Source of the DNA: Blattabacterium sp. (Cryptocercus punctulatus) str. Cpu
Lineage (GTDB): Bacteria; Bacteroidota; Bacteroidia; Flavobacteriales; Blattabacteriaceae
Reading direction: 5' to 3'
Assembly (NCBI RefSeq): GCF_000236405.1
Contig: NC_016621.1
Coordinates: 471,001 to 535,000, forward strand
DNA length: 64,000 bases
Both the position numbers and the translations under genes were made by a program. Shown here in pieces: positions 1 to 64,000 of this stretch (positions within the stretch are counted from its first letter, which is position 1; the number at the start of each line of letters is the position of its first letter). The notes under the pieces were generated by a model. The model saw only the letters and a program-made list of their open reading frames with translations, was not told where the DNA came from and did not search any database.

Positions 1-668
1 TTTATTTGAGCAAAATCACGAATTCTACGAAGTAAAGAGTTAGCTATACGTGGAGTTCCACGACTTCTAGTTGCTATTTCATAAGAAGATTCTTTGGTGA
101 TTGGAATGTTTAATATTTTTGCACTACGTTCTATAATTATTTTTAATAATTCTTTTTGATAATAAGTTAAACGTAAATTAATTCCAAATCTAGAACGCAT
201 AGGTGCTGTTAATAATCCAGATCTTGTTGTTGATCCTATTAAAGTAAAAGGAGATAAATCAATTTGTACTGATCTTGCATTAGATCCTGAATCTATTATA
301 ATATCAATTTTATAATTTTCCATAGCAGAATACAAATATTCTTCCACTATAGGAGATAGACGATGAATTTCGTCTATAAATAGAACATCGTTCAAATTTA
401 AATGAATGAGGATACCCGCTAAATCTCCTGGTTTATCTAAAACGGATCCTGAAGTCACAGAGATATTAACGCCCAATTCATTAGCAACAATATGAGAAAG
501 AGTCGTTTTTCCTAATCCTGGAGGACCATGAAAAAGAATATGATCTAAGGCTTCTTTTCTTTTTTTAGCAGCTTGAATAAAAATTGTTAAATTTTCTAAA
601 ATATCACATTGCCCAACAAATTCTTGAATTTTTTTTGGATTTAAAGTTTCTTCTAAAATAGGTGACAC
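1..668 (-). CDS. ruvB: Holliday junction branch migration helicase RuvB (partial, C-terminus beyond window)
   Basis: AAA+ motor that drives Holliday junction branch migration with RuvA. Reading leftward from 668, the frame shows a Walker A motif (GPPGLGKTT), Walker B (LFIDEIHR), the sensor segment GSTTRSGLL and the start of the winged-helix domain ([19 protein letters not shown]) before the window edge, so most of the C-terminal domain is missing here. The start is uncertain. In this frame the first usable codon is GTG at 668-666. An ATG at 690-688 overlaps the surE stop (ATGA) but is followed by ten A residues that place it one base out of frame. It follows surE closely, suggesting co-transcription. 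Function is certain, start is not. Confidence 0.94.
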
Positions 669-686
669 TATATATAATTTTTTTTT

Positions 687-1484
687 TCATAATAGAGTAT
701 CCAAAAAAATAAATAATAATATAAAATTCCAGGATCTCAAAATATTTAAAATTGGATAATCTGTTAAATCAAATTTTATAGGAACAATAGAAACGTATCC
801 ATTTTTTAATGCCCATTCATCCGTATCCGATTTTTTATCAAAATTAATAAAATCTCCAATTAGCCAATAATAAGTTCTTCCTTTTGGATTATAACGTTTA
901 TCAAAACTTTCTTTCCATTTAGATTCTGCCTGCCTGCATATTTTCATTCCTTTTATTTTTTTTTTTGGAATATTGACATTAAGACTAATACCCCCTTTTG
1001 GTATAGGATTATAAAGAATTTTTTTTACAATTTTACATACATATTTTTTAGCTGGTTCAAAATCTGCATTCCAATCAAAATCCAAAAGAGAAAAACCAAC
1101 AGAAGGTATTCCCTCAATTCCAGCTTCTATTACTGCAGAAATTGTTCCAGAATACATAATATTTATGGAAGAATTAGATCCATGATTAATTCCAGAAACA
1201 CAAATATCAGGTTTTCTTGGAAGTATATTACTAATAGCTAATTTTACACAATCAACAGGAGTTCCTGAACATTCCCATTCTTTTTGACATCCATTGTCTA
1301 TTTGGACAGAATCACAATATAAAATAGTATCCATCGTTATAGCATGTCCTATTCCAGATTGAGGCTTATTTGGAGCAACAACATAAACTTCTCCTAAAGA
1401 ATTCATAACATTAACAAGAGCTCTAATACCTGGAGCTATAATTCCATCATCGTTTGTTACTAAAATAATTGGTTTATTTTTCAT
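687..1484 (-). CDS. surE: 5'/3'-nucleotidase SurE
   Basis: Survival protein SurE, a metal-dependent nucleoside monophosphate phosphatase. The N-terminus carries the family signature VTNDDG (residues 9-14) with the metal-binding Asp pair, and the middle has SGINHGSN, the second metal/phosphate loop. ATG at 1484 is preferred; an in-frame TTG four codons upstream is less likely. The C-terminus runs about 12 hydrophobic residues (ILLFIFLDTLL) beyond the usual end near 'SWN', reaching into the start region of ruvB, perhaps after loss of the original stop. It is divergent from prc, and the first bases of the gene lie inside the 108-bp tandem duplication. Confidence 0.93.
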   Translation of the reverse strand: MKNKPIILVTNDDGIIAPGIRALVNVMNSLGEVYVVAPNKPQSGIGHAITMDTILYCDSVQIDNGCQKEWECSGTPVDCVKLAISNILPRKPDICVSGINHGSNSSINIMYSGTISAVIEAGIEGIPSVGFSLLDFDWNADFEPAKKYVCKIVKKILYNPIPKGGISLNVNIPKKKIKGMKICRQAESKWKESFDKRYNPKGRTYYWLIGDFINFDKKSDTDEWALKNGYVSIVPIKFDLTDYPILNILRSWNFILLFIFLDTLL

Positions 1485-1697
1485 TTTTTCATACAAGGAT
1501 ATAAATATTTGTAATTTTATTATTTATTAATCAGTATCAGAATGATTGTAGATTTTAAATTTAAAAATATAATAATTGGTTTTATTTTTCATTTTTTCAT
1601 ACAAGGATATAAATATTTGTAATTTTATTATTTATTAATCAGTATCAAAATGATTGTAGATTTTAAATTTAAAAATATAATAATTGGTTTTATTTTT
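1473..1697. repeat. 108-bp tandem duplication spanning the surE/prc divergent promoter region
   Basis: Positions 1473-1589 and 1581-1697 are identical except for one G/A difference (1540 versus 1648), at an offset of exactly 108 bp. The 9-base word TTTATTTTT occurs at 1473-1481, 1581-1589 and 1689-1697, so it is the probable microhomology of the duplication. The unit contains the surE start, the whole intergenic region and the first 16 codons of prc. The upstream prc copy (ATG at 1542) runs into a stop after 26 codons, so only the downstream copy is functional. Confidence 0.97.
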
Positions 1698-3749
1698 ACT
1701 TTTTTATTAAGTTTTTGTTCTCCAAAAGGAGAAGTAGAAAATCATAGTATTATACTAAAAAAAATATACAAAATACTTTATTTTTTACATCCTATTCCTA
1801 TTAAAATTAATAATGATTTTTCCAAAAAAGTATATAAAAAATATTTTGAAAATTTAGATTTTCAAAAACGTTTTTTTCTTAAAAAAGATCTAGAATATAT
1901 CTCTTACTATAGAGAAAAAATAGATGATTATTGGATAAATGGGGACCCCATATTTTTTAATATTACGATAAATCGTTTTTATCAAAGAATAAAAGAAGTG
2001 GAAAATTTTTGTTTTAAAATTTTAAAAAAACCTTTTGATTTTAATAAAAAAGAAATATTTGTTCCTGGAGAATATAAATATTTTTATCCTAAAAATAAAG
2101 AAGAATGGATAGAAGAATGGAGAAAATATTTAAAATATTTAACTCTTATGGAAATAGTAACTTCAATAAATACAAAAAAAAATTTTTTTAAAAATTACAA
2201 AAAAAATATTTGGAATAATCTATTTATTAATAAAGAAAAAAAATCGAGAAAAAAAGTGGAAGAGGATCTACGGGAATATTTCAGAAAATTAAAAATGAAA
2301 AAAAAAATAGACTGGTTTTCTATGTACGTAAATACTATTATATCTCATTATGATCCTCATACTATTTATTTTTCTACTAAAGAAAAGGAAAATTTTGATT
2401 TGAATATATCTGGTAAAACAGAAGGAATTGGCATTGAATTGAAAGATTATAAAGGTTATGCAACGGTTGTAAAACTTATAGTTGGTGGACCTGCATGGAA
2501 AAGTAAAAAGATAGATATAGGAGATAAAATTATTCGAGTAGCAAAAAATCCAAATTCAGAATCTCAAAATATTATAGGAATGTTATTAGAAAATTCCGTT
2601 CGTCTTATAAGAGGGAAAAAAGGAAGTAAAGTAAAATTAACAATTCAAAAAAAAAATGGTTCTATAGAAGAAGTTATCATTATTAGGGATATAATTGAAA
2701 AAGAAGAAATTTTCGCAAAAAGTGTCATATTATTGGATAATAATAATAAAAATAAATATGGTTTAATTCATTTGCCAGAATTTTATTTTAATCCTGAAAA
2801 TAAAAATGGAAGAAATGCAGCTAAAGATATGAAAAACATTATTCAAAAATTAAAAAAAGAAAAAATTAAAGGTCTTCTTATTGATATAAGAAATAATGGA
2901 GGAGGATCTTTAGAGACTGTTGTTAAAATTTCAGGGTTTTTCTTAGGAAAAGTTCCAATAGTACAAGTAAAACTATCTTCTGGAAAAAAGAAAATTATCA
3001 AAAATAAGGAGGATAATATCCTTTGGAAAGGACCTCTCGTTATTCTTGTAAACGAATTATCTGCTTCTGCATCAGAAATACTAGCGGCTTGTATAGTAGA
3101 TTATAAAAGAGGGATCATAGTTGGTAGTGATCAAACATACGGTAAAGGTACGGTTCAAACATTTTATCCATTAAAGTCATTTTTATTTTCTAATAATGAA
3201 TTGGGTACTTTAAAATTTACCATGAATAAATTTTATCGTGTAAATGGAAGTTCTACTCAATTAAAAGGCGTAAATTCAGATATAGTAATCCCAAATAATA
3301 ATGTTTCTTTTTCCATAAAAAAAATGGAAAAAGACAAACCTAACTCCATGATATGGGATCGTATTGATTCTATTCCTTATATACCTTGGAAAGGTAAAGT
3401 AGATTTGGAAAAAATAAAGTTAAAAAGCCTAAATCGTTTGAAAAAACATCAGGATATAAATACTATATATAAAAATATACAATTATTCGAAAAAAAATTT
3501 ATAAAAAAAAGAAATTTTTCTTTAAATTGGAAAGAATTTTATTATGATAATTTAAAAATAAAAAAAAGAAACGAAAACTTTCAAAAATTAAAAGATTACT
3601 TAAATATATATGGATTGAAAGCATATCCTCCATCTTACAAAATTATTTCAAAATATAAATTGAAAAAAAAAGAGTGGGAAAATAATTTATTGAAAGATTT
3701 TCAGATAGCAGAATGTGTAAATATTTTACGAGATTTTAATGAAAATTAA
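1650..3749 (+). CDS. prc: C-terminal processing (tail-specific) protease, S41 family lipoprotein
   Basis: Periplasmic S41 serine protease that degrades or trims proteins from their C-termini. A signal peptide with a lipobox (LSFC, Cys near residue 24) predicts a membrane-anchored lipoprotein. A PDZ domain follows around residues 255-330 (TEGIGIELKDYKG, GGPAWKSKKIDIGDKI). The catalytic domain contains LLIDIRNNGGGSLE, the Ser motif NELSASASEI (Ser about residue 473) and the Lys motif YGKGTVQ about 25 residues later. At 699 aa it matches full-length Prc/Tsp including the C-terminal DUF3340-like region. The start at 1650 is the second of two duplicated copies; the first is truncated. It converges on gyrA. 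Confidence 0.93.
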   Translation: MIVDFKFKNIIIGFIFTFLLSFCSPKGEVENHSIILKKIYKILYFLHPIPIKINNDFSKKVYKKYFENLDFQKRFFLKKDLEYISYYREKIDDYWINGDPIFFNITINRFYQRIKEVENFCFKILKKPFDFNKKEIFVPGEYKYFYPKNKEEWIEEWRKYLKYLTLMEIVTSINTKKNFFKNYKKNIWNNLFINKEKKSRKKVEEDLREYFRKLKMKKKIDWFSMYVNTIISHYDPHTIYFSTKEKENFDLNISGKTEGIGIELKDYKGYATVVKLIVGGPAWKSKKIDIGDKIIRVAKNPNSESQNIIGMLLENSVRLIRGKKGSKVKLTIQKKNGSIEEVIIIRDIIEKEEIFAKSVILLDNNNKNKYGLIHLPEFYFNPENKNGRNAAKDMKNIIQKLKKEKIKGLLIDIRNNGGGSLETVVKISGFFLGKVPIVQVKLSSGKKKIIKNKEDNILWKGPLVILVNELSASASEILAACIVDYKRGIIVGSDQTYGKGTVQTFYPLKSFLFSNNELGTLKFTMNKFYRVNGSSTQLKGVNSDIVIPNNNVSFSIKKMEKDKPNSMIWDRIDSIPYIPWKGKVDLEKIKLKSLNRLKKHQDINTIYKNIQLFEKKFIKKRNFSLNWKEFYYDNLKIKKRNENFQKLKDYLNIYGLKAYPPSYKIISKYKLKKKEWENNLLKDFQIAECVNILRDFNEN

Positions 3750-3785
3750 AAAAAAAATCATTTATATCCTTTACATATAGGTTTT

Positions 3786-6236
3786 TTATAGAAATTCAAC
3801 TACCGGTTTTTTATCAATTTTTTCTACATCAGCAATTTCATCCTTCTCTTTGAGATAGATTAATCTTACTCCTTGTGTAGACCTACCCATAACTCGGATA
3901 TCCGATATTGGAATACGGATGATGATTCCAGACTTTTTAATAATCATTAAATCATCTTGTTCCTTTACATGTTTTATAGAAATTAAACTACCTGTTTTTT
4001 TAGTAATATTTATGGTTTTTATACCTTTTCCTCCACGATTAGTAATTCGATAATCTTTTAAATTTGATCTTTTTCCAAATCCTTTATCCGAAACTACCAA
4101 AACATTTCCTTTTTCTTCTTCTTCTACGCATATCATTCCAATTACAATATCATATTTTTTTAAATTAATCCCTATTACTCCAGAAGAAGTTCTTCCAGTT
4201 TTACGAACATTATTCTCTGAAAAACGAATAATTCTTCCACTTTTTACAGCAATAAACACATGACTTTTACCCTTAGTTAGGATTGCTTCTAATAAGGAAT
4301 CTCCCTCTCGAATGATAATTGCCTTAATTCCATCTTTTCTAGGACGTGAATAGTTCTCTAAAGAAGTTTTTTTAATAATTCCTTTTTTAGTTACCATCAT
4401 AACATAATGATTTTGAACATATTTTTTATCTGTAAGATTTCCAGTTAATATATAGGCATTTACTTTATCATCTTTTTGTATATGAATCATATTTTGTATA
4501 GCTCTTCCTTTAGAAATTTTTGATCCTTCTGGTATTTCATAGACTCTTAACCAAAAACATTTTCCTTTTTCTGTAAAAAAAAGTAGATATTGATGATTAG
4601 TAGCTATGAGAAGATGATTTAAAAAATCCGATTCTCTAGCACTAGCCCCTCTATTACCTACCCCTCCTCTTCCTTGACATTTGTATTCTGATAAAGAAGT
4701 TCTTTTTATATATCCAGCATGAGAGATAGTCAGTACTACCTGTTCGTCATCAATAAGATCTTCTATGTGTACTTCATTTCCTAAATAATCGATTTTTGTA
4801 CGACGTCCATCTTGATATTTTTCTTTAATATCTAAAAGTTCTTTTTTAATAATTTTCATTCTGATAGAATGTTTTAATAAAACATTTTCCAAATTTTCTA
4901 TATTTTTGACTAATTTTTCATATTCTCTTTTAATTTTATTAATTTCTAAAGAAGTAAGACTTTGCAAGCGAAGATCTAAAATAGATTTAGATTGATTTTT
5001 AGATAGTCTAAATTTTTTAATAAGTCTATCACAAGCTTCATTATGATCTTTAGATTTTTTGATTAATTCAATCATTTGATCTAAATGATCTAATATTTTT
5101 AAAAATCCCATCAAAGTATGAACTCTATCTTTATATTTTTTTAATTCGTATTGAGTACGACGAATAATAACATCCTGACGATGATCTACAAAATGTTGGA
5201 TCAGATCTTTAATATTTAGTTTAACTGGTTTTCCATGAACTAATGCAATATTATTAACATTAAAGTAAGTTTGTAAAGAAGTATATTTGAATAAATTATT
5301 CAATAATACATTAGAATTTGTATTTTGTTTAAGCATATATACTATGCGTAATCCATTTCTATCAGATTCATCACGAATTTGATAGATACCATCCATCTTT
5401 CCTACTTTTATTAACTCTACAGTTCTATTAATCATTTCTGATTTATTTACTTGATAAGGAATTTCATCTACAATGATACATTGTCTACCCTTAATTTCTT
5501 CAAAATGAACTTTTGCGCGTAATACAATACGGCCTTTTCCAGTATGAAAGGCTTTCTTTACTCCATCGTATCCATAAATAATTCCTCCTGTAGGAAAATC
5601 TGGTGCTTTAATATATTCTATTATTTGTTCTATAGATATATTATTATCATCAATATAAGCGCAAATTGCTTTAATAGTTTCTTTTAAATTATGAGGTGGA
5701 ATATTGGTAGCCATTCCTACGGCAATTCCAGAAGATCCATTAATTAAAAGATTGGGAATTCGGGTAGGTAATACCGTAGGTTCTTCTAGAGAATCATCAA
5801 AATTAAGTTTCATATCCACCGTATTTTTTTTTATATCCGATAACATTTCTTCAGATATTTTTTTCATTCTAACTTCCGTATAACGCATTGCTGCAGGTGG
5901 ATCCGCATCTAATGATCCGAAATTTCCTTGTCCATCTATTAAAGGATAACGAAGTATCCATTTTTGAGACATCCGAACCATAGTATCATAAACAGAAATA
6001 TCTCCATGTGGATGGTATTTTCCTAGTACTTCTCCAACAATACGAGCCGATTTTTTATAAGTATTTTTAGAAAAAATTCCTAATTGGAACATTCCATATA
6101 GAACTCTCCTATGTACAGGTTTTAATCCATCTCTTGCATCAGGAAGTGCTCTGGATACAATAACAGACATAGAATAGTCTATGTAAGAAGATTTCATTTC
6201 GTCTTCAATATTAATAGGAATTAATTTTTCTCCCAT
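3786..6236 (-). CDS. gyrA: DNA gyrase subunit A
   Basis: Breakage-reunion subunit of DNA gyrase, working with GyrB to introduce negative supercoils. The N-terminus has [15 protein letters not shown], the HPHGD segment and the catalytic tyrosine Tyr119 in AAMRYTEVR. The C-terminal half carries beta-pinwheel repeats and a GyrA-box-like heptapeptide QGRGGVG, a variant of the Escherichia coli QRRGGKG and similar to what I recall for other Bacteroidota. The residue matching E. coli Ser83 is Ile80 and the Asp87 equivalent (Asp84) is kept. At 816 aa the protein is full length. The box supports gyrase rather than topoisomerase IV ParC. Confidence 0.96.
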
Positions 6237-6360
6237 TTTTTTATATAGTTAGTTGTATTATTTAGTTATTATAAGTATTATATTATAAAGTAAGTAAGTA
6301 AAGGAATATCGATACTTAATATATAAAAAATATTAATCAATTAATAAAAAAAATAAATGT

Positions 6361-7425
6361 TTATTTTTTTTGTAAAAAACTTTCTTTGATTAAAGAATAA
6401 GGAACTTGACAGTTATAAGAACAAATTCCGATTTTTTTTAATAAAGAAAATTGAATTTTATTTTTATCATTTTTTTTATCATGTTCCATAATAAAAAAAA
6501 TTTGATCAAATTCTGAATTATATATTTTTTTAATTGGATACAATCTAGAAAGATTCGATTTTATTTCTTGATAATCAGTTATAGATAATCCATTTATTTT
6601 GTAAGAAATCCAAGATTCATATATCATTCCCATAGCGATTGCTATACCATGTAAAAGTGTTTCTTTTTTAGAATTTAGAAAATAACTCTCTAAAGCATGA
6701 CCTATAGTATGTCCAAAATTAAGAATTTTCCTTAATCCTTTTTCTTTAGGATCTTTTTCTACAATTTTATTTTTTATCAATATAGATTGATAGATTAAAT
6801 TTTTCCATTGATTTTTATCCTTATTCATTTGGTATTTTTTCATATCAATCCAAAAACTTTCATCTGCTATTAACCCATGTTTAAACATCTCTGCCATACC
6901 TGAAATAAATTCTTTTTCAGGAAGAGTTTTTAAAAAAAAAGGATCAATGATTAAAAATTCTGGACAATAGAAAGAACCTATTTCATTTTTAATAGATTCT
7001 AAATTAATTCCAGTTTTATATCCTATAGATGCATCTACCATACCTAATAACGTTGTAGGAATATTAATAAATCGAACTCCTCTTTTAAACACAGAGGCAA
7101 CAAATCCACCAATATCTGTAATAACTCCCCCTCCTAAATTAATAATTAAACTATTTCTATTTGCCTTCAAATTTTCCAAATATTTCCATATTTGAATACA
7201 TGTATAAATATTTTTTTCTTTTTCTCCTGGTTTAATTTTAATAATGTTAGATTTTTCTAAAAAATTTATATGATGGAAAAGTATTGGAAGACAATGAATA
7301 TAGGTACAATAATCTACTAGAATAAATGTATTTTTTATGGTATTAATATGATTAAGTAGATAATTTTCTAATTTTTTATAAGCTTCTTCATTAAAGAATA
7401 TAATTTTTTTATTATCACAAAACAT
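6361..7425 (-). CDS. aroB: 3-dehydroquinate synthase
   Basis: Second step of the shikimate pathway, converting DAHP to 3-dehydroquinate with NAD and a divalent metal. The NAD-binding loop GGGVITDIGGFVA and the segment IPTTLLGMVDASIGYKTG are clear, and the metal and active-site region shows AEMFKHGL, LNFGHTIGHALE and LLHGIAIAMG with the expected Glu and His ligands. At 354 aa it is normal length. Keeping aroB implies retained aromatic amino acid or chorismate synthesis, as expected for a nutritional symbiont. It is divergent from the DedA gene across a 338-bp gap that also holds a small putative ORF. Confidence 0.96.
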   Translation of the reverse strand: MFCDNKKIIFFNEEAYKKLENYLLNHINTIKNTFILVDYCTYIHCLPILFHHINFLEKSNIIKIKPGEKEKNIYTCIQIWKYLENLKANRNSLIINLGGGVITDIGGFVASVFKRGVRFINIPTTLLGMVDASIGYKTGINLESIKNEIGSFYCPEFLIIDPFFLKTLPEKEFISGMAEMFKHGLIADESFWIDMKKYQMNKDKNQWKNLIYQSILIKNKIVEKDPKEKGLRKILNFGHTIGHALESYFLNSKKETLLHGIAIAMGMIYESWISYKINGLSITDYQEIKSNLSRLYPIKKIYNSEFDQIFFIMEHDKKNDKNKIQFSLLKKIGICSYNCQVPYSLIKESFLQKK

Positions 7426-7527
7426 AAAAATAAAATCGTTTTTTTATACTTGATTAAACAAAATTAACCAATTTATTAAAAAATCGGAATAAAGATTATT
7501 ATAATCAAGATCAATACATAAAGTTTT

Positions 7528-7647
7528 TTAATCAATAAAGTAAAATATTTGGTATAACCAATAAGTTATAAAGATAAAAAAAACGATTATGAAAAATATA
7601 TTTGGACCCCATCCTAAAATATTAATAAATTTGAATAAAAATTCCAT
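7528..7647 (-). CDS. putative 39-aa membrane protein, unrecognised
   Basis: A 40-codon frame, ATG at 7647 to TAA at 7528, sits in the otherwise empty 338-bp gap between aroB and the DedA gene. The predicted peptide has one hydrophobic helix flanked by aromatic residues (NIFFIIVFFIFITYWLYQIF) and ends in FID. The pattern 'INW/ILGW...YW..Q...FD' vaguely recalls a small flavobacterial membrane protein family (DUF6341, from memory), which would make this a shortened relative. It is separate from aroB by about 100 bases on the same strand. The rest of the gap (7426-7527, 7648-7763) shows nothing but AT-rich sequence. Spurious ORF remains possible. Confidence 0.4.
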   Translation of the reverse strand: MEFLFKFINILGWGPNIFFIIVFFIFITYWLYQIFYFID

Positions 7648-7763
7648 AAAAAAATATAATGTTTTTAATTAAAAATAAATATTTAAACTTTTATTTTTAA
7701 AAAAAATGGAAATATTTTATTTTTCTTTAAAGTTAATAAGAATATCATATTCAACATAATAAA

Positions 7764-8417
7764 ATGTCAGATATTTGGGATTTCTTTCAACATTTGTTCA
7801 ATCCTAGATGGATTTTTTTCTATTTTGGAAATACAGCTTTATTTATTCTTTTAGCCATTGTTTTTGCAGAAACAGGGTTTTTTATCGGTTTTTTTTTACC
7901 AGGAGATTCCTTATTATTCACTGCTGGAATATTCGGAGAAAATTTATGCAAAAATTTTTATCATGTTCCATTTTTCGTAATTATTTTAATTGTTGCATGT
8001 GTAGCTATACTTGGTAATATCCAAGGATATTGGCTGGGATATAAATCTGGAAATTTTTTGTATAAAAAGAAAGATTCCTTTTTTTTTAAGAAAAAACATC
8101 TTATTATAGCAAAATTATTTTATAATAAATATAAAACAACGGCACTTATCATGAGTCGTTTTCTTCCAATACTTCGTACTTTTGCCCCCATTGTAGCTGG
8201 TGCAATACGTATTAACTTTAAAAAATTTATGATTTATAATATTATTGGAGCTCTTGCTTGGACTTTTTCGATAATGTTAGCTGGACATTACCTAGACAAA
8301 AGGTTCCCAGAATTAAAAAATCATCTGGAATGGATTATTTTGTTGATTGTTCTAATGACTACATTCCCAATATTACTTAAATTAAAAATAAGAAAAAAGA
8401 AAAAACTCCTTATATAA
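7764..8417 (+). CDS. DedA family integral membrane protein
   Basis: DedA/SNARE-associated (VTT) family protein in the inner membrane; members are thought to help translocate undecaprenyl or other phospholipids and support envelope integrity. The sequence has several membrane segments, the family segment AETGFFIGFFLPGDSLLF near residue 36 and the conserved SRFLPILRTFAPIVAGA stretch near residue 128, with the typical Arg residues. Length (217 aa) is normal. ATG at 7764 fits. It converges on tadA with only five bases between the stop codons. Confidence 0.92.
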   Translation: MSDIWDFFQHLFNPRWIFFYFGNTALFILLAIVFAETGFFIGFFLPGDSLLFTAGIFGENLCKNFYHVPFFVIILIVACVAILGNIQGYWLGYKSGNFLYKKKDSFFFKKKHLIIAKLFYNKYKTTALIMSRFLPILRTFAPIVAGAIRINFKKFMIYNIIGALAWTFSIMLAGHYLDKRFPELKNHLEWIILLIVLMTTFPILLKLKIRKKKKLLI

Positions 8418-8422
8418 TTTAC

Positions 8423-8869
8423 CTAAATTTTATGAATTCTTTTCAAGAAAAAAAATTTTTTTAGAATATGACTACATTGATTTTTCATAATTCCAGATAA
8501 AAATTTTGTTTTTGGATGCAATTTTATCCCTGTATATAAAAATCCTATTTTATAATTTTGTGCTCCACAAACTACTCTCCCAATTTGAGATAAAAATAAG
8601 GCACCTGCACACATAATACAGGGTTCAATAGTTACATATAAAGTGCATTCTCGTATATATTTTTTACCTAAAAAATTAGAAGCTAAGTGAATCCCTAACA
8701 TTTCTGCATGTGCAGTGATATCACCTAAAGTTTCGGTTAAATTATGAGCTCTAGCTATGACTATATTTTTATAGGTAATTGCAACTCCTATAGGAACTTC
8801 CTTTTCGTGAAAAGCGATCAAAGCCTCTTCAAGAGCTATTTTCATAAAATAAAAATCTTTTATTATCAT
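8423..8869 (-). CDS. tadA: tRNA-specific adenosine deaminase TadA
   Basis: Deaminates the wobble adenosine of tRNA-Arg(ACG) to inosine. The zinc deaminase signature is complete: HAEM with His54 and Glu56, and PCIMCAG with Cys84 and Cys87. Residues DFYFMKIALEEA near the N-terminus match the usual TadA start; an alternative Met nine codons in is possible. At 148 aa it is normal length. It lies downstream of rplY and prs on the same strand with a 13-base gap, so a prs-rplY-tadA transcript is likely. The HAEM/PCIMCAG spacing separates it from the dCMP deaminase at 15.9 kb. Confidence 0.95.
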   Translation of the reverse strand: MIIKDFYFMKIALEEALIAFHEKEVPIGVAITYKNIVIARAHNLTETLGDITAHAEMLGIHLASNFLGKKYIRECTLYVTIEPCIMCAGALFLSQIGRVVCGAQNYKIGFLYTGIKLHPKTKFLSGIMKNQCSHILKKFFFLKRIHKI

Positions 8870-8882
8870 TAGAATAAAAACT

Positions 8883-9518
8883 TTATTTTTTTATATTATT
8901 TTTGTTTTCTTCTTGAGATTCTTTTTTATTACTGATAGGATCCGTTTTTTTTTCTTCAGTAGAAGTAGTAGTAGTAATACGAGAGTGTTTTACTCTAGCT
9001 ATAAGAGTATTTGTAGGATGTAAAATGGTATATTCTTTTGTATATATATCTTTCACTGTAATTTTTTCTCCTATATCTAAATTACTAATATCCAATTTTA
9101 TATATTCTGGAAAAAAAGAAGGAATAGCTTTTATTTTTAATTTTCTAATCGGAGAATAATATTCTCCTCCTTTAGAAACACCAATAGGTCTTCCAAAAGT
9201 TTTTACAGGAATTTCTAATATAATAGATTTTTTTTGATCAATTTTACAAAAATCAGCATGCAATATTTTTTCACTAATAGGATCGAATTGAATTTCTTTT
9301 TGAACTGCATTTATATTATTTTCTCCTTCTATTTGAATGTTTACCCAATGTATTTTTGATGTATATATTAAATTTTTGAAACTTTCTAATGAAGTAGAAA
9401 ATGGAATGTTAATATTCTTTCCATATAAAATACAAGGAACTTCTCCGGAAGATCGAATGGATTCAATAGATTTTTTTCCTATATTTCGTTTTTTTCCGTA
9501 TATATTTATATATTGCAT
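8883..9518 (-). CDS. rplY: 50S ribosomal protein L25/general stress protein Ctc
   Basis: 5S rRNA-binding ribosomal protein of the longer CTC type. The N-terminal L25 domain is visible (KKSIESIRSSGEVPCILYGK, residues about 14-35), followed by the C-terminal TL5-like beta domain (VKTFGRPIGVSKGGEYYSPIRK) and a Lys/Glu-rich tail. Length 211 aa matches the two-domain form found in Bacteroidota. It sits 6 bases downstream of prs; the prs-rplY pairing is common in bacteria and indicates one transcript. Confidence 0.95.
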   Translation of the reverse strand: MQYINIYGKKRNIGKKSIESIRSSGEVPCILYGKNINIPFSTSLESFKNLIYTSKIHWVNIQIEGENNINAVQKEIQFDPISEKILHADFCKIDQKKSIILEIPVKTFGRPIGVSKGGEYYSPIRKLKIKAIPSFFPEYIKLDISNLDIGEKITVKDIYTKEYTILHPTNTLIARVKHSRITTTTSTEEKKTDPISNKKESQEENKNNIKK

Positions 9519-9524
9519 ATTAAA

Positions 9525-10466
9525 TTAAATTATAAATTTTTTACTTATAGATTCGTCATTATGTACAGATTTCATGACTTCTGCAAAAAGTGGAGCACAG
9601 GATAATATTTTTATTTTATATAGTTTATTTTTTATTATTTTTAAAGGGATAGAATCAGTAATTACCAATTCTTCAATAGATGAATTCCTTATTTTTTCAT
9701 ATGAATTTCCTGATAAAACTGGATGAGTTGCTATAGCACGTACACTTTTAGCTCCTTTTTTTTTGATTAAATTTGCTGCTTCTGTTAAAGTTCCAGCTGT
9801 ATCTACCATATCATCTATGAGTATGATATTTTTTTCTTTCACATTTCCAATAAGATTCATAAATTCTATTTCATTTGCTTTTTTTCTTTCTTTATAACAA
9901 ATAACTACATCTGTTCCTAAATAACCAGCATAACTCCTAGCTCTTTTTGCACCTCCCATATCTGGAGAAGCAATGGTAATTTGGTCCATATTTAATTTTT
10001 TAATATAATCAATAAATATTCTAGATGCATATAAATGATCAACAGGAATATCAAAAAATCCCTGAATTTGATCTGCATGAAGATCCATAGTCATAACTCT
10101 AGTAGCTCCTGAGGCAACCATTAAATTAGCTAAAAGTTTTGCTGCAATAGGAGTTCTTGGTTGATCTTTATGATCTTGTCTTGCCCATCCAAAATAGGGG
10201 ACAACAAGTGTTATATTATGAGCAGATGCCCTACGTGCTGCATCACACATTAAAAGTAATTCCATCAAATTATCTACTGGAGGGTAAGTAGATCCAATCA
10301 AAAAAACTCTTGATCCACGAACAGATTGTTCAAAACATGGGGTATATTCTCTATCACTAAATTCCAAAAAACGAATTTTTCCAAGTAAATTACCATAATA
10401 ATAGGCTATTTTTTCTGATAATTTTAATCCACTTCTTGTAGAAAAGAAGAGTACCTTTTGATTCAT
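9525..10466 (-). CDS. prs: ribose-phosphate pyrophosphokinase
   Basis: Makes PRPP from ribose 5-phosphate and ATP, the precursor used by PyrE, purine synthesis, and His/Trp synthesis. The ATP/metal loop TMDLHADQIQGFF and the PRPP-binding loop ILIDDMVDTAGTL are intact, and VVPYFGWARQDHK is the conserved flexible region. Length 313 aa is typical of class I enzymes. It is divergent from thyA, the two starts being about 35 bases apart, so they share a small promoter region. Confidence 0.97.
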   Translation of the reverse strand: MNQKVLFFSTRSGLKLSEKIAYYYGNLLGKIRFLEFSDREYTPCFEQSVRGSRVFLIGSTYPPVDNLMELLLMCDAARRASAHNITLVVPYFGWARQDHKDQPRTPIAAKLLANLMVASGATRVMTMDLHADQIQGFFDIPVDHLYASRIFIDYIKKLNMDQITIASPDMGGAKRARSYAGYLGTDVVICYKERKKANEIEFMNLIGNVKEKNIILIDDMVDTAGTLTEAANLIKKKGAKSVRAIATHPVLSGNSYEKIRNSSIEELVITDSIPLKIIKNKLYKIKILSCAPLFAEVMKSVHNDESISKKFII

Positions 10467-10501
10467 AATTATATTTTTTTATGCAAAAATACTTTTTAAA
10501 G

Positions 10502-11296
10502 ATGAAACAATATTTAAATTTATTAAGAAACGTATTAAAAAATGGAATAAATAAAATGGATCGTACTGGTATAGGGACGAAAAGTATATTTGGATATCAG
10601 ATGAAATTTGATTTGAAAAAAGGATTTCCTCTTTTAACTACCAAAAAATTAAATATACGGTCTATTATCTATGAATTATTATGGTTTTTGAAAGGAGATA
10701 CAAATATAAAGTATTTAAAAAAAAATAAAGTATCTATTTGGAATGAATGGGCTGATAAAAATGGAGATCTAGGTCCAATATATGGATTACAATGGCGGAA
10801 ATGGCCTACTTATGATGGTCGTTATATTGATCAGATAGTAAATCTTATAGAAGAAATAAAATTTAATCCTAATTCAAGACGTTTAATAGTTTCTTCTTGG
10901 AATGTAGGAATGATTCAAAATATGGCATTACCTCCCTGTCATTTACTTTTTCAATTTTATGTTTATGAAAAAAAATTATCGTTGCAATTATATCAAAGAA
11001 GTGCAGATATTTTTCTTGGATTACCTTTTAATATAGCTTCTTATGCTTTATTTCTTACTATGATAGCTAAAACGCTCAATTTTAGAGAAAAAGAATTAAT
11101 TCACACTATAGGAGATGCTCATGTATATAATAATCATATAAAACAAATTCAACTTCAAATACGTCGGACCCCAAAACCATTGCCAAAAATTATTTTAAAT
11201 TCTTCTGTAAAAAATATTTTTCAATTTAATTTCGAAGACTTTGAATTAAAAAATTACAATCCTTATCCTCATATAAAAGGGGACGTAGCTATTTGA
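10502..11296 (+). CDS. thyA: thymidylate synthase
   Basis: Methylates dUMP to dTMP using methylenetetrahydrofolate. The catalytic cysteine lies in [12 protein letters not shown]; counting from the ATG at 10502 it is residue 146, exactly the E. coli number, which favours this start over the in-frame ATG at 10481. Other family segments are [35 protein letters not shown] and the C-terminal KGDVAI. At 264 aa it is the standard short form. With the dCMP deaminase at 15.9 kb it supplies dTMP. It converges on the aspartate kinase gene with about 80 bases between. Confidence 0.97.
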
Positions 11297-11378
11297 TCAG
11301 TTTTTTAGTAACTAATTTTGAAAATAATCGTAATTATTAGATAGGGATATAGTTATTATTTTTTATATGAAATTTTCA

Positions 11379-12971
11379 TTAGTTTTCTATAAATGAATAG
11401 ATATTCATTTTAATAACACTTTTATTAATAAAATTGGATTTACATTTAGATAAATTGATTCCATGGTAATTATAAAAATATATTTTTTTAATATTTGATA
11501 ATCCAATTATTATTATTTGAAGTTTTAATTTTTCAAGAAAATAATTTTTATGTTTATCAATTTTTTCAAGTAATTTATTTTCTACTTTTCTAACTATAAA
11601 GGTTTCATGCAAGGTATTCAAAGCTTTTTTAAAATCTTTTTTTTGAATTATGGCTGATATATTTTTTTCCGTAGAACCTTGTGATATCGCTCTTACATGA
11701 ATTCTATTTTTTCCTAAAGAAGAAAATATTTTTCCACTGGTTACATGAATATTTTTTATAGTATCTCCTACTAGAGCAATGATACAAAAATCATATTCTA
11801 TTTTTAATGGATCGATATATTTTTGATATATTTCTTTAGAAAATTCCCTATTTATTACCCTTTTTGCTTTAAGGATATCCATTTCATGGATACCTGTAGT
11901 AATGAAATGTTCTGAAGAATTTTTGATTATGAAAATTACATTTATTTTTTCACGTGATAAAACTTCAAATAAACGTTTGGAATAACTTGATATACCTATC
12001 ATTCCACTAACTTTAAGAGTAAATAAAACTAAATTATGAATGCCAGAAATACCAGTAACTAGTTGACGTATTTTTTTTTTTTTACTAATATGAATTAAAG
12101 TTCCTGGATCTATTGGATAAAAGGTATTTTTAATTTGTATAGGAATATTTTTTTTCATAGCTGGTTGTATCGTTGGAGGATAAATGACTTTTGCTCCAAA
12201 ATGCGATAATTCCATTGCCTCTTCATAAGAAATTTCTTTTATAGGAAATGCTTGATGAACCATTTTTGGATTCGCTGTCATCATTCCACTTACATCAGTC
12301 CATATTTCAAGTAAACTCGCAGATATTGCAGAAGCTAAAATAGCTGCAGTATAATCAGATCCTCCTCTTCCAAGAGTAGTTGTTTGGTTTTTTAAATTTG
12401 ATCCTATGAAACCTGGTAAAACCACATATTCTGATTTTTCTTTACGAAAAAATTGAAGAATATGGTGATTACTTGTAATAAAATCTACTTTTGCACATCC
12501 AAATTTGGAGTCTGTAATAATTAACTCCCTACTATCTTTGAAAATTGCATTTAATCCGTATTTTTTTAGTTTTTTTGCAATAATAAAAGAAGAAAAAAGT
12601 TCACCAAAACTCATAATTTCATCTAAAGTACGTTTGGAAAGTTCTTTTACTTTAAAAATACCGTGACATAAACTTTCTAAATTATTGATATTTTTTTTTA
12701 TCCAACTAATTAAATGACTTTGATAGTAGATAGGAAATAACTCTCTGATAATATTAAAATGCCGAATTTCTATTTTTTCTATAATATTTTTATAAACATT
12801 ATTTCTTTCAGAAGCTAATTTACTACATTGTATTAATTGATCGGTGATATTTCCTAATGCAGATACCACGATAGCATATTTTCCTTTTGGTTTTTTTTCT
12901 AATAAAGAACAAATACGTTTTATGGAATCAGAATGAGCGACGGAACTTCCCCCAAATTTTAAAACTTGCAT
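11379..12971 (-). CDS. thrA: aspartate kinase, C-terminally truncated ThrA with a vestige of homoserine dehydrogenase
   Basis: Aspartokinase, first step of the aspartate family pathway. The N-terminus MQVLKFGGSSVAHSDSIKRI and segments GRGGSDYTAA, EIWTDVSGMMTANP and LSHFGAKVIYPPTIQPA show an intact kinase domain, followed by two ACT-like domains (SGMIGISSYSKRLFEVL; ALVGDTIKNIHVTSGKIF). This is the bifunctional ThrA architecture, normally around 810 aa, but it ends at 530. The last 49 residues (LKLQIIIIGLSN...YHGINL) resemble the part of homoserine dehydrogenase just after its Rossmann glycine motif, with that motif deleted and the catalytic part gone. No thrB or thrC follows. The kinase probably now serves lysine/diaminopimelate synthesis through dapB. 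A 13-base poly(A) tract (12071-12083) lies inside the gene. Confidence 0.9.
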   Translation of the reverse strand: MQVLKFGGSSVAHSDSIKRICSLLEKKPKGKYAIVVSALGNITDQLIQCSKLASERNNVYKNIIEKIEIRHFNIIRELFPIYYQSHLISWIKKNINNLESLCHGIFKVKELSKRTLDEIMSFGELFSSFIIAKKLKKYGLNAIFKDSRELIITDSKFGCAKVDFITSNHHILQFFRKEKSEYVVLPGFIGSNLKNQTTTLGRGGSDYTAAILASAISASLLEIWTDVSGMMTANPKMVHQAFPIKEISYEEAMELSHFGAKVIYPPTIQPAMKKNIPIQIKNTFYPIDPGTLIHISKKKKIRQLVTGISGIHNLVLFTLKVSGMIGISSYSKRLFEVLSREKINVIFIIKNSSEHFITTGIHEMDILKAKRVINREFSKEIYQKYIDPLKIEYDFCIIALVGDTIKNIHVTSGKIFSSLGKNRIHVRAISQGSTEKNISAIIQKKDFKKALNTLHETFIVRKVENKLLEKIDKHKNYFLEKLKLQIIIIGLSNIKKIYFYNYHGINLSKCKSNFINKSVIKMNIYSFIEN

Positions 12972-13338
12972 TTTTTTAATGAATTAGTTAATAATTTTAC
13001 CTTTTAAATATTAAAGGTGATGAAAAAAAATAATGATAAAAAAGTAGGAGTAATTTTTTTTAAAATCCATTTTATTCATTTAGAATTCCTATTTATTTAT
13101 TAAACTTTTTTTTCAATAAAAATATTTCATAAAATTAGTAAATATAAAATTCTAAAATACCTAAAAATATAAACATTTTTTGGAATCATATTTGTTATAT
13201 TGTTAATAAAAATCGTGTAATTTTTATATTATTATTCTATTTTTTGATAAAAAAAAATGAGAAATAAATATATTACTTTAAATTTGTAAAATTAGAATGT
13301 TCGTTTTTTATAAATATGAATCAAAATATAAAAAAAGT
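12972..13338. other. 367-bp AT-rich intergenic region upstream of urease
   Basis: Divergent spacer between the aspartate kinase and urease genes. No convincing coding frame was found on either strand. TAAATTTG at 13279-13286 fits the Bacteroidota -7 consensus TAnnTTTG and would place a transcription start about 45 bases before the ureAB ATG, but no TTTG lies at the usual -33 spacing, so the promoter is only a suggestion. Confidence 0.5.
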
Positions 13339-13968
13339 ATGCACTTAACTTTTTATGAAAAGGAAAAAATTATTCTACATATGGCTGGAGAATTAGCAAA
13401 AAAACGTTTAAAAAGAGGATTAAAATTGAATTATCCTGAATCTGTAGCTTTTATCACTCATTATGTTATGGAAGGTGCACGTGATGGAAAAACAGTGAAA
13501 GAACTTATCTATGAAGCTGGAAATATTCTTCACGATGGTCAAGTGATGGATGGAGTATATGAATTACTTCATAATATTCAAATAGAAGCTACTTTTCCTG
13601 ATGGAACAAAATTAGTAACTATACACAATCCTATTAAAAAAATACTGAAAAAAAAATCAAATTTCATTCCAGGACAATATAAACTTCTTCAAGAGGATAT
13701 TTCTTTATTACCTGGTAGATCTCGTATAAAAAGAATAGTTTCTAATATGGGAGATCGTCCTATACAAATAGGATCTCATTTTCATTTTTATGAAACCAAT
13801 ATTTATCTTCATTTTGATAGAAATGGAACTAAAGGATATAGACTCGATATACCTTCTGGTAGGTCTATCCGTTTTGAACCAGGAGAAACAAAAGAAATTT
13901 TTTTGGTAAAAATAGGAGGTCTCAAAAAAATTTATGGTTTTTCTGGAAAAGAAAATACGAAAATATGA
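13339..13968 (+). CDS. ureAB: urease gamma-beta fusion subunit (UreAB)
   Basis: Structural urease subunit joining gamma (about residues 1-100) and beta (about 105-209) in one chain. The gamma part has [20 protein letters not shown] and [22 protein letters not shown]; the beta part has [19 protein letters not shown] and the [16 protein letters not shown] segment. ATG at 13339 matches the usual UreA start; an in-frame ATG 14 codons upstream (13297) would add an unusual leader. The gene overlaps ureC by 4 bases (ATGA), indicating translational coupling. Urease hydrolyses urea to ammonia and carbon dioxide, so the symbiont can recycle host nitrogen waste. Confidence 0.96.
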
Positions 13969-15671
13969 AAAAAATAGATAGAGAATCTTATGCCAATATG
14001 TATGGACCTACAAAAGGAGATAAAATTCGTTTAGGAGATACGTCTTTATGGATTGAAATTGAAAAAGATTATACCATTTATGGAGATGAATGTATTTTTG
14101 GAGCAGGAAAAGTTATCCGAGATGGAATGGGACAACATCCATTAGTAACGAACAATGAAGGAGTTTTAGATTTAGTATTAACTAATGCCGTGATTATTGA
14201 TTATTGGGGGATTGTAAAAGCAGATATTGGAATAAAAAATGGAGTGATTGTTGGGATTGGAAAAGCAGGAAATCCATATTTTATGGATGGAGTAACTCCA
14301 AATATGTATATTGGAGTGGGGACTGAAATAATCTCTTCAGAAAAGATGATTGTGACAGCTGGAAGTGTAGATAGTCATGTTCATTTTATATGTCCACAAT
14401 TATTTGAAGTAGCATTAGAAAATGGAACAACAACTATTGTTGGTGGAGGATCCGGTCCTACTACAGGAACTATAGCAACTAATTGTACTTCTGGAGTATG
14501 GAATATTCAACGAATGTTAAAAAGTACCGATCACATTCCGATAAACTTTGTTTTTCTTGCGAGTGGTAGCAGTTCTAATCCTGAAGCTTTAATTGAACAA
14601 ATAAAGGCTGGTGCAGGTGGATTAAAAATTCATGAAGATTGGGGAAGTACTCCATATGTTATAGATCAGTGTTTAGAAGTATCGGAAAAATTAGATGTAC
14701 AAGTTAATATTCATACAGATTCCTTAAACGAATCAGGTTATGTAGAGGATACCTTAAAAATATTTAAAAATAGAACCATTCATACTTATCATACAGAAGG
14801 TGCAGGTGGAGGACATTCTCCGGATTTATTGAAAGTTATATCTTATTTGAATGTTTTACCATCATCTACAAGTCCAACTATGCCTTATACTTATAACACT
14901 GTTGATGAGCATTTAGATATGTTAATGATATGTCATCATTTAGATTCTAATCTTCCAGAAGATATTGCTTTTGCAAAATCACGTATTAGATCTGAAACGA
15001 TTAGTGCAGAGGGGGTATTACATGACATAGGAGCTATTAGTATGATCAATTCTGATTCTCAAGCTATGGGAAGAATTGGAGAGATAATAAAACGTACTTG
15101 GCAAACGGCTGATAAAATGAAAAAACAGAGAGGATCTTTAAATAAAGATTCTCATAAAAATGATAATTTTAGAGTAAAAAGATATATATCTAAATATACC
15201 ATAAATCCTGCTATTACTCATGGAATTTCAGAATATGTTGGGTCAATTCATCTTGGAAAAATGGCAGATTTAGTTTTATGGAAACCGTCTTTTTTTGGAG
15301 TCAAACCGGAATTAGTAATCAAAAGTGGAATGATTGTCTACGCCAGCATGGGAGATCCTAATGCTACTATTCCTACTCCTCAACCATTTATGTATCGTAA
15401 AATGTTTGGTTTTTTTGAACCAAAATTGAGTAGTATTTTTATTTCTATCCATGCGATAAACGATGGATTTATAGAAAAAAATGAAATAAAAAAGCAACTT
15501 AAAATAGTAAAAGGATGTCGGATTTTATCTAAAAAAGATATGATATTAAATGGAGTGACTCCAGATATAAAAATAGATCCAAAAACCTATAGCGTTTATA
15601 TAGATGGAGAAAAAATAAGATCCCATCCATCGGATATTTTACCTCTTTCTCAAAGATATTTTTTATTCTAA
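13965..15671 (+). CDS. ureC: urease alpha (catalytic) subunit UreC
   Basis: Catalytic subunit with the two-nickel centre. All expected ligands are present: His138 and His140 ([10 protein letters not shown]), the carbamylated Lys221 (GLKIHEDWG), His250, His276 ([13 protein letters not shown]), Asp364 ([10 protein letters not shown]), and the flap Cys323-His324 (MICHHLD). Length 568 aa is standard. It overlaps ureAB by 4 bases. Nickel-insertion genes (ureD, E, F, G) are not found beside it or elsewhere in this window; ureC is followed at once by a tRNA-Leu on the opposite strand. Intact motifs suggest an active enzyme whose accessory genes lie elsewhere. Confidence 0.98.
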
Positions 15672-15694
15672 ATTTTATGAATAGATAAAAAAAA

Positions 15695-15777
15695 TACCCA
15701 GAGCGGGATTCGAACCCGCATGATTTCAAATCACTGGATTTTGAGTCTAGCGCGTCTACCTATTCCGCCATCTGGAT
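15695..15777 (-). tRNA. tRNA-Leu(CAA)
   Basis: Type II tRNA with a long variable arm. The 7-bp acceptor stem pairs ATCCAGA with TCTGGGT (one U-G), the T arm is GCGGG-TTCGAAT-CCCGC, and the variable arm pairs TGATT with AATCA. The anticodon loop is CTCAAAA, giving anticodon CAA for Leu(UUG). The anticodon stem CTAGA/TCCAG contains one A-C mismatch (29-41). CCA is not encoded. It lies between ureC (convergent) and the dCMP deaminase. Confidence 0.95.
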
Positions 15778-15905
15778 TCTTTAGATATCTTCTATTATTT
15801 ATTAAAAAAAAATAGTATTAAACTATTTTTTTTTCTATTTTTTTATGTATATCTATATGATATAAAAAATTAACATAATATCAAAATATAGCGTATAAAT
15901 GATCT

Positions 15906-16331
15906 TTAATAAATAAGTTTATGTATTATAATTTTTGATTTTTTTAAAAAATTTAATCCATCATTTTTTTCGGAATATTTATGTAAATATACCACTCTTT
16001 TAATTTTAGATTGATGAATCAATTTACTACATTCTTTGCATGGAGAATGTGTAATATATAAATACGAATCTTTACAAGATTTTGAAGAAAAAGCCATTTT
16101 TAATATAGCATTTGCTTCTGCATGTAAAACATACCATTTAGTATTTCCATTTTGATCTTCACATATATTATCAAATCCACTTGGAGTTCCATTATATCCA
16201 TAGGATATAATCCGATGATTTTTTACTATAATAGCTCCTACTTTTTTATTTTTACAATAAGATAATTTAGAATATTTTATGGCTTTATTCATATAAATTA
16301 TATCCTTTTTTTTATAAATTTCACAATTCAT
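15906..16331 (-). CDS. deoxycytidylate (dCMP) deaminase family protein
   Basis: Zinc-dependent deaminase, most likely converting dCMP to dUMP for ThyA. From the ATG at 16331 (141 aa) the signature is HAEANAI with His70 and Glu72, and HSPCKECSKLI with Cys98 and Cys101; NGTPSGFDN around residue 48 and VGAIIVKNHRIISYGYNG are typical of dCMP/ComEB deaminases. A longer frame opening at 16394 would overlap the divergent methyltransferase start, so the shorter start is preferred. ComE-type naming is an alternative, but no competence genes are nearby. Confidence 0.9.
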   Translation of the reverse strand: MNCEIYKKKDIIYMNKAIKYSKLSYCKNKKVGAIIVKNHRIISYGYNGTPSGFDNICEDQNGNTKWYVLHAEANAILKMAFSSKSCKDSYLYITHSPCKECSKLIHQSKIKRVVYLHKYSEKNDGLNFLKKSKIIIHKLIY

Positions 16332-16344
16332 TATAAAATATTTT

Positions 16345-17142
16345 ATGGAAAAAAAACATGGATTACGTAATATAGAAATTAAAAATTTAATCAAGATTTA
16401 TAAAAAAAAAAAGGAGAATAAAATGTTCCTTGTTGAAGGAGTCAAAGAATTTGAAATGGCTATAATAGGAAATTATAGACCAATAGGAATATTTATATGT
16501 AAAAATATATTTTATCAAAATAATATGATAAAATCCTTTCATAATATTGTATTTATTATTAATATAAAAACTTTTCAAAAATTAGCATGTAGAAAAAATT
16601 CAGGTGGAATAATTGCCTTATTTAAGGAAAAAAAATTTTTTAGTTTAGAAAGTATAAAAGTTCCTAAAAATCCTTTTATTCTTATATTGGATGGAATAGA
16701 AAAACCCGGAAACTTGGGATCTATATTCAGGACTGCTGATGCAGCAGGAGTACATTTTATTATATTATGTAATACGAAAACATATATTTTTAATCCTAAT
16801 GTCATTAGATGTAGTGTAGGATGTGTTTTTACAAAAAGAATTTTTATAGAAAAAATAAAATCAATTATTTCTTGGTTACAAGAAAAAAACATAGAAATTG
16901 TAGTAACAGGATTCCATAATAAAAAATCTAAAAAATTATATCAAACTAAATTTTCTTCACATTTAGCTATTGTTTTAGGTTCCGAAAGCAAAGGAGTATC
17001 CAATATATGGTTTAATATATCCGATCAAATAATAACGATTCCTATGTTTGGATCTATCGATTCTATGAATGTAAGTAATGCAACATCTGTAATTATCTAT
17101 GAAATAATTAGACAAAGAAATACATATAAGTTTTCTAAATAG
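16345..17142 (+). CDS. SpoU/TrmH family RNA 2'-O-methyltransferase
   Basis: SPOUT-class methyltransferase using S-adenosylmethionine, probably modifying the ribose of rRNA or tRNA. The three SpoU motifs are visible: motif 1 DGIEKPGNLGSIFRTADAAG (about residue 116), motif 2 IVLGSESKGVS, and motif 3 IPMFGSIDSMNVSNATSVIIYE. An N-terminal substrate-binding domain (FLVEGVKEFEMAI) of the RlmB/TsnR type precedes it. Length 265 aa is normal. Codons near 20-24 contain an 11-base A tract (16402-16412), a slippage-prone site. The exact target is not deducible. It converges on rnhA with an 8-base overlap. Confidence 0.9.
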   Translation: MEKKHGLRNIEIKNLIKIYKKKKENKMFLVEGVKEFEMAIIGNYRPIGIFICKNIFYQNNMIKSFHNIVFIINIKTFQKLACRKNSGGIIALFKEKKFFSLESIKVPKNPFILILDGIEKPGNLGSIFRTADAAGVHFIILCNTKTYIFNPNVIRCSVGCVFTKRIFIEKIKSIISWLQEKNIEIVVTGFHNKKSKKLYQTKFSSHLAIVLGSESKGVSNIWFNISDQIITIPMFGSIDSMNVSNATSVIIYEIIRQRNTYKFSK

Positions 17143-17617
17143 TTTTTTTTAAATTTTCTTTTTCATATACATGATCTATTTTCAATTTTTTACTTTTGGA
17201 TGCTTCTACAGATAATCGATCGCAATAATCATTAATATAATGAAGATAATGACCTTTAACCCATTGAAAAATAATAAAATGTTTATGAAATAAATTTAAA
17301 AATCGTATCCATAAATCCACATTTTTTTTTTTTTTAAAGTTATTTTTTTTCCATTTAAAAATCCAATTTTTTTGAATAGAATTTATTATATATTTAGAAT
17401 CAGTAAAAATAATAATATTTTGTTTTTTTTTCGTAATTTTTTCTAGACCAACTATTATAGCTAATAGCTCCATCCTATTATTGGTTGTATAACGAAATCC
17501 TTCGGAAATAATTTTCCAATATGACGTTCCGGCAATTTCTATAAAAATTGCATATCCTCCTGGACCAGGATTCCCTTTAGAAGATCCGTCAGTGTAAATA
17601 TGAATTTTTTTATTCAC
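17135..17617 (-). CDS. rnhA: ribonuclease HI
   Basis: Degrades RNA in RNA-DNA hybrids. The active-site carboxylates are all visible: Asp in IYTDGSSKGNPGPGGYA, Glu in TNNRMELLAI, Asp in IIFTDSKYI and a final Asp in NDYCDRLSVEAS. Length 160 aa is standard. The start is GTG at 17617, overlapping the plsC stop (TAGTG), so translation is probably coupled to plsC. The gene carries the longest homopolymer I saw in a coding region here, 14 A residues (17332-17345), encoding a Lys run in the loop after KWKKNNF; the frame is intact. Confidence 0.95.
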   Translation of the reverse strand: MNKKIHIYTDGSSKGNPGPGGYAIFIEIAGTSYWKIISEGFRYTTNNRMELLAIIVGLEKITKKKQNIIIFTDSKYIINSIQKNWIFKWKKNNFKKKKNVDLWIRFLNLFHKHFIIFQWVKGHYLHYINDYCDRLSVEASKSKKLKIDHVYEKENLKKTI

Positions 17618-18381
17618 TAAAATATCTGTTTATTTTTTTCACGTTCAAATTTTTTTAATTGAAATTGGATTAAATTAAAACATTTTTCTTTTAGAAAGTT
17701 TTTGTCTTTTAAGGATAAGTTTTTTGTTAAAATAGAATGGTGTTGTTTGATACGTATTTTTCCAGGTCCTCCTTTTATAGGAGATTTAGGAAACTTTTTT
17801 TTTATATCAGCTATAGTAAATGGAATAATCGATATTTTTTTTATTATGGCTATATAAAAAGCTCCATTTTTAAAATGATCTAAAAAAATAGAGGGATTAG
17901 GAATTCCACCTTCTGGAAAGATACAAATACTTTTTCCAGAATCAATTTTTTTTTGTATTTGTTTAAATACTTGCATACAACTAGACAAATTTTTTCTATT
18001 TATTAATATATTACTTCTTTTATAAACAAATCCGAAAAAAGGAAGTTTAGCTAATTCCTTTTTTCCTACAAAAACTAAAGGATGATTTCTCATCAAAGAA
18101 TAAATTAACATAATATCCATGATAGAACTGTGATTGCTAATAATCATATATTGTTTTTTTTTATCTAAAATTTCTTTATTTTTTTCTAATACATACCAAA
18201 AACCCATAAGAAAAAGATTACTTCTAGCCCAAATTTGGTAAAACCAATATGCGATATAATAATATTTCTCTTTAAATAGAAATGGAATTGAAGCTCCTGC
18301 TAATAATGGTATTAGAAATATATTTATTATAAAAAACCATATACGCCATAATAATATTAATGATACTTGAATAATTTTCAT
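17617..18381 (-). CDS. plsC: 1-acyl-sn-glycerol-3-phosphate acyltransferase
   Basis: Adds the second acyl chain to lysophosphatidic acid to form phosphatidic acid at the inner membrane. The catalytic HX4D motif is in SNHSSIMDIM (about residue 83) and the substrate-binding motif is ICIFPEGGIPN (about residue 152). The N-terminus has one or two hydrophobic segments. Length 254 aa is typical. It is followed directly by rnhA with overlapping stop and start codons. With pssA, accBC and fabD it marks retained phospholipid synthesis. Confidence 0.93.
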   Translation of the reverse strand: MKIIQVSLILLWRIWFFIINIFLIPLLAGASIPFLFKEKYYYIAYWFYQIWARSNLFLMGFWYVLEKNKEILDKKKQYMIISNHSSIMDIMLIYSLMRNHPLVFVGKKELAKLPFFGFVYKRSNILINRKNLSSCMQVFKQIQKKIDSGKSICIFPEGGIPNPSIFLDHFKNGAFYIAIIKKISIIPFTIADIKKKFPKSPIKGGPGKIRIKQHHSILTKNLSLKDKNFLKEKCFNLIQFQLKKFEREKNKQIF

Positions 18382-18588
18382 TAATTAACGAAATTTATCA
18401 ATATATTGTAATTCATTCATATGATTTATCATAATGTATTTTGTTTTTATTTTTTTACTTTTTTTCAGATAAATTTTAAAAAATTTAAAACTTTTTTTTT
18501 ATGTTTAAAAAATAATTCAAGAAATTTTTTTCTATAAAAATGGGTTTTATAAAAAAATCTGATATTTATATAAAGTATTTCCTGATAC

Positions 18589-19578
18589 ATGTATACATTG
18601 GGAGAATTTATTATAGAAAATAGAGATCATTTTTCGTATCCTACAGAAGGATTATTGCGTTTATTTAGTTCTATAAAGCTAGCTGCTAAGGCAATTAATA
18701 AGGAAGTTAATAAAGCTGGGTTAACAGAAAAAATTATAGGAAATTCTGGAATTATTAATATACAAGGAGAAAATCAACAAAAATTGGATAATTTTGCTCA
18801 TCAAGTTTTCATAGAATCCTTGAAAAGCAGAAATATAGTTTGTGGAATTGCTTCAGAAGAGAGTAAAGATTTTATAGTTGTAAAGGGAGAAAAAGAAAAT
18901 TCTTTTCAAGAAAAATATATTGTTTTAATAGATCCACTGGATGGTTCATCAAATATAGATGTAAATGTATCAATTGGTACTATATTTTCAGTATATAGGA
19001 GAAAATCTTCTATGAATTTAACAATTGACGATTTTTTACAGAAAGGAAATAAACAAATTTTAGCAGGGTATATTATTTATGGATCATCTACAATATTAGT
19101 ATATACTACAGGAAATGGAGTCCATGGGTTTACTTTAGACCCATCGGTTGGGACCTTTTATTTATCTCATCCGAATCTTCGTTATCCTAAAATAGAAAGA
19201 ATTTACTCTATTAATGAAGGAAATTATTCTAGATTTCCTAACGGAATCAAAAAATTTATAAGATATTGTCAAGAAAAAAAAGAAAATCGTCCTTATACAG
19301 CACGTTATATTGGTTCTTTAGTAGGAGATTTTCATAGAAATATGATCCAAGGAGGTATTTATATTTATCCTAAAACAGCATATTCTCCAAAAGGAAAATT
19401 GAGATTACTTTATGAATGTAATCCTATGGCTTTTTTAACGGAACAAGCTGGTGGAAAAGCTTCTGATGGGGAAAATAGAATTTTAGATATAGAACCTTTA
19501 AATTTGCATCAAAGAACACCATTTATTTGTGGACCTGTAAGGATGGTTACTAAATTAGAAGAATTTATAAATTCATAA
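18589..19578 (+). CDS. fbp: fructose-1,6-bisphosphatase class I
   Basis: Hydrolyses fructose 1,6-bisphosphate to fructose 6-phosphate, the gluconeogenic step. The metal-binding motif [14 protein letters not shown] (about residue 124) and the preceding EESKDF segment are clear, and the C-terminus has [22 protein letters not shown]. Length 329 aa is normal. The start [12 protein letters not shown] agrees with the family. The gene is followed by rnpA 7 bases later on the same strand. Its presence suggests sugar phosphates are made from amino-acid or organic-acid carbon. Confidence 0.96.
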
Positions 19579-19585
19579 GTAAAGT

Positions 19586-19939
19586 ATGAAAGTTCAATTA
19601 AAAATAAAAAGATCAACAAACATTATTAATACAATTAAATATGGAAAATCCTTATTTTTTTTTCCTATTTATACATACGTACTATTATATTCAAATAAAA
19701 GATACCCTGAAGGGATAAAACTAATTGGAACTTTAGTAAAAAAAAAAAATTTTAAAAAATCGGTTCATAGAAATAAAATAAAACGTTTATTACGGTCTTC
19801 TTTTTTATGTAATAAATCTATTTTAGAAGAAAAAAAAGATAAATATAAAAGCTATCATATAGTTTTTTTTATAAAGGAGTTGTTTTACCAAATTTCGAAG
19901 AAATTAATCAATCTGTTAAAAAAATATTTTATGAAGTAA
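19586..19939 (+). CDS. rnpA: ribonuclease P protein component
   Basis: Basic protein subunit of RNase P, which removes 5' leaders from tRNA precursors. The RNR-type signature LVKKKNFKKSVHRNKIKRLLRSS (about residues 52-72) is well kept, and the protein is strongly basic. Length 117 aa is usual. It is placed after fbp rather than beside rpmH, an arrangement different from many bacteria. The RNA partner rnpB is encoded in the same window near 31.6 kb. Confidence 0.9.
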   Translation: MKVQLKIKRSTNIINTIKYGKSLFFFPIYTYVLLYSNKRYPEGIKLIGTLVKKKNFKKSVHRNKIKRLLRSSFLCNKSILEEKKDKYKSYHIVFFIKELFYQISKKLINLLKKYFMK

Positions 19940-19981
19940 TTAAATGGTAATAAATAATTATGGAGTCACAATCCTTATTAA

Positions 19982-20554
19982 TTATTGAAATAATTGACCT
20001 GCATTTGCTCCAAATATTTTGACTGAAAAAGCAAGTAAAATAATTCCAAATATTTTTTTTAGTATATCTAATCCATTATTTCCTATTGTTTTAGCAATAA
20101 AATCACATTTATCTATCACCAAATAGACCACTATCATATTAATAATTAAAGATAAAAGAATAATATTAACATCATAAGTTGACCTTAGTGAAATTAAAGT
20201 GGTTAAAGATCCTGGGCCAGCTATAAGTGGAAAGGCTATTGGAACGATAGAAGTTTGAGAATTTTTTGTAACTTTATGAATATCTATACCTAATATCATC
20301 TCTAGTCCTATTAAAAATAAAACTATAGATCCTGCTACCGAAAAAGAATAGATATCTACACCGATAATTTTTAACATAGGAAGACCTAAAAATAAAAAAG
20401 ATAAAAATATAACAAAAGAAGATATTATTACTTTTTTAGTATCTATAATATTTCCTTTAGATTTAAATCCCATAATTATCGGTGCATTTCCTAGTATATC
20501 TATAATACTAAAAAGTATCATAAAACAACTTATTAATGAATGTATCCATTTCAT
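19982..20554 (-). CDS. MarC family integral membrane protein
   Basis: Six-helix inner membrane protein of the MarC (UPF0056) family; the transport function is unsettled. The N-terminal segment ILFSIIDILGNAPIIMGF carries the family Asp-x-x-Gly-Asn-x-Pro signature, and residues about 107-118 give IAFPLIAGPGSL, the second family motif. Length 190 aa is standard. It converges with rnpA and shares strand with pyrEF about 120 bases away. No promoter evidence was found. Confidence 0.9.
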   Translation of the reverse strand: MKWIHSLISCFMILFSIIDILGNAPIIMGFKSKGNIIDTKKVIISSFVIFLSFLFLGLPMLKIIGVDIYSFSVAGSIVLFLIGLEMILGIDIHKVTKNSQTSIVPIAFPLIAGPGSLTTLISLRSTYDVNIILLSLIINMIVVYLVIDKCDFIAKTIGNNGLDILKKIFGIILLAFSVKIFGANAGQLFQ

Positions 20555-20676
20555 ATTCTAAAATATATTCATAATTAATATAATATTAAAATCACAAATT
20601 AAACAAAAATACAATCAGTATTATTAATTTGAAAAAAAAAATTTAAATATATTTTTTTTTTATGTTTATTACTTTT

Positions 20677-22044
20677 TTAAAAGCTATTTTCATAGGCTAT
20701 CCATCCTGCTTTTCTATAATTTTCTGCAACTATTTTTGGATTATCGGATTGATAAATCGCTTTTCCAACAATAATGAAATCACATTTTTTTTTTATAAAA
20801 GCCTGATTAGGATGAATGTAATTATTTCCTTTATAGTTTTTTATTGAATCAGAAAAATGTATACCAGGAGTAAATAATAATAATCTATTGTCAACTTTTC
20901 TTTGTGCTACTGTCCCAATTACTTTTGAATTTTTTAAAGAAATATTTAATGCTTTTCTTATATAGTTATCATCAGATAATCTTCCATAAGAAGACATTTC
21001 AGATATAGTAATTAATCCAATATTAGAAGGAATATTTAAATTTTCTATACTTTTACTTCCTGCAAGTACATGTACTGTAATCACATCTGCCCAAGAAGAA
21101 ATTTTATGTATACCATGATGTAGTTGAAGATAATTTGTAGGTCCTACATCGCAGAATTTTCTATCTTCAAATAATAAAAATTTCTTTTTTAAAGAAATTT
21201 TTTTAAGAAAGCTTATAAATGAAAATGAAAAATCACTAATAATATCTACATGAAGCTTTAATCCACAAATTTGATCTCCAATTAAATTTACTAACTCTAA
21301 AATTTTTTCAGAATGTATTAAATCTGCTGAAAAAATCAAATTAGTTTTTTTTTTTAATGCTATATCAATAAGTTTTTTTCCGATTGGATGATAAATTTTT
21401 TCTTTTTTTTCTTCATAAGAAATACGTTTTTTCTGAATATTTTTTATATATTTTTTTTGGAAAAAAAACTTAATTATATGTATTTCTTTTTCTTTTAAAA
21501 GATTTTTTTTTTCTAATATTTTTAAAACTTCTCCTATACGAAATAAAGATCGTATATTAAATCCTTTATTTTTTATATTTTCTATTCCTCCTTGTTCACG
21601 ATCAAGAATAGATAAAATATTTTTTATAATCAATCCTTCTTTTTCAAGATCTATTACGGTTTTTAATAAACTATCTCCACTCGTTATTACATCTTCTATG
21701 ATAAGGCATTTTTGTCCTTTTTTGTAAATTCCTTCTATCATTTTTTTTGTTCCATAACCTTTATTTTCTTTTCTTTTAATAATTAAAGGAATATTAGATC
21801 TTAATGATAAAGCAGTAGCTATAGGTAAAGCTGCATAAGGGACTCCACAAATTAATTCAAATGTATGAGGTGGAACTTCATTTAAAAGAAGATCCGATAG
21901 TTTTATTAATAAATCTGGTCTAGAAGCAATTGGACGTAAATCTATATATATGGGAGAATTTATTCCACTTTTTAAGGTAAAATGACCAAATTTAAGAATC
22001 CCTAAATTATAAATTTTAAAAAAAAATTGTTCCTTGTCCTTCAT
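20677..22044 (-). CDS. pyrEF: bifunctional orotate phosphoribosyltransferase / OMP decarboxylase (UMP-synthase-like PyrE-PyrF fusion)
   Basis: Catalyses the last two steps to UMP. Residues 1 to about 205 are OPRT with FGHFTLKSGINSPIYIDLR, CGVPYAALPIATA and the PRPP loop LIIEDVITSGDS. Residues about 220-455 are OMP decarboxylase with SADLI, GLKLHVDII and the catalytic FEDRKFCDVG (292-301). Domain order, linker and motifs closely match animal UMP synthase as I remember it, more than separate E. coli-type PyrE and PyrF. Length 455 aa is slightly below the human 480. It is divergent from pyrD across a 75-bp spacer, so the two probably form one regulatory unit. An 11-base A tract encodes KKK before TNLIFSADL. 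Confidence 0.95.
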   Translation of the reverse strand: MKDKEQFFFKIYNLGILKFGHFTLKSGINSPIYIDLRPIASRPDLLIKLSDLLLNEVPPHTFELICGVPYAALPIATALSLRSNIPLIIKRKENKGYGTKKMIEGIYKKGQKCLIIEDVITSGDSLLKTVIDLEKEGLIIKNILSILDREQGGIENIKNKGFNIRSLFRIGEVLKILEKKNLLKEKEIHIIKFFFQKKYIKNIQKKRISYEEKKEKIYHPIGKKLIDIALKKKTNLIFSADLIHSEKILELVNLIGDQICGLKLHVDIISDFSFSFISFLKKISLKKKFLLFEDRKFCDVGPTNYLQLHHGIHKISSWADVITVHVLAGSKSIENLNIPSNIGLITISEMSSYGRLSDDNYIRKALNISLKNSKVIGTVAQRKVDNRLLLFTPGIHFSDSIKNYKGNNYIHPNQAFIKKKCDFIIVGKAIYQSDNPKIVAENYRKAGWIAYENSF

Positions 22045-22119
22045 AAAAAACCTTTTTTAGTAAAGTTAAAAATTTTATACTTTTGGGATTCTTTTGTAAT
22101 ATTACATAATATATATGCT

Positions 22120-23064
22120 ATGATTATGAAAAAAATAGATATTTCCACTAATATAAATGGAATAAAATTTTCATCATGTATCATGAATGCTTCAGGGATT
22201 TTATGTTGTACCGAAAAAGAACTTTATAATCTTATGATTAGTTCTTCAGGAGCTGTAGTTACAAAAAGTTGTACTATAAAACCAAGAAAGGGTAATTTAA
22301 AACCAAGGTATTTTGAATGGAAGGGAGGAAGTATTAATTCTATGGGATTGCCAAATCTTGGAATAGATTTTTATTTAGATTTTTTAGAAAAAAAAAATTC
22401 TAAAAAACCTTTTTTATTATCTATATCAGGACTTTCTATCGAAGAAAACTATCTTATTCTTCGTAAAGCAAATATTTCTTCAAATATAAATGCTATAGAA
22501 TTAAATTTATCCTGTCCAAATTTATTGGAAAAAGATAAAATATTAGGTTACGATTTTTCTAAGATCTCAGACTTTTTAGAAAATCTATTTCAATTCTATA
22601 AAAAACCTTTAGGAGTTAAGTTACCTCCTTATTTTGAAGATTTTCATTTTAGAAAAATGGCTTTTATATTAAATAAATACCCTATTTCTTTTATTACTTG
22701 TATTAATAGTTTACCAAATGGTATTTGCATTGATATCAATAAAGAATCTGTAGTGATTCATCCAAAAAAAGGTTTTGGTGGAATAGGTGGATTCTCGATA
22801 AAACCATTTGCACTTGCTAATGTTCGGAAATTTTATACTTATCTTCGTAAAGATATTCCTATAATAGGATGTGGAGGAATTTGTACTGGAAAAGATGTAT
22901 TTGAATATATATTGTGTGGAGCATCTGCAGTTCAGATTGGGACTCAATTTTTAAAAGAAGGAATTCCTGTATTTGATAGATTAATCAAGGAATTAATTAC
23001 TATTCTAAAAAATAAAAATTATTCATCTTTAAATAGTTTTAAAGGAAAATTAAATGTATTTTAA
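22120..23064 (+). CDS. pyrD: dihydroorotate dehydrogenase, class 1A type
   Basis: Oxidises dihydroorotate to orotate in pyrimidine synthesis. Motifs include MNASGILCCTEKEL, INSMGLPNLGIDFYLDF, ELNLSCPNLL with the class 1 catalytic Cys, and the FMN phosphate loop IIGCGGICTGKDVFEYILCGASAVQIG. Short length (314 aa), the missing N-terminal membrane helix and the catalytic Cys indicate a cytosolic class 1 enzyme, best fitting class 1A, which uses fumarate. ATG at 22120 is chosen; an in-frame ATG at 22027 would overlap the divergent pyrEF start. It overlaps the end of proS by 4 bases, tail to tail. Confidence 0.95.
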   Translation: MIMKKIDISTNINGIKFSSCIMNASGILCCTEKELYNLMISSSGAVVTKSCTIKPRKGNLKPRYFEWKGGSINSMGLPNLGIDFYLDFLEKKNSKKPFLLSISGLSIEENYLILRKANISSNINAIELNLSCPNLLEKDKILGYDFSKISDFLENLFQFYKKPLGVKLPPYFEDFHFRKMAFILNKYPISFITCINSLPNGICIDINKESVVIHPKKGFGGIGGFSIKPFALANVRKFYTYLRKDIPIIGCGGICTGKDVFEYILCGASAVQIGTQFLKEGIPVFDRLIKELITILKNKNYSSLNSFKGKLNVF

Positions 23065-24533
23065 TAAGATTTAGCAAAAACTACTCGTTGAGTAGAAGGA
23101 GAACCAGAATAAATACATTTTCCAATTTTTTTTTCATTTGGAATAGGAATACAACGTATAGTAGCCTCAGTTTCTTTTTGAATTTTTTTTGCTGTACTTA
23201 TAGTACCATCCCAATGAGCAAGAATAAAACCTCCTTTATCCTTTATTTTTTTTTTAAAGTCTTCATAATGATCTGAAATAATGGTTAATTTTTTTGTTCT
23301 ATTTAAAGCTTTTTGATAAATATTTTTTTGTATTTTTTCAAGAAGTTCTGGAATCAATGTGATTATCTTATTCCAAGATATATGTGATTTTTCGTAAGTA
23401 TCTCTTCTAAATACTTCAACTTTTTCCATTTTTATTTCATTTTCTCCAATACTAATCCGTATGGGAATTCCCTTCATTTCGTATTCATGAAATTTCCATC
23501 CTGGAGTAAAAAGTTCTCTATTATCATATTTTATACTAATTCCTTTATTTTTAAGAATTTTTTTAATTTTTTCAACTATTTCATTTATTTTAACTAATTC
23601 TTTTTGGTTTTTATATATAGGAATAATAACAGTTTGTATAGGCGCTATTTTTGGAGGTAATATTAAACCATGATCATCTGAATGTAACATTGCGAATCCA
23701 CCAATTAATCTAGTAGATACACCCCAAGAGGTAGACCATACGTATTCTTTACCCCCATTTTTATTAGTAAATTTTACATCGAAAACTTTTGAAAAATTTT
23801 GACCTAAAAAATGCGAAGTTCCAATTTGTAGTGATTTTCCATCTTGCATAAGCGCTTCAATACAATAAGTAGTTTCAGATCCAGAAAATTTATCCATATA
23901 AGGTTTTATTCCTTTCAATACAGGAATAGCCATAATATTTTCTGAAAATTTAGTATAAATATTTAATATTTTTTTAGTTTCTTCTATAGCTTCATTTTTT
24001 GTAGAATGAGCTGTATGACCTTCTTGCCATAAAAATTCAGAAGTTCTTAAAAATAAACGAGTATGCATTTCCCATCTAATAGCATTCCCCCATTGATTAA
24101 AAAGAATAGGAAGATCTCTATAAGATTGAATCCAACGTCTATAAGTTTTCCATACAATACTTTCAGAAGTTGGTCTAATTACTAATTCTTCTTTTAATTT
24201 AGATTTTGAATCAATTGTTAATTTTTCTTGGTTCTTATTTTTTTTAAACTTGTAATGCGTAACTATAGCACATCCTTTCGAAAAATCATCAATATGTTTT
24301 TTTTCTTTTGAAAAGAAAGATTTAGGAATTAATAAGGGAAAATAAACATTTTTATGTCCCGATTCTTTAAACATTTTGTCCAATTTTTTTTGCATTATTT
24401 CCCATATAGAGAATCCATATGGTTTAATAATCATAAAACCACGAACTCCAGAAAATTCTGCTAATTCAGATTTAATGATAATATCATTATACCATTTGGA
24501 ATAATCCTCATTACGTTTAGTTAATTTATGCAT
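23061..24533 (-). CDS. proS: prolyl-tRNA synthetase (type 3, archaeal/eukaryotic-like)
   Basis: Charges tRNA-Pro. Class II synthetase with motif 2 in the region FNQWGNAIRWEMHTRLFLRTSEFLWQEG and the motif 3 region STSWGVSTRLIGGFAMLHSD, followed by the anticodon-binding domain. At 490 aa, without the bacterial editing insertion and with a C-terminal zinc-domain-like extension, it belongs to the short ProS type 3 found in Bacteroidota, eukaryotes and archaea. The start MHKLTKRNEDYSKWY is typical. It converges on pyrD and is divergent from rpmF. Confidence 0.96.
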   Translation of the reverse strand: MHKLTKRNEDYSKWYNDIIIKSELAEFSGVRGFMIIKPYGFSIWEIMQKKLDKMFKESGHKNVYFPLLIPKSFFSKEKKHIDDFSKGCAIVTHYKFKKNKNQEKLTIDSKSKLKEELVIRPTSESIVWKTYRRWIQSYRDLPILFNQWGNAIRWEMHTRLFLRTSEFLWQEGHTAHSTKNEAIEETKKILNIYTKFSENIMAIPVLKGIKPYMDKFSGSETTYCIEALMQDGKSLQIGTSHFLGQNFSKVFDVKFTNKNGGKEYVWSTSWGVSTRLIGGFAMLHSDDHGLILPPKIAPIQTVIIPIYKNQKELVKINEIVEKIKKILKNKGISIKYDNRELFTPGWKFHEYEMKGIPIRISIGENEIKMEKVEVFRRDTYEKSHISWNKIITLIPELLEKIQKNIYQKALNRTKKLTIISDHYEDFKKKIKDKGGFILAHWDGTISTAKKIQKETEATIRCIPIPNEKKIGKCIYSGSPSTQRVVFAKSY

Positions 24534-24658
24534 ATTGATTTATTAATATTAATTGAAAATCAAAAGGATATGATAAATATAAAAAATTATTTTATATATA
24601 CATTTGATTTTATCTATAAATTAGTAATTAATTAAAAAAATAAATACGTTATATCATC

Positions 24659-24841
24659 ATGGCACATCCTAAAAGAAGACAATCTAAATCCAGAAAAAAT
24701 AAAAGAAGAACTCATCTAAAAATAAAGGAACCTTTATTAGTTAAATGTTCTTTAACTAATCAAAAGCATTTATATCATAATGCTTATTGGCATGAAGAAA
24801 AACTTTTTTACAGAGGAAAAAAGGTATTGAAAAAAAAATAA
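24659..24841 (+). CDS. rpmF: 50S ribosomal protein L32
   Basis: Small basic ribosomal protein. MAHPKRRQSKSRKNKRRTH is the family N-terminus, followed by the LVKCSLTNQKHLYHNAYW segment. Length 60 aa is normal. It lies 43 bases upstream of accB; a gene pair rpmF-fatty acid synthesis is common, and here the transcript probably runs rpmF-accB-accC. Confidence 0.96.
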   Translation: MAHPKRRQSKSRKNKRRTHLKIKEPLLVKCSLTNQKHLYHNAYWHEEKLFYRGKKVLKKK

Positions 24842-24884
24842 TCCATATTCATTTAATTATTTATTTATTTTATAGAAAAACTTA

Positions 24885-25364
24885 ATGGATTACAAAAATA
24901 TTAAATCGCTTATTCAATTTATTTCTAAATCTGATATTTATGAAATAATGATTAAAATAGGAGAAACAAAAATTCATATTAAAAATAAAATATTTAGAAA
25001 AAAGAAAAAAAATACATTGAATCCAATTTTTACAAAAAATCATAGAAAAAGATCTTCCCATATTTCTGATTTTTACGATAAATTTTCTAAATTAGAAGAA
25101 AAAAATATTGAAAAAGATCGTTATTTAACCATTAAATCTCCTATGATTGGAACTTTTTATCGTAGACCACATCCAGATAAAGATCCTTTTGTTAATATTG
25201 GAGATAAAATAAAAATAGGGGAAAAAGTTTGTGTAATAGAAGCCATGAAGTTATTTAATGATATAGAATCTGAAGTAGATGGAAAAATTGTTAAAATTCT
25301 TGTAGAAGATTCTTCTCCAGTTGATTATGATCAACCTTTATTTATTTTAGATCCTAATTATTAG
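24885..25364 (+). CDS. accB: biotin carboxyl carrier protein of acetyl-CoA carboxylase
   Basis: Carries biotin for acetyl-CoA carboxylase, first committed step of fatty acid synthesis. The biotinyl domain is at residues 80-159, with the modified lysine Lys122 in VIEAMKLFNDIE and the thumb-like PMIGTFYRRPHPDKDPFV segment. The N-terminal part is Lys-rich and less conserved. Length 159 aa is normal. It is followed by accC after 22 bases. Confidence 0.96.
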   Translation: MDYKNIKSLIQFISKSDIYEIMIKIGETKIHIKNKIFRKKKKNTLNPIFTKNHRKRSSHISDFYDKFSKLEEKNIEKDRYLTIKSPMIGTFYRRPHPDKDPFVNIGDKIKIGEKVCVIEAMKLFNDIESEVDGKIVKILVEDSSPVDYDQPLFILDPNY

Positions 25365-25386
25365 TTATTGTAACTTTAATAAATAT

Positions 25387-26757
25387 ATGTTTAAAAAAAT
25401 ATTAATAGCTAATCGTGGAGAAATTGCCTTACGGATTATACGAACCGCTAAAGAAATGGGAATAAAAACAGTAGCTGTTTATTCTACCGCAGATAAATAT
25501 AGTCTTCATGTTTATTTTGCGGATGAAGCTGTATGTATTGGCCCTCCTTATTCTTATCAATCTTATCTAAATGTTCCAAATTTAATATCTGCTGCTGAAA
25601 TTACTAATGCAGATGCTATTCATCCTGGATATGGATTTTTATCCGAAAGTGCCTATTTTTCATCTATGTGTAGAAAACATAAAATTAAATTTATTGGTCC
25701 TCGTCCAAATCAAATAATTCAGATGGGTAATAAAATATCAGCTAAAAAAACTATGAAAAATGCTGGAATTTCGTGTTTACCTGGATCAGATTGTTGTGTG
25801 GAATCTTCTTATAAAGAAGTGGAAAAAATAGCAGAAAAAATAGGATATCCTATTATTATTAAAGCAGTTTATGGAGGTGGAGGTAAAGGAATACGATCGG
25901 TTTTGGATAAAAAAGAATTAAAAATATCTTGGGAAGAAGCAAAAAAAGAAGCTTTAGCATGTTTTGGAAAAACAGATATGTATATAGAAAAATTAATTAT
26001 AGATCCAAGACATATAGAAATACAAATAATTAGTGATCGATATGGAAAATCCTGTCATTTATCCGAAAGAGATTGTTCAATTCAACGAAGAAACCAAAAA
26101 TTGGTAGAAGAGGCCCCTTCTCCATTTTTAACTATTTCTTTGAGAAAAAAAATGGGAGAAGAAGCTGTAAAAGCTGCAGAATTTATTCATTATGAAGGTA
26201 TAGGAACTATAGAATTTTTAGTAGATAAAAATAAAAATTTTTACTTTATGGAAATGAATCCAAGAATTCAAGTAGAACATACTATTACCGAAGAAATAAC
26301 CGGTTTAGATCTTGTACAAGAACAAATTTTTTTAGCTTATGGAAAAAAAATTTCGGGGAAAAATTATTATCCAAAAATGTATTCAATAGAATGTAGAATT
26401 AATGCTGAAGAACCTTATCAAGATTTTCGTCCTGTTCCCGGAAAAATTATTCAAATACATTTCCCAGGAGGTAAAGGTGTCCGTATAGATACGCATATTT
26501 ATGCTGGATATAGAGTACCACATCATTATGATTCTATGATTGCAAAAATTATCACCACTGCAAAAAGTAGAAAAGAAACTATTGAAAAAATGCGGCGTTC
26601 CTTAGAAGAATTTTTAATAGAAGGAATTCGGACTACCATTCCCTTTCATAGACAGCTTATGCAAAATAATGATTTTTTAAAAGGAAATTATAATACAAAT
26701 TTTTTAAAAAAACTTCACTTAGATTCTAAATTTGATAATGATCATTCAAATTATTGA
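25387..26757 (+). CDS. accC: acetyl-CoA carboxylase, biotin carboxylase subunit
   Basis: ATP-grasp enzyme carboxylating the biotin on AccB. The N-terminus KILIANRGEIALRIIRTAKEMG, the Gly-rich ATP loop YGGGGKGIR, the HPGYGFLSE segment and EMNPRIQVEHT are all present. Length 456 aa is standard. The last 32 bases overlap the end of the convergent prfA gene, and the C-terminal tail (DSKFDNDHSNY) is probably a lineage-specific extension into prfA. Confidence 0.97.
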   Translation: MFKKILIANRGEIALRIIRTAKEMGIKTVAVYSTADKYSLHVYFADEAVCIGPPYSYQSYLNVPNLISAAEITNADAIHPGYGFLSESAYFSSMCRKHKIKFIGPRPNQIIQMGNKISAKKTMKNAGISCLPGSDCCVESSYKEVEKIAEKIGYPIIIKAVYGGGGKGIRSVLDKKELKISWEEAKKEALACFGKTDMYIEKLIIDPRHIEIQIISDRYGKSCHLSERDCSIQRRNQKLVEEAPSPFLTISLRKKMGEEAVKAAEFIHYEGIGTIEFLVDKNKNFYFMEMNPRIQVEHTITEEITGLDLVQEQIFLAYGKKISGKNYYPKMYSIECRINAEEPYQDFRPVPGKIIQIHFPGGKGVRIDTHIYAGYRVPHHYDSMIAKIITTAKSRKETIEKMRRSLEEFLIEGIRTTIPFHRQLMQNNDFLKGNYNTNFLKKLHLDSKFDNDHSNY

Positions 26758-27853
26758 TTTGTTTTTTTTCAAAAAATTTTAAAAAATCAATTATTTCTTG
26801 AATATTTCCATTCATAAATCCTGTAAGATCATGGATAGATTTATGAATTCTATGATCTGTAACTCTTTTTTTAGGATAATTATAGGTACGTATTTTTACA
26901 GATCGATCTCCTGTAGAGACTAAAGATTTTCTTTTTATAGATCTTTCTTTAGATTGTTTTTCTATTTCATTTTGATAAAGACGTGATCGTAAAACGTTCA
27001 TAGCTTTTTCAAAATTTTTATGTTGAGAGCGTTCTTCTTGACATTCTACCGTAATTTTACTTGGCAAGTGAGTTAACCGTACAGCGGACTCTGTTTTATT
27101 TACATGTTGACCTCCAGAACCACTAGATCGAAATGTATCTTTTTTTATATCAGATAAATGTATGTCCATCTCTATATCTTTTATTTCAGGAAGTACAGCA
27201 ACTGTAATAGCCGATGTATGTATTCTTCCTTGAGATTCAGTCTTTGGAATTCTTTGCACTCTATGTACTCCAGATTCAAATTTTAAGTTTCCATAAACTC
27301 CTCCTTTGATATTATTTCCACTTACATTTAAAATTATTTCTTTATATCCTTTAATTCCTCCTTTTTGAATATTTATAATTTCATATTTATAACCTACTTG
27401 TTTAAAATACATTATATACATTCTTAATATATCTTCTACGAAAAGACATGCTTCATCTCCTCCTGTTCCAGAACGTAATTCTACAATTGCATTTCTATGA
27501 TCATCGTCATTTTCTTCTGTATTTATATTAGAAAATAGAATATTATATGATTTTTTTTCAATAGAATATAAATCTTCTAAAATTTTATTTTTTTCTAAAT
27601 AAGCTATTTCCTTCATTTCAGGATCAGAATCATTTTTTAAAATTTCGTTGGCTTCTTGAAGAGAGGATAATTTTTTTTTGTATATTTCATAAATATCCAT
27701 TATATTTTTCAATATTCGATATTTTTTTAAGTATATTTTATATTTTTTTTGATTTCTATTATATATAATTTTAGGATCTAAAATAGAATTTGATATTTTT
27801 TGAAATTCTTTTTCAATTACTTCAAATTTATTAATCAACGAATTTTTTTTCAT
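26726..27853 (-). CDS. prfA: peptide chain release factor 1
   Basis: Terminates translation at UAA and UAG. The catalytic GGQ loop is in RSSGSGGQHVNKTESAVRL, and the tripeptide anticodon region reads RIPKTESQGRIHTSA, i.e. the P-x-T form of RF1 rather than the SPF of RF2. Length 375 aa is slightly longer than usual; the extra residues at the C-terminus (KKQINNLNDHYQI) lie in the 32-bp overlap with accC. Upstream on the same strand is a DUF4293 gene. Confidence 0.96.
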   Translation of the reverse strand: MKKNSLINKFEVIEKEFQKISNSILDPKIIYNRNQKKYKIYLKKYRILKNIMDIYEIYKKKLSSLQEANEILKNDSDPEMKEIAYLEKNKILEDLYSIEKKSYNILFSNINTEENDDDHRNAIVELRSGTGGDEACLFVEDILRMYIMYFKQVGYKYEIINIQKGGIKGYKEIILNVSGNNIKGGVYGNLKFESGVHRVQRIPKTESQGRIHTSAITVAVLPEIKDIEMDIHLSDIKKDTFRSSGSGGQHVNKTESAVRLTHLPSKITVECQEERSQHKNFEKAMNVLRSRLYQNEIEKQSKERSIKRKSLVSTGDRSVKIRTYNYPKKRVTDHRIHKSIHDLTGFMNGNIQEIIDFLKFFEKKQINNLNDHYQI

Positions 27854-27927
27854 TATTTTTTTTTCGTTAAGTAAAAAAAAAATATTTTATAATTTATTAT
27901 GTTTATATTTTTCTTTCCAAATGTTTA

Positions 27928-28329
27928 TTATCGTATTCTATTCATAGAACGAATTAATTTTATATCTTTTTTTATTTTTTTATTAGAAAGATATAGAAAT
28001 AACATCGTTGATAATATAAGAATAATAAGATTTTTTGTTATTAAAAAATATTTATAATAATACGAAAAAAAAATAATGTATATTAAAGTAGCACTATTTA
28101 TAAGTATATTTAAACAATTACAAAAAATTTGAATTTTTTTTTTTTTAAAAAAAAGAAGACTTATAATAGATAAAATGAAAGTTATAATTAAAAAAATTAG
28201 AAATATTTTATCTATAAAAAAGGAATTTTTTATTTCTTTTTGTTGATAATAATAAACGTATAAATATAAAGAAATAGAAGAAATTAATATAGATAAAAAT
28301 AAATAAAAAGTTTGTATTCGGTATAACAT
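27928..28329 (-). CDS. DUF4293 family membrane protein
   Basis: Four predicted membrane helices, opening with MLYRIQTFYLFLSILISS, the typical start of DUF4293 proteins of Bacteroidota. Function is unknown. In that phylum this gene is commonly beside rho, as it is here (divergent, 131 bases apart), which supports the call. A run of 13 A residues (28134-28146 on the plus strand as T) encodes Lys in a cytoplasmic loop (FKKKKIQIF). Length 133 aa is usual. Confidence 0.85.
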   Translation of the reverse strand: MLYRIQTFYLFLSILISSISLYLYVYYYQQKEIKNSFFIDKIFLIFLIITFILSIISLLFFKKKKIQIFCNCLNILINSATLIYIIFFSYYYKYFLITKNLIILILSTMLFLYLSNKKIKKDIKLIRSMNRIR

Positions 28330-28460
28330 AAGATTAAAAAAATATTTTATAATTTTTTAGATTGAAATTCAAATTAATTTGTATAATTGCATTTATAGTA
28401 AAGATACTATCTTAAAAGCCAAGATTGGCATATATAAAATCTAACCCAATTACTTTCATT

Positions 28461-30017
28461 ATGTATGATATTACTGAATTAAAAAGTAAAAAACTTTTTG
28501 AATTACAGGAGATTGCTCGTTCTTTAGGATTAAAAAAATGTACACAATTACGAAAAAACGAACTCCTAGAAAAAATAATTTCCATTTTCAATAAAAAAAA
28601 ATATCCTCAAATGTCTTCTTCAAAGATAGAAAATTCTTTATTAAAAAAAGGATTTAAAATTATAAAAAAAACAGAATCTAAGATCCAATTTTCAGAAAAT
28701 ATTAATGAAAAAAAGAAATTTATTCCTAAGGAAAATTTAAAAACATCTTCCAACATTCCAGAAGAAACTGGAAAATATAAAAAAAAATATTTTCCAAGTT
28801 GGAAAAAAATTGATAGATCGGAATTTAAAACTCCTATTAGTACTACAGATAGTAGATTTTCACAAAAAGCATCCAATAAATATCGTGCTCCTGAATATGA
28901 ATTTGAGGGAATTATAATTAGTGAAGGAGTTCTAGATATTATGCAAGAAAACTATGGTTTTTTAAGGTCTTCTGATTTTAATTATTTATCATCTCCTGAT
29001 GATATTTACGTTTCTCAATCTCAAATTAGACTTTTTGGAATGAAAACTGGAGACACGATAAGAGGAGAGGTTCGTCCTCCTAAAGAAGGAGAAAAATATT
29101 TTCCTTTAATTAAAGTTATTGAAATTAATGGAAGAAATCCTTCTTTTGTAAGAGAAAGAGATTCTTTTGAACATTTAACTCCACTTTTCCCCAATGAAAA
29201 ATTTAAATTAGCTGAAAAAAATGCGACTCTTTCTACAAGAATAGTAGATCTTTTCACACCAATAGGAAAAGGACAAAGAGGAATGATTGTAGCCCCTCCA
29301 AAAACAGGAAAAACTACTTTATTAAAAGAAATAGCTAATGCTATTGCTGCTAATCATCCTGAGGTTTATCTAATTATTTTACTTATTGATGAAAGACCAG
29401 AGGAAGTTACAGATATGCAACGAAATGTTAAAGGAGAAGTAATCGCTTCTACTTTTGATGAACCAGCAGAAAGACATGTAAAAGTAGCTAATATTGTATT
29501 ACAAAAAGCTAAAAGAATGGTAGAATGTTCTCATGATGTTGTTATATTATTAGATTCTATCACCCGTTTAGCACGTGCATATAATACAGTTTCTCCAGCT
29601 TCTGGAAAAGTTTTATCAGGAGGAGTAGATGCCAATGCTTTGCATAGACCAAAAAGGTTCTTTGGTGCGGCTAGAAATATAGAAGATGGAGGCTCTTTAT
29701 CTATTATTGCTACCGCTATGATTGATACAGGATCAAAAATGGATGAAGTTATTTTTGAAGAATTTAAAGGGACCGGAAATAAAGAACTTCAATTAGATAG
29801 AAAAATTTCTAATAAACGAATTTATCCAGCTATTGATCTTGTTTCATCTAGTACAAGAAAGGATAATCTATTATTAGACACAAATACATTGCAAAGAATG
29901 TGGATTTTACGAAAACATCTTTCCGATATGAATCCAGTAGAAGCCATGGAATTTTTAAGATCTCGTATGGCTAGAACTAAAAATAATGAAGAATTTTTAA
30001 TATCAATGAATGGATGA
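28461..30017 (+). CDS. rho: transcription termination factor Rho
   Basis: Hexameric RNA helicase that terminates transcription. Domains in order: Rho-N helix region ([13 protein letters not shown], residues 11-23), a charged low-complexity linker (about 60-130), the cold-shock-like RNA-binding domain ([20 protein letters not shown]), and the ATPase with Walker [12 protein letters not shown] and [19 protein letters not shown] at 28461 ([12 protein letters not shown]) fits the family; an in-frame start 12 codons upstream is less likely. 518 aa. Divergent from DUF4293 and followed by tRNA-fMet after about 60 bases. Confidence 0.96.
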
Positions 30018-30079
30018 TCAAAATTTTTTATTGATACTTGATTTTGTTAATGAAAAACATTATATTATGAATAATACGA

Positions 30080-30152
<73 letters not shown>

Positions 30153-30196
30153 TTTTTTTTGATAACTTCATAAAATTCTTAATATATTTTTTTTTT

Positions 30197-31366
30197 ATGG
30201 TATTCTATTATTTTTTGGGAATTTTATGTTCTTTTATTTTTTTTATATTTATCTATTTTTTTAGAAAATTAGAATGTTTTTTAATAGAAAAATTAAAAGA
30301 TCATCGAAATGAAATACAAAAAATATTTCAATATGATAGAATTGAATTTGAAAATTCTTTTAAAGAGATTAAGAATGAAATGGTACAATCTATAATAGAT
30401 TTTCAAAATTCTATTGATGGAAGAATTCAGTTTTATATTGAAAATCAATCTAATAAATTAAATTTTATTCATTTAGAACAAGAAAAATTGGTTAGAATAA
30501 CAGAGAAAAAATTAGAAGAAATTAAAGAAAATGTGAATGAAAAACTTCAAAACTCTTTGAGTTTACATTTGGATAAATCTTTTGAAATAATTGGAAATCA
30601 TTTGTCTTTTTTACAGGAAAGTGTGGGAGATATGAAGAATTTAGCACAGGATGTAAATGTTTTAAAAAGGACTTTAAATCATGTAAAAATATGTGGAAGT
30701 TTTAGTGAAATGCAATTATCTATGCTTTTGCAACAGATTCTATCCCCAGAACAATATGCCTGTAACGTAGTGACTAAATCTAGTACAAATTTTGTAGTGG
30801 AATTTGCTATTAAACTTCCAGGACTTGGAGATGGAAATATTATTTGGTTACCGATTGATGTAAAATTTCCAAAAGAAACTTATGAAAAAGTACAAATAGC
30901 TTATAATTTAGGAGAAAAAAAAATTATAGAAATAGCTAAAAAAAATATGGTATCTGTTATTAAAAAAATGTCTAAGGATATTAATGATAAATATATAGAT
31001 CCTCCACATACTACTAATTTTGCTATTCTTTTTTTGCCATTTGAAGGAATATATGCTGAAATAGTAAAAAATTCCAGCTTATTAGAAGAATTACAAAGAA
31101 AATATAAAATTGTAATTACCGGACCTTCTACATTAGCTGCTATGTTAAATAGTTTACAGATTGGGTTTCGTACTTTAGCTATTCAAAAAAAAAGTTCCGA
31201 AGTATGGAAAGTTTTAGAAACTGTAAAAAAAGAATTTATAAAATTTGGATCATTACTTCATCAAGCACAAGATAAATTACAAGAAGCTACGAAAAATATA
31301 GATAAAGTAATGGGTGTTAGGAAAAATTTAATTGAAAAAAAATTAAGAGATATAGATAATTATTAG
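30197..31366 (+). CDS. rmuC: DNA recombination protein RmuC family
   Basis: RmuC limits inversions at short inverted repeats and is a predicted nuclease-fold protein anchored to the membrane. The N-terminus has one hydrophobic helix (residues about 1-22), then a coiled-coil rich stretch (about 25-160), then the RmuC domain with WLPIDVKFPKETYEKV, KDINDKYIDPPHTTNFAILFLP and the FEGIYAEI segment. ATG at 30197 is used; an upstream in-frame start would lie inside the tRNA. Length 389 aa is normal. It ends one base before the tRNA-Ser gene. Confidence 0.93.
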   Translation: MVFYYFLGILCSFIFFIFIYFFRKLECFLIEKLKDHRNEIQKIFQYDRIEFENSFKEIKNEMVQSIIDFQNSIDGRIQFYIENQSNKLNFIHLEQEKLVRITEKKLEEIKENVNEKLQNSLSLHLDKSFEIIGNHLSFLQESVGDMKNLAQDVNVLKRTLNHVKICGSFSEMQLSMLLQQILSPEQYACNVVTKSSTNFVVEFAIKLPGLGDGNIIWLPIDVKFPKETYEKVQIAYNLGEKKIIEIAKKNMVSVIKKMSKDINDKYIDPPHTTNFAILFLPFEGIYAEIVKNSSLLEELQRKYKIVITGPSTLAAMLNSLQIGFRTLAIQKKSSEVWKVLETVKKEFIKFGSLLHQAQDKLQEATKNIDKVMGVRKNLIEKKLRDIDNY

Positions 31367-31454
31367 CGGAGAGAAAGGGATTCGAACCCTTGACACTTTT
31401 TTTTTGTGAACACGCTTTCCAGGCGTGCGCCTTAATCCTCTCGGCCATCTCTCC
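31367..31454 (-). tRNA. tRNA-Ser(GGA)
   Basis: Type II tRNA. Acceptor GGAGAGA pairs with the TCTCTCC 3' strand, discriminator G; anticodon stem-loop CACGC-CTGGAAA-GCGTG gives anticodon GGA; T arm AAGGG-TTCGAAT-CCCTT. The variable arm pairs TCAC/GTG around a loop of nine A residues, an unusual poly(A) loop. It lies 8 bases after the rnpB P1 helix on the same strand and one base after the convergent rmuC stop. Confidence 0.96.
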
Positions 31455-31462
31455 TAAAATCC

Positions 31463-31777
31463 AAAATAAAAGTAAAACTATAAGCCGGATTCTGTTTTTA
31501 TACCTATCATTTATCTAGGATAGTAGTTACCTATTATCTCTATCTGCCTACCCCCCGGTATCAACCGAGTCAGTTTTCCGGTATATATGGCATTTCACCG
31601 TACAGAGTTTACATGATTTCACTACAGCTTATATTTTTTTTATATATATTATGTACTTCCTTTCTGTTGCACTATTCCTCACCTTACGGTGGATGGATGT
31701 TATCCATTGTACTGCTCTATGGTGTCCGGACTTTCCTCATTATTTAATAATGTGATAGGACGTCTTACTTTTATTTT
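31463..31777 (-). ncRNA. rnpB: RNase P RNA (M1 RNA)
   Basis: Catalytic RNA of RNase P. On the minus strand it has the conserved CR-I segment GAGGAAAGTCCGGAC near its 5' end, the mid-region AGGAATAGTGCAACAGAAAG, the L15 segment GATACCGGGGGGTAGGCAGA-like stretch and the 3' ACAGAATCCGGCTTATAG. A 16-base P1 helix pairs 31762-31777 with 31463-31478 (AAAATAAAAGTAAGAC with GTTTTACTTTTATTTT, one G-U). The 5' strand of P1 includes the stop codon of yebC (31771-31773), so the RNA is probably processed from the yebC transcript, which continues into tRNA-Ser. Exact ends are estimates. Confidence 0.95.
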
Positions 31778-32487
31778 ATTACCATATTGGAGTAAATATT
31801 TTTTATATTTTCATTTTTTTTAAGTTTTTCAATAAAATTTGATATTTTTTTCCCATTTTCTTTTGAAATAAATTTAGGATGTTTAGCAATTCGTTGGATG
31901 ATAGATTTATGAACAATTTTTAATTTTTCATAATTATTTTTCATTAAACCAAAATATTTAAAATCTGTATATATATACATTTTTTTTTCATCCTTTCTGA
32001 TCTCTTTTGCTCCAAAATCTATGGAAATTAATTCAAAATTATCCATTGAGCAAGGAATATCTTTTTTTTTTATAGAAAAAATACCTATCCGATTAAATAA
32101 ATGAGTCAATGTTCCATTATGAAATAATCTTCCTCCATTTTTGTTAAAAAAAATTTTTACATTGGAAGTAGTTTTAATACTATTATCCGTCATACATTCT
32201 ATAATCAAACTAATTCCTTGTATTTGTCCCTCTAAATTTAAATTTTTGTAATTATTTTTATTATTTTTTGAAGCTTTTTGTATAGTTTTTTCTATAGTTA
32301 TTTTGGGGATATTCAATGATTTTGCGTTAATAATAGCTTTTTTCAAACGAAAAGAATTATTATTTGATCCTAATTCTCTAACAGCCATATAAATTTCTTT
32401 AATGATTTTAGAGAATTTTTTAGATTTTATAAAATCTTGATGAGATTTTCTATGTTGGATATTTGTCCACTTGCTATGTCCTGACAT
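31771..32487 (-). CDS. yebC: YebC/PmpR family regulatory protein
   Basis: YebC family protein, described as a DNA-binding regulator and more recently linked to translation of proline-rich stretches. The start MSGHSKWTNIQHRKS is the family signature, followed by KIIKEIYMAVRELG and MIIECMTDN-type segments. Length 238 aa is normal. The last codons and stop lie within the P1 helix of rnpB. It is divergent from rpmB across a 122-bp spacer. Confidence 0.94.
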   Translation of the reverse strand: MSGHSKWTNIQHRKSHQDFIKSKKFSKIIKEIYMAVRELGSNNNSFRLKKAIINAKSLNIPKITIEKTIQKASKNNKNNYKNLNLEGQIQGISLIIECMTDNSIKTTSNVKIFFNKNGGRLFHNGTLTHLFNRIGIFSIKKKDIPCSMDNFELISIDFGAKEIRKDEKKMYIYTDFKYFGLMKNNYEKLKIVHKSIIQRIAKHPKFISKENGKKISNFIEKLKKNENIKNIYSNMVIK

Positions 32488-32609
32488 GGAATTTTTATAA
32501 TTATTTATAAAGTACTTTTGAATAGACAGATTTTTTTTATCTATCTTCGCTAAAAAATCACTAACTATAAATAAAAAATTGAAAAAACAATTTAGTAAAA
32601 AAAATAATT

Positions 32610-32855
32610 ATGTCAAAAGTTTGTGAACTTACAGGAAAAAGAGCAATGATAGGGAATCGAGTTTCTCATGCTAACAATAAAAATAAACGTCGTTTCAATA
32701 TAAATTTATGCAAAAAACGTTTTTTTTTAACAAAAGAAAAAAAATGGATTACTTTAAAAATTTGTACTTCTGTTATTAAATTGATTAATAAAATTGGAAT
32801 TGAAAATACATTAAAACGTTTTAAATATAAATATTATGGGAAAGAAAGGAAATAG
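32610..32855 (+). CDS. rpmB: 50S ribosomal protein L28
   Basis: Ribosomal protein L28. [29 protein letters not shown] is the family N-terminus in Bacteroidota form (shown in the first 29 residues), with [20 protein letters not shown] in the second half. Length 81 aa is normal. It overlaps rpmG by 20 bases, and the gene order rpmB-rpmG-DUF4295-ftsY is typical for Bacteroidota. Confidence 0.96.
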
Positions 32856-33018
32856 AATACAAATAATATTGGAATGTTCTGAACAAAAAAAAACGGGGGT
32901 TTCTGGCTCCTATAGATATATTACTACAAAAAATAAAAAAAATACTCCAAATAGAATGAAATTAAAAAAATATAATCCAAAATTGAGAAAATACACAATT
33001 TATAAGGAAATAAAATAA
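32836..33018 (+). CDS. rpmG: 50S ribosomal protein L33
   Basis: Ribosomal protein L33. The start [20 protein letters not shown] and the segment [21 protein letters not shown] match the family. The zinc-binding cysteine pairs of some L33 forms are absent, so this is the zinc-independent type. Length 60 aa. It begins inside the rpmB end (20-base overlap) and is followed by a DUF4295 gene after two bases. Confidence 0.96.
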
Positions 33019-33020
33019 AT

Positions 33021-33185
33021 ATGTCTAAAAAAATTGTAGAAAATAAAAATAAAAAAAATGATAAAAAGATGATTATGGCTATTCGAGTAATTAAATCTAA
33101 AAAATCAGGTTTTTACACTTTTGAAAATAAAATCATAACCGATAATGAAGTAGATAAATTTTTCCAGTATAAAATGAAAAATTAA
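33021..33185 (+). CDS. DUF4295 family small basic protein
   Basis: A 54-aa basic protein (ATG 33021, TAA 33183-33185). The centre MAIRVIKSKKSGFYTFENKI and the following TDNEVDKFF match DUF4295 of Bacteroidota, a protein nearly always found between rpmG and ftsY, as here. Function is not established; the ribosomal-protein context and high Lys content suggest a ribosome-associated role. Very short, so easily missed in gene calling. Confidence 0.88.
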   Translation: MSKKIVENKNKKNDKKMIMAIRVIKSKKSGFYTFENKIITDNEVDKFFQYKMKN

Positions 33186-33215
33186 TTGTTTAGTATTTAA
33201 ATTCAATCAATAAAA

Positions 33216-34214
33216 ATGTTTTTTCTAAAAAAAAATAAAATAAAAGAAGCATTCGATCAGGAATTAAAAAAAACTAGAGAATCCTTTTTCTCTAGAATAA
33301 AAAATATTTTTTCACGAAAATCAACATTGAAAATTGATATAGAAGAATTTCTAGATCATATAGAAGATATATTATTATCTTCGGATATAGGGACCAAAAC
33401 TACCATTAAAATCATTCATAATCTTAAAAATAGAATTAAAAAGGAAAAATATGAAGATGATCAAAAATTATATGAATTTTTGAAAGAAGAAATGAAAGTC
33501 CCTTTTATGGATATTAAAAATGAAGGGTTAGAACGAACAATAAAAAAATATAAAAAAAAACCATATGTAATTATGATAATTGGTGTCAATGGAGTAGGAA
33601 AAACTACTACTATTGGTAAATTAGCATTTTTTTTAAAAAAAAAAGGATTTAATTTAATTATAGGAGCTTCGGATACATTTCGTGCAGCGGCTATACGACA
33701 ACTTGAAATATGGTCAAAAAAAGTAAATATTCCATTGATCAAACAACATATGTATGCAGATCCAGCTTCTGTTGCGTACGATACTTTGCAATCTGCAAAA
33801 TCTAAAAATATGGACGTTGTATTGATTGATACAGCTGGTAGATTACAAAATAAAATTGGACTTATGGAAGAACTTGCTAAAATAAGTAGGGTTATGAAAA
33901 AAGTTATACCTGAAGCTCCTCATGAAATTATACTTGTTTTGGATTCTACAACGGGTCAAAATGCGTTTGAACAAGTGAAAAAATTTTCTTTTTTTGTGAA
34001 AATTTCTTCTATAATATTAACAAAATTAGAAGGTACTGCTAAAGGAGGAGTAGTCATAGGAATTGTGGATCAATTTAAAATACCTATTAAATATATTGGA
34101 ATAGGAGAAAAAATACAAGATTTGAAAGAATTTGATGGTAAAAAATTTATCGATTCTTTTTTTCTTAGTACTACTTATCAAAAAAATAAAGAAGATATAA
34201 TACAAGATAATTGA
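33216..34214 (+). CDS. ftsY: signal recognition particle receptor FtsY
   Basis: SRP-GTPase receptor that docks ribosome-SRP complexes at the membrane. NG domain with the P-loop GVNGVGKTTTIGKLA, DTFRAAAIRQLEIW, LIDTAGRLQNK and TKLEGTAKGGVVIG. The N-terminal acidic A domain is very short, as in other Bacteroidota. Length 332 aa. Last gene of the rpmB-rpmG-DUF4295-ftsY group; htpG follows 39 bases later. Confidence 0.97.
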   Translation: MFFLKKNKIKEAFDQELKKTRESFFSRIKNIFSRKSTLKIDIEEFLDHIEDILLSSDIGTKTTIKIIHNLKNRIKKEKYEDDQKLYEFLKEEMKVPFMDIKNEGLERTIKKYKKKPYVIMIIGVNGVGKTTTIGKLAFFLKKKGFNLIIGASDTFRAAAIRQLEIWSKKVNIPLIKQHMYADPASVAYDTLQSAKSKNMDVVLIDTAGRLQNKIGLMEELAKISRVMKKVIPEAPHEIILVLDSTTGQNAFEQVKKFSFFVKISSIILTKLEGTAKGGVVIGIVDQFKIPIKYIGIGEKIQDLKEFDGKKFIDSFFLSTTYQKNKEDIIQDN

Positions 34215-34253
34215 TCTTATTTTTTTTCTATTTTTTATTAAAATTTTTTAATT

Positions 34254-36098
34254 ATGGAAAATAATAAAATTAGTGTTACTTCAGATAATATTTTTCCAAT
34301 TATAAAAAGATTTCTTTATTCTGATCAAGAAATTTTTTTACGAGAACTAGTTTCCAATGCAACAGATGCAATTTTAAAATTAAAAATTCTAGAAAAAGTA
34401 AATGAAATAGATGAGATAATTAATGATAATTTATTGAAAATTAAAATAAGAATAGATAAAAAAAATAATACAATTCATATCATTGATAATGGAATTGGAA
34501 TGACAAAAGAAGAAGTAGAAAAATATATCAATAAAATAGCTTTTTCTGGAGCGGAAGAATTTATTCAAAAATATCAAGATAATGCATCTTCTATCATTGG
34601 TCATTTTGGATTAGGATTTTATTCTTCTTTTATGGTAGCAAAAAAGGTAATTATTATTACTCAATCTTATATAAAAAATTCATATACAGTATTATGGTCA
34701 TGCGAAGGGACTCCAAAATTTCGTATGGTAGAAACTGAAAAAAGAGAAAGAGGAACAGAAATAATTTTATTTCTTAATGAAGATAGTAAAGAATTTTTAG
34801 AATACAATCGTATTTTAAAATTACTTCATAAATATTGTAAATTTATGCCGATTCCTATATTCCTATTTTCAGAAGAAGAAGAAAAAGAAATTAGAATCAA
34901 CAATATTGATCCTATTTGGAAAAAAAATCCTATTCATTTAAGTGACAAAGACTATTTAAATTTTTATCATGAATTATATCCAAAAGATTTAGAAGAAGCA
35001 TTATTTTGGGCTCATCTAAATATAGACCATCCCTTTCATTTAACAGGCATTTTATATTTTCCAAAAATAGAAAATAAAATAAATGTTCAAAAAGGTAGAA
35101 TTCATTTATATAAAAATCAAGTTTATATAACAGATAATTTAAAAGGAATAGTTCCAGATTTTCTAAGTTTATTAAAGGGAATTATAGATTCCCCAGATCT
35201 TCCTCTGAATGTTTCACGTTCTCATTTTCAATTGAATACATCAGTAAAAAATATATCAAAATATATAATAAGAAAAATTGCTGATAAACTTAATTCTATG
35301 TTTAAAAAAGATAGAAAAAATTTTCAAAAAAAGTGGGAATACATAAAAATTATCATAGAATATGGGATGATTAGTACCCAAAATTTTTTTGATAAAGCTA
35401 ATAATTTTTTCATTTATCTTACAATAAATGGAGAATTTTTTACTTTAGAGGAATTAAAAGAAAAAGTAAAAAATTCTCAAAAAAATAAAGATGAAAAAAT
35501 TGTTTTTCTTTATACTTCAGATAAAGAAAAACAATATAGTTATATTAAAGAAGCAGAAAAAAGATCTTATGAAGTTTTAATTTTAAATAGTCCACTTACA
35601 GCACATTTAATACAAAAATTGGAAATTACTCATAATGATATTTCTTTTGTTCGTGTAGATTCAGATCATATTGATAAATTAATCGATAATAAAAAAGAAA
35701 AATATTATTCTGAACTTTCTGAAAAAGAAAAAGAAGATTTAAAAAATTTTGTAAATAAAAATTTAATAAAAGAATATGAGTTTTCCGTAAAATTGGAAAA
35801 CTTATCTAAAATTGATCCTCCTTTTTTGATCATTATACCAGAATTTATAAGAAGAATGAGAGAAATTAGTACTTTAGGAAAAAATATTATAAAACATGAT
35901 AAAGAAAAATTTTATCAATTAATTGTCAATACAAATCATATTTTAATGAAGAAAATATTAATGCAATCATGTAATGCAAGAAAAAAAGAACTTATTCAAG
36001 AAGCTTTAAATTTTACACTTTTATCAAATAATTTATTAAAAGGAAAAAATCTCATTATTTTTATTTCAAAAAAAATAGAAGATCTTACTAATCAATAA
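34254..36098 (+). CDS. htpG: molecular chaperone HtpG (Hsp90)
   Basis: ATP-dependent Hsp90 chaperone. The GHKL ATPase motifs are visible: FLRELVSNATDAI (motif 1), IDNGIGMTKEEV (motif 2) and IGHFGLGFYSSFMVA (lid/motif 3). The middle domain contains SPDLPLNVSRSHFQ with the catalytic Arg region. Length 614 aa is normal for HtpG without the eukaryotic charged linker. It converges with the exonuclease gene, stops 11 bases apart. Confidence 0.97.
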   Translation: MENNKISVTSDNIFPIIKRFLYSDQEIFLRELVSNATDAILKLKILEKVNEIDEIINDNLLKIKIRIDKKNNTIHIIDNGIGMTKEEVEKYINKIAFSGAEEFIQKYQDNASSIIGHFGLGFYSSFMVAKKVIIITQSYIKNSYTVLWSCEGTPKFRMVETEKRERGTEIILFLNEDSKEFLEYNRILKLLHKYCKFMPIPIFLFSEEEEKEIRINNIDPIWKKNPIHLSDKDYLNFYHELYPKDLEEALFWAHLNIDHPFHLTGILYFPKIENKINVQKGRIHLYKNQVYITDNLKGIVPDFLSLLKGIIDSPDLPLNVSRSHFQLNTSVKNISKYIIRKIADKLNSMFKKDRKNFQKKWEYIKIIIEYGMISTQNFFDKANNFFIYLTINGEFFTLEELKEKVKNSQKNKDEKIVFLYTSDKEKQYSYIKEAEKRSYEVLILNSPLTAHLIQKLEITHNDISFVRVDSDHIDKLIDNKKEKYYSELSEKEKEDLKNFVNKNLIKEYEFSVKLENLSKIDPPFLIIIPEFIRRMREISTLGKNIIKHDKEKFYQLIVNTNHILMKKILMQSCNARKKELIQEALNFTLLSNNLLKGKNLIIFISKKIEDLTNQ

Positions 36099-36109
36099 AA
36101 ATCAATTAG

Positions 36110-36880
36110 TTAGTTATTATTAAATTTTTTTAATTTAATACTTGTTAATACTTTTTTTGTATATAAAGGAAAATCTGAATTTTGTATCCAATCATAATAA
36201 TTGGTATCTTTTTTAAAAATTTTGAATATTTTTTCTCCTTTATATTTTCCAAAATTGAATATTTCATCCCCATTTTCATCTATTTTTATAAAACCAGCAA
36301 GATCGGCTATATTTTTTTGATAAGAAAATTTGTTTAGACTTTTCACATCTTTTTTGAGATCTTTATATTTTTCTAATTGAGCAAGTAATATTTCATACGT
36401 AGCAAATGTATCTGCTTTGGAACTATGGGCCTTTACAAGATTTTTTTTACAATAATATTTATAAGCAGCTGAAAGATTTCTAGGTTCCATTTTGTGAAAA
36501 ATTACTTGTACGTCTATTGTATTATGTTTTTTGATATCAAAAGAAATTCCTGCACGTAACATTTCTTCCACTAAAATGGGAATGTCAAATCTATTAGAAT
36601 TATAACCTGCTAAATCCGTATTTTCAATCATTTTTAGAATCGGTATCGCTACATTTTTAAATGGTAATTTTCCTTCTACATCTTCATCTTTTATTCCATG
36701 AATAGCGGTAGATTTTGGTGGTATAGGCATTTCAGGAAAAATAAGCCAAGTTTTATCTTCTTGTTTCCCATTTGGAAATATTTTCAATATAGAGATTTCT
36801 ATAATTCGATCTTTTCCAATATTTATTCCTGTAGCTTCTATATCAAAGAAACAAATAGGACGATTTAGTTGTAATTTCAT
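36110..36880 (-). CDS. DnaQ-like 3'-5' exonuclease (DEDDh family)
   Basis: Exonuclease domain with the DEDD ligands: FFDIEATG (Asp, Glu, near residue 12), LAGYNSNRFDIPIL (Asp) and HSSKADTFATYEIL (His and Asp, the DEDDh type). The N-terminal 180 residues form the exonuclease; the C-terminal part has FNFGKYKGEKIFKIFKKDTNYYDWIQ, a small conserved extension seen in Bacteroidota homologues. It could be the proofreading epsilon subunit of DNA polymerase III or a stand-alone nuclease; I cannot decide between them. Six bases separate it from pssA. Confidence 0.88.
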   Translation of the reverse strand: MKLQLNRPICFFDIEATGINIGKDRIIEISILKIFPNGKQEDKTWLIFPEMPIPPKSTAIHGIKDEDVEGKLPFKNVAIPILKMIENTDLAGYNSNRFDIPILVEEMLRAGISFDIKKHNTIDVQVIFHKMEPRNLSAAYKYYCKKNLVKAHSSKADTFATYEILLAQLEKYKDLKKDVKSLNKFSYQKNIADLAGFIKIDENGDEIFNFGKYKGEKIFKIFKKDTNYYDWIQNSDFPLYTKKVLTSIKLKKFNNN

Positions 36881-36885
36881 GTTTT

Positions 36886-37623
36886 TTAATGTAATTTTTT
36901 TCTATTAAATCTATGAAAATAAATTGAAGTTATCATATATAAAATGATAATACATGGAATAGCTACTATATTTAAAGTTAATAAAAGAAGTAGACACATT
37001 AGTAAAAATAAATAACGTTTTTTATTTTTTTTCCAAGAAATACCATAAAAATTAAAGGAAATCATTGGTATTTTAGTTATTAAAAAATAACAGGAAAAAA
37101 AAATTATGAAAAACATTATAATAGGAGAAAATATCATTTTTTTTATTATAATATTTATATGATTACTAGGTATATATTTTTTCATTATAATAGATAAAGA
37201 AGTAAAAAATATGGTATTCACTGGAGTGGTCAACCCATAATTTTTTTTATCCATATAATAAGTTATATTAAATTTAGCTAACCTCCATGCCGAAAATATG
37301 GTAATCAAAAAAGAAGACCATTCTATGAATGGTATTCTTTTTTGATTACCATTCATATTTTGAAACAAAAGAAAAACTATTATCGATGGAACTAACCCAA
37401 AAGATACCATATCTGCTAAGGAATCTAATTCTTTACCAAACTTATTTTCTATTTTCATGGATCTAGATATAAATCCATCTAAAAAATCAAAAATTAATGA
37501 AAATGTTGTACAAATAGCAGAATATTCAAAAAGTTTTGATTGTAAAAAAATAATAGAAATACACCCAAAAAATAAGTTTAATAGAGTAAAAATATTTGGA
37601 ATAATTTTTGTTATTTTTTTCAT
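36886..37623 (-). CDS. pssA: CDP-diacylglycerol-serine O-phosphatidyltransferase
   Basis: Integral membrane enzyme making phosphatidylserine, precursor of phosphatidylethanolamine. The CDP-alcohol phosphotransferase motif is in DFLDGFISRSMKIENKFG followed by KELDSLADMVSFG; the usual Ala-Arg is Ser-Arg. Several hydrophobic helices surround it. Length 245 aa is typical for the Bacteroidota form. The start at 37623 is divergent from ybeY, with about 40 bases between the preferred starts. Confidence 0.9.
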   Translation of the reverse strand: MKKITKIIPNIFTLLNLFFGCISIIFLQSKLFEYSAICTTFSLIFDFLDGFISRSMKIENKFGKELDSLADMVSFGLVPSIIVFLLFQNMNGNQKRIPFIEWSSFLITIFSAWRLAKFNITYYMDKKNYGLTTPVNTIFFTSLSIIMKKYIPSNHINIIIKKMIFSPIIMFFIIFFSCYFLITKIPMISFNFYGISWKKNKKRYLFLLMCLLLLLTLNIVAIPCIIILYMITSIYFHRFNRKKLH

Positions 37624-37664
37624 TATATGATATTATCAAAATAATATTTTATTTTTTATACGCT

Positions 37665-38084
37665 ATGATAAATTTTTTTTACGAAATTTCTAATTTTTCT
37701 ATTCAAAATGAATCTATATTTATTCAATCTATTTGTATTATATTAAAAAATGAAGGAAAATATGTTGGAGATATTAATTATATTTTTTGTAGTGATAATT
37801 ATATTTTAAATATAAATAAAAAATTTCTTCGAAAAGATTATTACACTGATGTCATAGCATTTTCAGGATTTGATAAAAAAAAAAAGTATATATCAGGAGA
37901 TATCTATATTAGCATAGATAGAGTTTTAGATAATTCTAAACAATGGAATCAATTTTTTAAAGTTGAATTAAAACGTGTTATGATCCATGCTTTATTACAT
38001 TTTTTGGGGTATGATGATAAAAAAATAAAAAGTAAAAAATTAATGAGAAAAAAAGAAGAGTTTTATTTAATTTTATTTCAATAG
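37665..38084 (+). CDS. ybeY: endoribonuclease YbeY
   Basis: rRNA-maturation and ribosome quality-control RNase. The segment [21 protein letters not shown] corresponds to the metal motif HGxLHLxGYDH; the first two histidines are present but the third is Asp, as I recall for other Bacteroidota members. [11 protein letters not shown] and [13 protein letters not shown] are also family features. ATG at 37665 gives 139 aa; a longer frame starting at 37608 would overlap pssA. An 11-base A tract (37875-37885) lies inside the gene. It ends 7 bases before mnmG. Confidence 0.9.
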
Positions 38085-38091
38085 AAAAATT

Positions 38092-39966
38092 ATGTTTTTA
38101 GATACATATGATATTATTATTGTTGGAGGTGGCCATGCAGGAGCAGAAGCAGCATCGGCCTCTTCTAAAATGGGATCAAAAACTTTACTAATTACAAGTA
38201 ATTTACAAACAATTGGTCAAATGTCATGTAATCCAGCTATAGGAGGAATAGCTAAAGGACAAATAATAAGAGAAATAGATGCTCTAGGAGGTTATTCAGG
38301 GATCATATCCGATTATAGTATGATTCAATTTAGAATGTTGAATAAATCTAAAGGGCCTGCTATGTGGAGTCCTAGAGCACAATGTGATAGAAAATTATTT
38401 TCTAATAATTGGAGATTTTTTTTAGAAAAAAATAATCAATTAGACCTATATCAAGATACGGTAACTTCTTTAATTGTAAGAAAAAAAATAGTTAAAGGAG
38501 TGATAACCTCTTTTGGAATAAAAATCATGGGAAAATCGGTCATACTTACAAATGGAACATTTTTAAATGGAAAAATTCATATTGGTGAAAAAAAAATTAA
38601 TGGAGGGAGAATATCGGAAAAAGAGGTTAGAGGGATAACAGAACAATTAACTAAATTTTTCGGATTTAAATATGGAAGAATGAAAACAGGAACTTCACCT
38701 AGAGTAGATGGACGATCTTTGAATTACAAAAAAATGAAAGTTCAAAAGGGAGATTGTAATCCTAAAAAATTTTCTTTTTCAAAAACAATAAAATTAAAAA
38801 AACAATGTGTATGTCATATTTCTTATACAAATGAAGAAATTCATGATTTTATTCAAAAAAATTTGATATATTCTCCTATTTTTACAGGATCAATTCAAGG
38901 TGTGAGCCCTAGATATTGTCCTTCTATAGAAGAAAAAATTTATAGATTTTCCGATAAAAAAGAACATCATATTTTTGTAGAACCAGAGGGATGGAATACG
39001 GTAGAAGTATATATAAATGGATTTTCTACTTCTTTACCAGAAAGAAAACAATACCAAGCTTTAAAAAAAATTTCAGGATTTGAAAAAGTAAAAATATTAA
39101 GACCTGGATATGCTATTGAATACGATTATTTTTCTCCAATCCAACTAAAACTTACTTTGGAAAGTAAGTTAATTAAAAATCTTTTTTTTGCTGGACAAAT
39201 TAATGGGACTACAGGTTATGAAGAAGCTGCTGCACAAGGATTAATTGCTGGAATTAATGCTCATCTAAAAATTCATGAAAAAAAGCCCTTTATTCTAAAA
39301 AGAAACCAAGCTTATATTGGAGTATTAATAGATGATTTGATTACAAAAGGGACAGAAGAACCCTATAGAATGTTTACTTCAAGAGCAGAATATAGAATGT
39401 TATTACGTCAAGATAATGCGGATGAAAGATTAACCCATATGGGTTATAAAATTGGATTAATTTCAGAAAAAAGAATGAAATTAGTAGAAAAAAAAAAATA
39501 TCAAGTTGAAAAATGTATTTCTTTATTTAAAAAGATTAATCTTACTCCAAAAATACTTAATCCAATTCTAAATATTAAAAAATCTCCTATTGTATATCAA
39601 GAAAAAAAAATAGATATAATTTTATCTCGTTCGGAAATCGATATACAAGATATAATTTCTATCCCTTTTTTAAAAAAAGAGATAGAAATTAATAATCTTA
39701 ATCAACAAGAAATATTAGAGCAAGTTTCTATTCAAATTAAATATAAAGGATATATTGAACGGGAAAAAAAAAATGCTAAAAAATTGTTGAAACTTGAAAA
39801 TATTCGAATTCCACATAATTTTGATTATGAAAAAATTAAATCTTTATCTATAGAATCTAGAGAAAAATTAACTTATCACCGCCCGGAAACTTTTTCACAA
39901 GCTTCAAGGATTAGTGGGATTTCACCTTCAGATTTAAGTATTTTGTTAGTTTATATAGGTCGTTAA
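38092..39966 (+). CDS. mnmG: tRNA uridine-5-carboxymethylaminomethyl modification enzyme MnmG (GidA)
   Basis: FAD-dependent enzyme modifying the wobble uridine of several tRNAs with MnmE. The dinucleotide fold [18 protein letters not shown], the [14 protein letters not shown] segment, [13 protein letters not shown] and [19 protein letters not shown] are all family motifs. Length 624 aa is normal. It follows ybeY and overlaps the end of the convergent divIC gene by 4 bases. MnmA, acting on the same wobble base, is at 57.3 kb. Confidence 0.97.
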
Positions 39967-40247
39967 TTTTCATTTTTAGATAGAATAAATAAATCTTCAT
40001 CTTCTTTTTTCATATAGAATTTTTCCCTAGCTATTTTTTCTAAATATTTAGGATCATTATTTAACTTTTTAAGATGATTACCTTCCAAAAAAATTTTATT
40101 TTTTAAATAATCTCTATCTAATATCATTTTATTGATAGTTTTTTTTAGTTTCCAATGTAAAATTAAAGAATTAGTATCAAAAAAAAACATCCATATAAAA
40201 AAAGATAAACTGACCCAAAAATATTTAGTTTTAAATATTTTATACAT
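39963..40247 (-). CDS. septum formation initiator family protein (DivIC/FtsB-like)
   Basis: Small bitopic protein of the divisome core. One N-terminal membrane helix ([14 protein letters not shown], about residues 11-24) precedes a coiled coil ([20 protein letters not shown]) and the conserved end [28 protein letters not shown]. Length 94 aa is usual. Its ATG shares a base with the stop of a putative frameshifted small gene upstream (TAATG). It overlaps mnmG by 4 bases, tail to tail. Confidence 0.88.
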
Positions 40248-40401
40248 TATGTATTTTTTTTTTCATTTATCCAATTTTTTATAGTATTAACTCCTATACT
40301 TATAGTCCAATATATAATCACAAAAAATAAAAAAAAATACACCAAAATCCAGATATTGTTATGAGTATAAAAAATAAAAATCCTATAAATTTGATTATCA
40401 T
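40247..40401 (-). pseudogene. putative small membrane protein gene with a one-base frameshift at a T/A homopolymer
   Basis: ATG at 40401 opens a hydrophobic frame (MIIKFIGFLFFILITISGFW) that meets a stop after 27 codons. Just before it is a nine-base homopolymer (40329-40337). If one base were added, the reading continues into VIIYWTISIGVNTIKNWIN and ends at TAA 40249-40247, exactly overlapping the divIC start as TAATG, for a 51-aa protein. The coupling geometry suggests the second frame was, or still is, translated. I do not recognise the family. It may be a decaying gene or one rescued by polymerase slippage. Confidence 0.45.
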
Positions 40402-40477
40402 AATATAATTAATAAAATTAAAAAAAATTATTACTTTTTTTTATAAAAAGTTTATTAATTTCGTAAAAAAAATAAAA

Positions 40478-41863
40478 ATGATTTTTAGAAACGAAAGAGA
40501 TACATTAGGAATAGTAAAAGTTCCTATGGATAAATATTGGGGGGCTCAAACCGAAAGATCAAGAAATAATTTTAAAATAGGAATAGAAGGATCTATGCCA
40601 ATAGAAATTATTCATTCTTTTGCTCTTTTAAAGAAAGCAGCTGCATATGCCAATTTTGAATTTGGAATTTTGTCTAAAAAAAAAAGAGATTTAATTACTT
40701 TGGTTTGTGAAGAAATTATAGAAGGAAAATTAGATGATCAATTTCCATTAGTTATATGGCAAACAGGATCTGGTACACATACTAATATGAATATAAATGA
40801 AGTAATATCCAATAGATCACATGTTTTAATGGGAGGAAAACTTGGAAAAAGTAAATCTTTTATACATCCAAATGATGATGTAAATATGTCCCAATCATCT
40901 AATGATACCTATTCAACTGCAATGAATATTGCATCTTATAAAAAATTGATAGAAAAAACAATTCCTTCTATAGAAATTCTACGTAATACATTGGAAAAAA
41001 AAACAAAATTATTCAAAAAGGTGATTAAAATAGGGAGAACTCATCTTATGGATGCCGTACCTATAACTTTAGGACAGGAATTTTCCGGTTATGTTTCTCA
41101 AATTGATCATGGATTAAATTTTATTAAAAAAACTTTAGATCATCTTTCTGAATTAGCTATTGGAGGAACAGCTGTTGGGACAGGATTAAATTCACCTAAA
41201 GGATATGATATAAAAGTAACTGACTATATATGTAAATATACTGGACTTCCATTTAAAGTAGCAAATAATAAATTTGAAGCAATAGCATCTCATGATGCTA
41301 TTGTAGAATCTCATTCTGCTCTAAAACAAATTTCCGTTTCTTTGATTAAAATAGCAAATGATATTAGATTTTTAGCTTCGGGGCCTCGTTCCGGAATAGG
41401 AGAAATTTATCTTCCTGAAAATGAACCTGGATCTTCTATTATGCCTGGGAAAATAAATCCAACACAATGTGAATCTCTCATGATGGTTTGTACACAAGTC
41501 ATAGGGAATGATTTATCTATTTCAATAGCAGGGGCATCCGGAAATTATGAATTAAATGTTTCTAAACCATTAATGGCTTATAATTTTCTTCAATCTTCGC
41601 AACTTATTTCTGATGCTTGTAATTCTTTTTCTAATCTTTGTGTCAAAGGAATTACTCCAAATTATACAAAAATTAAAGAATTATTAAATAGATCTTTAAT
41701 GTTAGTAACAGTACTTAATAATTGTATTGGATACGAAAAATCAGCAAAAATTTCAAAAAAAGCTTATGAAAATAATAGTACTCTAAAAGAGGAAGCGGTA
41801 CGATTAGGATATTTGACCATTGATGAATTTGATAAATTAGTAAGACCAGATAAAATGATATAA
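40478..41863 (+). CDS. fumC: fumarate hydratase class II
   Basis: TCA-cycle enzyme interconverting fumarate and malate, iron-independent type. Family segments: [53 protein letters not shown] and the signature [15 protein letters not shown]. Length 461 aa is standard. The start [16 protein letters not shown] fits. It converges with tatD. If PyrD is a fumarate-linked class 1A enzyme, fumarate supply links the two steps. Confidence 0.97.
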
Positions 41864-41876
41864 ATCATTATCATAA

Positions 41877-42638
41877 TTAGGAAAATATTTCATTTACGTT
41901 TATTTCGGTTATATTTGCTATTTTTTTTTCCGAAATAGAATAAATATTGGAAAGTTTTTTTAAAATTATTTTTAAGTAAATAGGTTCATTTCTTTTCCCT
42001 TTTAAAGGATAAGGAGATAAAAATGGAGAATCTGTTTCTAATACTATATTTTTTAAATTAATTTTGTGTAAAAATGAACTAATATTATTATTTTTAAAAG
42101 TAATCATACCTCCAATTCCTATTTTTAACCCAAAATTAATAATTTTTTTTGCTTGTTCTAAATTTCCAGAAAAACAATGAAAAATTCCTTTTACAGGATA
42201 ATTTTTTTTTAAAATATCAAAAACTGGATCAAAAGCTTTTCTACAGTGAATTACTATAGGTAATTTTTTTATTTTTGCATATTGTATTTGAGTTTGAAAG
42301 GCATATTCTTGTTCAAAAAGAAATTTTTTTTCTAAGTGTAAATCTATTCCAATTTCTCCTATAGAAATGAAAGTATGTTGATCTAACCATTTTTTAATGC
42401 TATTTAATTCATTTTCTAAATTTTTTGGGGTTACTTTACTAGGGTGTAATCCTATCATTGGAAAACAAATATTTGGATATTTTTTTTCTAATTTTAGTAT
42501 TTTAGGAATTGTTTTACAATCTATAGAAGGAATATAAAATTTATGTATTTTATTATGAATTGCAGTTTTTATGACAAAATCTCTATCTTTATCAAATTGT
42601 TTCATATATAAATGAGTATGTGTATCAGTAATTTTCAT
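41877..42638 (-). CDS. tatD: TatD family metal-dependent hydrolase
   Basis: TIM-barrel hydrolase of the TatD family, a metal-dependent DNase in studied members. Metal ligands occur in TDTHTHLY near the start, SIGEIGIDLHLE, IVIHCRKAF, GIFHCFSG and LETDSPFLSPYP. ATG at 42638 (MKITDTHTH) is preferred over an upstream ATG at 42650. Length 253 aa is usual. It is divergent from fabD with about 30 bases between. Confidence 0.93.
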   Translation of the reverse strand: MKITDTHTHLYMKQFDKDRDFVIKTAIHNKIHKFYIPSIDCKTIPKILKLEKKYPNICFPMIGLHPSKVTPKNLENELNSIKKWLDQHTFISIGEIGIDLHLEKKFLFEQEYAFQTQIQYAKIKKLPIVIHCRKAFDPVFDILKKNYPVKGIFHCFSGNLEQAKKIINFGLKIGIGGMITFKNNNISSFLHKINLKNIVLETDSPFLSPYPLKGKRNEPIYLKIILKKLSNIYSISEKKIANITEINVNEIFS

Positions 42639-42671
42639 ATAAATAAACATTAAAAAAATTTTTTTTTATTT

Positions 42672-43538
42672 ATGAAAGCTTATATATTTCCTGGTCAAGG
42701 TTCACAATATATGGGAATGGGAAAAGATTTATACAATTTTTCTAATTTAGCAAAAAAATTGTTTCAATTATCCGATGATATTTTAGGATTTCATATGAAA
42801 AATATTATGTTTAATGGTTCTATGGAAATTCTAAAAAAAACTAAATATACACAACTTGCTATTTATATATATTCAGTAATAAAAGCAAAAATTTTAGATA
42901 ATTTTAATCCAGATATGGTAGCTGGACATTCTCTTGGAGAATTATCTGCTTTAACTGCTATTGATGTATTTTCTTTTGAAGATGGATTAATTTTAGTAGA
43001 TAAAAGAGCTTCTCTTATGCAAGAAATATGTGAATATATACATGGAGGAATGGCAGTAATATTCGGATTAAAAGATGAAATTATAGAGAAAGTTTGTAAA
43101 GAAGATCATGGAATAGTTGTTCCTTCTAATTATAATAGTCCGGGCCAATTAGTAATTTCTGGAGAAGAAAAATCTTTAAAAAGAGTTTGTCAATCTTTAA
43201 AAAAAATGGGAGCTAAAAGAATATTAAGACTTCCTGTTCATGGAGCCTTTCATTCTCCAATTATGGAGCCAGCTAAAAAAAAATTATCAAAATTTATAGA
43301 AAAAATTTCATTTAAAGACTCTAAATGTCCAATATATCAGAATGTAACGGCTAAATCAGTTACAAAATCTAACGATATAAAAAAAAATATTATCGAACAA
43401 TTAACATCTCCCGTTAAATGGAAACAATTAATAGAAAATATGATTAATAATGGAGCAGTTTCCTTTATAGAAGTAGGACCAGGAAATATTTTACAAGGAA
43501 TAACGAAAAATATTTTCAATAAAATTTATAAAAAATGA
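42672..43538 (+). CDS. fabD: malonyl-CoA:ACP transacylase
   Basis: Loads malonyl groups onto acyl carrier protein for fatty acid synthesis. IFPGQGSQYMGMGKDL opens the protein, the catalytic serine is in AGHSLGELSAL, and the catalytic histidine is in VHGAFHSPIM. Length 288 aa is normal. The stop overlaps a downstream start (ATGA) of the GHMP kinase gene, suggesting coupling. Confidence 0.96.
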   Translation: MKAYIFPGQGSQYMGMGKDLYNFSNLAKKLFQLSDDILGFHMKNIMFNGSMEILKKTKYTQLAIYIYSVIKAKILDNFNPDMVAGHSLGELSALTAIDVFSFEDGLILVDKRASLMQEICEYIHGGMAVIFGLKDEIIEKVCKEDHGIVVPSNYNSPGQLVISGEEKSLKRVCQSLKKMGAKRILRLPVHGAFHSPIMEPAKKKLSKFIEKISFKDSKCPIYQNVTAKSVTKSNDIKKNIIEQLTSPVKWKQLIENMINNGAVSFIEVGPGNILQGITKNIFNKIYKK

Positions 43539-44485
43539 TTTTTATTAGTATTATGCGAAAATATGAACATTTTTTTTATAGTCATGGAAAATTGTTATTA
43601 ACAGGAGAATATTTTATTTTATATGGAGCTTATGGTTTAGCTTTACCTACCGTAAAAGGACAATCATTTACTATATATTATGATAAAAATTGTTCTGGAT
43701 CTTATGGATTGCATTGGAAAAGTTTTGATAATATAGATAAGCCTTGGTTTGAAGTATTTTTTAAACTTCCTTCTTTAGATATTTGTTATAATACAGAAAA
43801 AAAAACAGCTTTTAGATTAAGAAATCTATTGTTAGAATCTAGAAAAATTAAAAAAAATTTTCTTAAAAATTCATTTGGTATTTTTTATGTAAAAACGAAA
43901 TTAGAATTTCCTATAAATTGGGGTTTAGGTAGTAGTTCTACTTTAATTAATAATATAGCAAAATGGGCTAGTATAGATCCTTATAAGTTATTAGAAAAAA
44001 ATTTTCCAGGAAGTGGATATGATATAGCGTGTGTATCCAATTCAAAACCAATAATTTTTAAATTAAAAAATAAAAAACCTCATGTTGTTACTATAAATTT
44101 TAATCCTCCATTTAAAAAAAAACTTTTTTTTCTACATCTTAATAAAAAAAAAAATACTTGTGAAGGAATTCGATTTTTTCGTTCAAAAAAAAACATATCT
44201 AGTAAAAGTATTGATTCTATTTCTTCCATAACTAAAAAAATTATAGTTTGTAAAACTTTGAAAGAATTTGAAATATTATTACTTAAACATGAAAGGATTA
44301 TATCTGGAATACTTGATATACCTACTGTAAAAGAACATTATTTTCCAGATTATTTAGGTATTGTAAAAAGTTTAGGAACTTGGGGTGGGGATTTTGTTTT
44401 AATAAGTTTCAGAAAGGGAATGAAAAAATATTTTTCAAAAAAAGGATTTCATACTATTCTTTCATTTGATGAAATGATTCTTTGA
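43535..44485 (+). CDS. GYDIA-type GHMP kinase superfamily protein
   Basis: Small-molecule kinase of the GHMP fold. An N-terminal beta segment FYSHGKLLLTGEYFILYGA is followed by the phosphate loop WGLGSSSTLINNIAKWA and the motif GSGYDIACVSNSKP, which gives the GYDIA name used in Bacteroidota annotation. Substrate is not established; mevalonate-type and sugar kinases are relatives. The ATG at 43535 overlaps the fabD stop; a second ATG at 43553 (MRKYEHFF) is also plausible. An 11-base A tract at about 44144-44154 lies inside the gene. Confidence 0.85.
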   Translation: MIFISIMRKYEHFFYSHGKLLLTGEYFILYGAYGLALPTVKGQSFTIYYDKNCSGSYGLHWKSFDNIDKPWFEVFFKLPSLDICYNTEKKTAFRLRNLLLESRKIKKNFLKNSFGIFYVKTKLEFPINWGLGSSSTLINNIAKWASIDPYKLLEKNFPGSGYDIACVSNSKPIIFKLKNKKPHVVTINFNPPFKKKLFFLHLNKKKNTCEGIRFFRSKKNISSKSIDSISSITKKIIVCKTLKEFEILLLKHERIISGILDIPTVKEHYFPDYLGIVKSLGTWGGDFVLISFRKGMKKYFSKKGFHTILSFDEMIL

Positions 44486-44561
44486 TCATAAAATATAAAA
44501 TCTATTATTTCAATATTTAAATTATAAAAATTATTTATATTTTATTCAAAATTTATTTATT

Positions 44562-45815
44562 ATGTGCAAAATTGTTAATCTTAATATTAATGGATGTAAT
44601 TATAAACTTCCCATAGTTTATGGAACTTTTTTTGAAGAAAAAGCTATTAATATATCTAAACTTAGAGAAAATACCGGATTTATTACATTTGATCCAGGAT
44701 TTAAAAATACAGGAATTGTTAAAAGTTCTATTAGTTTTATAGATGGTGAAAAAGGAATTCTATTATATAGAGGTTATCCAGTTGAACAAATTATTAAAAA
44801 ATGTTCATTTATAGAAACTAGTTATCTTCTATTAAATGGCGAACTACCTAATACTGAACAATTAAATTTTTTTTCTGAAAAAATAAAAGAATTCAATTCC
44901 ATTAATCATAAAATTTATCAAATACTGGATAAGTTTCCAGTTTCTTATCATCCTATGGGAATATTATCATCTTTAACGTGTATTCTTACTGCATTTACAG
45001 ATTATATTAATATAAAAGAGGAAGATATGTTTTTACATCTTTTAGCAAAACTACCTGTATTAGCAGCTTTAACTTATAGAAAAAAAGTAGGTCTTCCTCC
45101 ATCTTATGCCGATAAGGATTTATATTATACTTCTAATCTTTTAAAAATGTTTTTTTCTATTCCAAAAAAATATTATCAAATTAATCCAATTATTACAGAT
45201 GCTTTAGATAAACTTTTAATATTACATGCAGATCATGAACAAAATTGTTCTACTACTACTGTACGTTTATTAGGTTCTGCATATGTTGGATTATTTTCAT
45301 CTATATCCTCTGGAATTAGCGCTCTTTGGGGTAGATTACATGGAGGAGCTAATCAGGAAGTTATAGAAATGTTAGAAAATATTCTTAAAAGTGGTGGAAA
45401 TATAAATAAATGGGTAGATAAAGCAAAAGATAAAAAAGATCCGTTTCGATTGATGGGATTCGGCCATAGAATTTATAAAAATTTTGATCCTAGAGCTAAA
45501 ATAATTAAAAAAATAGCCGAAAAAATTATTTGTGAATTAGGAATTCATGATCCAATTTTAGAATTAGCAAAGGAACTTGAAAAAATTGCTATTCAAGATC
45601 CATATTTTATAGAAAAAAAATTATATCCAAATATAGATTTTTATTCAGGAATTATTTATCAAGCTATAGGAATTCCAAAAGATATGTTCACGGTTATGTT
45701 TGCTTTAGGTAGATTACCTGGATGGATGGCACATTGGAAAGAAATGAGATTAAATCAAGAACCTATAGGAAGACCTAGACAAATTTATATAGGATATAAA
45801 AAAAGAAATATATAA
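44562..45815 (+). CDS. gltA: citrate synthase
   Basis: Condenses acetyl-CoA with oxaloacetate, entry to the TCA cycle. Catalytic residues are seen in ALWGRLHGGANQEV (His), LMGFGHRIYKNFDPRA (His) and NIDFYSGIIYQAIG (Asp); HADHEQNCSTTTVRLLGSA is the conserved helix region. Length 417 aa matches the type II hexameric form. It is followed by a convergent tRNA-Leu. Confidence 0.97.
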   Translation: MCKIVNLNINGCNYKLPIVYGTFFEEKAINISKLRENTGFITFDPGFKNTGIVKSSISFIDGEKGILLYRGYPVEQIIKKCSFIETSYLLLNGELPNTEQLNFFSEKIKEFNSINHKIYQILDKFPVSYHPMGILSSLTCILTAFTDYINIKEEDMFLHLLAKLPVLAALTYRKKVGLPPSYADKDLYYTSNLLKMFFSIPKKYYQINPIITDALDKLLILHADHEQNCSTTTVRLLGSAYVGLFSSISSGISALWGRLHGGANQEVIEMLENILKSGGNINKWVDKAKDKKDPFRLMGFGHRIYKNFDPRAKIIKKIAEKIICELGIHDPILELAKELEKIAIQDPYFIEKKLYPNIDFYSGIIYQAIGIPKDMFTVMFALGRLPGWMAHWKEMRLNQEPIGRPRQIYIGYKKRNI

Positions 45816-45838
45816 TAATTTTATTATATATTATAATG

Positions 45839-45920
45839 TGCGGGCGAAGGGATTCGAACCCTTATACCTAATGGCATCAGATCCTAAGTCTGACGTGTCT
45901 ACCAATTTCACCACGCCCAC
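45839..45920 (-). tRNA. tRNA-Leu(UAG)
   Basis: Type II tRNA with acceptor GTGGGCG paired to CGCCCGC, perfect anticodon stem TCAGA/TCTGA, loop CTTAGGA giving anticodon UAG, and T arm AAGGG-TTCGAAT-CCCTT. The discriminator is A and CCA is not encoded. It lies between gltA (convergent) and rng, 29 bases past the rng stop. Confidence 0.96.
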
Positions 45921-45949
45921 ATTATAAATTTAATAGCAATTTTTTATTA

Positions 45950-47482
45950 TTAAATAAATGAAGAGGATATAATTTCATTATTTTTATTTAAAATTTTATA
46001 TTCCGTATATTTAAATGAATTTTTAGGAATAATTTTAATCCATTTTTTATATTTAAATAACCATTTTTGTTGAATTGAGGGAAATCCTTTTTTAAGATAA
46101 GCTGCGACAAAAGAATGTATATGTAATTGTATTCCCTTTTCTATTTTATTATTCATAATTTTTTCTAAGATAAATTCTAGATTATGGATATAAATTACAG
46201 GAGATTTTAATTTTTGATATTTTTCATTATATTTTAATTCTGGTCTTACTCTATGACGAGTGAATTGAACTAATCCAAATTCATTTGGAGGTAATATTTG
46301 GTGTTTAGCTTTATCGTTTTTCATTTTTTCTTTTAAATGTTCATACAATTTTTTTTTTTGATTAGGGTCATACATATCTATAAAATCTACAACAATGATT
46401 CCTCCCATATTTCTCAATCTAATTTGTCTAGCAATTTCTGTTGCAGCTAAAAGATTTACTTTCAATATATGATTAATTCTTTCTGATTCCGTACAATTTT
46501 TTTTAATATGATTAATCATTCCACTATTAACATCTATAACATGTAATGCTTCAGTATGTTCAATCACAAGATATGCCCCATTTCCTAGAGGAACATTTTT
46601 ACCTAAAAAAATTTGTATTTGTTTTTCAATTCCATATTTTTCAAATATGGGGATATTACCTTTATAATATTTAATAATACTTGTTTTTTCTGGAGCAATA
46701 AAAGATAAATAAGAACTAATTTCTTTACAAAGAAAACTATTATTACAATAAATTGATTTAAAATCATCATTAAATGTATCTCTTAATAAACAATAAGTTT
46801 TATTATTTTCACTTAAAACTTTAATTGGAGGTAATTTTATTAAATTATTTAATATTTTTTTCCATTTTTTTATCAAAATAAAAAGTTCATTTTTTAAAAT
46901 TTGTTCAATTTTAAAACATGCGACTGTACGAATGATTATACCAATTTTTTTTGGTTTTATTTTTTGCATGTATAAAATCAATCTATTTTTTTCTTTTATA
47001 TTTTTTATTTTATGAGAAATAGTCACTTTTTCCGAAAAAGGAATTAATACTAAATTTCTTCCAGGAATACAAATTTTTGCCGTTAATTTTGGTCCTTTAT
47101 TCGAAATAGGTTCTTTTGATATTTGAACTAAAATATTTTGTCCAGGATATAATATTTTTTCTATAGAACTTTTATCCTCTTTTTTATTTAAAAAAAAGTA
47201 TTGTTTAAAAAATTTTTTTTGATTTATGGTAATTAAATCTAACATTTTTTCGATTTGAAATCCAAGATCATCATAATGTAAAAAAGCACTTTTTGAATAA
47301 CCTATATCAATAATAGCAGCATTTAATCCATATGAAATTTTTTTAACTATTCCTAAGTATATATCCCCTACAGAAATTTTATTATTGTAATTTTCTTGAT
47401 GAAGTTCCAATAACTTTCCTTTTTCTAAAAGGGCTATCTTAACTTCTTGTTCTTCTGCATTTATAACTAATTCTTTATTCAT
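45950..47482 (-). CDS. rng: ribonuclease G/E family
   Basis: Single-strand endoribonuclease for rRNA maturation and mRNA decay. An N-terminal S1 domain (GDIYLGIVKKISYGLNAAII) is followed by the catalytic domain with ALHVIDVNSGMINH and IVVDFIDMYDPNQ, carrying the two Asp metal ligands. At 510 aa without a long C-terminal scaffold it is RNase G-like. ATG at 47482 (MNKELVINAEE) is preferred over an upstream TTG. The gene lies downstream of HU and a small basic protein on the same strand, an order I recall from other Bacteroidota. Confidence 0.93.
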   Translation of the reverse strand: MNKELVINAEEQEVKIALLEKGKLLELHQENYNNKISVGDIYLGIVKKISYGLNAAIIDIGYSKSAFLHYDDLGFQIEKMLDLITINQKKFFKQYFFLNKKEDKSSIEKILYPGQNILVQISKEPISNKGPKLTAKICIPGRNLVLIPFSEKVTISHKIKNIKEKNRLILYMQKIKPKKIGIIIRTVACFKIEQILKNELFILIKKWKKILNNLIKLPPIKVLSENNKTYCLLRDTFNDDFKSIYCNNSFLCKEISSYLSFIAPEKTSIIKYYKGNIPIFEKYGIEKQIQIFLGKNVPLGNGAYLVIEHTEALHVIDVNSGMINHIKKNCTESERINHILKVNLLAATEIARQIRLRNMGGIIVVDFIDMYDPNQKKKLYEHLKEKMKNDKAKHQILPPNEFGLVQFTRHRVRPELKYNEKYQKLKSPVIYIHNLEFILEKIMNNKIEKGIQLHIHSFVAAYLKKGFPSIQQKWLFKYKKWIKIIPKNSFKYTEYKILNKNNEIISSSFI

Positions 47483-47522
47483 ACACAAAAACAAGAAAAA
47501 AAAATTTAGAAATTATAATAGA

Positions 47523-47642
47523 TTAACTTTTGATAAAGATGATCAAATTTTTATTTTTTTTCTTATGTCTATTTTTTCTATTTCTTTTTTTTCTTTTATG
47601 GGTAGCTATTTTTCGTCTTTTTCTTTTTTTTCCGTTTGGCAT
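47523..47642 (-). CDS. conserved small basic protein (MPxGKKRKR family)
   Basis: A 39-aa frame, ATG at 47642 to TAA at 47523, between HU and rng. The first 29 residues, starting MPNGKKRKRRKIATHKRKK, match a tiny, extremely basic protein I recognise from many Bacteroidota genomes (typically MPSGKKRKRHKxATHKRKK), usually found beside HU and RNase G/E. About half the residues are Lys or Arg, which suggests RNA or ribosome binding. The last ten residues (NKNLIIFIKS) look like a lineage-specific tail. Too short for routine gene calling; function is not known to me. Confidence 0.85.
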   Translation of the reverse strand: MPNGKKRKRRKIATHKRKKRNRKNRHKKKNKNLIIFIKS

Positions 47643-47649
47643 AATAATT

Positions 47650-47982
47650 TTAAATCGTTATTGATTTATCTTTAGACATATTATTTTTTTTAATAATAAT
47701 AGAAACGTTTTTCTTTACTAATTCAGTAAATGCTTTTGCAGGTTTAAATGCTGGTATATTATGCTCAGGAATTACAATAGATATATCCTTGGATATATGA
47801 CGTCCTAATTTTTCAGCTCTATATTTAATAATAAATGATCCAAATCCTCTTAAATAAACATTTTCTCCAGATGTAAGGCTTTCTTTTATTTTTTTCATAA
47901 AAGTTTCTATAATCTTTTTTGTATCAATCCGTTCAAATCCAGTTTCTGATATGATTTCTGTTATTATATCTGCTTTTGTCAT
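47650..47982 (-). CDS. HU/IHF family DNA-binding protein
   Basis: Histone-like dimeric DNA-bending protein. MTKADIITEIISETG is the family N-terminus, with LRGFGSFIIKYRAEKLGRHI preceding the DNA-binding arm and the conserved Pro at its tip, then PAFKPAKAFTELVKK. Length 110 aa, slightly longer than E. coli HU owing to a Lys-rich C-terminal tail. The downstream small basic protein starts 7 bases later. Divergent from mutY. Confidence 0.94.
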   Translation of the reverse strand: MTKADIITEIISETGFERIDTKKIIETFMKKIKESLTSGENVYLRGFGSFIIKYRAEKLGRHISKDISIVIPEHNIPAFKPAKAFTELVKKNVSIIIKKNNMSKDKSITI

Positions 47983-48065
47983 GTTAAATCCTTCTAATAA
48001 TATCCAAAATTCGATTTCTTAAATATACCAATTTTTTATAAAATTGCTCTAAAATTAAATTATAT

Positions 48066-49118
48066 ATGGATTTTTCTAAAAAAATAATAAATTGGTATAA
48101 AAATAATCATAGAAAACTTCCTTGGAGAGAAAATAAAAATCCATATTATATATTGGTTTCAGAGTTTATGTTACAACAAACAAAAGTTTCTCAAACTATA
48201 AAATATTATTTGGATTTTATACAAAAATTTCCAAATATAGAAAAACTTGCTCAAGCTGAAGAAAAAGAAGTATTAAAAGTTTGGGAAGGATTAGGGTATT
48301 ATAAAAGAGCTATAAATTTACATTTTTTTGCAAAAAAATTAAGAGAAAAATCTATTGGATTTTTTCCTAAAAAATACAAAGAGCTTATTAAATATAAAGG
48401 GATAGGACCATATACGGGAGCGGCAATAGCTTCTATATGTTTTAATGAAGTTGTTCCAGCTATAGATGGTAATTTTTATAGATTATTTTCTAGATATTTA
48501 GGAATATATAATAATATTACATCAATATTGACGAAAAAAATATTCCGAACTTTAATTTTAAAAATGATGGATAAGAAAAATCCTGGTATTTTCAATCAAG
48601 CTATCATGGATTTAGGTTCTACTTTATGTACTCCAAAAAAGGTTAAATGTTTTTTATGCCCTATAAAAATTGATTGTTTTTCATTTAAAAATGGAACTAT
48701 ATATGAATTACCTGTTAAAAATATAATAAAAAAATCTATAAAAAATAGATTTTTTTATTATATTTTTATATGTAATAATAGTAAAAAATTTTTTATTAAA
48801 AAAAGATTCAATAAAGATATATGGAAAGGCCTTTATGAGTTTCCTTTAATAGAATCAGAAAAAGTGCTTACCCTTTTAGAAATACGGAATAAAATTTGGA
48901 AAAAATATAAAATATTTTCTAAAAATATCATTTATCAAATAAAACATAAAATAACTAATCAAATTTTATTTATTCAATTTTTGAATTGTAAAATGATACA
49001 ATCTATTCAAATAAAAAAAAATTTAAATAATTTTTTTGGTATTTCATATAAAAAAATTTGTAATTACCCTTTTCCTAATCCTATTATTTTATTTTTTAAA
49101 AATAAAAAAATAATTTAG
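48066..49118 (+). CDS. mutY: A/G-specific adenine DNA glycosylase MutY
   Basis: Removes adenine mispaired with 8-oxoguanine. The N-terminal domain has RKLPWRENKNPY, the catalytic Glu in SEFMLQQTKV, the helix-hairpin-helix GIGPYTGAAIASI and the catalytic Asp in VPAIDGNFYRLF. The iron-sulfur cluster loop is complete with C-x6-C-x2-C-x5-C (CTPKKVKCFLCPIKIDC). The C-terminal NUDIX-like domain is present. Length 350 aa is normal. The flavobacterial neighbour ssb is missing between mutY and gldE. Confidence 0.95.
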   Translation: MDFSKKIINWYKNNHRKLPWRENKNPYYILVSEFMLQQTKVSQTIKYYLDFIQKFPNIEKLAQAEEKEVLKVWEGLGYYKRAINLHFFAKKLREKSIGFFPKKYKELIKYKGIGPYTGAAIASICFNEVVPAIDGNFYRLFSRYLGIYNNITSILTKKIFRTLILKMMDKKNPGIFNQAIMDLGSTLCTPKKVKCFLCPIKIDCFSFKNGTIYELPVKNIIKKSIKNRFFYYIFICNNSKKFFIKKRFNKDIWKGLYEFPLIESEKVLTLLEIRNKIWKKYKIFSKNIIYQIKHKITNQILFIQFLNCKMIQSIQIKKNLNNFFGISYKKICNYPFPNPIILFFKNKKII

Positions 49119-49203
49119 TTTTTTTTATCTTTGATTAAAGAAAAATTCAATTTTTTATTCATCATCATTATTTTCTTTTCTAAAACTTAAAAAATTCAAT
49201 ATC

Positions 49204-50520
49204 TTGGAAAGAGAATCTTTGACGAAATTTTTTTTAAAAAGTACTTTATATATTCAAATAGTTCTTTATTTTTTATTAATAATAATCTTACTATTATTTT
49301 CTGCTCTTATATCTGGATCAGAAACTGCTTTTTTTTGTCTTGAAAAAAAAACTATTGATAAGGAAATAAAAAAAAATCCTTATAGAGGATATAAAGTATT
49401 AAAAATACTAAAAAATAAAAAAAAACTTTTAGCTACTATACTGATATCTAATAATTTTTCTAATATTGGAATAGTTATATTAAGTTCATCCTTAATAACA
49501 AAATATTTTTTTAAAAATAGTTTTTTTTATAAAATTCCTATAAACTTTCTATTAGAAGTAATTCTTTTAACTTTTATTTTACTTTTATTTGGAGAAATAA
49601 TTCCAAAAATATATGCTAAAAAAAATAATTTTCATTTTGCTATTTTAATGTCCCAAACAATAATTAACCTTAGTAAAATATTGGATCCTATCAGTAAAAT
49701 TATGATTATAGTTTATAGATTTATAGAAAAAATAATGAAAAAAAAAAATAAAATATCCGTAGATCAACTTTCAAAAGCTTTAAAAATTACATCTTCAAAT
49801 CAAAAAAATATTAAAGAATGTCAATTTTTGAAAAGAATTGTTGATTTTGGAAATACGGAAACACATCAAATTATGACTCCAAGAATAGATATGTTTGCTT
49901 TAAATAAAAATACATTATTTTCTAATACTTTAGAATTAGTTTGTTATCAAGGATATTCTAGAATTCCAATTTATAAAGATAGTATTGATGATATTGAAGG
50001 AGTACTTTTTGCTAAAGATCTTCTTCCATTTATTCATGAAAAAAAATTTAAATGGACTCAATTAATTCATACTCCATTTTTTGTTCCAGAAAATAAAAAG
50101 ATAGATGATCTTTTAAATGATTTTAAAAAAATAAAAATACATTTAGCAATTGTTGTTGATGAATATGGAGGAACTTGTGGGATAGTTACTCTTGAAGATG
50201 TTATTGAAGAAATAGTAGGAGATATTATTGATGAATTTGATGAAGAAAACTTATCTTATTCTAAATTAAATCACAATAATTACTTATTTGATGGAAAAAC
50301 TTCTTTAATTGATTTTTACCGTATTATGAAAATAAAAGAAGAAATTTTTTTTGAAAAAAAAAAAGGTGATGCAGATACTCTAGGTGGTTTTATTATGGAA
50401 ATCAATAAAGAATTTCCAAAAAAAAAACAAAAAATTAATTTTTTAAATTATTCTTTTCTTATAAGAAGAATAGATAACAAAAGAATAAAAAGTATAGAAG
50501 TAATAAGAAAAAAAAATTAA
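49204..50520 (+). CDS. gldE: GldE-type CBS domain membrane protein (CNNM/CorC family)
   Basis: Integral membrane protein with DUF21 (about residues 20-180; SALISGSETAFFCLEK), two CBS domains (MTPRIDMFALNK; IVVDEYGGTCGIVTLEDVIEEIVG) and a C-terminal CorC/HlyC domain (GDADTLGGFIM). This architecture and the position after mutY match GldE of flavobacteria, named for gliding motility, though the fold is that of ion-transport CNNM proteins. The start is TTG at 49204; no in-frame ATG fits. No other gld gene is visible. An 11-base A tract is at 50354-50364. Gliding is unlikely in an endosymbiont, so a housekeeping role is inferred. Confidence 0.82.
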   Translation: MERESLTKFFLKSTLYIQIVLYFLLIIILLLFSALISGSETAFFCLEKKTIDKEIKKNPYRGYKVLKILKNKKKLLATILISNNFSNIGIVILSSSLITKYFFKNSFFYKIPINFLLEVILLTFILLLFGEIIPKIYAKKNNFHFAILMSQTIINLSKILDPISKIMIIVYRFIEKIMKKKNKISVDQLSKALKITSSNQKNIKECQFLKRIVDFGNTETHQIMTPRIDMFALNKNTLFSNTLELVCYQGYSRIPIYKDSIDDIEGVLFAKDLLPFIHEKKFKWTQLIHTPFFVPENKKIDDLLNDFKKIKIHLAIVVDEYGGTCGIVTLEDVIEEIVGDIIDEFDEENLSYSKLNHNNYLFDGKTSLIDFYRIMKIKEEIFFEKKKGDADTLGGFIMEINKEFPKKKQKINFLNYSFLIRRIDNKRIKSIEVIRKKN

Positions 50521-50622
50521 AATGATTTTATTTATTACGATAAATAGAATTAAATTTATATAATAATAAGACAATCAATGAACGATATAATTTATTTTCT
50601 TTTTTTTAAGATAGATTAATCT

Positions 50623-51198
50623 ATGAAAAAAAAAGTAATAATCCTTTTTTGTAGTATTATTTTAATAATAGGAGTAACATTTTTTTTATATAAAAAATTT
50701 TTTTTATTTCCATTAGAAAAAAAAGCTTTAACAGAATTAATTTATGCTCAAAAATATCTTTCAGAAGGATCTATAAATAAAGCATTAAATACAAAAAAAC
50801 TTAAAATACCTTATCTTGGATTTTATGGAATTGTTACTAAATACCCTTCAACTAAAGCAGGTAATATATCTAAATTTTATGCAGGAATATGCTATTATAA
50901 ATTAGGAAATTATAAGGAATCTATAAAAATGATGAATAATTTTTATGCAAAAGATGAATTTTTATCTTCTATAAAATATGGAATAATAGGAGATGCTTTT
51001 ACACAAATTAAAAATAATAATGAAGCTTTAAAAAATTATATCAAAGCTGCTAATATAAGAGAAAACGAAATTACTACACCTCTTTATTATTATAAAGCAG
51101 CATTATTAACCTTTTCCATTAAAAAATATAGGGATTCTAAATTTTTTCTAAAAAAAATAGAAAAAAAATATCCTTTTTTTTATATAAGGATAATGTAG
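50623..51198 (+). CDS. TPR-repeat membrane-anchored protein with a probable frameshifted C-terminus
   Basis: Tetratricopeptide repeat protein with one N-terminal membrane helix (residues about 4-24) and TPR-like helices (AGNISKFYAGICYYKLGNYKE; NNEALKNYIKAANI). In flavobacteria such a gene commonly precedes ribH and mutL, as here. The present frame ends at 51198 after KKYPFFYIRIM. An eight-base T tract (51174-51181) precedes this end; one extra T would continue into YKDNVDKYIMFIENKL and stop at 51233, 12 bases before ribH, and NVDKYI looks like the expected family end. Function not established. Confidence 0.8.
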   Translation: MKKKVIILFCSIILIIGVTFFLYKKFFLFPLEKKALTELIYAQKYLSEGSINKALNTKKLKIPYLGFYGIVTKYPSTKAGNISKFYAGICYYKLGNYKESIKMMNNFYAKDEFLSSIKYGIIGDAFTQIKNNNEALKNYIKAANIRENEITTPLYYYKAALLTFSIKKYRDSKFFLKKIEKKYPFFYIRIM

Positions 51199-51245
51199 AT
51201 AAATATATCATGTTTATTGAAAATAAATTATAATAATTATTGATT

Positions 51246-51728
51246 ATGAAAATATCTCCTTCATATCAAATAGATAAAAATAAAATAAAAAATAAAAAAT
51301 TAAAATTTGCCATTATTGTTGCACAATGGAATCAAGATGTAACAAAAAAATTGTATAAAGGAGCTTATGAAACTTTAATTCAATCAGGTATTTTAAAAGA
51401 AAAAATAAAAACATGGGAAGTACCTGGAAGTTATGAACTTATTTATTCTGCTAAAAAAATAGCTCTTTGTTATAATTTTGATTCAATTATTGTGATAGGA
51501 TCCCTTATAAAAGGAAAAACTCATCATTTTGATTATCTTTGTCAATCTATTTCACAAGGTATCAAAGATATAAATATTAAATATGATGTTCCTGTTATAT
51601 TTTGTGTTCTTACTGATAAAAATAAAAAGCAATCTTTTGATCGATCAGGTGGAAAAATTGGAAATAAAGGAATAGAATGTGCAAAAACTGCATTATATAT
51701 GGCCTTTTTTAAAAATTCTATTGAATAA
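51246..51728 (+). CDS. ribH: 6,7-dimethyl-8-ribityllumazine synthase
   Basis: Penultimate step of riboflavin synthesis, forming icosahedral shells in many bacteria. Substrate-binding segments AIIVAQWNQDV, TWEVPGSYEL, IGSLIKGKTHHFDYLC (catalytic His) and PVIFCVLTDKNKKQS are intact. ATG at 51246 is preferred over an in-frame TTG two codons upstream. About 160 aa, normal. It lies between the TPR gene and mutL. Confidence 0.95.
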   Translation: MKISPSYQIDKNKIKNKKLKFAIIVAQWNQDVTKKLYKGAYETLIQSGILKEKIKTWEVPGSYELIYSAKKIALCYNFDSIIVIGSLIKGKTHHFDYLCQSISQGIKDINIKYDVPVIFCVLTDKNKKQSFDRSGGKIGNKGIECAKTALYMAFFKNSIE

Positions 51729-51740
51729 AATAGTTCCTTT

Positions 51741-53498
51741 ATGAAGGATATTATTCAATTTTTACCTAAAAAAGTAATCAATCAAATTGCAGCTGGCGAA
51801 GTTATACAACGTCCTTCTTCTGTATTAAAAGAACTTTTAGAAAATTCTATAGATGCAAAATCAAAAAGTATTGATATATTTATAAAAGATTCAGGAAAAA
51901 CATTAATTCAATTAATAGATAATGGAGAAGGAATGAGTTATAATGATGCTAGGAATAGTTATCAAAGATATACTACTTCTAAAATAAAAACCAATGAAGA
52001 TATTTTTAAGATTAATACAAAAGGATTTCGTGGAGAAGCTTTAGCTTCCATTGCTTTCGTTTCTCAATTGGAAATACAAACTAAAAATAAAAAAAGTCCA
52101 ATTGGTATTCACATTCTTGTAGAAGAAGGAAAAATTAAAGAACAAATTCCTATTAACATGCTTAAAGGAACAAGAATTTCAGTAAAAAATATTTTCTATA
52201 AATTTCCTGCAAGAAGAATATTTTTAAAATCTTCTAAAATAGAATTTAAACATATTATTAATGAATTTTATAAAATTATTTTAGCACATAGAGATATTAT
52301 TTATCGTTTTTATCATAATGATAAAATTATTTACTTTTTTAAAAAAGCTTCTTTAAAAGAAAGAATAGAAGAAATTTTTATTAAAAATCAAAAATTACTC
52401 CCTATTTTAATCAAAAAAAATAAAATTATTATAGAGGGATTTATTAGTAAACCAAATTCTTCAATAAAAAAAGGAGATCATTTTTTATTTGTGAACCAAC
52501 GTTGTATAAATAATATCCTTTTACATAAAAAAATTATTCATTCTTATGAAGGTATTTTAAAAAATTTAAAAACAGTTTCTTATTTCATTTTTATTTACAT
52601 AGATCCAATTTTAGTCAATTGGAATATTCATCCTACAAAAAAAGAAGTAAAATTGGAAGAAGAAAATTTGATTTGTAATATGATTCAAGAAGAAATTAAA
52701 AATATTTTATGTTGTCAATATAAAGTAAAAAAAGAGGAATTAAATAATTCAGATTTATTATTAAACTTTAATTCCTCAAAAAAAGAATCATTCATTTTTA
52801 TGAATCATTATGATTCTTTTTTTGAGGAATTTTCTTATAAAGAAAAAGTAACTCAATTAGATAATTGGTTTCATAAAATGAAAAAATCTAATTATTTTAT
52901 TGATATTAATCTTACGAAAAAATTATCCAATTACATATTTCATGAAAAAAAAATAAAAACTTTTCAAATAAACGGAAAATATATAATTTTTTTATGGAAT
53001 AATGAAAATATAATATTAGTAGATCAACATAGAGCTCATCAAAACATATTATTTGAATTTTTTTTTAAGAAAAGAAAAAAAAAATTAATAAGCCAAAAAT
53101 TTCTTTTTCCAATTGAAATTAAACTTTTAAATAATGAATTTATTTTATTGAAAAATATTCAATATGAATTAATTGAAATGGGATTTCATTTATACTTTTG
53201 GAATCAATCTGTATATTTATATTCTATTCCTGAGAATATTCATCAAAACATATTAGTTGAAATTTTTAAAAATATTTTAACATATAATTTTATTAATGGA
53301 GCAAAAAATAATAAAAAAATACTTATTCAATCTATATCTAAATCTGCAGCTGTAAAATCCGGAACGGAATTACATTCTAATAAAATGGAATGTTTAATTA
53401 GAGATTTTTTTTCTTGTAAAAATATAAATTATACGTATTCAGGAGATCCGATATTTTTTATTTTTAATAAAAATTTTTTTAAAAAAACAATTTTGTAA
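51741..53498 (+). CDS. mutL: DNA mismatch repair protein MutL
   Basis: GHKL ATPase that couples mismatch recognition to repair. N-terminal motifs: QIAAGEVIQRPSSVLKELLE, NSIDAKSKSIDIFI, QLIDNGEGM and TKGFRGEALASIA. The C-terminal dimerisation domain has LVDQHRAHQNILFE where nickase-type MutL proteins have DQHAAHE; the metal Glu is replaced by Gln, and no CPHGRP motif follows, so the endonuclease site is not conserved. Length 585 aa is usual for Bacteroidota. Twelve bases separate it from ribH, and the rhomboid gene follows directly. Confidence 0.95.
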   Translation: MKDIIQFLPKKVINQIAAGEVIQRPSSVLKELLENSIDAKSKSIDIFIKDSGKTLIQLIDNGEGMSYNDARNSYQRYTTSKIKTNEDIFKINTKGFRGEALASIAFVSQLEIQTKNKKSPIGIHILVEEGKIKEQIPINMLKGTRISVKNIFYKFPARRIFLKSSKIEFKHIINEFYKIILAHRDIIYRFYHNDKIIYFFKKASLKERIEEIFIKNQKLLPILIKKNKIIIEGFISKPNSSIKKGDHFLFVNQRCINNILLHKKIIHSYEGILKNLKTVSYFIFIYIDPILVNWNIHPTKKEVKLEEENLICNMIQEEIKNILCCQYKVKKEELNNSDLLLNFNSSKKESFIFMNHYDSFFEEFSYKEKVTQLDNWFHKMKKSNYFIDINLTKKLSNYIFHEKKIKTFQINGKYIIFLWNNENIILVDQHRAHQNILFEFFFKKRKKKLISQKFLFPIEIKLLNNEFILLKNIQYELIEMGFHLYFWNQSVYLYSIPENIHQNILVEIFKNILTYNFINGAKNNKKILIQSISKSAAVKSGTELHSNKMECLIRDFFSCKNINYTYSGDPIFFIFNKNFFKKTIL

Positions 53499-54194
53499 GT
53501 GAATTTTTATACATCAAATTTCAATTCAGATGCTGTAAAACACTTGATTAGTATTAATATACTTGTATATACAGCTACCTTTATTTTTTCACAATATAAA
53601 ATAGAATACCTACTTTCTTTATATCATCCTCTAGATGATCGATTTGAATTATATCAGATTTTTACTCATATGTTTGTACATTCTAAACGTCTTTTTTTGC
53701 ACATAATTTTTAACATGTTGGCCTTATTCATGTTTGGAGGACAAATGGAAACTTTATTAGGAATAAAAAAATTTTTAATAGTATATTTTTTATCTGGTAT
53801 TTTAGCTTCTTTATTACAATTAGGATTTAATACTAGTATCCTTTATTATTTCGTTCATACATTGGATTTTTCACAAGCAAAAAAAATTTTTGATTATTTA
53901 AATCAAGAACAACGAATTAATCTTTATAGTTCCATATATTCTCCTATGATGGGTGCTTCTGGAGCCGTTAGTGGAATAGTAGGTGCTTTTGCTAGATATT
54001 TTCCAGAACATAAAATATTTATTTTACCTTTCCCATTTCCAATTGCTGTACGAAAAGCTCTTTTGATTTTTATTTTTGGAAGTTTTATTTCTGCTATTTT
54101 TAACTTTTCTCCTGGTGTTGCACATTTTGCTCATATTGGGGGGATTATTTCTGGTTATTCTATAGGAAATTTTTTTCTAAAAAAAAGAAAATGA
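53499..54194 (+). CDS. rhomboid family intramembrane serine protease
   Basis: Membrane protease with six helices. The catalytic Ser154 is in MGASGAVSGIVGAFA and the catalytic His212 is in VAHFAHIGGIISG; the oxyanion-side Asn is in HIIFNMLALFMFG. Start is GTG at 53499, immediately after the mutL stop, so translation is likely coupled. Length 231 aa. Rhomboids after mutL are typical of flavobacteria. Substrates are unknown. Confidence 0.92.
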   Translation: MNFYTSNFNSDAVKHLISINILVYTATFIFSQYKIEYLLSLYHPLDDRFELYQIFTHMFVHSKRLFLHIIFNMLALFMFGGQMETLLGIKKFLIVYFLSGILASLLQLGFNTSILYYFVHTLDFSQAKKIFDYLNQEQRINLYSSIYSPMMGASGAVSGIVGAFARYFPEHKIFILPFPFPIAVRKALLIFIFGSFISAIFNFSPGVAHFAHIGGIISGYSIGNFFLKKRK

Positions 54195-54220
54195 AAAAAC
54201 ATATTTTAATAAATTATCAA

Positions 54221-55735
54221 CTATTTTTTATAGAAAAAAAAATAGAATAAAAGATAGAAAAAATATATAAATGAAAATATAAAAAAAAAGGATAAATAAG
54301 AATTTTGTCCATATATCGTAGTCATAGTACGATTCCAACGAAATTTCCAATTAAAAAAATTTAAAGGATTTTCTCTATCCCAGTCAATACTCATCCATAT
54401 AAATATAGGTTTTCCAACTATATGATCTTCTGGTACAAAACCCCAATAACGAGAATCCGAAGAATTATGTCTATTATCCCCCATCATGAAATAATAATTT
54501 TTTTTTATTTTATAAAAATTATTTTTTTTATTATTAATAAAAAAATAAAAATATTTTTTTTCAATATTATTTCCTTCTGAAACAATAATATCATAATAAA
54601 TGTTAATATTATTTGAATTTAATTTAATTAAATCTCCTTTTTTTGGAATCAATAATGGACCAAAAAAATCTCTATTCCAACCAAAATTATTTGGAAATAT
54701 AGAATTTTCTTGAAAATAAATTGGTAAAATATATTTTTTTATAAAAATTATGTTATCAAATAAATTTTTAATTTGAATTGCTTTTTTTTCTGTCAACATT
54801 ATTTGATAAAAATATTCGTCATTTTTTTCTAATATCATTTCAACTTCTTCAATATTCATATTTTCTTTAATAAATTCTATATTTAATGGTATATTTTTCG
54901 TTTTAATAAGGTAAATATGTTGTTTTTCTAAAATATTTTTTTTGTAAGATTTTTCTTTTTGATAGTTTATAAATAAATCTCCATTTTTTATATAAATTAT
55001 ATCACCTGGTAATCCAACACAACGTTTAATATAATTTTCTTTTCGATCTATAATTTTATGATTAGAATCTTTAGGATAATTAAAAACAACAATATCGTTT
55101 CTTCGAATTGGTTGTATTGGAGAAAAACGTAAATAAGGCCATTTAAAAATAGAAATATAAGATTTCCATTTTCCAAAAATAGTGTTATGAGTAAATGGAA
55201 TAGATATTGGAGTTATTGGCATACGTAATCCATAATGAATTTTACTTACTAATATAAAATCACCTACAAGTAAAGTTCCTTCCATAGAAGAAGTAGGGAT
55301 CACAAAAGGTTGAAGTATATAAGTATGTATAAGAAAAGAAAAAATCATAGCAAATAAAATATTAGATTCTATATCACTTTTTGATTTTTTTATTTTTGAT
55401 AGTTCAATATTTTTAGAGTAATTTATATAAAATATATATCCTCCTAGAGTTAAAAAAAATAAAATAATATTTTTTTTTGAATTTTTTCCAAAATTTTTAA
55501 GTAAGTCTATCCATAAAATTCCAAATAAAAAAATACTTGTTAGTGGAATAAATAATAAAAATAACCACCAAATAGATCTTTTATAAATTTTTAAAAGGAG
55601 AATAATATTGTAGATAGGTATAATCAATCTATAATAATCGATTCCTAATTTTTTATAAAGTCTCCATGTTCCTAAAACATGAATAAAATGTTCAAAACAT
55701 AAAAAAATACTACTGAAAAGAAAATATTGAAACAT
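54221..55735 (-). CDS. lepB: signal peptidase I
   Basis: Removes signal peptides from exported proteins. Catalytic Ser150 is in [14 protein letters not shown] and the general base Lys237 is in [13 protein letters not shown]; box E is [20 protein letters not shown]. The first 110 residues add three hydrophobic segments before the conserved anchor helix, and a long insertion lies between boxes D and E, both normal for Bacteroidota LepB of about 500 aa. dapB is just upstream on the same strand, a conserved flavobacterial pair. Confidence 0.94.
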
Positions 55736-55759
55736 AAAAATATATTTTATATAAAATTT

Positions 55760-56464
55760 TTATATACCTAAAACTTCTTTCATAGAAAAAATACCCTTTT
55801 TATCTTTTATCCATTCTGCTGCAATAAGAGCCCCTGTAGCAAATCCTTCTCTATTATGAGCTTGATGTTTAATTTCTATATTTTCTATTTTAGATTGATA
55901 CAAAACTCTATGTATTCCTATTTCATTATCCAATCTTTTTGAAATAATTAATATTTGATTTTTTGTTTTTTTTTTATCTAAAATCCAGGTTTTTTTCATT
56001 TTATTATTAATAATATTTTTTGCTAAAACAAGAGCAGTACCACTAGGTCGATCCATTTTTTCTTTATGATGAATTTCTTCAATTTTTATTTCATAATTTA
56101 TAGAATATGGAAATAAAAATTTTGATAATTTATCATTAATTTCATAAAAAATATTCATTCCTATACTAAAATTGGAAGAATATAAAAAAGTTCCATTTTT
56201 TTTTTTACATATATCTTTAACAAGATGAAATTTTTCTAACCATCCTGTAGTTCCACACACTACAGGAATATTATTTTCTATACAAATCTTGATATTATTA
56301 AATGCTGAATCAGGACAACTAAATTCTACGGCTACATCTACATTTTTTAATGAAATATTACAAGGACTTTTATTAGAAAAAAAAGAAATTTGATGATTTC
56401 TAATTTTTGCTATTTTTTCTATAGATTTACCCATTTTTCCATATCCTATTATGGCTATATTCAT
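55760..56464 (-). CDS. dapB: 4-hydroxy-tetrahydrodipicolinate reductase
   Basis: Second committed step of lysine/diaminopimelate synthesis. The NAD(P) loop IIGYGKMGKSIE opens the protein and the catalytic region EIHHKEKMDRPSGTALVLA carries the His-Lys pair. HQAHNREGFATGALIAAEWI closes it. Length 234 aa is typical for Bacteroidota. It shows the lysine branch is active and explains retention of aspartate kinase at 12 kb. Flavobacterial neighbours parA and parB are not upstream here; 245 bases of AT-rich sequence separate it from tRNA-Leu. Confidence 0.95.
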   Translation of the reverse strand: MNIAIIGYGKMGKSIEKIAKIRNHQISFFSNKSPCNISLKNVDVAVEFSCPDSAFNNIKICIENNIPVVCGTTGWLEKFHLVKDICKKKNGTFLYSSNFSIGMNIFYEINDKLSKFLFPYSINYEIKIEEIHHKEKMDRPSGTALVLAKNIINNKMKKTWILDKKKTKNQILIISKRLDNEIGIHRVLYQSKIENIEIKHQAHNREGFATGALIAAEWIKDKKGIFSMKEVLGI

Positions 56465-56709
56465 ATTTTTTAAAATTTTTATATATAAAATTAATGATTC
56501 AAAGATAGATTAACTTTAGTACTGAAATTTTATTTTATTAATTAAAATAAATTATATTTATAATTATAAAATAAAATGAAAAAAAAATAATTATTTTATA
56601 GAATAAAATTGAATATTATAGTGAATAGTATATGTATGAAATAGTAAAAAAAATATGACCAGTATATTATAATTATTATTTTATTTATTATAAATAAAAA
56701 AATTATAAA

Positions 56710-56798
56710 ACCCACGTGGTGAAATTGGTAAACACGCCACTTTGAGGGGGTGGTATCCTCTAATAATGGATATGCTGGTTCGAATCCAGTCGTGGGTA
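56710..56798 (+). tRNA. tRNA-Leu(GAG)
   Basis: Type II tRNA. Acceptor ACCCACG pairs fully with CGTGGGT, the anticodon stem is CCACT/GGTGG with loop TTGAGGG giving anticodon GAG, and the T arm is CTGG-TTCGAAT-CCAG plus one pair. A long variable arm (ATCCTCTAATAATGGAT) is present. CCA is not encoded. It is flanked on both sides by AT-rich noncoding sequence. Confidence 0.96.
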
Positions 56799-57288
56799 CA
56801 AAGTATTGTATTTATAGTAAAAATTTCAAAATAAAATAATACGTTTTTTATTTATTATTCTAACTTTTTTAAAAATAAAAGTTAAATAATATTATTTTAT
56901 GCATCTATTTTAGATAGATATCAAATATTTATTTATTTTCAATCAAAACTATTTTATCTATTCATTATACTTATATAGGTATATTATATCTTATAAATCT
57001 TAAATTTTCTATTACCTTATTTTTTGAATAAAAATAATTTTTCTATATTCAATTTTATGATTTATAATAATTTATTTTAATAACTTTTTTTTCTGAATTA
57101 TTATTTTTTACACAAAAAAAAATTCATTCCTTACTTAAAAACAAGCAATAATTTTTTTAAAATATACTTTTAGAAAAAAAAATCTATATAAAACTATAAT
57201 AGTTTCATTTTTTTTATAAAAAATTTAATTTTATAATGAATTAATTTTTATTTACTTTACTAATAAATATTATATAATAAATTTTATT
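56799..57288. other. 490-bp gene-free AT-rich region
   Basis: The longest stretch without a gene in the window. No protein frame or RNA gene was recognised on either strand. One A/T inverted repeat, TAACTTTT and AAAAGTTA at 56861-56884 with an 8-base loop, could be a weak terminator after tRNA-Leu or chance. No DnaA-box-like cluster was seen by eye. It may be the remains of a lost gene. Confidence 0.6.
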
Positions 57289-58470
57289 TCATGAAATGAC
57301 TCCAGATCCTATTAATTCATTATCTATATACCAAGCTGCAAATTGTCCTTCATTTATAGCACATTGCATTCTTTCAAATTCTATAAACATTCCGTTTTTT
57401 ATTTTGTATAAAAATGCTTTTTGCAATGGTTGTCTATAACGAATTCTACAAAACACCTCCATTTTATTTCCATCTAAAAGTGCAAGATCATCTCTTATCC
57501 AATGAATATTTTTTTCTTTAATAAATAAAGATTTTTTATATAGACCAGGATGATTTCTTCCCATTCCTGTATAAATAATATTTTTTTTAATATCTTTTTC
57601 AATAACAAAAAGTGCTTTTTTATATCCTCCTAAAGAAATACCTTTACGTTGACCTTTTGTAAAAAAGGGTGCTCCTTGATGATATCCAATCAATTTACCA
57701 TCCGATTTTTTATATTTTTTTTTTTTAGATAAAAAAAATAATTCTTCTATTTTGAACAAAAAAAATTTTTTTTTATTATATATTGAGGATTTTGAATTAA
57801 TATTAATGATTTCTCCTTTTTTAGGAAGTATTTCTTGTTGAAGAAATTTGGATAAATTAATTTTTCCAACAAAACATAATCCTTGAGAATCTTTTTTATA
57901 TGCATTACACAATTTATTTTTTTCTGCTATTTTTCGTACTTGATTTTTTGTAAATGGACCTAATGGAAATAAAGATTTTTTTAATTGATATTGCGATAAT
58001 TGACATAAAAAATATGATTGATCTTTATTAGAATCTTTTCCAATAAAAAGACGATAGATAATTTTATTATTTTTTATAATTATTTGTTTATTAACATAAT
58101 GACCTGTAGCAATAAAATCGGCTCCTAAATCTATGGCTTTTTTTAAAAAAATATTAAATTTAATTTCTCGGTTACATAATATATCTGGATTAGGAGTTGT
58201 TCCATATCTATATCCGTTAAACATATAATTTATAATGTATTTTTTGTATTCTTTTTTCATTTCCACTACTTGGAAAGGTATTCTCAATTTTTGAGAAACT
58301 AACATAGCATAAATACTATCTTCCACCCAAGAACATTTATTGGTATTGATATTAGAATTATCCCAATTATTCATAAATAAACCGATTACTTCATAACCTT
58401 TTTTTTTAAGAAGTAAAGCTGCAACACTAGAATCTACACCTCCTGAAAGACCTACTACTACTTTTTTCAT
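57289..58470 (-). CDS. mnmA: tRNA-specific 2-thiouridylase MnmA
   Basis: Thiolates the wobble uridine of tRNA-Lys, -Glu and -Gln. The PP-loop GLSGGVDSSVAALLL is at the N-terminus; the catalytic cysteines are in NPDILCNREIKF and SQGLCFVGKI, and ATGHYV and DQSYFLCQL are also family segments. Length 393 aa is slightly longer than usual because of a Lys-rich insertion (FLSKKKKYKKSDGK) that contains a 12-base A tract (57715-57726). It works on the same base as MnmG at 38 kb. Confidence 0.96.
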   Translation of the reverse strand: MKKVVVGLSGGVDSSVAALLLKKKGYEVIGLFMNNWDNSNINTNKCSWVEDSIYAMLVSQKLRIPFQVVEMKKEYKKYIINYMFNGYRYGTTPNPDILCNREIKFNIFLKKAIDLGADFIATGHYVNKQIIIKNNKIIYRLFIGKDSNKDQSYFLCQLSQYQLKKSLFPLGPFTKNQVRKIAEKNKLCNAYKKDSQGLCFVGKINLSKFLQQEILPKKGEIININSKSSIYNKKKFFLFKIEELFFLSKKKKYKKSDGKLIGYHQGAPFFTKGQRKGISLGGYKKALFVIEKDIKKNIIYTGMGRNHPGLYKKSLFIKEKNIHWIRDDLALLDGNKMEVFCRIRYRQPLQKAFLYKIKNGMFIEFERMQCAINEGQFAAWYIDNELIGSGVIS

Positions 58471-58528
58471 AAGAAAAAGGAATCTTTGATAAAAAATAAA
58501 TTAATAATTATATATAAAATATTTTATT

Positions 58529-59647
58529 TTATGAAAACATTTCTCTAACACGATCAAAAAAAGATTTTTCTGAATTTCCAGGATGAGGAAAAAAATTTTC
58601 ATTTTTTCTCATTTTTTCGAAAAAATTTCTTTGTTCTTCATTAATTTTTTTAGGAGTCCAAACATTTACATGAATAAAAAGACTTCCATATCCATATCCT
58701 TCAATATTAGGTAACCCCTTATTTTTTAATCTAAGAGTTTTTCCTGATTGTGTTCCAGGATCTATTTTAATACGAGCCTTTCCATTAATAGTAGGAACTT
58801 CTTTTGAAGATCCTAATATAGCATCTGGAAATGATATGTATAAATCATAATGAAGATTATTCCCTTCTCTTTTTAATTTAGGATGAGATATTTCTTCAAT
58901 TAATACAATTAAATCTCCTGGAATTCCATTAAATGGAGCTTCATTTCCTTTTTCAGAAACTTTTAATTGAATCCCTTCTGTAAGACCTGCTGGTATTTGG
59001 ATATTAACTAATTCTTCTTCTCTAATCAATCCATGTTTATTTGCTCCATATGGAATTTTTTCAATATTTTTTCCAGTTCCAGAACAGATATTACATTGAG
59101 ACGTTGTTTGCATTCTTCCTAAAATAGTATTAGCTATATGTGTTATTTGACCTGTTCCCTTACAAGAAGTACAATTTTTAAATTTTACTCCTTGAGCTAC
59201 TTTAAGTCTTTTTACTTTAACTTTTTTTTCTATTCCATTAGCTATTTCTTCTAATGTAAGTTTTACTCTTATTCTAAGATCACTTCCCTTAATAGTTTGG
59301 TATTTTGTAGATTTTCCAAATCCAAAATTAGAAAATCCTTCACCAAATGCATCAGCAAAAATATCTCCAAAATTTGTAAAAATATCTTCCATATTCATTC
59401 CTGATCTACCAGAGCTACTACCTTTTATACCGGAATGTCCAAATTTATCATAACGTTGTTTTTTTTCTGGATTTCCTAATATTTCATAAGCTTCCGCAGC
59501 TTTTTTAAATTTTTCTTCTGCATTTTTTTTATTATCCGGATTTTTATCTGGATGATATTTAATTGCTAATTTTCGATAAGCTTTTTTAATTTCTTCTGAA
59601 GTAGCATTTCTAGAAATATTTAATACTTCGTAATAATCTTTTTTCAT
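58529..59647 (-). CDS. dnaJ: chaperone protein DnaJ (Hsp40)
   Basis: Co-chaperone of DnaK. The J domain (residues 1-70) has [10 protein letters not shown] with the HPD motif; a Gly/Phe-rich linker follows. The zinc region shows only two CxxCxGxG motifs (CTSCKGTG and CNICSGTG) instead of four, with the outer pair lost, as in other flavobacteria from memory. The C-terminal substrate-binding domains are intact ([20 protein letters not shown]). Length 372 aa. It follows grpE by 18 bases on the same strand. Confidence 0.95.
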
Positions 59648-59665
59648 TATGAAGATAAAAGTTTA

Positions 59666-60442
59666 TTATTTTCCGGTAATGACTTTAGCATGTCGTATAA
59701 CTTTTTCCTGTAGAATATATCCAGATTCTATAATTTCTATTACTTTTCCTTTTAAATTTTCTGTTAAAACTGGTATTTGTGTAATTGCTTCATGAAAATC
59801 GGTATTAAAATCATCTCCTTTTTTGATTTTAATTTTATTCAATCCTTTTTGTTTTAAAATTTTGATAAATTTTACCTGTATTAAATAAATTCCTTGAATT
59901 ATAAGTTCATTTTTTGACTTTTTAAGCTCTTTAAGACCTCGTTCAAAATCATCTAAAATTGGAATTAAATCTAGAATAATTTGTTGATGAACAGTTCTAA
60001 ATAGATCTAAACTTTCTTTTTTAATACGTTTTTTATAATTTTCAAATTCTGCAAAAATACGTAAAAATTTATCTTTTTCTTTTTCTAATTTTTCTTTTAT
60101 AATTTCTATTTCCTTTAATAGATTATCGTTAATTTTTTCCTTTAATAGATTATCGTTAATTTTTTCCTTTAATAGATTATCGTTAATTTTTTCCTTTAAT
60201 AGATTATCGTTAATTTTTTCCTTTAATAGATTATCGTTAATTTTTTCCTTTAATGGATTATCGTTAATTTTTTCCTTTAATGGATTATCGTTAATTTCTT
60301 CCTTTAATGGATTATCGTTAATTTTTTCCTTTAATGGATTATCGTTAATTTTTTCCTTTAATGGATTATCGTTAATTTCTTCCTTTAATGGATTATCGTT
60401 AATTTCTTCCTTTTTTTCAAATTTTTTTTGATTTATATTCAT
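59666..60442 (-). CDS. grpE: nucleotide exchange factor GrpE with expanded N-terminal 9-residue repeats
   Basis: Releases ADP from DnaK. The conserved core is at about residues 111-258: coiled coil EIIKEKLEKEKDKFLRIFAE, FENYKKRIKKE and the C-terminal beta domain (GDDFNTDFHEAITQIP, GKVIEIIESGYILQEKVIRHAKV). Residues 12-110 are eleven exact-length copies of a 9-aa unit, E(E/K)INDN(P/L)LK, six with Pro and then five with Leu. This replaces the usual short disordered N-terminus and lengthens the protein to 258 aa from about 180-200. All repeats are in frame. It is the first gene of a grpE-dnaJ pair. Confidence 0.95.
   Translation of the reverse strand: MNINQKKFEKKEEINDNPLKEEINDNPLKEKINDNPLKEKINDNPLKEEINDNPLKEKINDNPLKEKINDNLLKEKINDNLLKEKINDNLLKEKINDNLLKEKINDNLLKEIEIIKEKLEKEKDKFLRIFAEFENYKKRIKKESLDLFRTVHQQIILDLIPILDDFERGLKELKKSKNELIIQGIYLIQVKFIKILKQKGLNKIKIKKGDDFNTDFHEAITQIPVLTENLKGKVIEIIESGYILQEKVIRHAKVITGK
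60114..60410 (-). repeat. 27-bp minisatellite, 11 tandem copies, inside grpE
   Basis: Eleven head-to-tail copies of a 27-base unit with no spacers. On the plus strand each copy holds GATTATCGTTAAT. Variation is limited to two positions: AATAGATT versus AATGGATT (Leu or Pro) and TTTTTTCC versus TTCTTCC (Lys or Glu). The five promoter-distal copies are identical to each other, indicating recent expansion. Confidence 0.98.
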
Positions 60443-60547
60443 AAAATAAAAAATATTTATATAGTAATTCTATGCTTTAGAAGCAAATTTTTTGCCATAT
60501 TTTATAATTATGTCATTATGACAGGTTATAAAAATCCAATATAATTT

Positions 60548-61531
60548 TCATGAAGGATTAAATTTTAAGATTTTCCGAATATTATTCAATCTTTTAAAAG
60601 CAATATTTTTAGCTTTTTTAGCCCCTAAATCAAGAATACGATCTAATAAATATTTCTTTTTTATTAAAGAAAAAAAATTTTTTCTTTCAACTGAAAATTT
60701 TTTTATTATACATTCATATAAGGCTATTTTAGCCTCTAAATATCCATATCCCCCCATTATATATTTTTTTCTCATTTCTTCTACTCTATCTATAGGAGCT
60801 AATAATTTATACAAGTACATTATATAATTTTTATCTGGATTTTTTTTTTCATTTAAAGACTTATTATCTGTATGAATACTCATAATTTGTTTTTTTAATA
60901 TTTCGTCTGAAGAAAATATATCAATCCAATTTTTTTTTGATTTACTCATTTTTTTTCCATCTATACCAGGAATTAACATAGTTTCTTTTTTAAGAAATGC
61001 TTTAGGTAATATAAATATTTTTTTTCCTATTTTTTTATTAAAACGATTAGCTATGTAACGTGCTATTTCTATATGTTGTAATTGATCTTTTCCTACAGGA
61101 ATTATTTCGGCATTATAGAGTAATATATCAGCTGCCATTAAAATAGGATATGAAAATACTCCTACATTAATTTTTTCATTATTTTTCATTTTTTTTTTGA
61201 ATGAATGAGCTAATGTAAGTCTTTGATAGGGAAAAAAACAATTTAAATACCAAGCTAGTTCAGTAACTTCTGAAACATCAGATTGTCTATAAAGTAGATT
61301 TTTTTCTGTATTTAATCCAAAAGCTAACCATGCTGCCGTAATTTGATAGGTATTATTACGGATAGTTTCTAGATTTTTCATTTCTATCAGTGAATGTAAA
61401 TCTGCTATAAATATGTACGAAGAATATTTAGAATTATTAGCTATATTTATAGATGGAATGATCACTCCTAAAATATTTCCTAAATGAGGAATTCCCGTAC
61501 TTTGAATTCCTGTTAACATATTTTTATTCAT
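60548..61531 (-). CDS. trpS: tryptophanyl-tRNA synthetase
   Basis: Charges tRNA-Trp. Class I motifs are present: the HIGH-like TGIPHLGNILG (residues about 12-22) and KKMSKSKKN. GIQSTGIPHLGN, YPILMAADILLYNAEIIPVGKDQLQHIEIAR and the LLLYRQSDV-like segment fit TrpS. ATG at 61531 (MNKNMLTGIQSTG) is preferred over an upstream TTG at 61573. About 327 aa, usual. It lies between grpE and atpG on the same strand. Confidence 0.95.
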   Translation of the reverse strand: MNKNMLTGIQSTGIPHLGNILGVIIPSINIANNSKYSSYIFIADLHSLIEMKNLETIRNNTYQITAAWLAFGLNTEKNLLYRQSDVSEVTELAWYLNCFFPYQRLTLAHSFKKKMKNNEKINVGVFSYPILMAADILLYNAEIIPVGKDQLQHIEIARYIANRFNKKIGKKIFILPKAFLKKETMLIPGIDGKKMSKSKKNWIDIFSSDEILKKQIMSIHTDNKSLNEKKNPDKNYIMYLYKLLAPIDRVEEMRKKYIMGGYGYLEAKIALYECIIKKFSVERKNFFSLIKKKYLLDRILDLGAKKAKNIAFKRLNNIRKILKFNPS

Positions 61532-61627
61532 ATAAAAATCGTTTTGTTTTATTTTATTAAATATTATTAACAAATATAATTATAATGAAATTTCATTCAT
61601 TTATATAGATTTTTACTTTTTTATTTT

Positions 61628-62509
61628 TTATATTAAAGCTTCCCATCCACTAATGATTTCAAGTATTTCTTTAGTAATATTAGTTTGTCTTTCTTTGTTA
61701 TAATTCAACATAAGATTTCTTTTAATATCATTAGCATTTTCTGTAGCTTTATGCATAGATATCATACGTGAAGTATGTTCTGAAGTAGATGATTCTAACA
61801 AACTTTTAAATATTTTTACGCTAATAAGTTTTGGAATCATATAATTTAAAATTACCATATTAGATGGTTCTAAAATAGAATATTCATATTCTGATAATTT
61901 TTGATTACTAAAAGTAGGAAGAGAAATTGGAAGAATTTTTTCAACAATTACTTCTTGAAATAAAGTATTTTTTAGATAATTATATATCAAGTAAATAGAA
62001 GAAATTTTTTGAGATAAAAAATCTTCAATAATTTTTTTTACAAAAAAATATATATCAAGAAAAATTAATTTTAAAAATTTTTTTTTTATATTCATATAAA
62101 GTATATTTTTTTGATAAAAAAAAAAATTAAAACCTTTCTTTCCAATAGAAAAAAAAATATCTTCATTTTTTACTGAATTATCTTTTTTTTGAATTATTTT
62201 ATTAATTTTATCAAAAATTAAGGAATTAAATGACCCACATAATCCACGATTAGAAGTAATTACGATAAATAATTTTTTTTTAGATGAAAAAAAATAATTA
62301 TTTTTTTTTAAAATTTTTGTATTTTCATGGAATGAATATAAAATATTTTGAAATAATTGTTCTATATATTTTGAATATTTTTTGAAATGAATAAGAGATT
62401 CTTTAGATTTTCGTAATTTTACGATAGAAATCATTTTCATAGCTTCTGTAGTTTTTATAATAGAAGCTATAGATAAAATTCTATTTTTTATTTCTTTTGG
62501 ATTAGACAT
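61628..62509 (-). CDS. atpG: ATP synthase F1 gamma subunit
   Basis: Central rotor shaft of F1. The N-terminus MSNPKEIKNRILSIASIIKTTEAMKMIS (first 28 residues) and the C-terminal TENANDIKRNLMLNYNKERQTNITKEI helix are the most conserved parts; LFIVITSNRGLCGSFNS is also typical. Length 293 aa is normal. The start follows the atpA stop by two bases, consistent with an atp operon running atpA-atpG. Confidence 0.96.
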   Translation of the reverse strand: MSNPKEIKNRILSIASIIKTTEAMKMISIVKLRKSKESLIHFKKYSKYIEQLFQNILYSFHENTKILKKNNYFFSSKKKLFIVITSNRGLCGSFNSLIFDKINKIIQKKDNSVKNEDIFFSIGKKGFNFFFYQKNILYMNIKKKFLKLIFLDIYFFVKKIIEDFLSQKISSIYLIYNYLKNTLFQEVIVEKILPISLPTFSNQKLSEYEYSILEPSNMVILNYMIPKLISVKIFKSLLESSTSEHTSRMISMHKATENANDIKRNLMLNYNKERQTNITKEILEIISGWEALI

Positions 62510-62511
62510 AA

Positions 62512-64000
62512 TTAAGAAGATAGATATTTTTCACTTAATTCCAGTGCTACATTTTCTAATATAGATGCTGATGTTTCATCAAATAAACCATTTTTTAAAG
62601 AATCTAATAAATTTTTGTGTTTCTCATTTAAATAAAAAAGATATTCTTTTTCAAAAGATGAAATTTTTTCAATAGGAATATTTTTTAAAAAATTTTTAGT
62701 TCCAGCATAAATAATAGCAATTTGATCGGAAATATTATATGGATTATGAGGTGCCTGTTTTAATATTTCTATATTTCTTTTTCCTTTTTGTATAATATTC
62801 ATAGTTGTAGGATCTAACTCAGATCCAAACTGAGAAAAAGATTCTAATTCTCGAAATTGAGCTTGATCTATTTTGAGGGTTCCAGATATTTTTCTCATAG
62901 ATTTAATTTGAGCAGATCCTCCTACTCGGGAAACGGAAATACTTTCATTAATAGCTGGACGGACTCCAGAATGAAATAGATTTTTTTCTAAAAAAATCTG
63001 TCCATCTGTTATAGAAATAACATTGGTTGGAATATATGAAGATACATCTCCAGATTGAGTTTCAATAATAGGAAGGGCAGTTAAAGATCCTCCCCCCTTT
63101 ACATATTTTTTAATGGATTCTGGAATATCATTCATTTGTTTAGCAATTTTTTGATCTTGTATAATTTTAGCAGAACGTTCTAATAAACGAGAATGTAAAT
63201 AAAAAACATCTCCTGGATATGCTTCTCTACCAGGAGAACGTCGCAATAATAAAGATATTTCTCTATAAGAAACAGCTTGTTTGGATAAATCATCATAAAC
63301 TACTAAAGAAGAATGACCTGTATCACGAAAATATTCTCCAATAGAAGTTCCAGAAAAAGGGGCAAAAACTTGTATGGATGCAGGATCTGATGCTTTAGCT
63401 GCTATTATAACAGTATAATTCATAGCACCTTTTTTTTCTAGAATTTTTGCTATTCTAGCTATTGTAGATCCTTTTTGGCATATAGCTACATAAATACAAT
63501 AAACTGGTTTATCCGTTTCAAAAAATTCTTTTTGATTAATAATAGTATCAATAGCAATAGTTGTTTTTCCAGTTTGTCTATCTCCAATAATCAATTCTCT
63601 TTGTCCTCTTCCTATAGGTATCATACTATCTATAAATTTTATTCCGGTTTGAAGAGGTTCTTTTACAGGTTCTCTATAAATAACACCTGGTGCTTTTCTT
63701 TCTAATGGCATTTCAAATAGTGGTCCTATTATTTCCCCTTTTCCATCTATAGGATTTCCTAGTATATCTATTACACGTCCTAGCATCCCTTTTCCAACTT
63801 TTATAGAACAAGTTTTCCCTGTACGTTTAATCATATCCCCCTCTTTTATATCTTTTGAATGATTAAGCAATACTATGCTCACATAGTCTTCTTCTAAATT
63901 CAATACAATTCCTTTTATTCCAGTATGGAATTCTACTAATTCTCCACAAAATGCCGAATTTAGACCAAAAGCTCGAGCGATTCCATCACCTATTTGAACT
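62512..64000 (-). CDS. atpA: ATP synthase F1 alpha subunit (partial, N-terminus beyond window)
   Basis: Regulatory nucleotide-binding subunit of F1. The frame stays open to the window end, where it reads [19 protein letters not shown], so only about the first 30-40 residues lie outside. The P-loop is [13 protein letters not shown], followed by [32 protein letters not shown] and [15 protein letters not shown]. The visible part is about 495 residues. The rest of the atp operon lies upstream, outside the window. Confidence 0.98.

Follow-up and report, generated by a model that had tools for sequence, protein, structure and literature searches.

The thrA gene of Blattabacterium sp. (Cryptocercus punctulatus) str. 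Cpu (hereafter Cpu) very probably encodes a former bifunctional aspartokinase–homoserine dehydrogenase (HSD) that has become a single-function enzyme, its kinase kept for diaminopimelate (DAP) synthesis and its threonine-binding ACT region eroding. The 530-residue open reading frame lies on the reverse strand at 11379..12971 of the window, the whole 64,000-nucleotide stretch analyzed (G000:C2:471001-535000, G000 being the Cpu genome), and consists of an aspartokinase, an ACT region and an HSD fossil. It is the only match in a ThrA protein search of the Cpu genome, which totals 609,561 bp (C2, the larger of its two contigs, has 605,745 bp), is rated 99.97% complete and has Blattabacterium cuenoti strains as its named relatives. 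B. cuenoti Cpu of Cryptocercus punctulatus is listed at 610 kb in a review table (PMC4285135). The losses, the fossils, the order of decay and the constraint on the kinase are read from sequence comparisons, all made among related genomes; genus-wide counts refer to 49 Blattabacterium genomes. A tree of eight neighboring proteins from 13 genomes places Cpu and G001 as sisters, joined by G047 and then G043, with local support of 1.0 throughout.

The aspartokinase catalytic domain (residues 1-285; 12117..12971, reverse strand) is conserved by four measures: Pfam, invariant positions, dN/dS and motifs. Pfam identifies AA_kinase at residues 2-282 (E 3e-43) and ACT domains, and finds no HSD domain in the 530-residue protein. 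The aspartate kinase model TIGR00657 covers residues 3-459 with 364.6 bits, over its cut-off of 208.7. The best NCBIfam model is bifunctional ThrA (PRK09436), with an alignment that reaches residue 518 and a score of 505.1 bits, under the curated full-length cut-off of 726; the aspartokinase domain of that family is present, and its PF00742 domain and GxGxxG NADP loop are missing. Both motifs KFGGSS and TTTLGRGGSDYTA are kept, in line with the preliminary description of an intact kinase, and this conservation suggests that the remnant retains kinase activity. E. coli ThrA (aspartokinase I–homoserine dehydrogenase I) aligns with the kinase and ACT regions over their whole length, and the ACT region matches structure 6mx1. 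Unlike the E. coli enzyme, the Cpu protein lacks the catalytic part of HSD and has a changed threonine-site glutamine. The single-function aspartokinases of known structure (M. jannaschii 3c1m/3c20 and E. coli LysC, 2j0w) share the kinase and ACT layout and end near residue 457-461 of the Cpu protein, whereas the Cpu form appears to derive from a fused enzyme by loss of HSD and bears a 70-residue dead tail.

This tail belongs to an N-terminal HSD fossil on the reverse strand (about 11355..11594), longer than the 49-residue remnant first proposed. The homology begins near 11594, after an in-frame deletion of 13 codons at 11594/11595, between residues 459 and 460, and extends about nine codons beyond the stop. 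Two consecutive stop codons, TAA and TGA, lie within it (11376..11381, reverse strand), and beyond both the HSD frame still reads KFHIKNN, compared with KFNLRNS in relatives. The last 49 residues (11382-11528) align to the HSD part of G047 ThrA with 69% identity over 48 residues (62.0 bits, E 8e-17) and to that of G045 with 60% identity (50.4 bits), whereas the maximum for 500 shuffled tails is 28.5 bits. A longer stretch that includes the part before these residues is identical at 47 of 68 positions to G001 and at 44 of 67 to G047. Among four free-living Bacteroidota loci, matches are weak and below the shuffle maximum (L015, 25.8 bits; L004 of Aquimarina, 25.4; L007, 15.8), with none listed for L006. 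The glycine loop is gone, as had been described: the 13-codon deletion took out strand 1 together with the first glycine of the NADP loop. In Cpu the position of E. coli G472 is deleted and those of G474 and G477 hold R and E; G001 has R, G and E at the three. The glycine-to-glutamate change common to both genomes is thus older than their split. In one study, the G474D mutation in E. coli ThrA leaves no detectable HSD activity, with kinase kinetics and threonine sensitivity unchanged (PMC8426250).

The whole Cpu genome contains no match to PF00742, the HSD family, compared with matches in 47 of the 49 genomes of the genus; this search found no separate HSD elsewhere in Cpu. The HSD frame is intact in 46 genomes and truncated in one, G015, where a fragment with a stop remains. 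In G001 (L070:11528-13456) a frame of 643 codons runs through the kinase, the ACT region and a damaged HSD that lacks 20 internal codons, and then into the last codons of thrC (LNSEKIKNISMSNHYDYFQN). An assembly or sequencing error could in principle have put a false stop into an intact gene, as the sequence is AT-rich with long A/T runs, but the chance of this is negligible: most of HSD (>270 codons) is missing together with thrB and thrC, no HSD exists anywhere in so complete a genome, and the related decayed state of G001, with the shared glycine-to-glutamate change, refutes it.

In G045 the order thrA, thrB, thrC is intact and is followed by thyA, which faces them. Only 82 bp separate thrA and thyA in Cpu, and this gap holds nothing but the last ~13 codons of thrC and its stop (ISLSNNYDYFQN and stop; 11312..11353, reverse strand; tblastn E 0.006 within 1.8 kb), so thrB and thrC indeed do not follow. 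The DNA of this thrC fossil is near-identical to that of G001, and the downstream DNA is also shared with it. Across the genus thrB is whole in 41 of 49 genomes, broken in G047 and without a match in Cpu, G001, G008, G010, G015, G040 and G043. PF00291 (PALP), a family that includes threonine synthase, threonine deaminase, cysteine synthase and tryptophan synthase beta, has no match in Cpu; 48 of the 49 genomes match it, among the matches listed. Full-length metB-type genes (PF01053) occur in 43 of 49 genomes and in none of Cpu, G001, G015, G043 and G047; the four matches in Cpu are weak (best E 2e-5), and none is listed over the cut-off. A broken metB-type gene also lies in G016 (G016:C1:84826-85460), which retains thrB and HSD. 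Since HSD, thrB and PALP-fold genes are absent, Cpu would be unable to make threonine from aspartate, as proposed; the parallel proposal for methionine stands for the usual route, which is cut, as far as the HSD and metB-type steps surveyed show, by the absence of HSD and of a full-length metB-type gene.

These losses are associated across genomes. Of the 5 genomes that lack both a whole thrB and any metB-type gene, 3 have lost HSD or keep a truncated form, compared with 0 of the 44 others. The hypergeometric p of 5.4e-4 (own arithmetic) is weaker than it appears because Cpu and G001 share ancestry. G008, G010 and G040 lack thrB, yet keep metB-type genes and HSD. G047 (L069; G047:C1:504950-508360) has a whole thrA of 817 residues beside a thrB broken by frameshifts and stops and a thrC that has lost most of its middle, and its homoserine would have no obvious use. 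In EUPHYsp (G015, L002:5989-7818) the frame ends just past an intact glycine loop and pieces of HSD follow; thrB and thrC are gone, the ACT region is eroded and lysA is intact, and this loss of HSD is independent of that in Cpu. We propose that the homoserine branch dies first, when thrB, thrC and metB-type genes are lost or broken, and that selection on the HSD half would then end. Substitutions in the glycine loop, followed by deletions and stops, would remove HSD and leave the 70-residue translated tail.

A tail kept open for some purpose, for example to stabilize the kinase dimer, is improbable. Pairwise dN/dS by the NG86 method is about 1 or above in the tail: 0.96 for Cpu–G047 and 4.14 for Cpu–G001, with 0.70 for G001–G047. 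The value of 4.14 rests on two synonymous changes, and we do not claim positive selection from it. The proteins also differ in length, with 530 residues in Cpu and 642 in G001, and single-function kinases of known structure, E. coli LysC among them, do without a tail beyond residue 457-461. In favor of such a purpose, the G001 frame stays open for its full 643 codons across the wrecked HSD, and all visible indels in the Cpu and G001 tails are in frame; the latter count is no test, because broken frames would go unseen.

The preliminary description had assigned the kinase to lysine synthesis via dapB, and this purpose needs to be corrected. A lysA-type match (E ≤4.5e-44) is found in 46 of 49 genomes, the exceptions being Cpu, G001 and G043. 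The Cpu lysA (L089) is a pseudogene outside the window, at about 313154-314257 of G000:C2, between the same neighbors as intact lysA; G047 LysA aligns to it along 406 residues at 50% identity, and numerous stops and frame changes interrupt the alignment. The sole PF02784 match in the Cpu genome is an arginine-decarboxylase-like protein. Such a protein (SpeA) is found beside LysA in most other genomes, and G015, G023 and G030 are without this match. As lysA is a pseudogene, lysine would not be made in Cpu, and together with the nature of the sole PF02784 match this rules out lysine as the purpose of the kinase. The DAP branch itself is retained: dapB lies in the window (55760..56464, reverse strand; Pfam DapB_C, E 2e-34, and DapB_N), and Asd, DapA, DapF and MurE are found, like DapB, over curated cut-offs. 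The survey covered asd, dapA, dapB, dapF and murE. With lysA dead and these five genes kept, the likely purpose of the kinase is meso-diaminopimelate for the cell wall. Its product would still feed asd-dapA-dapB-...-dapF-murE, leading to meso-diaminopimelate and on to peptidoglycan.

The ACT regulatory region (residues 286-459; 11595..12116, reverse strand) had been described as intact, and this proved incorrect. Invariant positions were defined from 31 intact relatives (of at most 44 available), giving 159 in the kinase and 124 in the ACT region. Cpu has changes at 6/159 in the kinase versus 24/124 in the ACT region (Fisher p 2.6e-5), where 2 more positions are deleted. In leave-one-out controls (n=31) the ACT region has 0-6 changes and the kinase 0-13. 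The same imbalance is seen in EUPHYsp (7/159 in the kinase; 21/124 and 2 deleted in the ACT region) and G001 (4/159 and 23/124). In G043 (L075; G043:C1:235378-237009), which lacks thrB, a full-length metB-type gene and lysA, the HSD frame is open (820 residues) and the ACT region already eroded at 14/124, with 5/159 changes in the kinase. G047 has 3/159 changes in the kinase and 0/124 in the ACT region. Erosion is thus not immediate, since G047 combines broken thrB and thrC and the lack of a full-length metB-type gene with an intact HSD and ACT region.

The dN/dS values agree with this picture. For kinase and ACT region they are 0.24 and 0.68 (Cpu–G001), 0.29 and 0.75 (Cpu–G047) and 0.27 and 0.66 (G001–G047), and pairs with G043 give 0.12-0.18 and 0.15-0.20. 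Intact pairs give 0.08 and 0.06 (G047–G045), 0.01 and 0.06 (G045–G018), 0.03 and 0.04 (G031–G046) and 0.21 and 0.08 (G040–G010). The kinase values of Cpu are several times higher than those of three of the four control pairs, the fourth being G040–G010, and the kinase may itself be relaxing. They would fit a thrA that is on its way out altogether, with a kinase under relaxed selection that may no longer work, as would values of 0.40-0.47 for kinase and ACT region together in the Cpu, G001 and G047 pairs, compared with 0.06-0.17 for gyrA, prs, thyA and ureC (0.19-0.47 for aroB). We consider such a dying gene unlikely, given the few invariant kinase positions changed, the intact catalytic motifs, the absence of frameshifts and the retention of all five surveyed DAP-branch genes. 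On the preferred reading, a working kinase with an eroding control region, the threonine-binding ACT region would erode because its purpose is gone with the threonine branch, and the Cpu enzyme has probably lost its inhibition by threonine.

Two regulatory glutamines recognize threonine, according to work in Arabidopsis, and are conserved in ThrA, their numbers not being given in the available text (PMC8426250). From motifs and alignment these would correspond to E. coli Q351 and Q432. Codon 350 of Cpu (11922..11924, reverse strand) encodes Lys in place of the Gln found in E. coli ThrA (Q351) and 10 other aligned ThrA sequences; the second glutamine (Q432) is kept, so that only one of the two motifs retains its glutamine. 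Feedback-resistance sites presumably include G330, S352 and G433, on which our reading does not rest. G433R occurs as a plasmid allele only, as far as the available text of PMC7531971 goes. The industrial S345F site does not correspond to the Ser changed in the ITQSSSE motif, as position 345 is Asn in all aligned Blattabacterium.

Loss of the pathway as such is already known. Neef et al. (2011, GBE) reportedly described the pathway losses and the lysA pseudogene of the Cpu strain (BCpu). In the texts available, threonine auxotrophy of the Cryptocercus punctulatus symbiont (PMC6039017) and loss of several essential amino-acid pathways in BCpu (PMC9603385) are published, and our results agree with them on threonine. 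The texts examined say nothing of the ThrA remnant, the leftover of thrC, the sequence of decay steps or the ACT erosion, and searches for Blattabacterium aspartokinase or thrA and for endosymbiont aspartokinase regulation found nothing on ACT erosion. As far as these searches reach, the domain-level account is new detail, in that it maps the fossil, puts the losses in order and describes how the threonine-feedback domain erodes along with them. The fossil is well supported, but it is of an ordinary kind and lies in a reduced genome that had been described before; the one testable new point is that the threonine-feedback region has been lost repeatedly with the kinase spared.

Across related genomes a fused enzyme appears to be dismantled domain by domain, from the intact state, through dead thrB, thrC and metB-type genes with an intact HSD, to a mutated and partly deleted HSD and finally to none. 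Allosteric control appears to decay together with the pathway that it regulated, and the catalytic domain persists, likely for the cell wall instead of lysine. The state with kinase kept and ACT region eroded would have separate origins in the Cryptocercus clade, in EUPHYsp and, in part, in G043, and we tentatively suggest, as a speculative possibility, that loss of threonine feedback was selected beyond being tolerated. Imported threonine would otherwise shut off the only detected aspartokinase, and hence DAP for the cell wall. This raises the question of whether a symbiont has to give up feedback by an amino acid before it can import it. If true, these enzymes would be a natural, repeated counterpart of the industrial feedback-resistant thrA alleles.

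Follow-up and report, generated by a model that had tools for sequence, protein, structure and literature searches.

A coding minisatellite in grpE

The grpE gene of the Blattabacterium of Cryptocercus punctulatus (genome code G000; a 605,745-bp chromosome, 609,561 bases in total) carries a 27-bp tandem repeat within its open reading frame, which raises the questions of how a reduced genome came to have such an array inside a conserved gene and of what, if anything, the array does for the encoded protein. The window analysed here is a 64,000-nucleotide stretch of this genome (NC_016621.1, positions 471,001 to 535,000), and in window coordinates the relevant features are:

58529..59647, minus strand: dnaJ, adjoining grpE on the same strand (open reading frame translation)
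59666..60442, minus strand: grpE, predicted DnaK nucleotide exchange factor, 258 aa, ATG start (open reading frame, PF01025, PDB matches)
59669..60112, minus strand: conserved GrpE, the coiled-coil start EIEIIKEKLEKEKDKFLRIFAEFENYKKR... plus the globular part (alignment, AF2 helix 106-176)
60113..60409, minus strand: eleven in-frame 27-bp tandem units, E(E/K)INDN(P/L)LK, residues 12-110 (direct reading, TRF score 554)
60113..60247, minus strand: core-proximal block of five identical Leu-type units, EKINDNLLK (direct reading)
60248..60409, minus strand: N-terminal block of six Pro-type units, EE/EKINDNPLK (direct reading)
60410..60442, minus strand: MNINQKKFEKK, the residues ahead of the array (alignable with relatives)

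Judged by its sequence the product is GrpE, the predicted nucleotide exchange factor of DnaK: residues 96-257 match PF01025 with E=4.8e-34 (117.9 bits against a curated cut-off of 25.8), residues 108-257 match the solved GrpE structures 3a6m, 4ani and 1dkg, and the alignment, these PDB matches and the AF2 helix at residues 106-176 agree with the GrpE architecture of a long helix followed by a C-terminal DnaK-binding part. A full-length DnaK is also encoded in the genome.

The array accounts for 38% of the length of the protein and sits between MNINQKKFEKK and EIEIIKEKLEKEKDKFLRIFAEFENYKKR. Read directly on the minus strand and translated, it contains the eleven in-frame units with only two variable positions that a first-pass annotation of this DNA had described, at the residues it gave, although its nucleotide span (60114..60410) was off by one base. 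Units 1, 2 and 5 encode EEINDNPLK, units 3, 4 and 6 EKINDNPLK and units 7-11 EKINDNLLK, the variation being confined to position 4 of the unit (G in three, A in eight; E/K) and position 20 (C in six, T in five; P/L). Both of these changes are non-synonymous and the remaining 25 positions are identical across all eleven units, so that no synonymous difference occurs among them. TRF run on the window returned the array (period 27, 11.3 copies, 98% match) with the highest score in the window, 554, compared with a maximum of at most 99 in 50 second-order Markov versions of the window, and elsewhere in the genome the unit has no match within 3 mismatches. With 11 units of 27 bp at 98% match, a period that is a multiple of three and an open frame, this is a coding minisatellite, and its copy number varies between related genomes. 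The open-access literature searched turned up no earlier report of this GrpE array.

Another near-perfect tandem duplication in the window (108 bp, 2.2 copies, 97%) lies at 1464..1705, flanked by a surE-like gene on one side and on the other by a divergent tail-specific-protease-like gene, whose start region it covers; matches to it in two relatives, G040 and G012, cover part of it only, as if it were single-copy there.

Copy number and sequence turn over among close relatives

The comparison set comprised 49 Blattabacterium genomes including G000 (48 further), and grpE is present in all 49. A FastTree tree built from five concatenated proteins (dnaJ, trpS, mnmA, atpG and the conserved part of grpE) places G000 and G040 as sisters (0.999), with G012 next (1.000) and then G060 (0.996). 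Counting the repeat copies in related grpE genes, a check that the first-pass annotation had proposed, gave 11 in G000, 6 in G040 and 1 in G012, so neither copy number nor sequence is constant across relatives; this series, and the homogenisation of the units within each genome, back the earlier suggestion of recent slippage and block duplication.

The G040 array consists of four EKMDENSLK and two EKMDENPLK units. G012 has EKIHDNPLK once, in the context ...SFLKEKIHDNPLKEIEILKEKLEKEK, and a related single segment (e.g. KEIHDPLKKEIEFLK-like) occupies the array site in many other Blattabacterium. Each G000 unit uses ATT-AAC-GAT where each G040 unit has ATG-GA(T/C)-GAA, and the two arrays have no unit type in common. 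Because G040 has six diverged copies and G012 a single one, the array is, on this comparison, recent, lineage-specific and turning over, with both copy number and sequence altered after the G000-G040 split. Turnover is faster than that split, since no unit type is common to both arrays: either one unit was expanded separately in G000 and G040, or an older array was fully turned over in each.

The conserved part of GrpE, in turn, is evidently under purifying selection, with a dN of 0.026 and a dS of 0.10 between G000 and G040, figures that cover this part of the protein, the number of sites in the units being too small for such a test. Between the same sisters the unit consensus differs at 3-4 of 9 residues, while the conserved part differs at 9 of 146 (Fisher p 0.023-0.003, on small numbers). 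Ahead of the array, the segment IPSTNDLYKK is kept in G040 (IPSTSDLYKM in G012) and lost in G000 (cf. 60410..60442), so the N-terminal border of the array appears to have been remodelled too. We considered a pre-existing direct repeat with 27-bp spacing in G012 (TTAAAAGAAA / TTAAAGGAAA) as a seed and rejected it: although it agrees at 9 of 10 bases, spacings of 15 and 45 bp fit at least as closely in so A-rich a tail. We likewise discarded a missing RecA or MutS as the cause, since both families have matches.

The GrpE tail is a recurrent site of expansion

Surveying 20-kb stretches around grpE in the 49 genomes (980 kb; at least 3 copies, TRF score of at least 80 and at least 90% match) we found grpE-tail arrays in G000, G040, G002, G001 together with G063, and G004, which by the tree and the unit sequences we judge to be four origins. 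G002 has 36-bp rows within a 36/51-bp array (unit CCQEEIDK...), G001 and G063 have 12-bp units encoding NTEK, and G004 has 12-bp units encoding KKTE. The other 97% of the 980 kb held one array, of 27 bp and 5.1 copies, in an HU-like gene of G048. Four of five array origins therefore lie in grpE, which makes up 3.0% of the 980 kb (binomial 4e-6, or 1e-4 for three of four when the window's lineage is left out), in a test that does not separate tail tolerance from a GrpE-specific cause, as the neighbours of grpE presumably lack long disordered tails for the most part. The independent arrays have only a charged, polar composition in common and no common sequence motif, NTEK and KKTE containing no hydrophobic residue at all, and 43 of the 49 genomes are without such an array, typical GrpE tails being ~60 residues long. 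With a slightly looser filter, samples of ~200 kb each from G000 and G040, plus the window, yielded besides the window's array only a 10-bp × 5 run in G040.

Sequence comparison thus points to the GrpE tail, and not this repeat, as what recurs: unrelated in-frame arrays occupy it in at least three further Blattabacterium lineages, and it seems to be a region that changes quickly and tolerates differences in length while the rest of the protein is conserved. This repeated, independent lengthening of the tail elsewhere by unrelated units is a point absent from the first-pass annotation.

Three of the surveyed loci call for separate remarks. In G002 (L159 8870-9754) a single N separates two copies of the array together with its upstream flank, a doubling that probably arose in scaffolding and that makes the assembled copy number unreliable; the second survey row for this genome is the same array repeated around the N and was not counted separately. 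The G048 array (L196 19199-19335) is perfect, lies near the end of the HU-like DNA-binding protein and encodes TDSVKKNVP, another nine-residue repeat. The grpE frame of G059 (L179) has no ATG ahead of the usual tail, and its N-terminus, GYQSKKQLKKQ, is aberrant, which a frameshift or an error of sequencing close to the start might explain.

Beyond Blattabacterium, grpE-tail arrays are present within the same family in two more genera of reduced symbionts: one includes G064 (27 bp × 4.0, LKSEKDEKD) and G177 (12 bp × 16.6, LNKD), the other G192 (39 bp × 2.8, KSKSDDIKKSDIN). We dropped G064 and G177 as added support for grpE-specific expansion, as coding arrays are common throughout both genomes, with many in other genes of their 200-kb samples. 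Minisatellites, coding and non-coding, occur throughout these samples (L245-L264), among others in genes that by sequence resemble RpoN, PDH E2 and a sigma-54 regulator. Among 81 flavobacterial loci we found no grpE-tail array, and a seemingly longer GrpE elsewhere in Flavobacteriales (the 292-codon frame of G116, the only longer one in the sample) was set aside, its extra length being upstream frame only and the ORF one of 208 aa without a repeat. The first-pass view of coding minisatellites as rare in reduced endosymbionts thus fits the Blattabacterium stretches sampled here, yet it fails as a general rule, given the many in G064 and G177 and those of Blochmannia tolA (PMC4389277).

A tolerated disordered tail is the favoured explanation

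If the array were to lengthen the coiled-coil stalk of GrpE, its hydrophobic positions should form a stripe along one helix face. A nine-residue period corresponds to 2.5 helical turns, however, which turns these positions by 180 degrees with every unit so that they alternate sides, and the helical hydrophobic moment is accordingly ~0.05 at 97-103 degrees in the array as opposed to 0.44-0.59 in the stalk that follows; in addition, six of the eleven units contain proline. An AF2 run, on a shallow alignment of 31 rows (mean pLDDT 58.7), gave a pLDDT of 40-49 at residues 1-70, as against 85-87 in the conserved stalk (residues 111-130). The location of the array directly upstream of the stalk and its richness in E and K would suit an extension, as would the helix that AF2 places at residues 71-93 within the Leu-type block, but this helix has a pLDDT under 60 and possibly reflects no more than some helical tendency of that block. 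From composition, helical phase and model confidence we read the array as a disordered arm ahead of the conserved coiled coil and regard a longer stalk as extremely improbable, because the array has no coiled-coil stripe and is modelled with low confidence. Of the two structures that the first-pass annotation had entertained, the structure prediction it proposed thus favours the disordered arm over the coiled-coil extension. An assembly error is about as improbable: array copy number is error-prone, and the G002 array with its flank was doubled around a single N, but the sister G040 has a different array of the same period at the same site, with another unit sequence and the frame kept, although the assembly could still have the number of copies wrong.

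Selection for DnaK control is an alternative of a different kind, in which repeated hydrophobic spots such as NLLK would serve as extra low-affinity pseudosubstrates, or a longer arm would extend the reach of the tail, GrpE in either case speeding the release of substrate from DnaK. An effect on DnaK is plausible by analogy, because the array lies in the region corresponding to the E. coli and M. tuberculosis tails, and to this extent the possible relevance to DnaK binding that the first-pass annotation had raised is backed. In E. coli, the 17-IIM-19 stretch of the disordered GrpE tail makes transient contact with the substrate site of DnaK, whose peptide affinity GrpE cuts ~ten-fold in a tail-dependent manner, with apparent KD values at 22 C of 1.11 uM with GrpE, 0.21 uM with tail-less GrpE and 0.10 uM for DnaK alone (PMC12915176); in M. 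tuberculosis, removal of the tail blocks substrate release (PMC10803776). The genome encodes the full-length DnaK to act on, the same tail was lengthened several times independently, and the five core-proximal units have gained an adjacent Leu-Leu, NLLK with its Asn and Lys flanks being the only adjacent hydrophobic pair in the array, where most Blattabacterium GrpE tails have no such pair. Against this, the G040 array has no Leu-Leu, the independent arrays share no motif and two of them are devoid of hydrophobic residues, and most Blattabacterium manage with an array-free tail, which makes selection for DnaK control unlikely in our view. We would give slightly less credence still to its broader form, that across flavobacterial insect symbionts the GrpE tail is a recurrently expanded, selected regulatory arm tuning DnaK substrate release; if true, lineages would independently lengthen the tail with unrelated charged repeats, in cells needing chaperones against unstable proteins.

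Tolerance and turnover instead make a slippage-made, nearly neutral coding minisatellite in a disordered GrpE tail the probable explanation. One ancestral nine-residue segment just ahead of the coiled coil (EKIHDNPLK in G012) would have been duplicated in this lineage, presumably by replication slippage or unequal exchange, and the duplicates then multiplied and homogenised to give the 11 copies of G000 and the 6 of G040. The array would persist mainly since the tail tolerates in-frame length change, and as a side effect the longer charged tail may alter tail competition for the DnaK substrate site. What is observed directly in this sequence of events is the G012 gene with its one copy, the two arrays that have diverged, the frame-keeping 27-bp unit and the conserved rest of the protein.

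These proteins, which carry 1, 6 or 11 tail units or an unrelated array on a near-constant core, form a natural GrpE series that could test tail length and content in DnaK substrate release. The array further marks where a conserved gene of a reduced genome tolerates length change, and could serve as a length marker for the symbiont populations of Cryptocercus.

Comparison with known systems

Like the GrpE tails of E. coli and M. tuberculosis, the tail described here precedes the coiled coil and is charged and poorly conserved in sequence (PMC12915176, PMC10803776); those tails are ~33-44 residues long with no repeats reported, whereas this one has ~110 residues, mostly in tandem units, and lacks the IIM motif of E. 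coli. The grpE tails of G064, G177, G192, G002, G001, G063 and G004 resemble it in that they too contain charged units repeated in frame, but their units are unrelated to this array, and in G064 and G177 arrays are found genome-wide. In the ant endosymbiont Blochmannia, tolA contains coding tandem repeats of 81-102 bp in 4.4-6.5 copies, and there, as here, one conserved gene of an insect endosymbiont with a reduced genome contains an array of in-frame length, with unit and copy number varying among species and one relative lacking it (PMC4389277). TolA is an envelope protein, however, whereas the array in Blattabacterium occupies the N-terminal disordered tail of an essential cytosolic co-chaperone.
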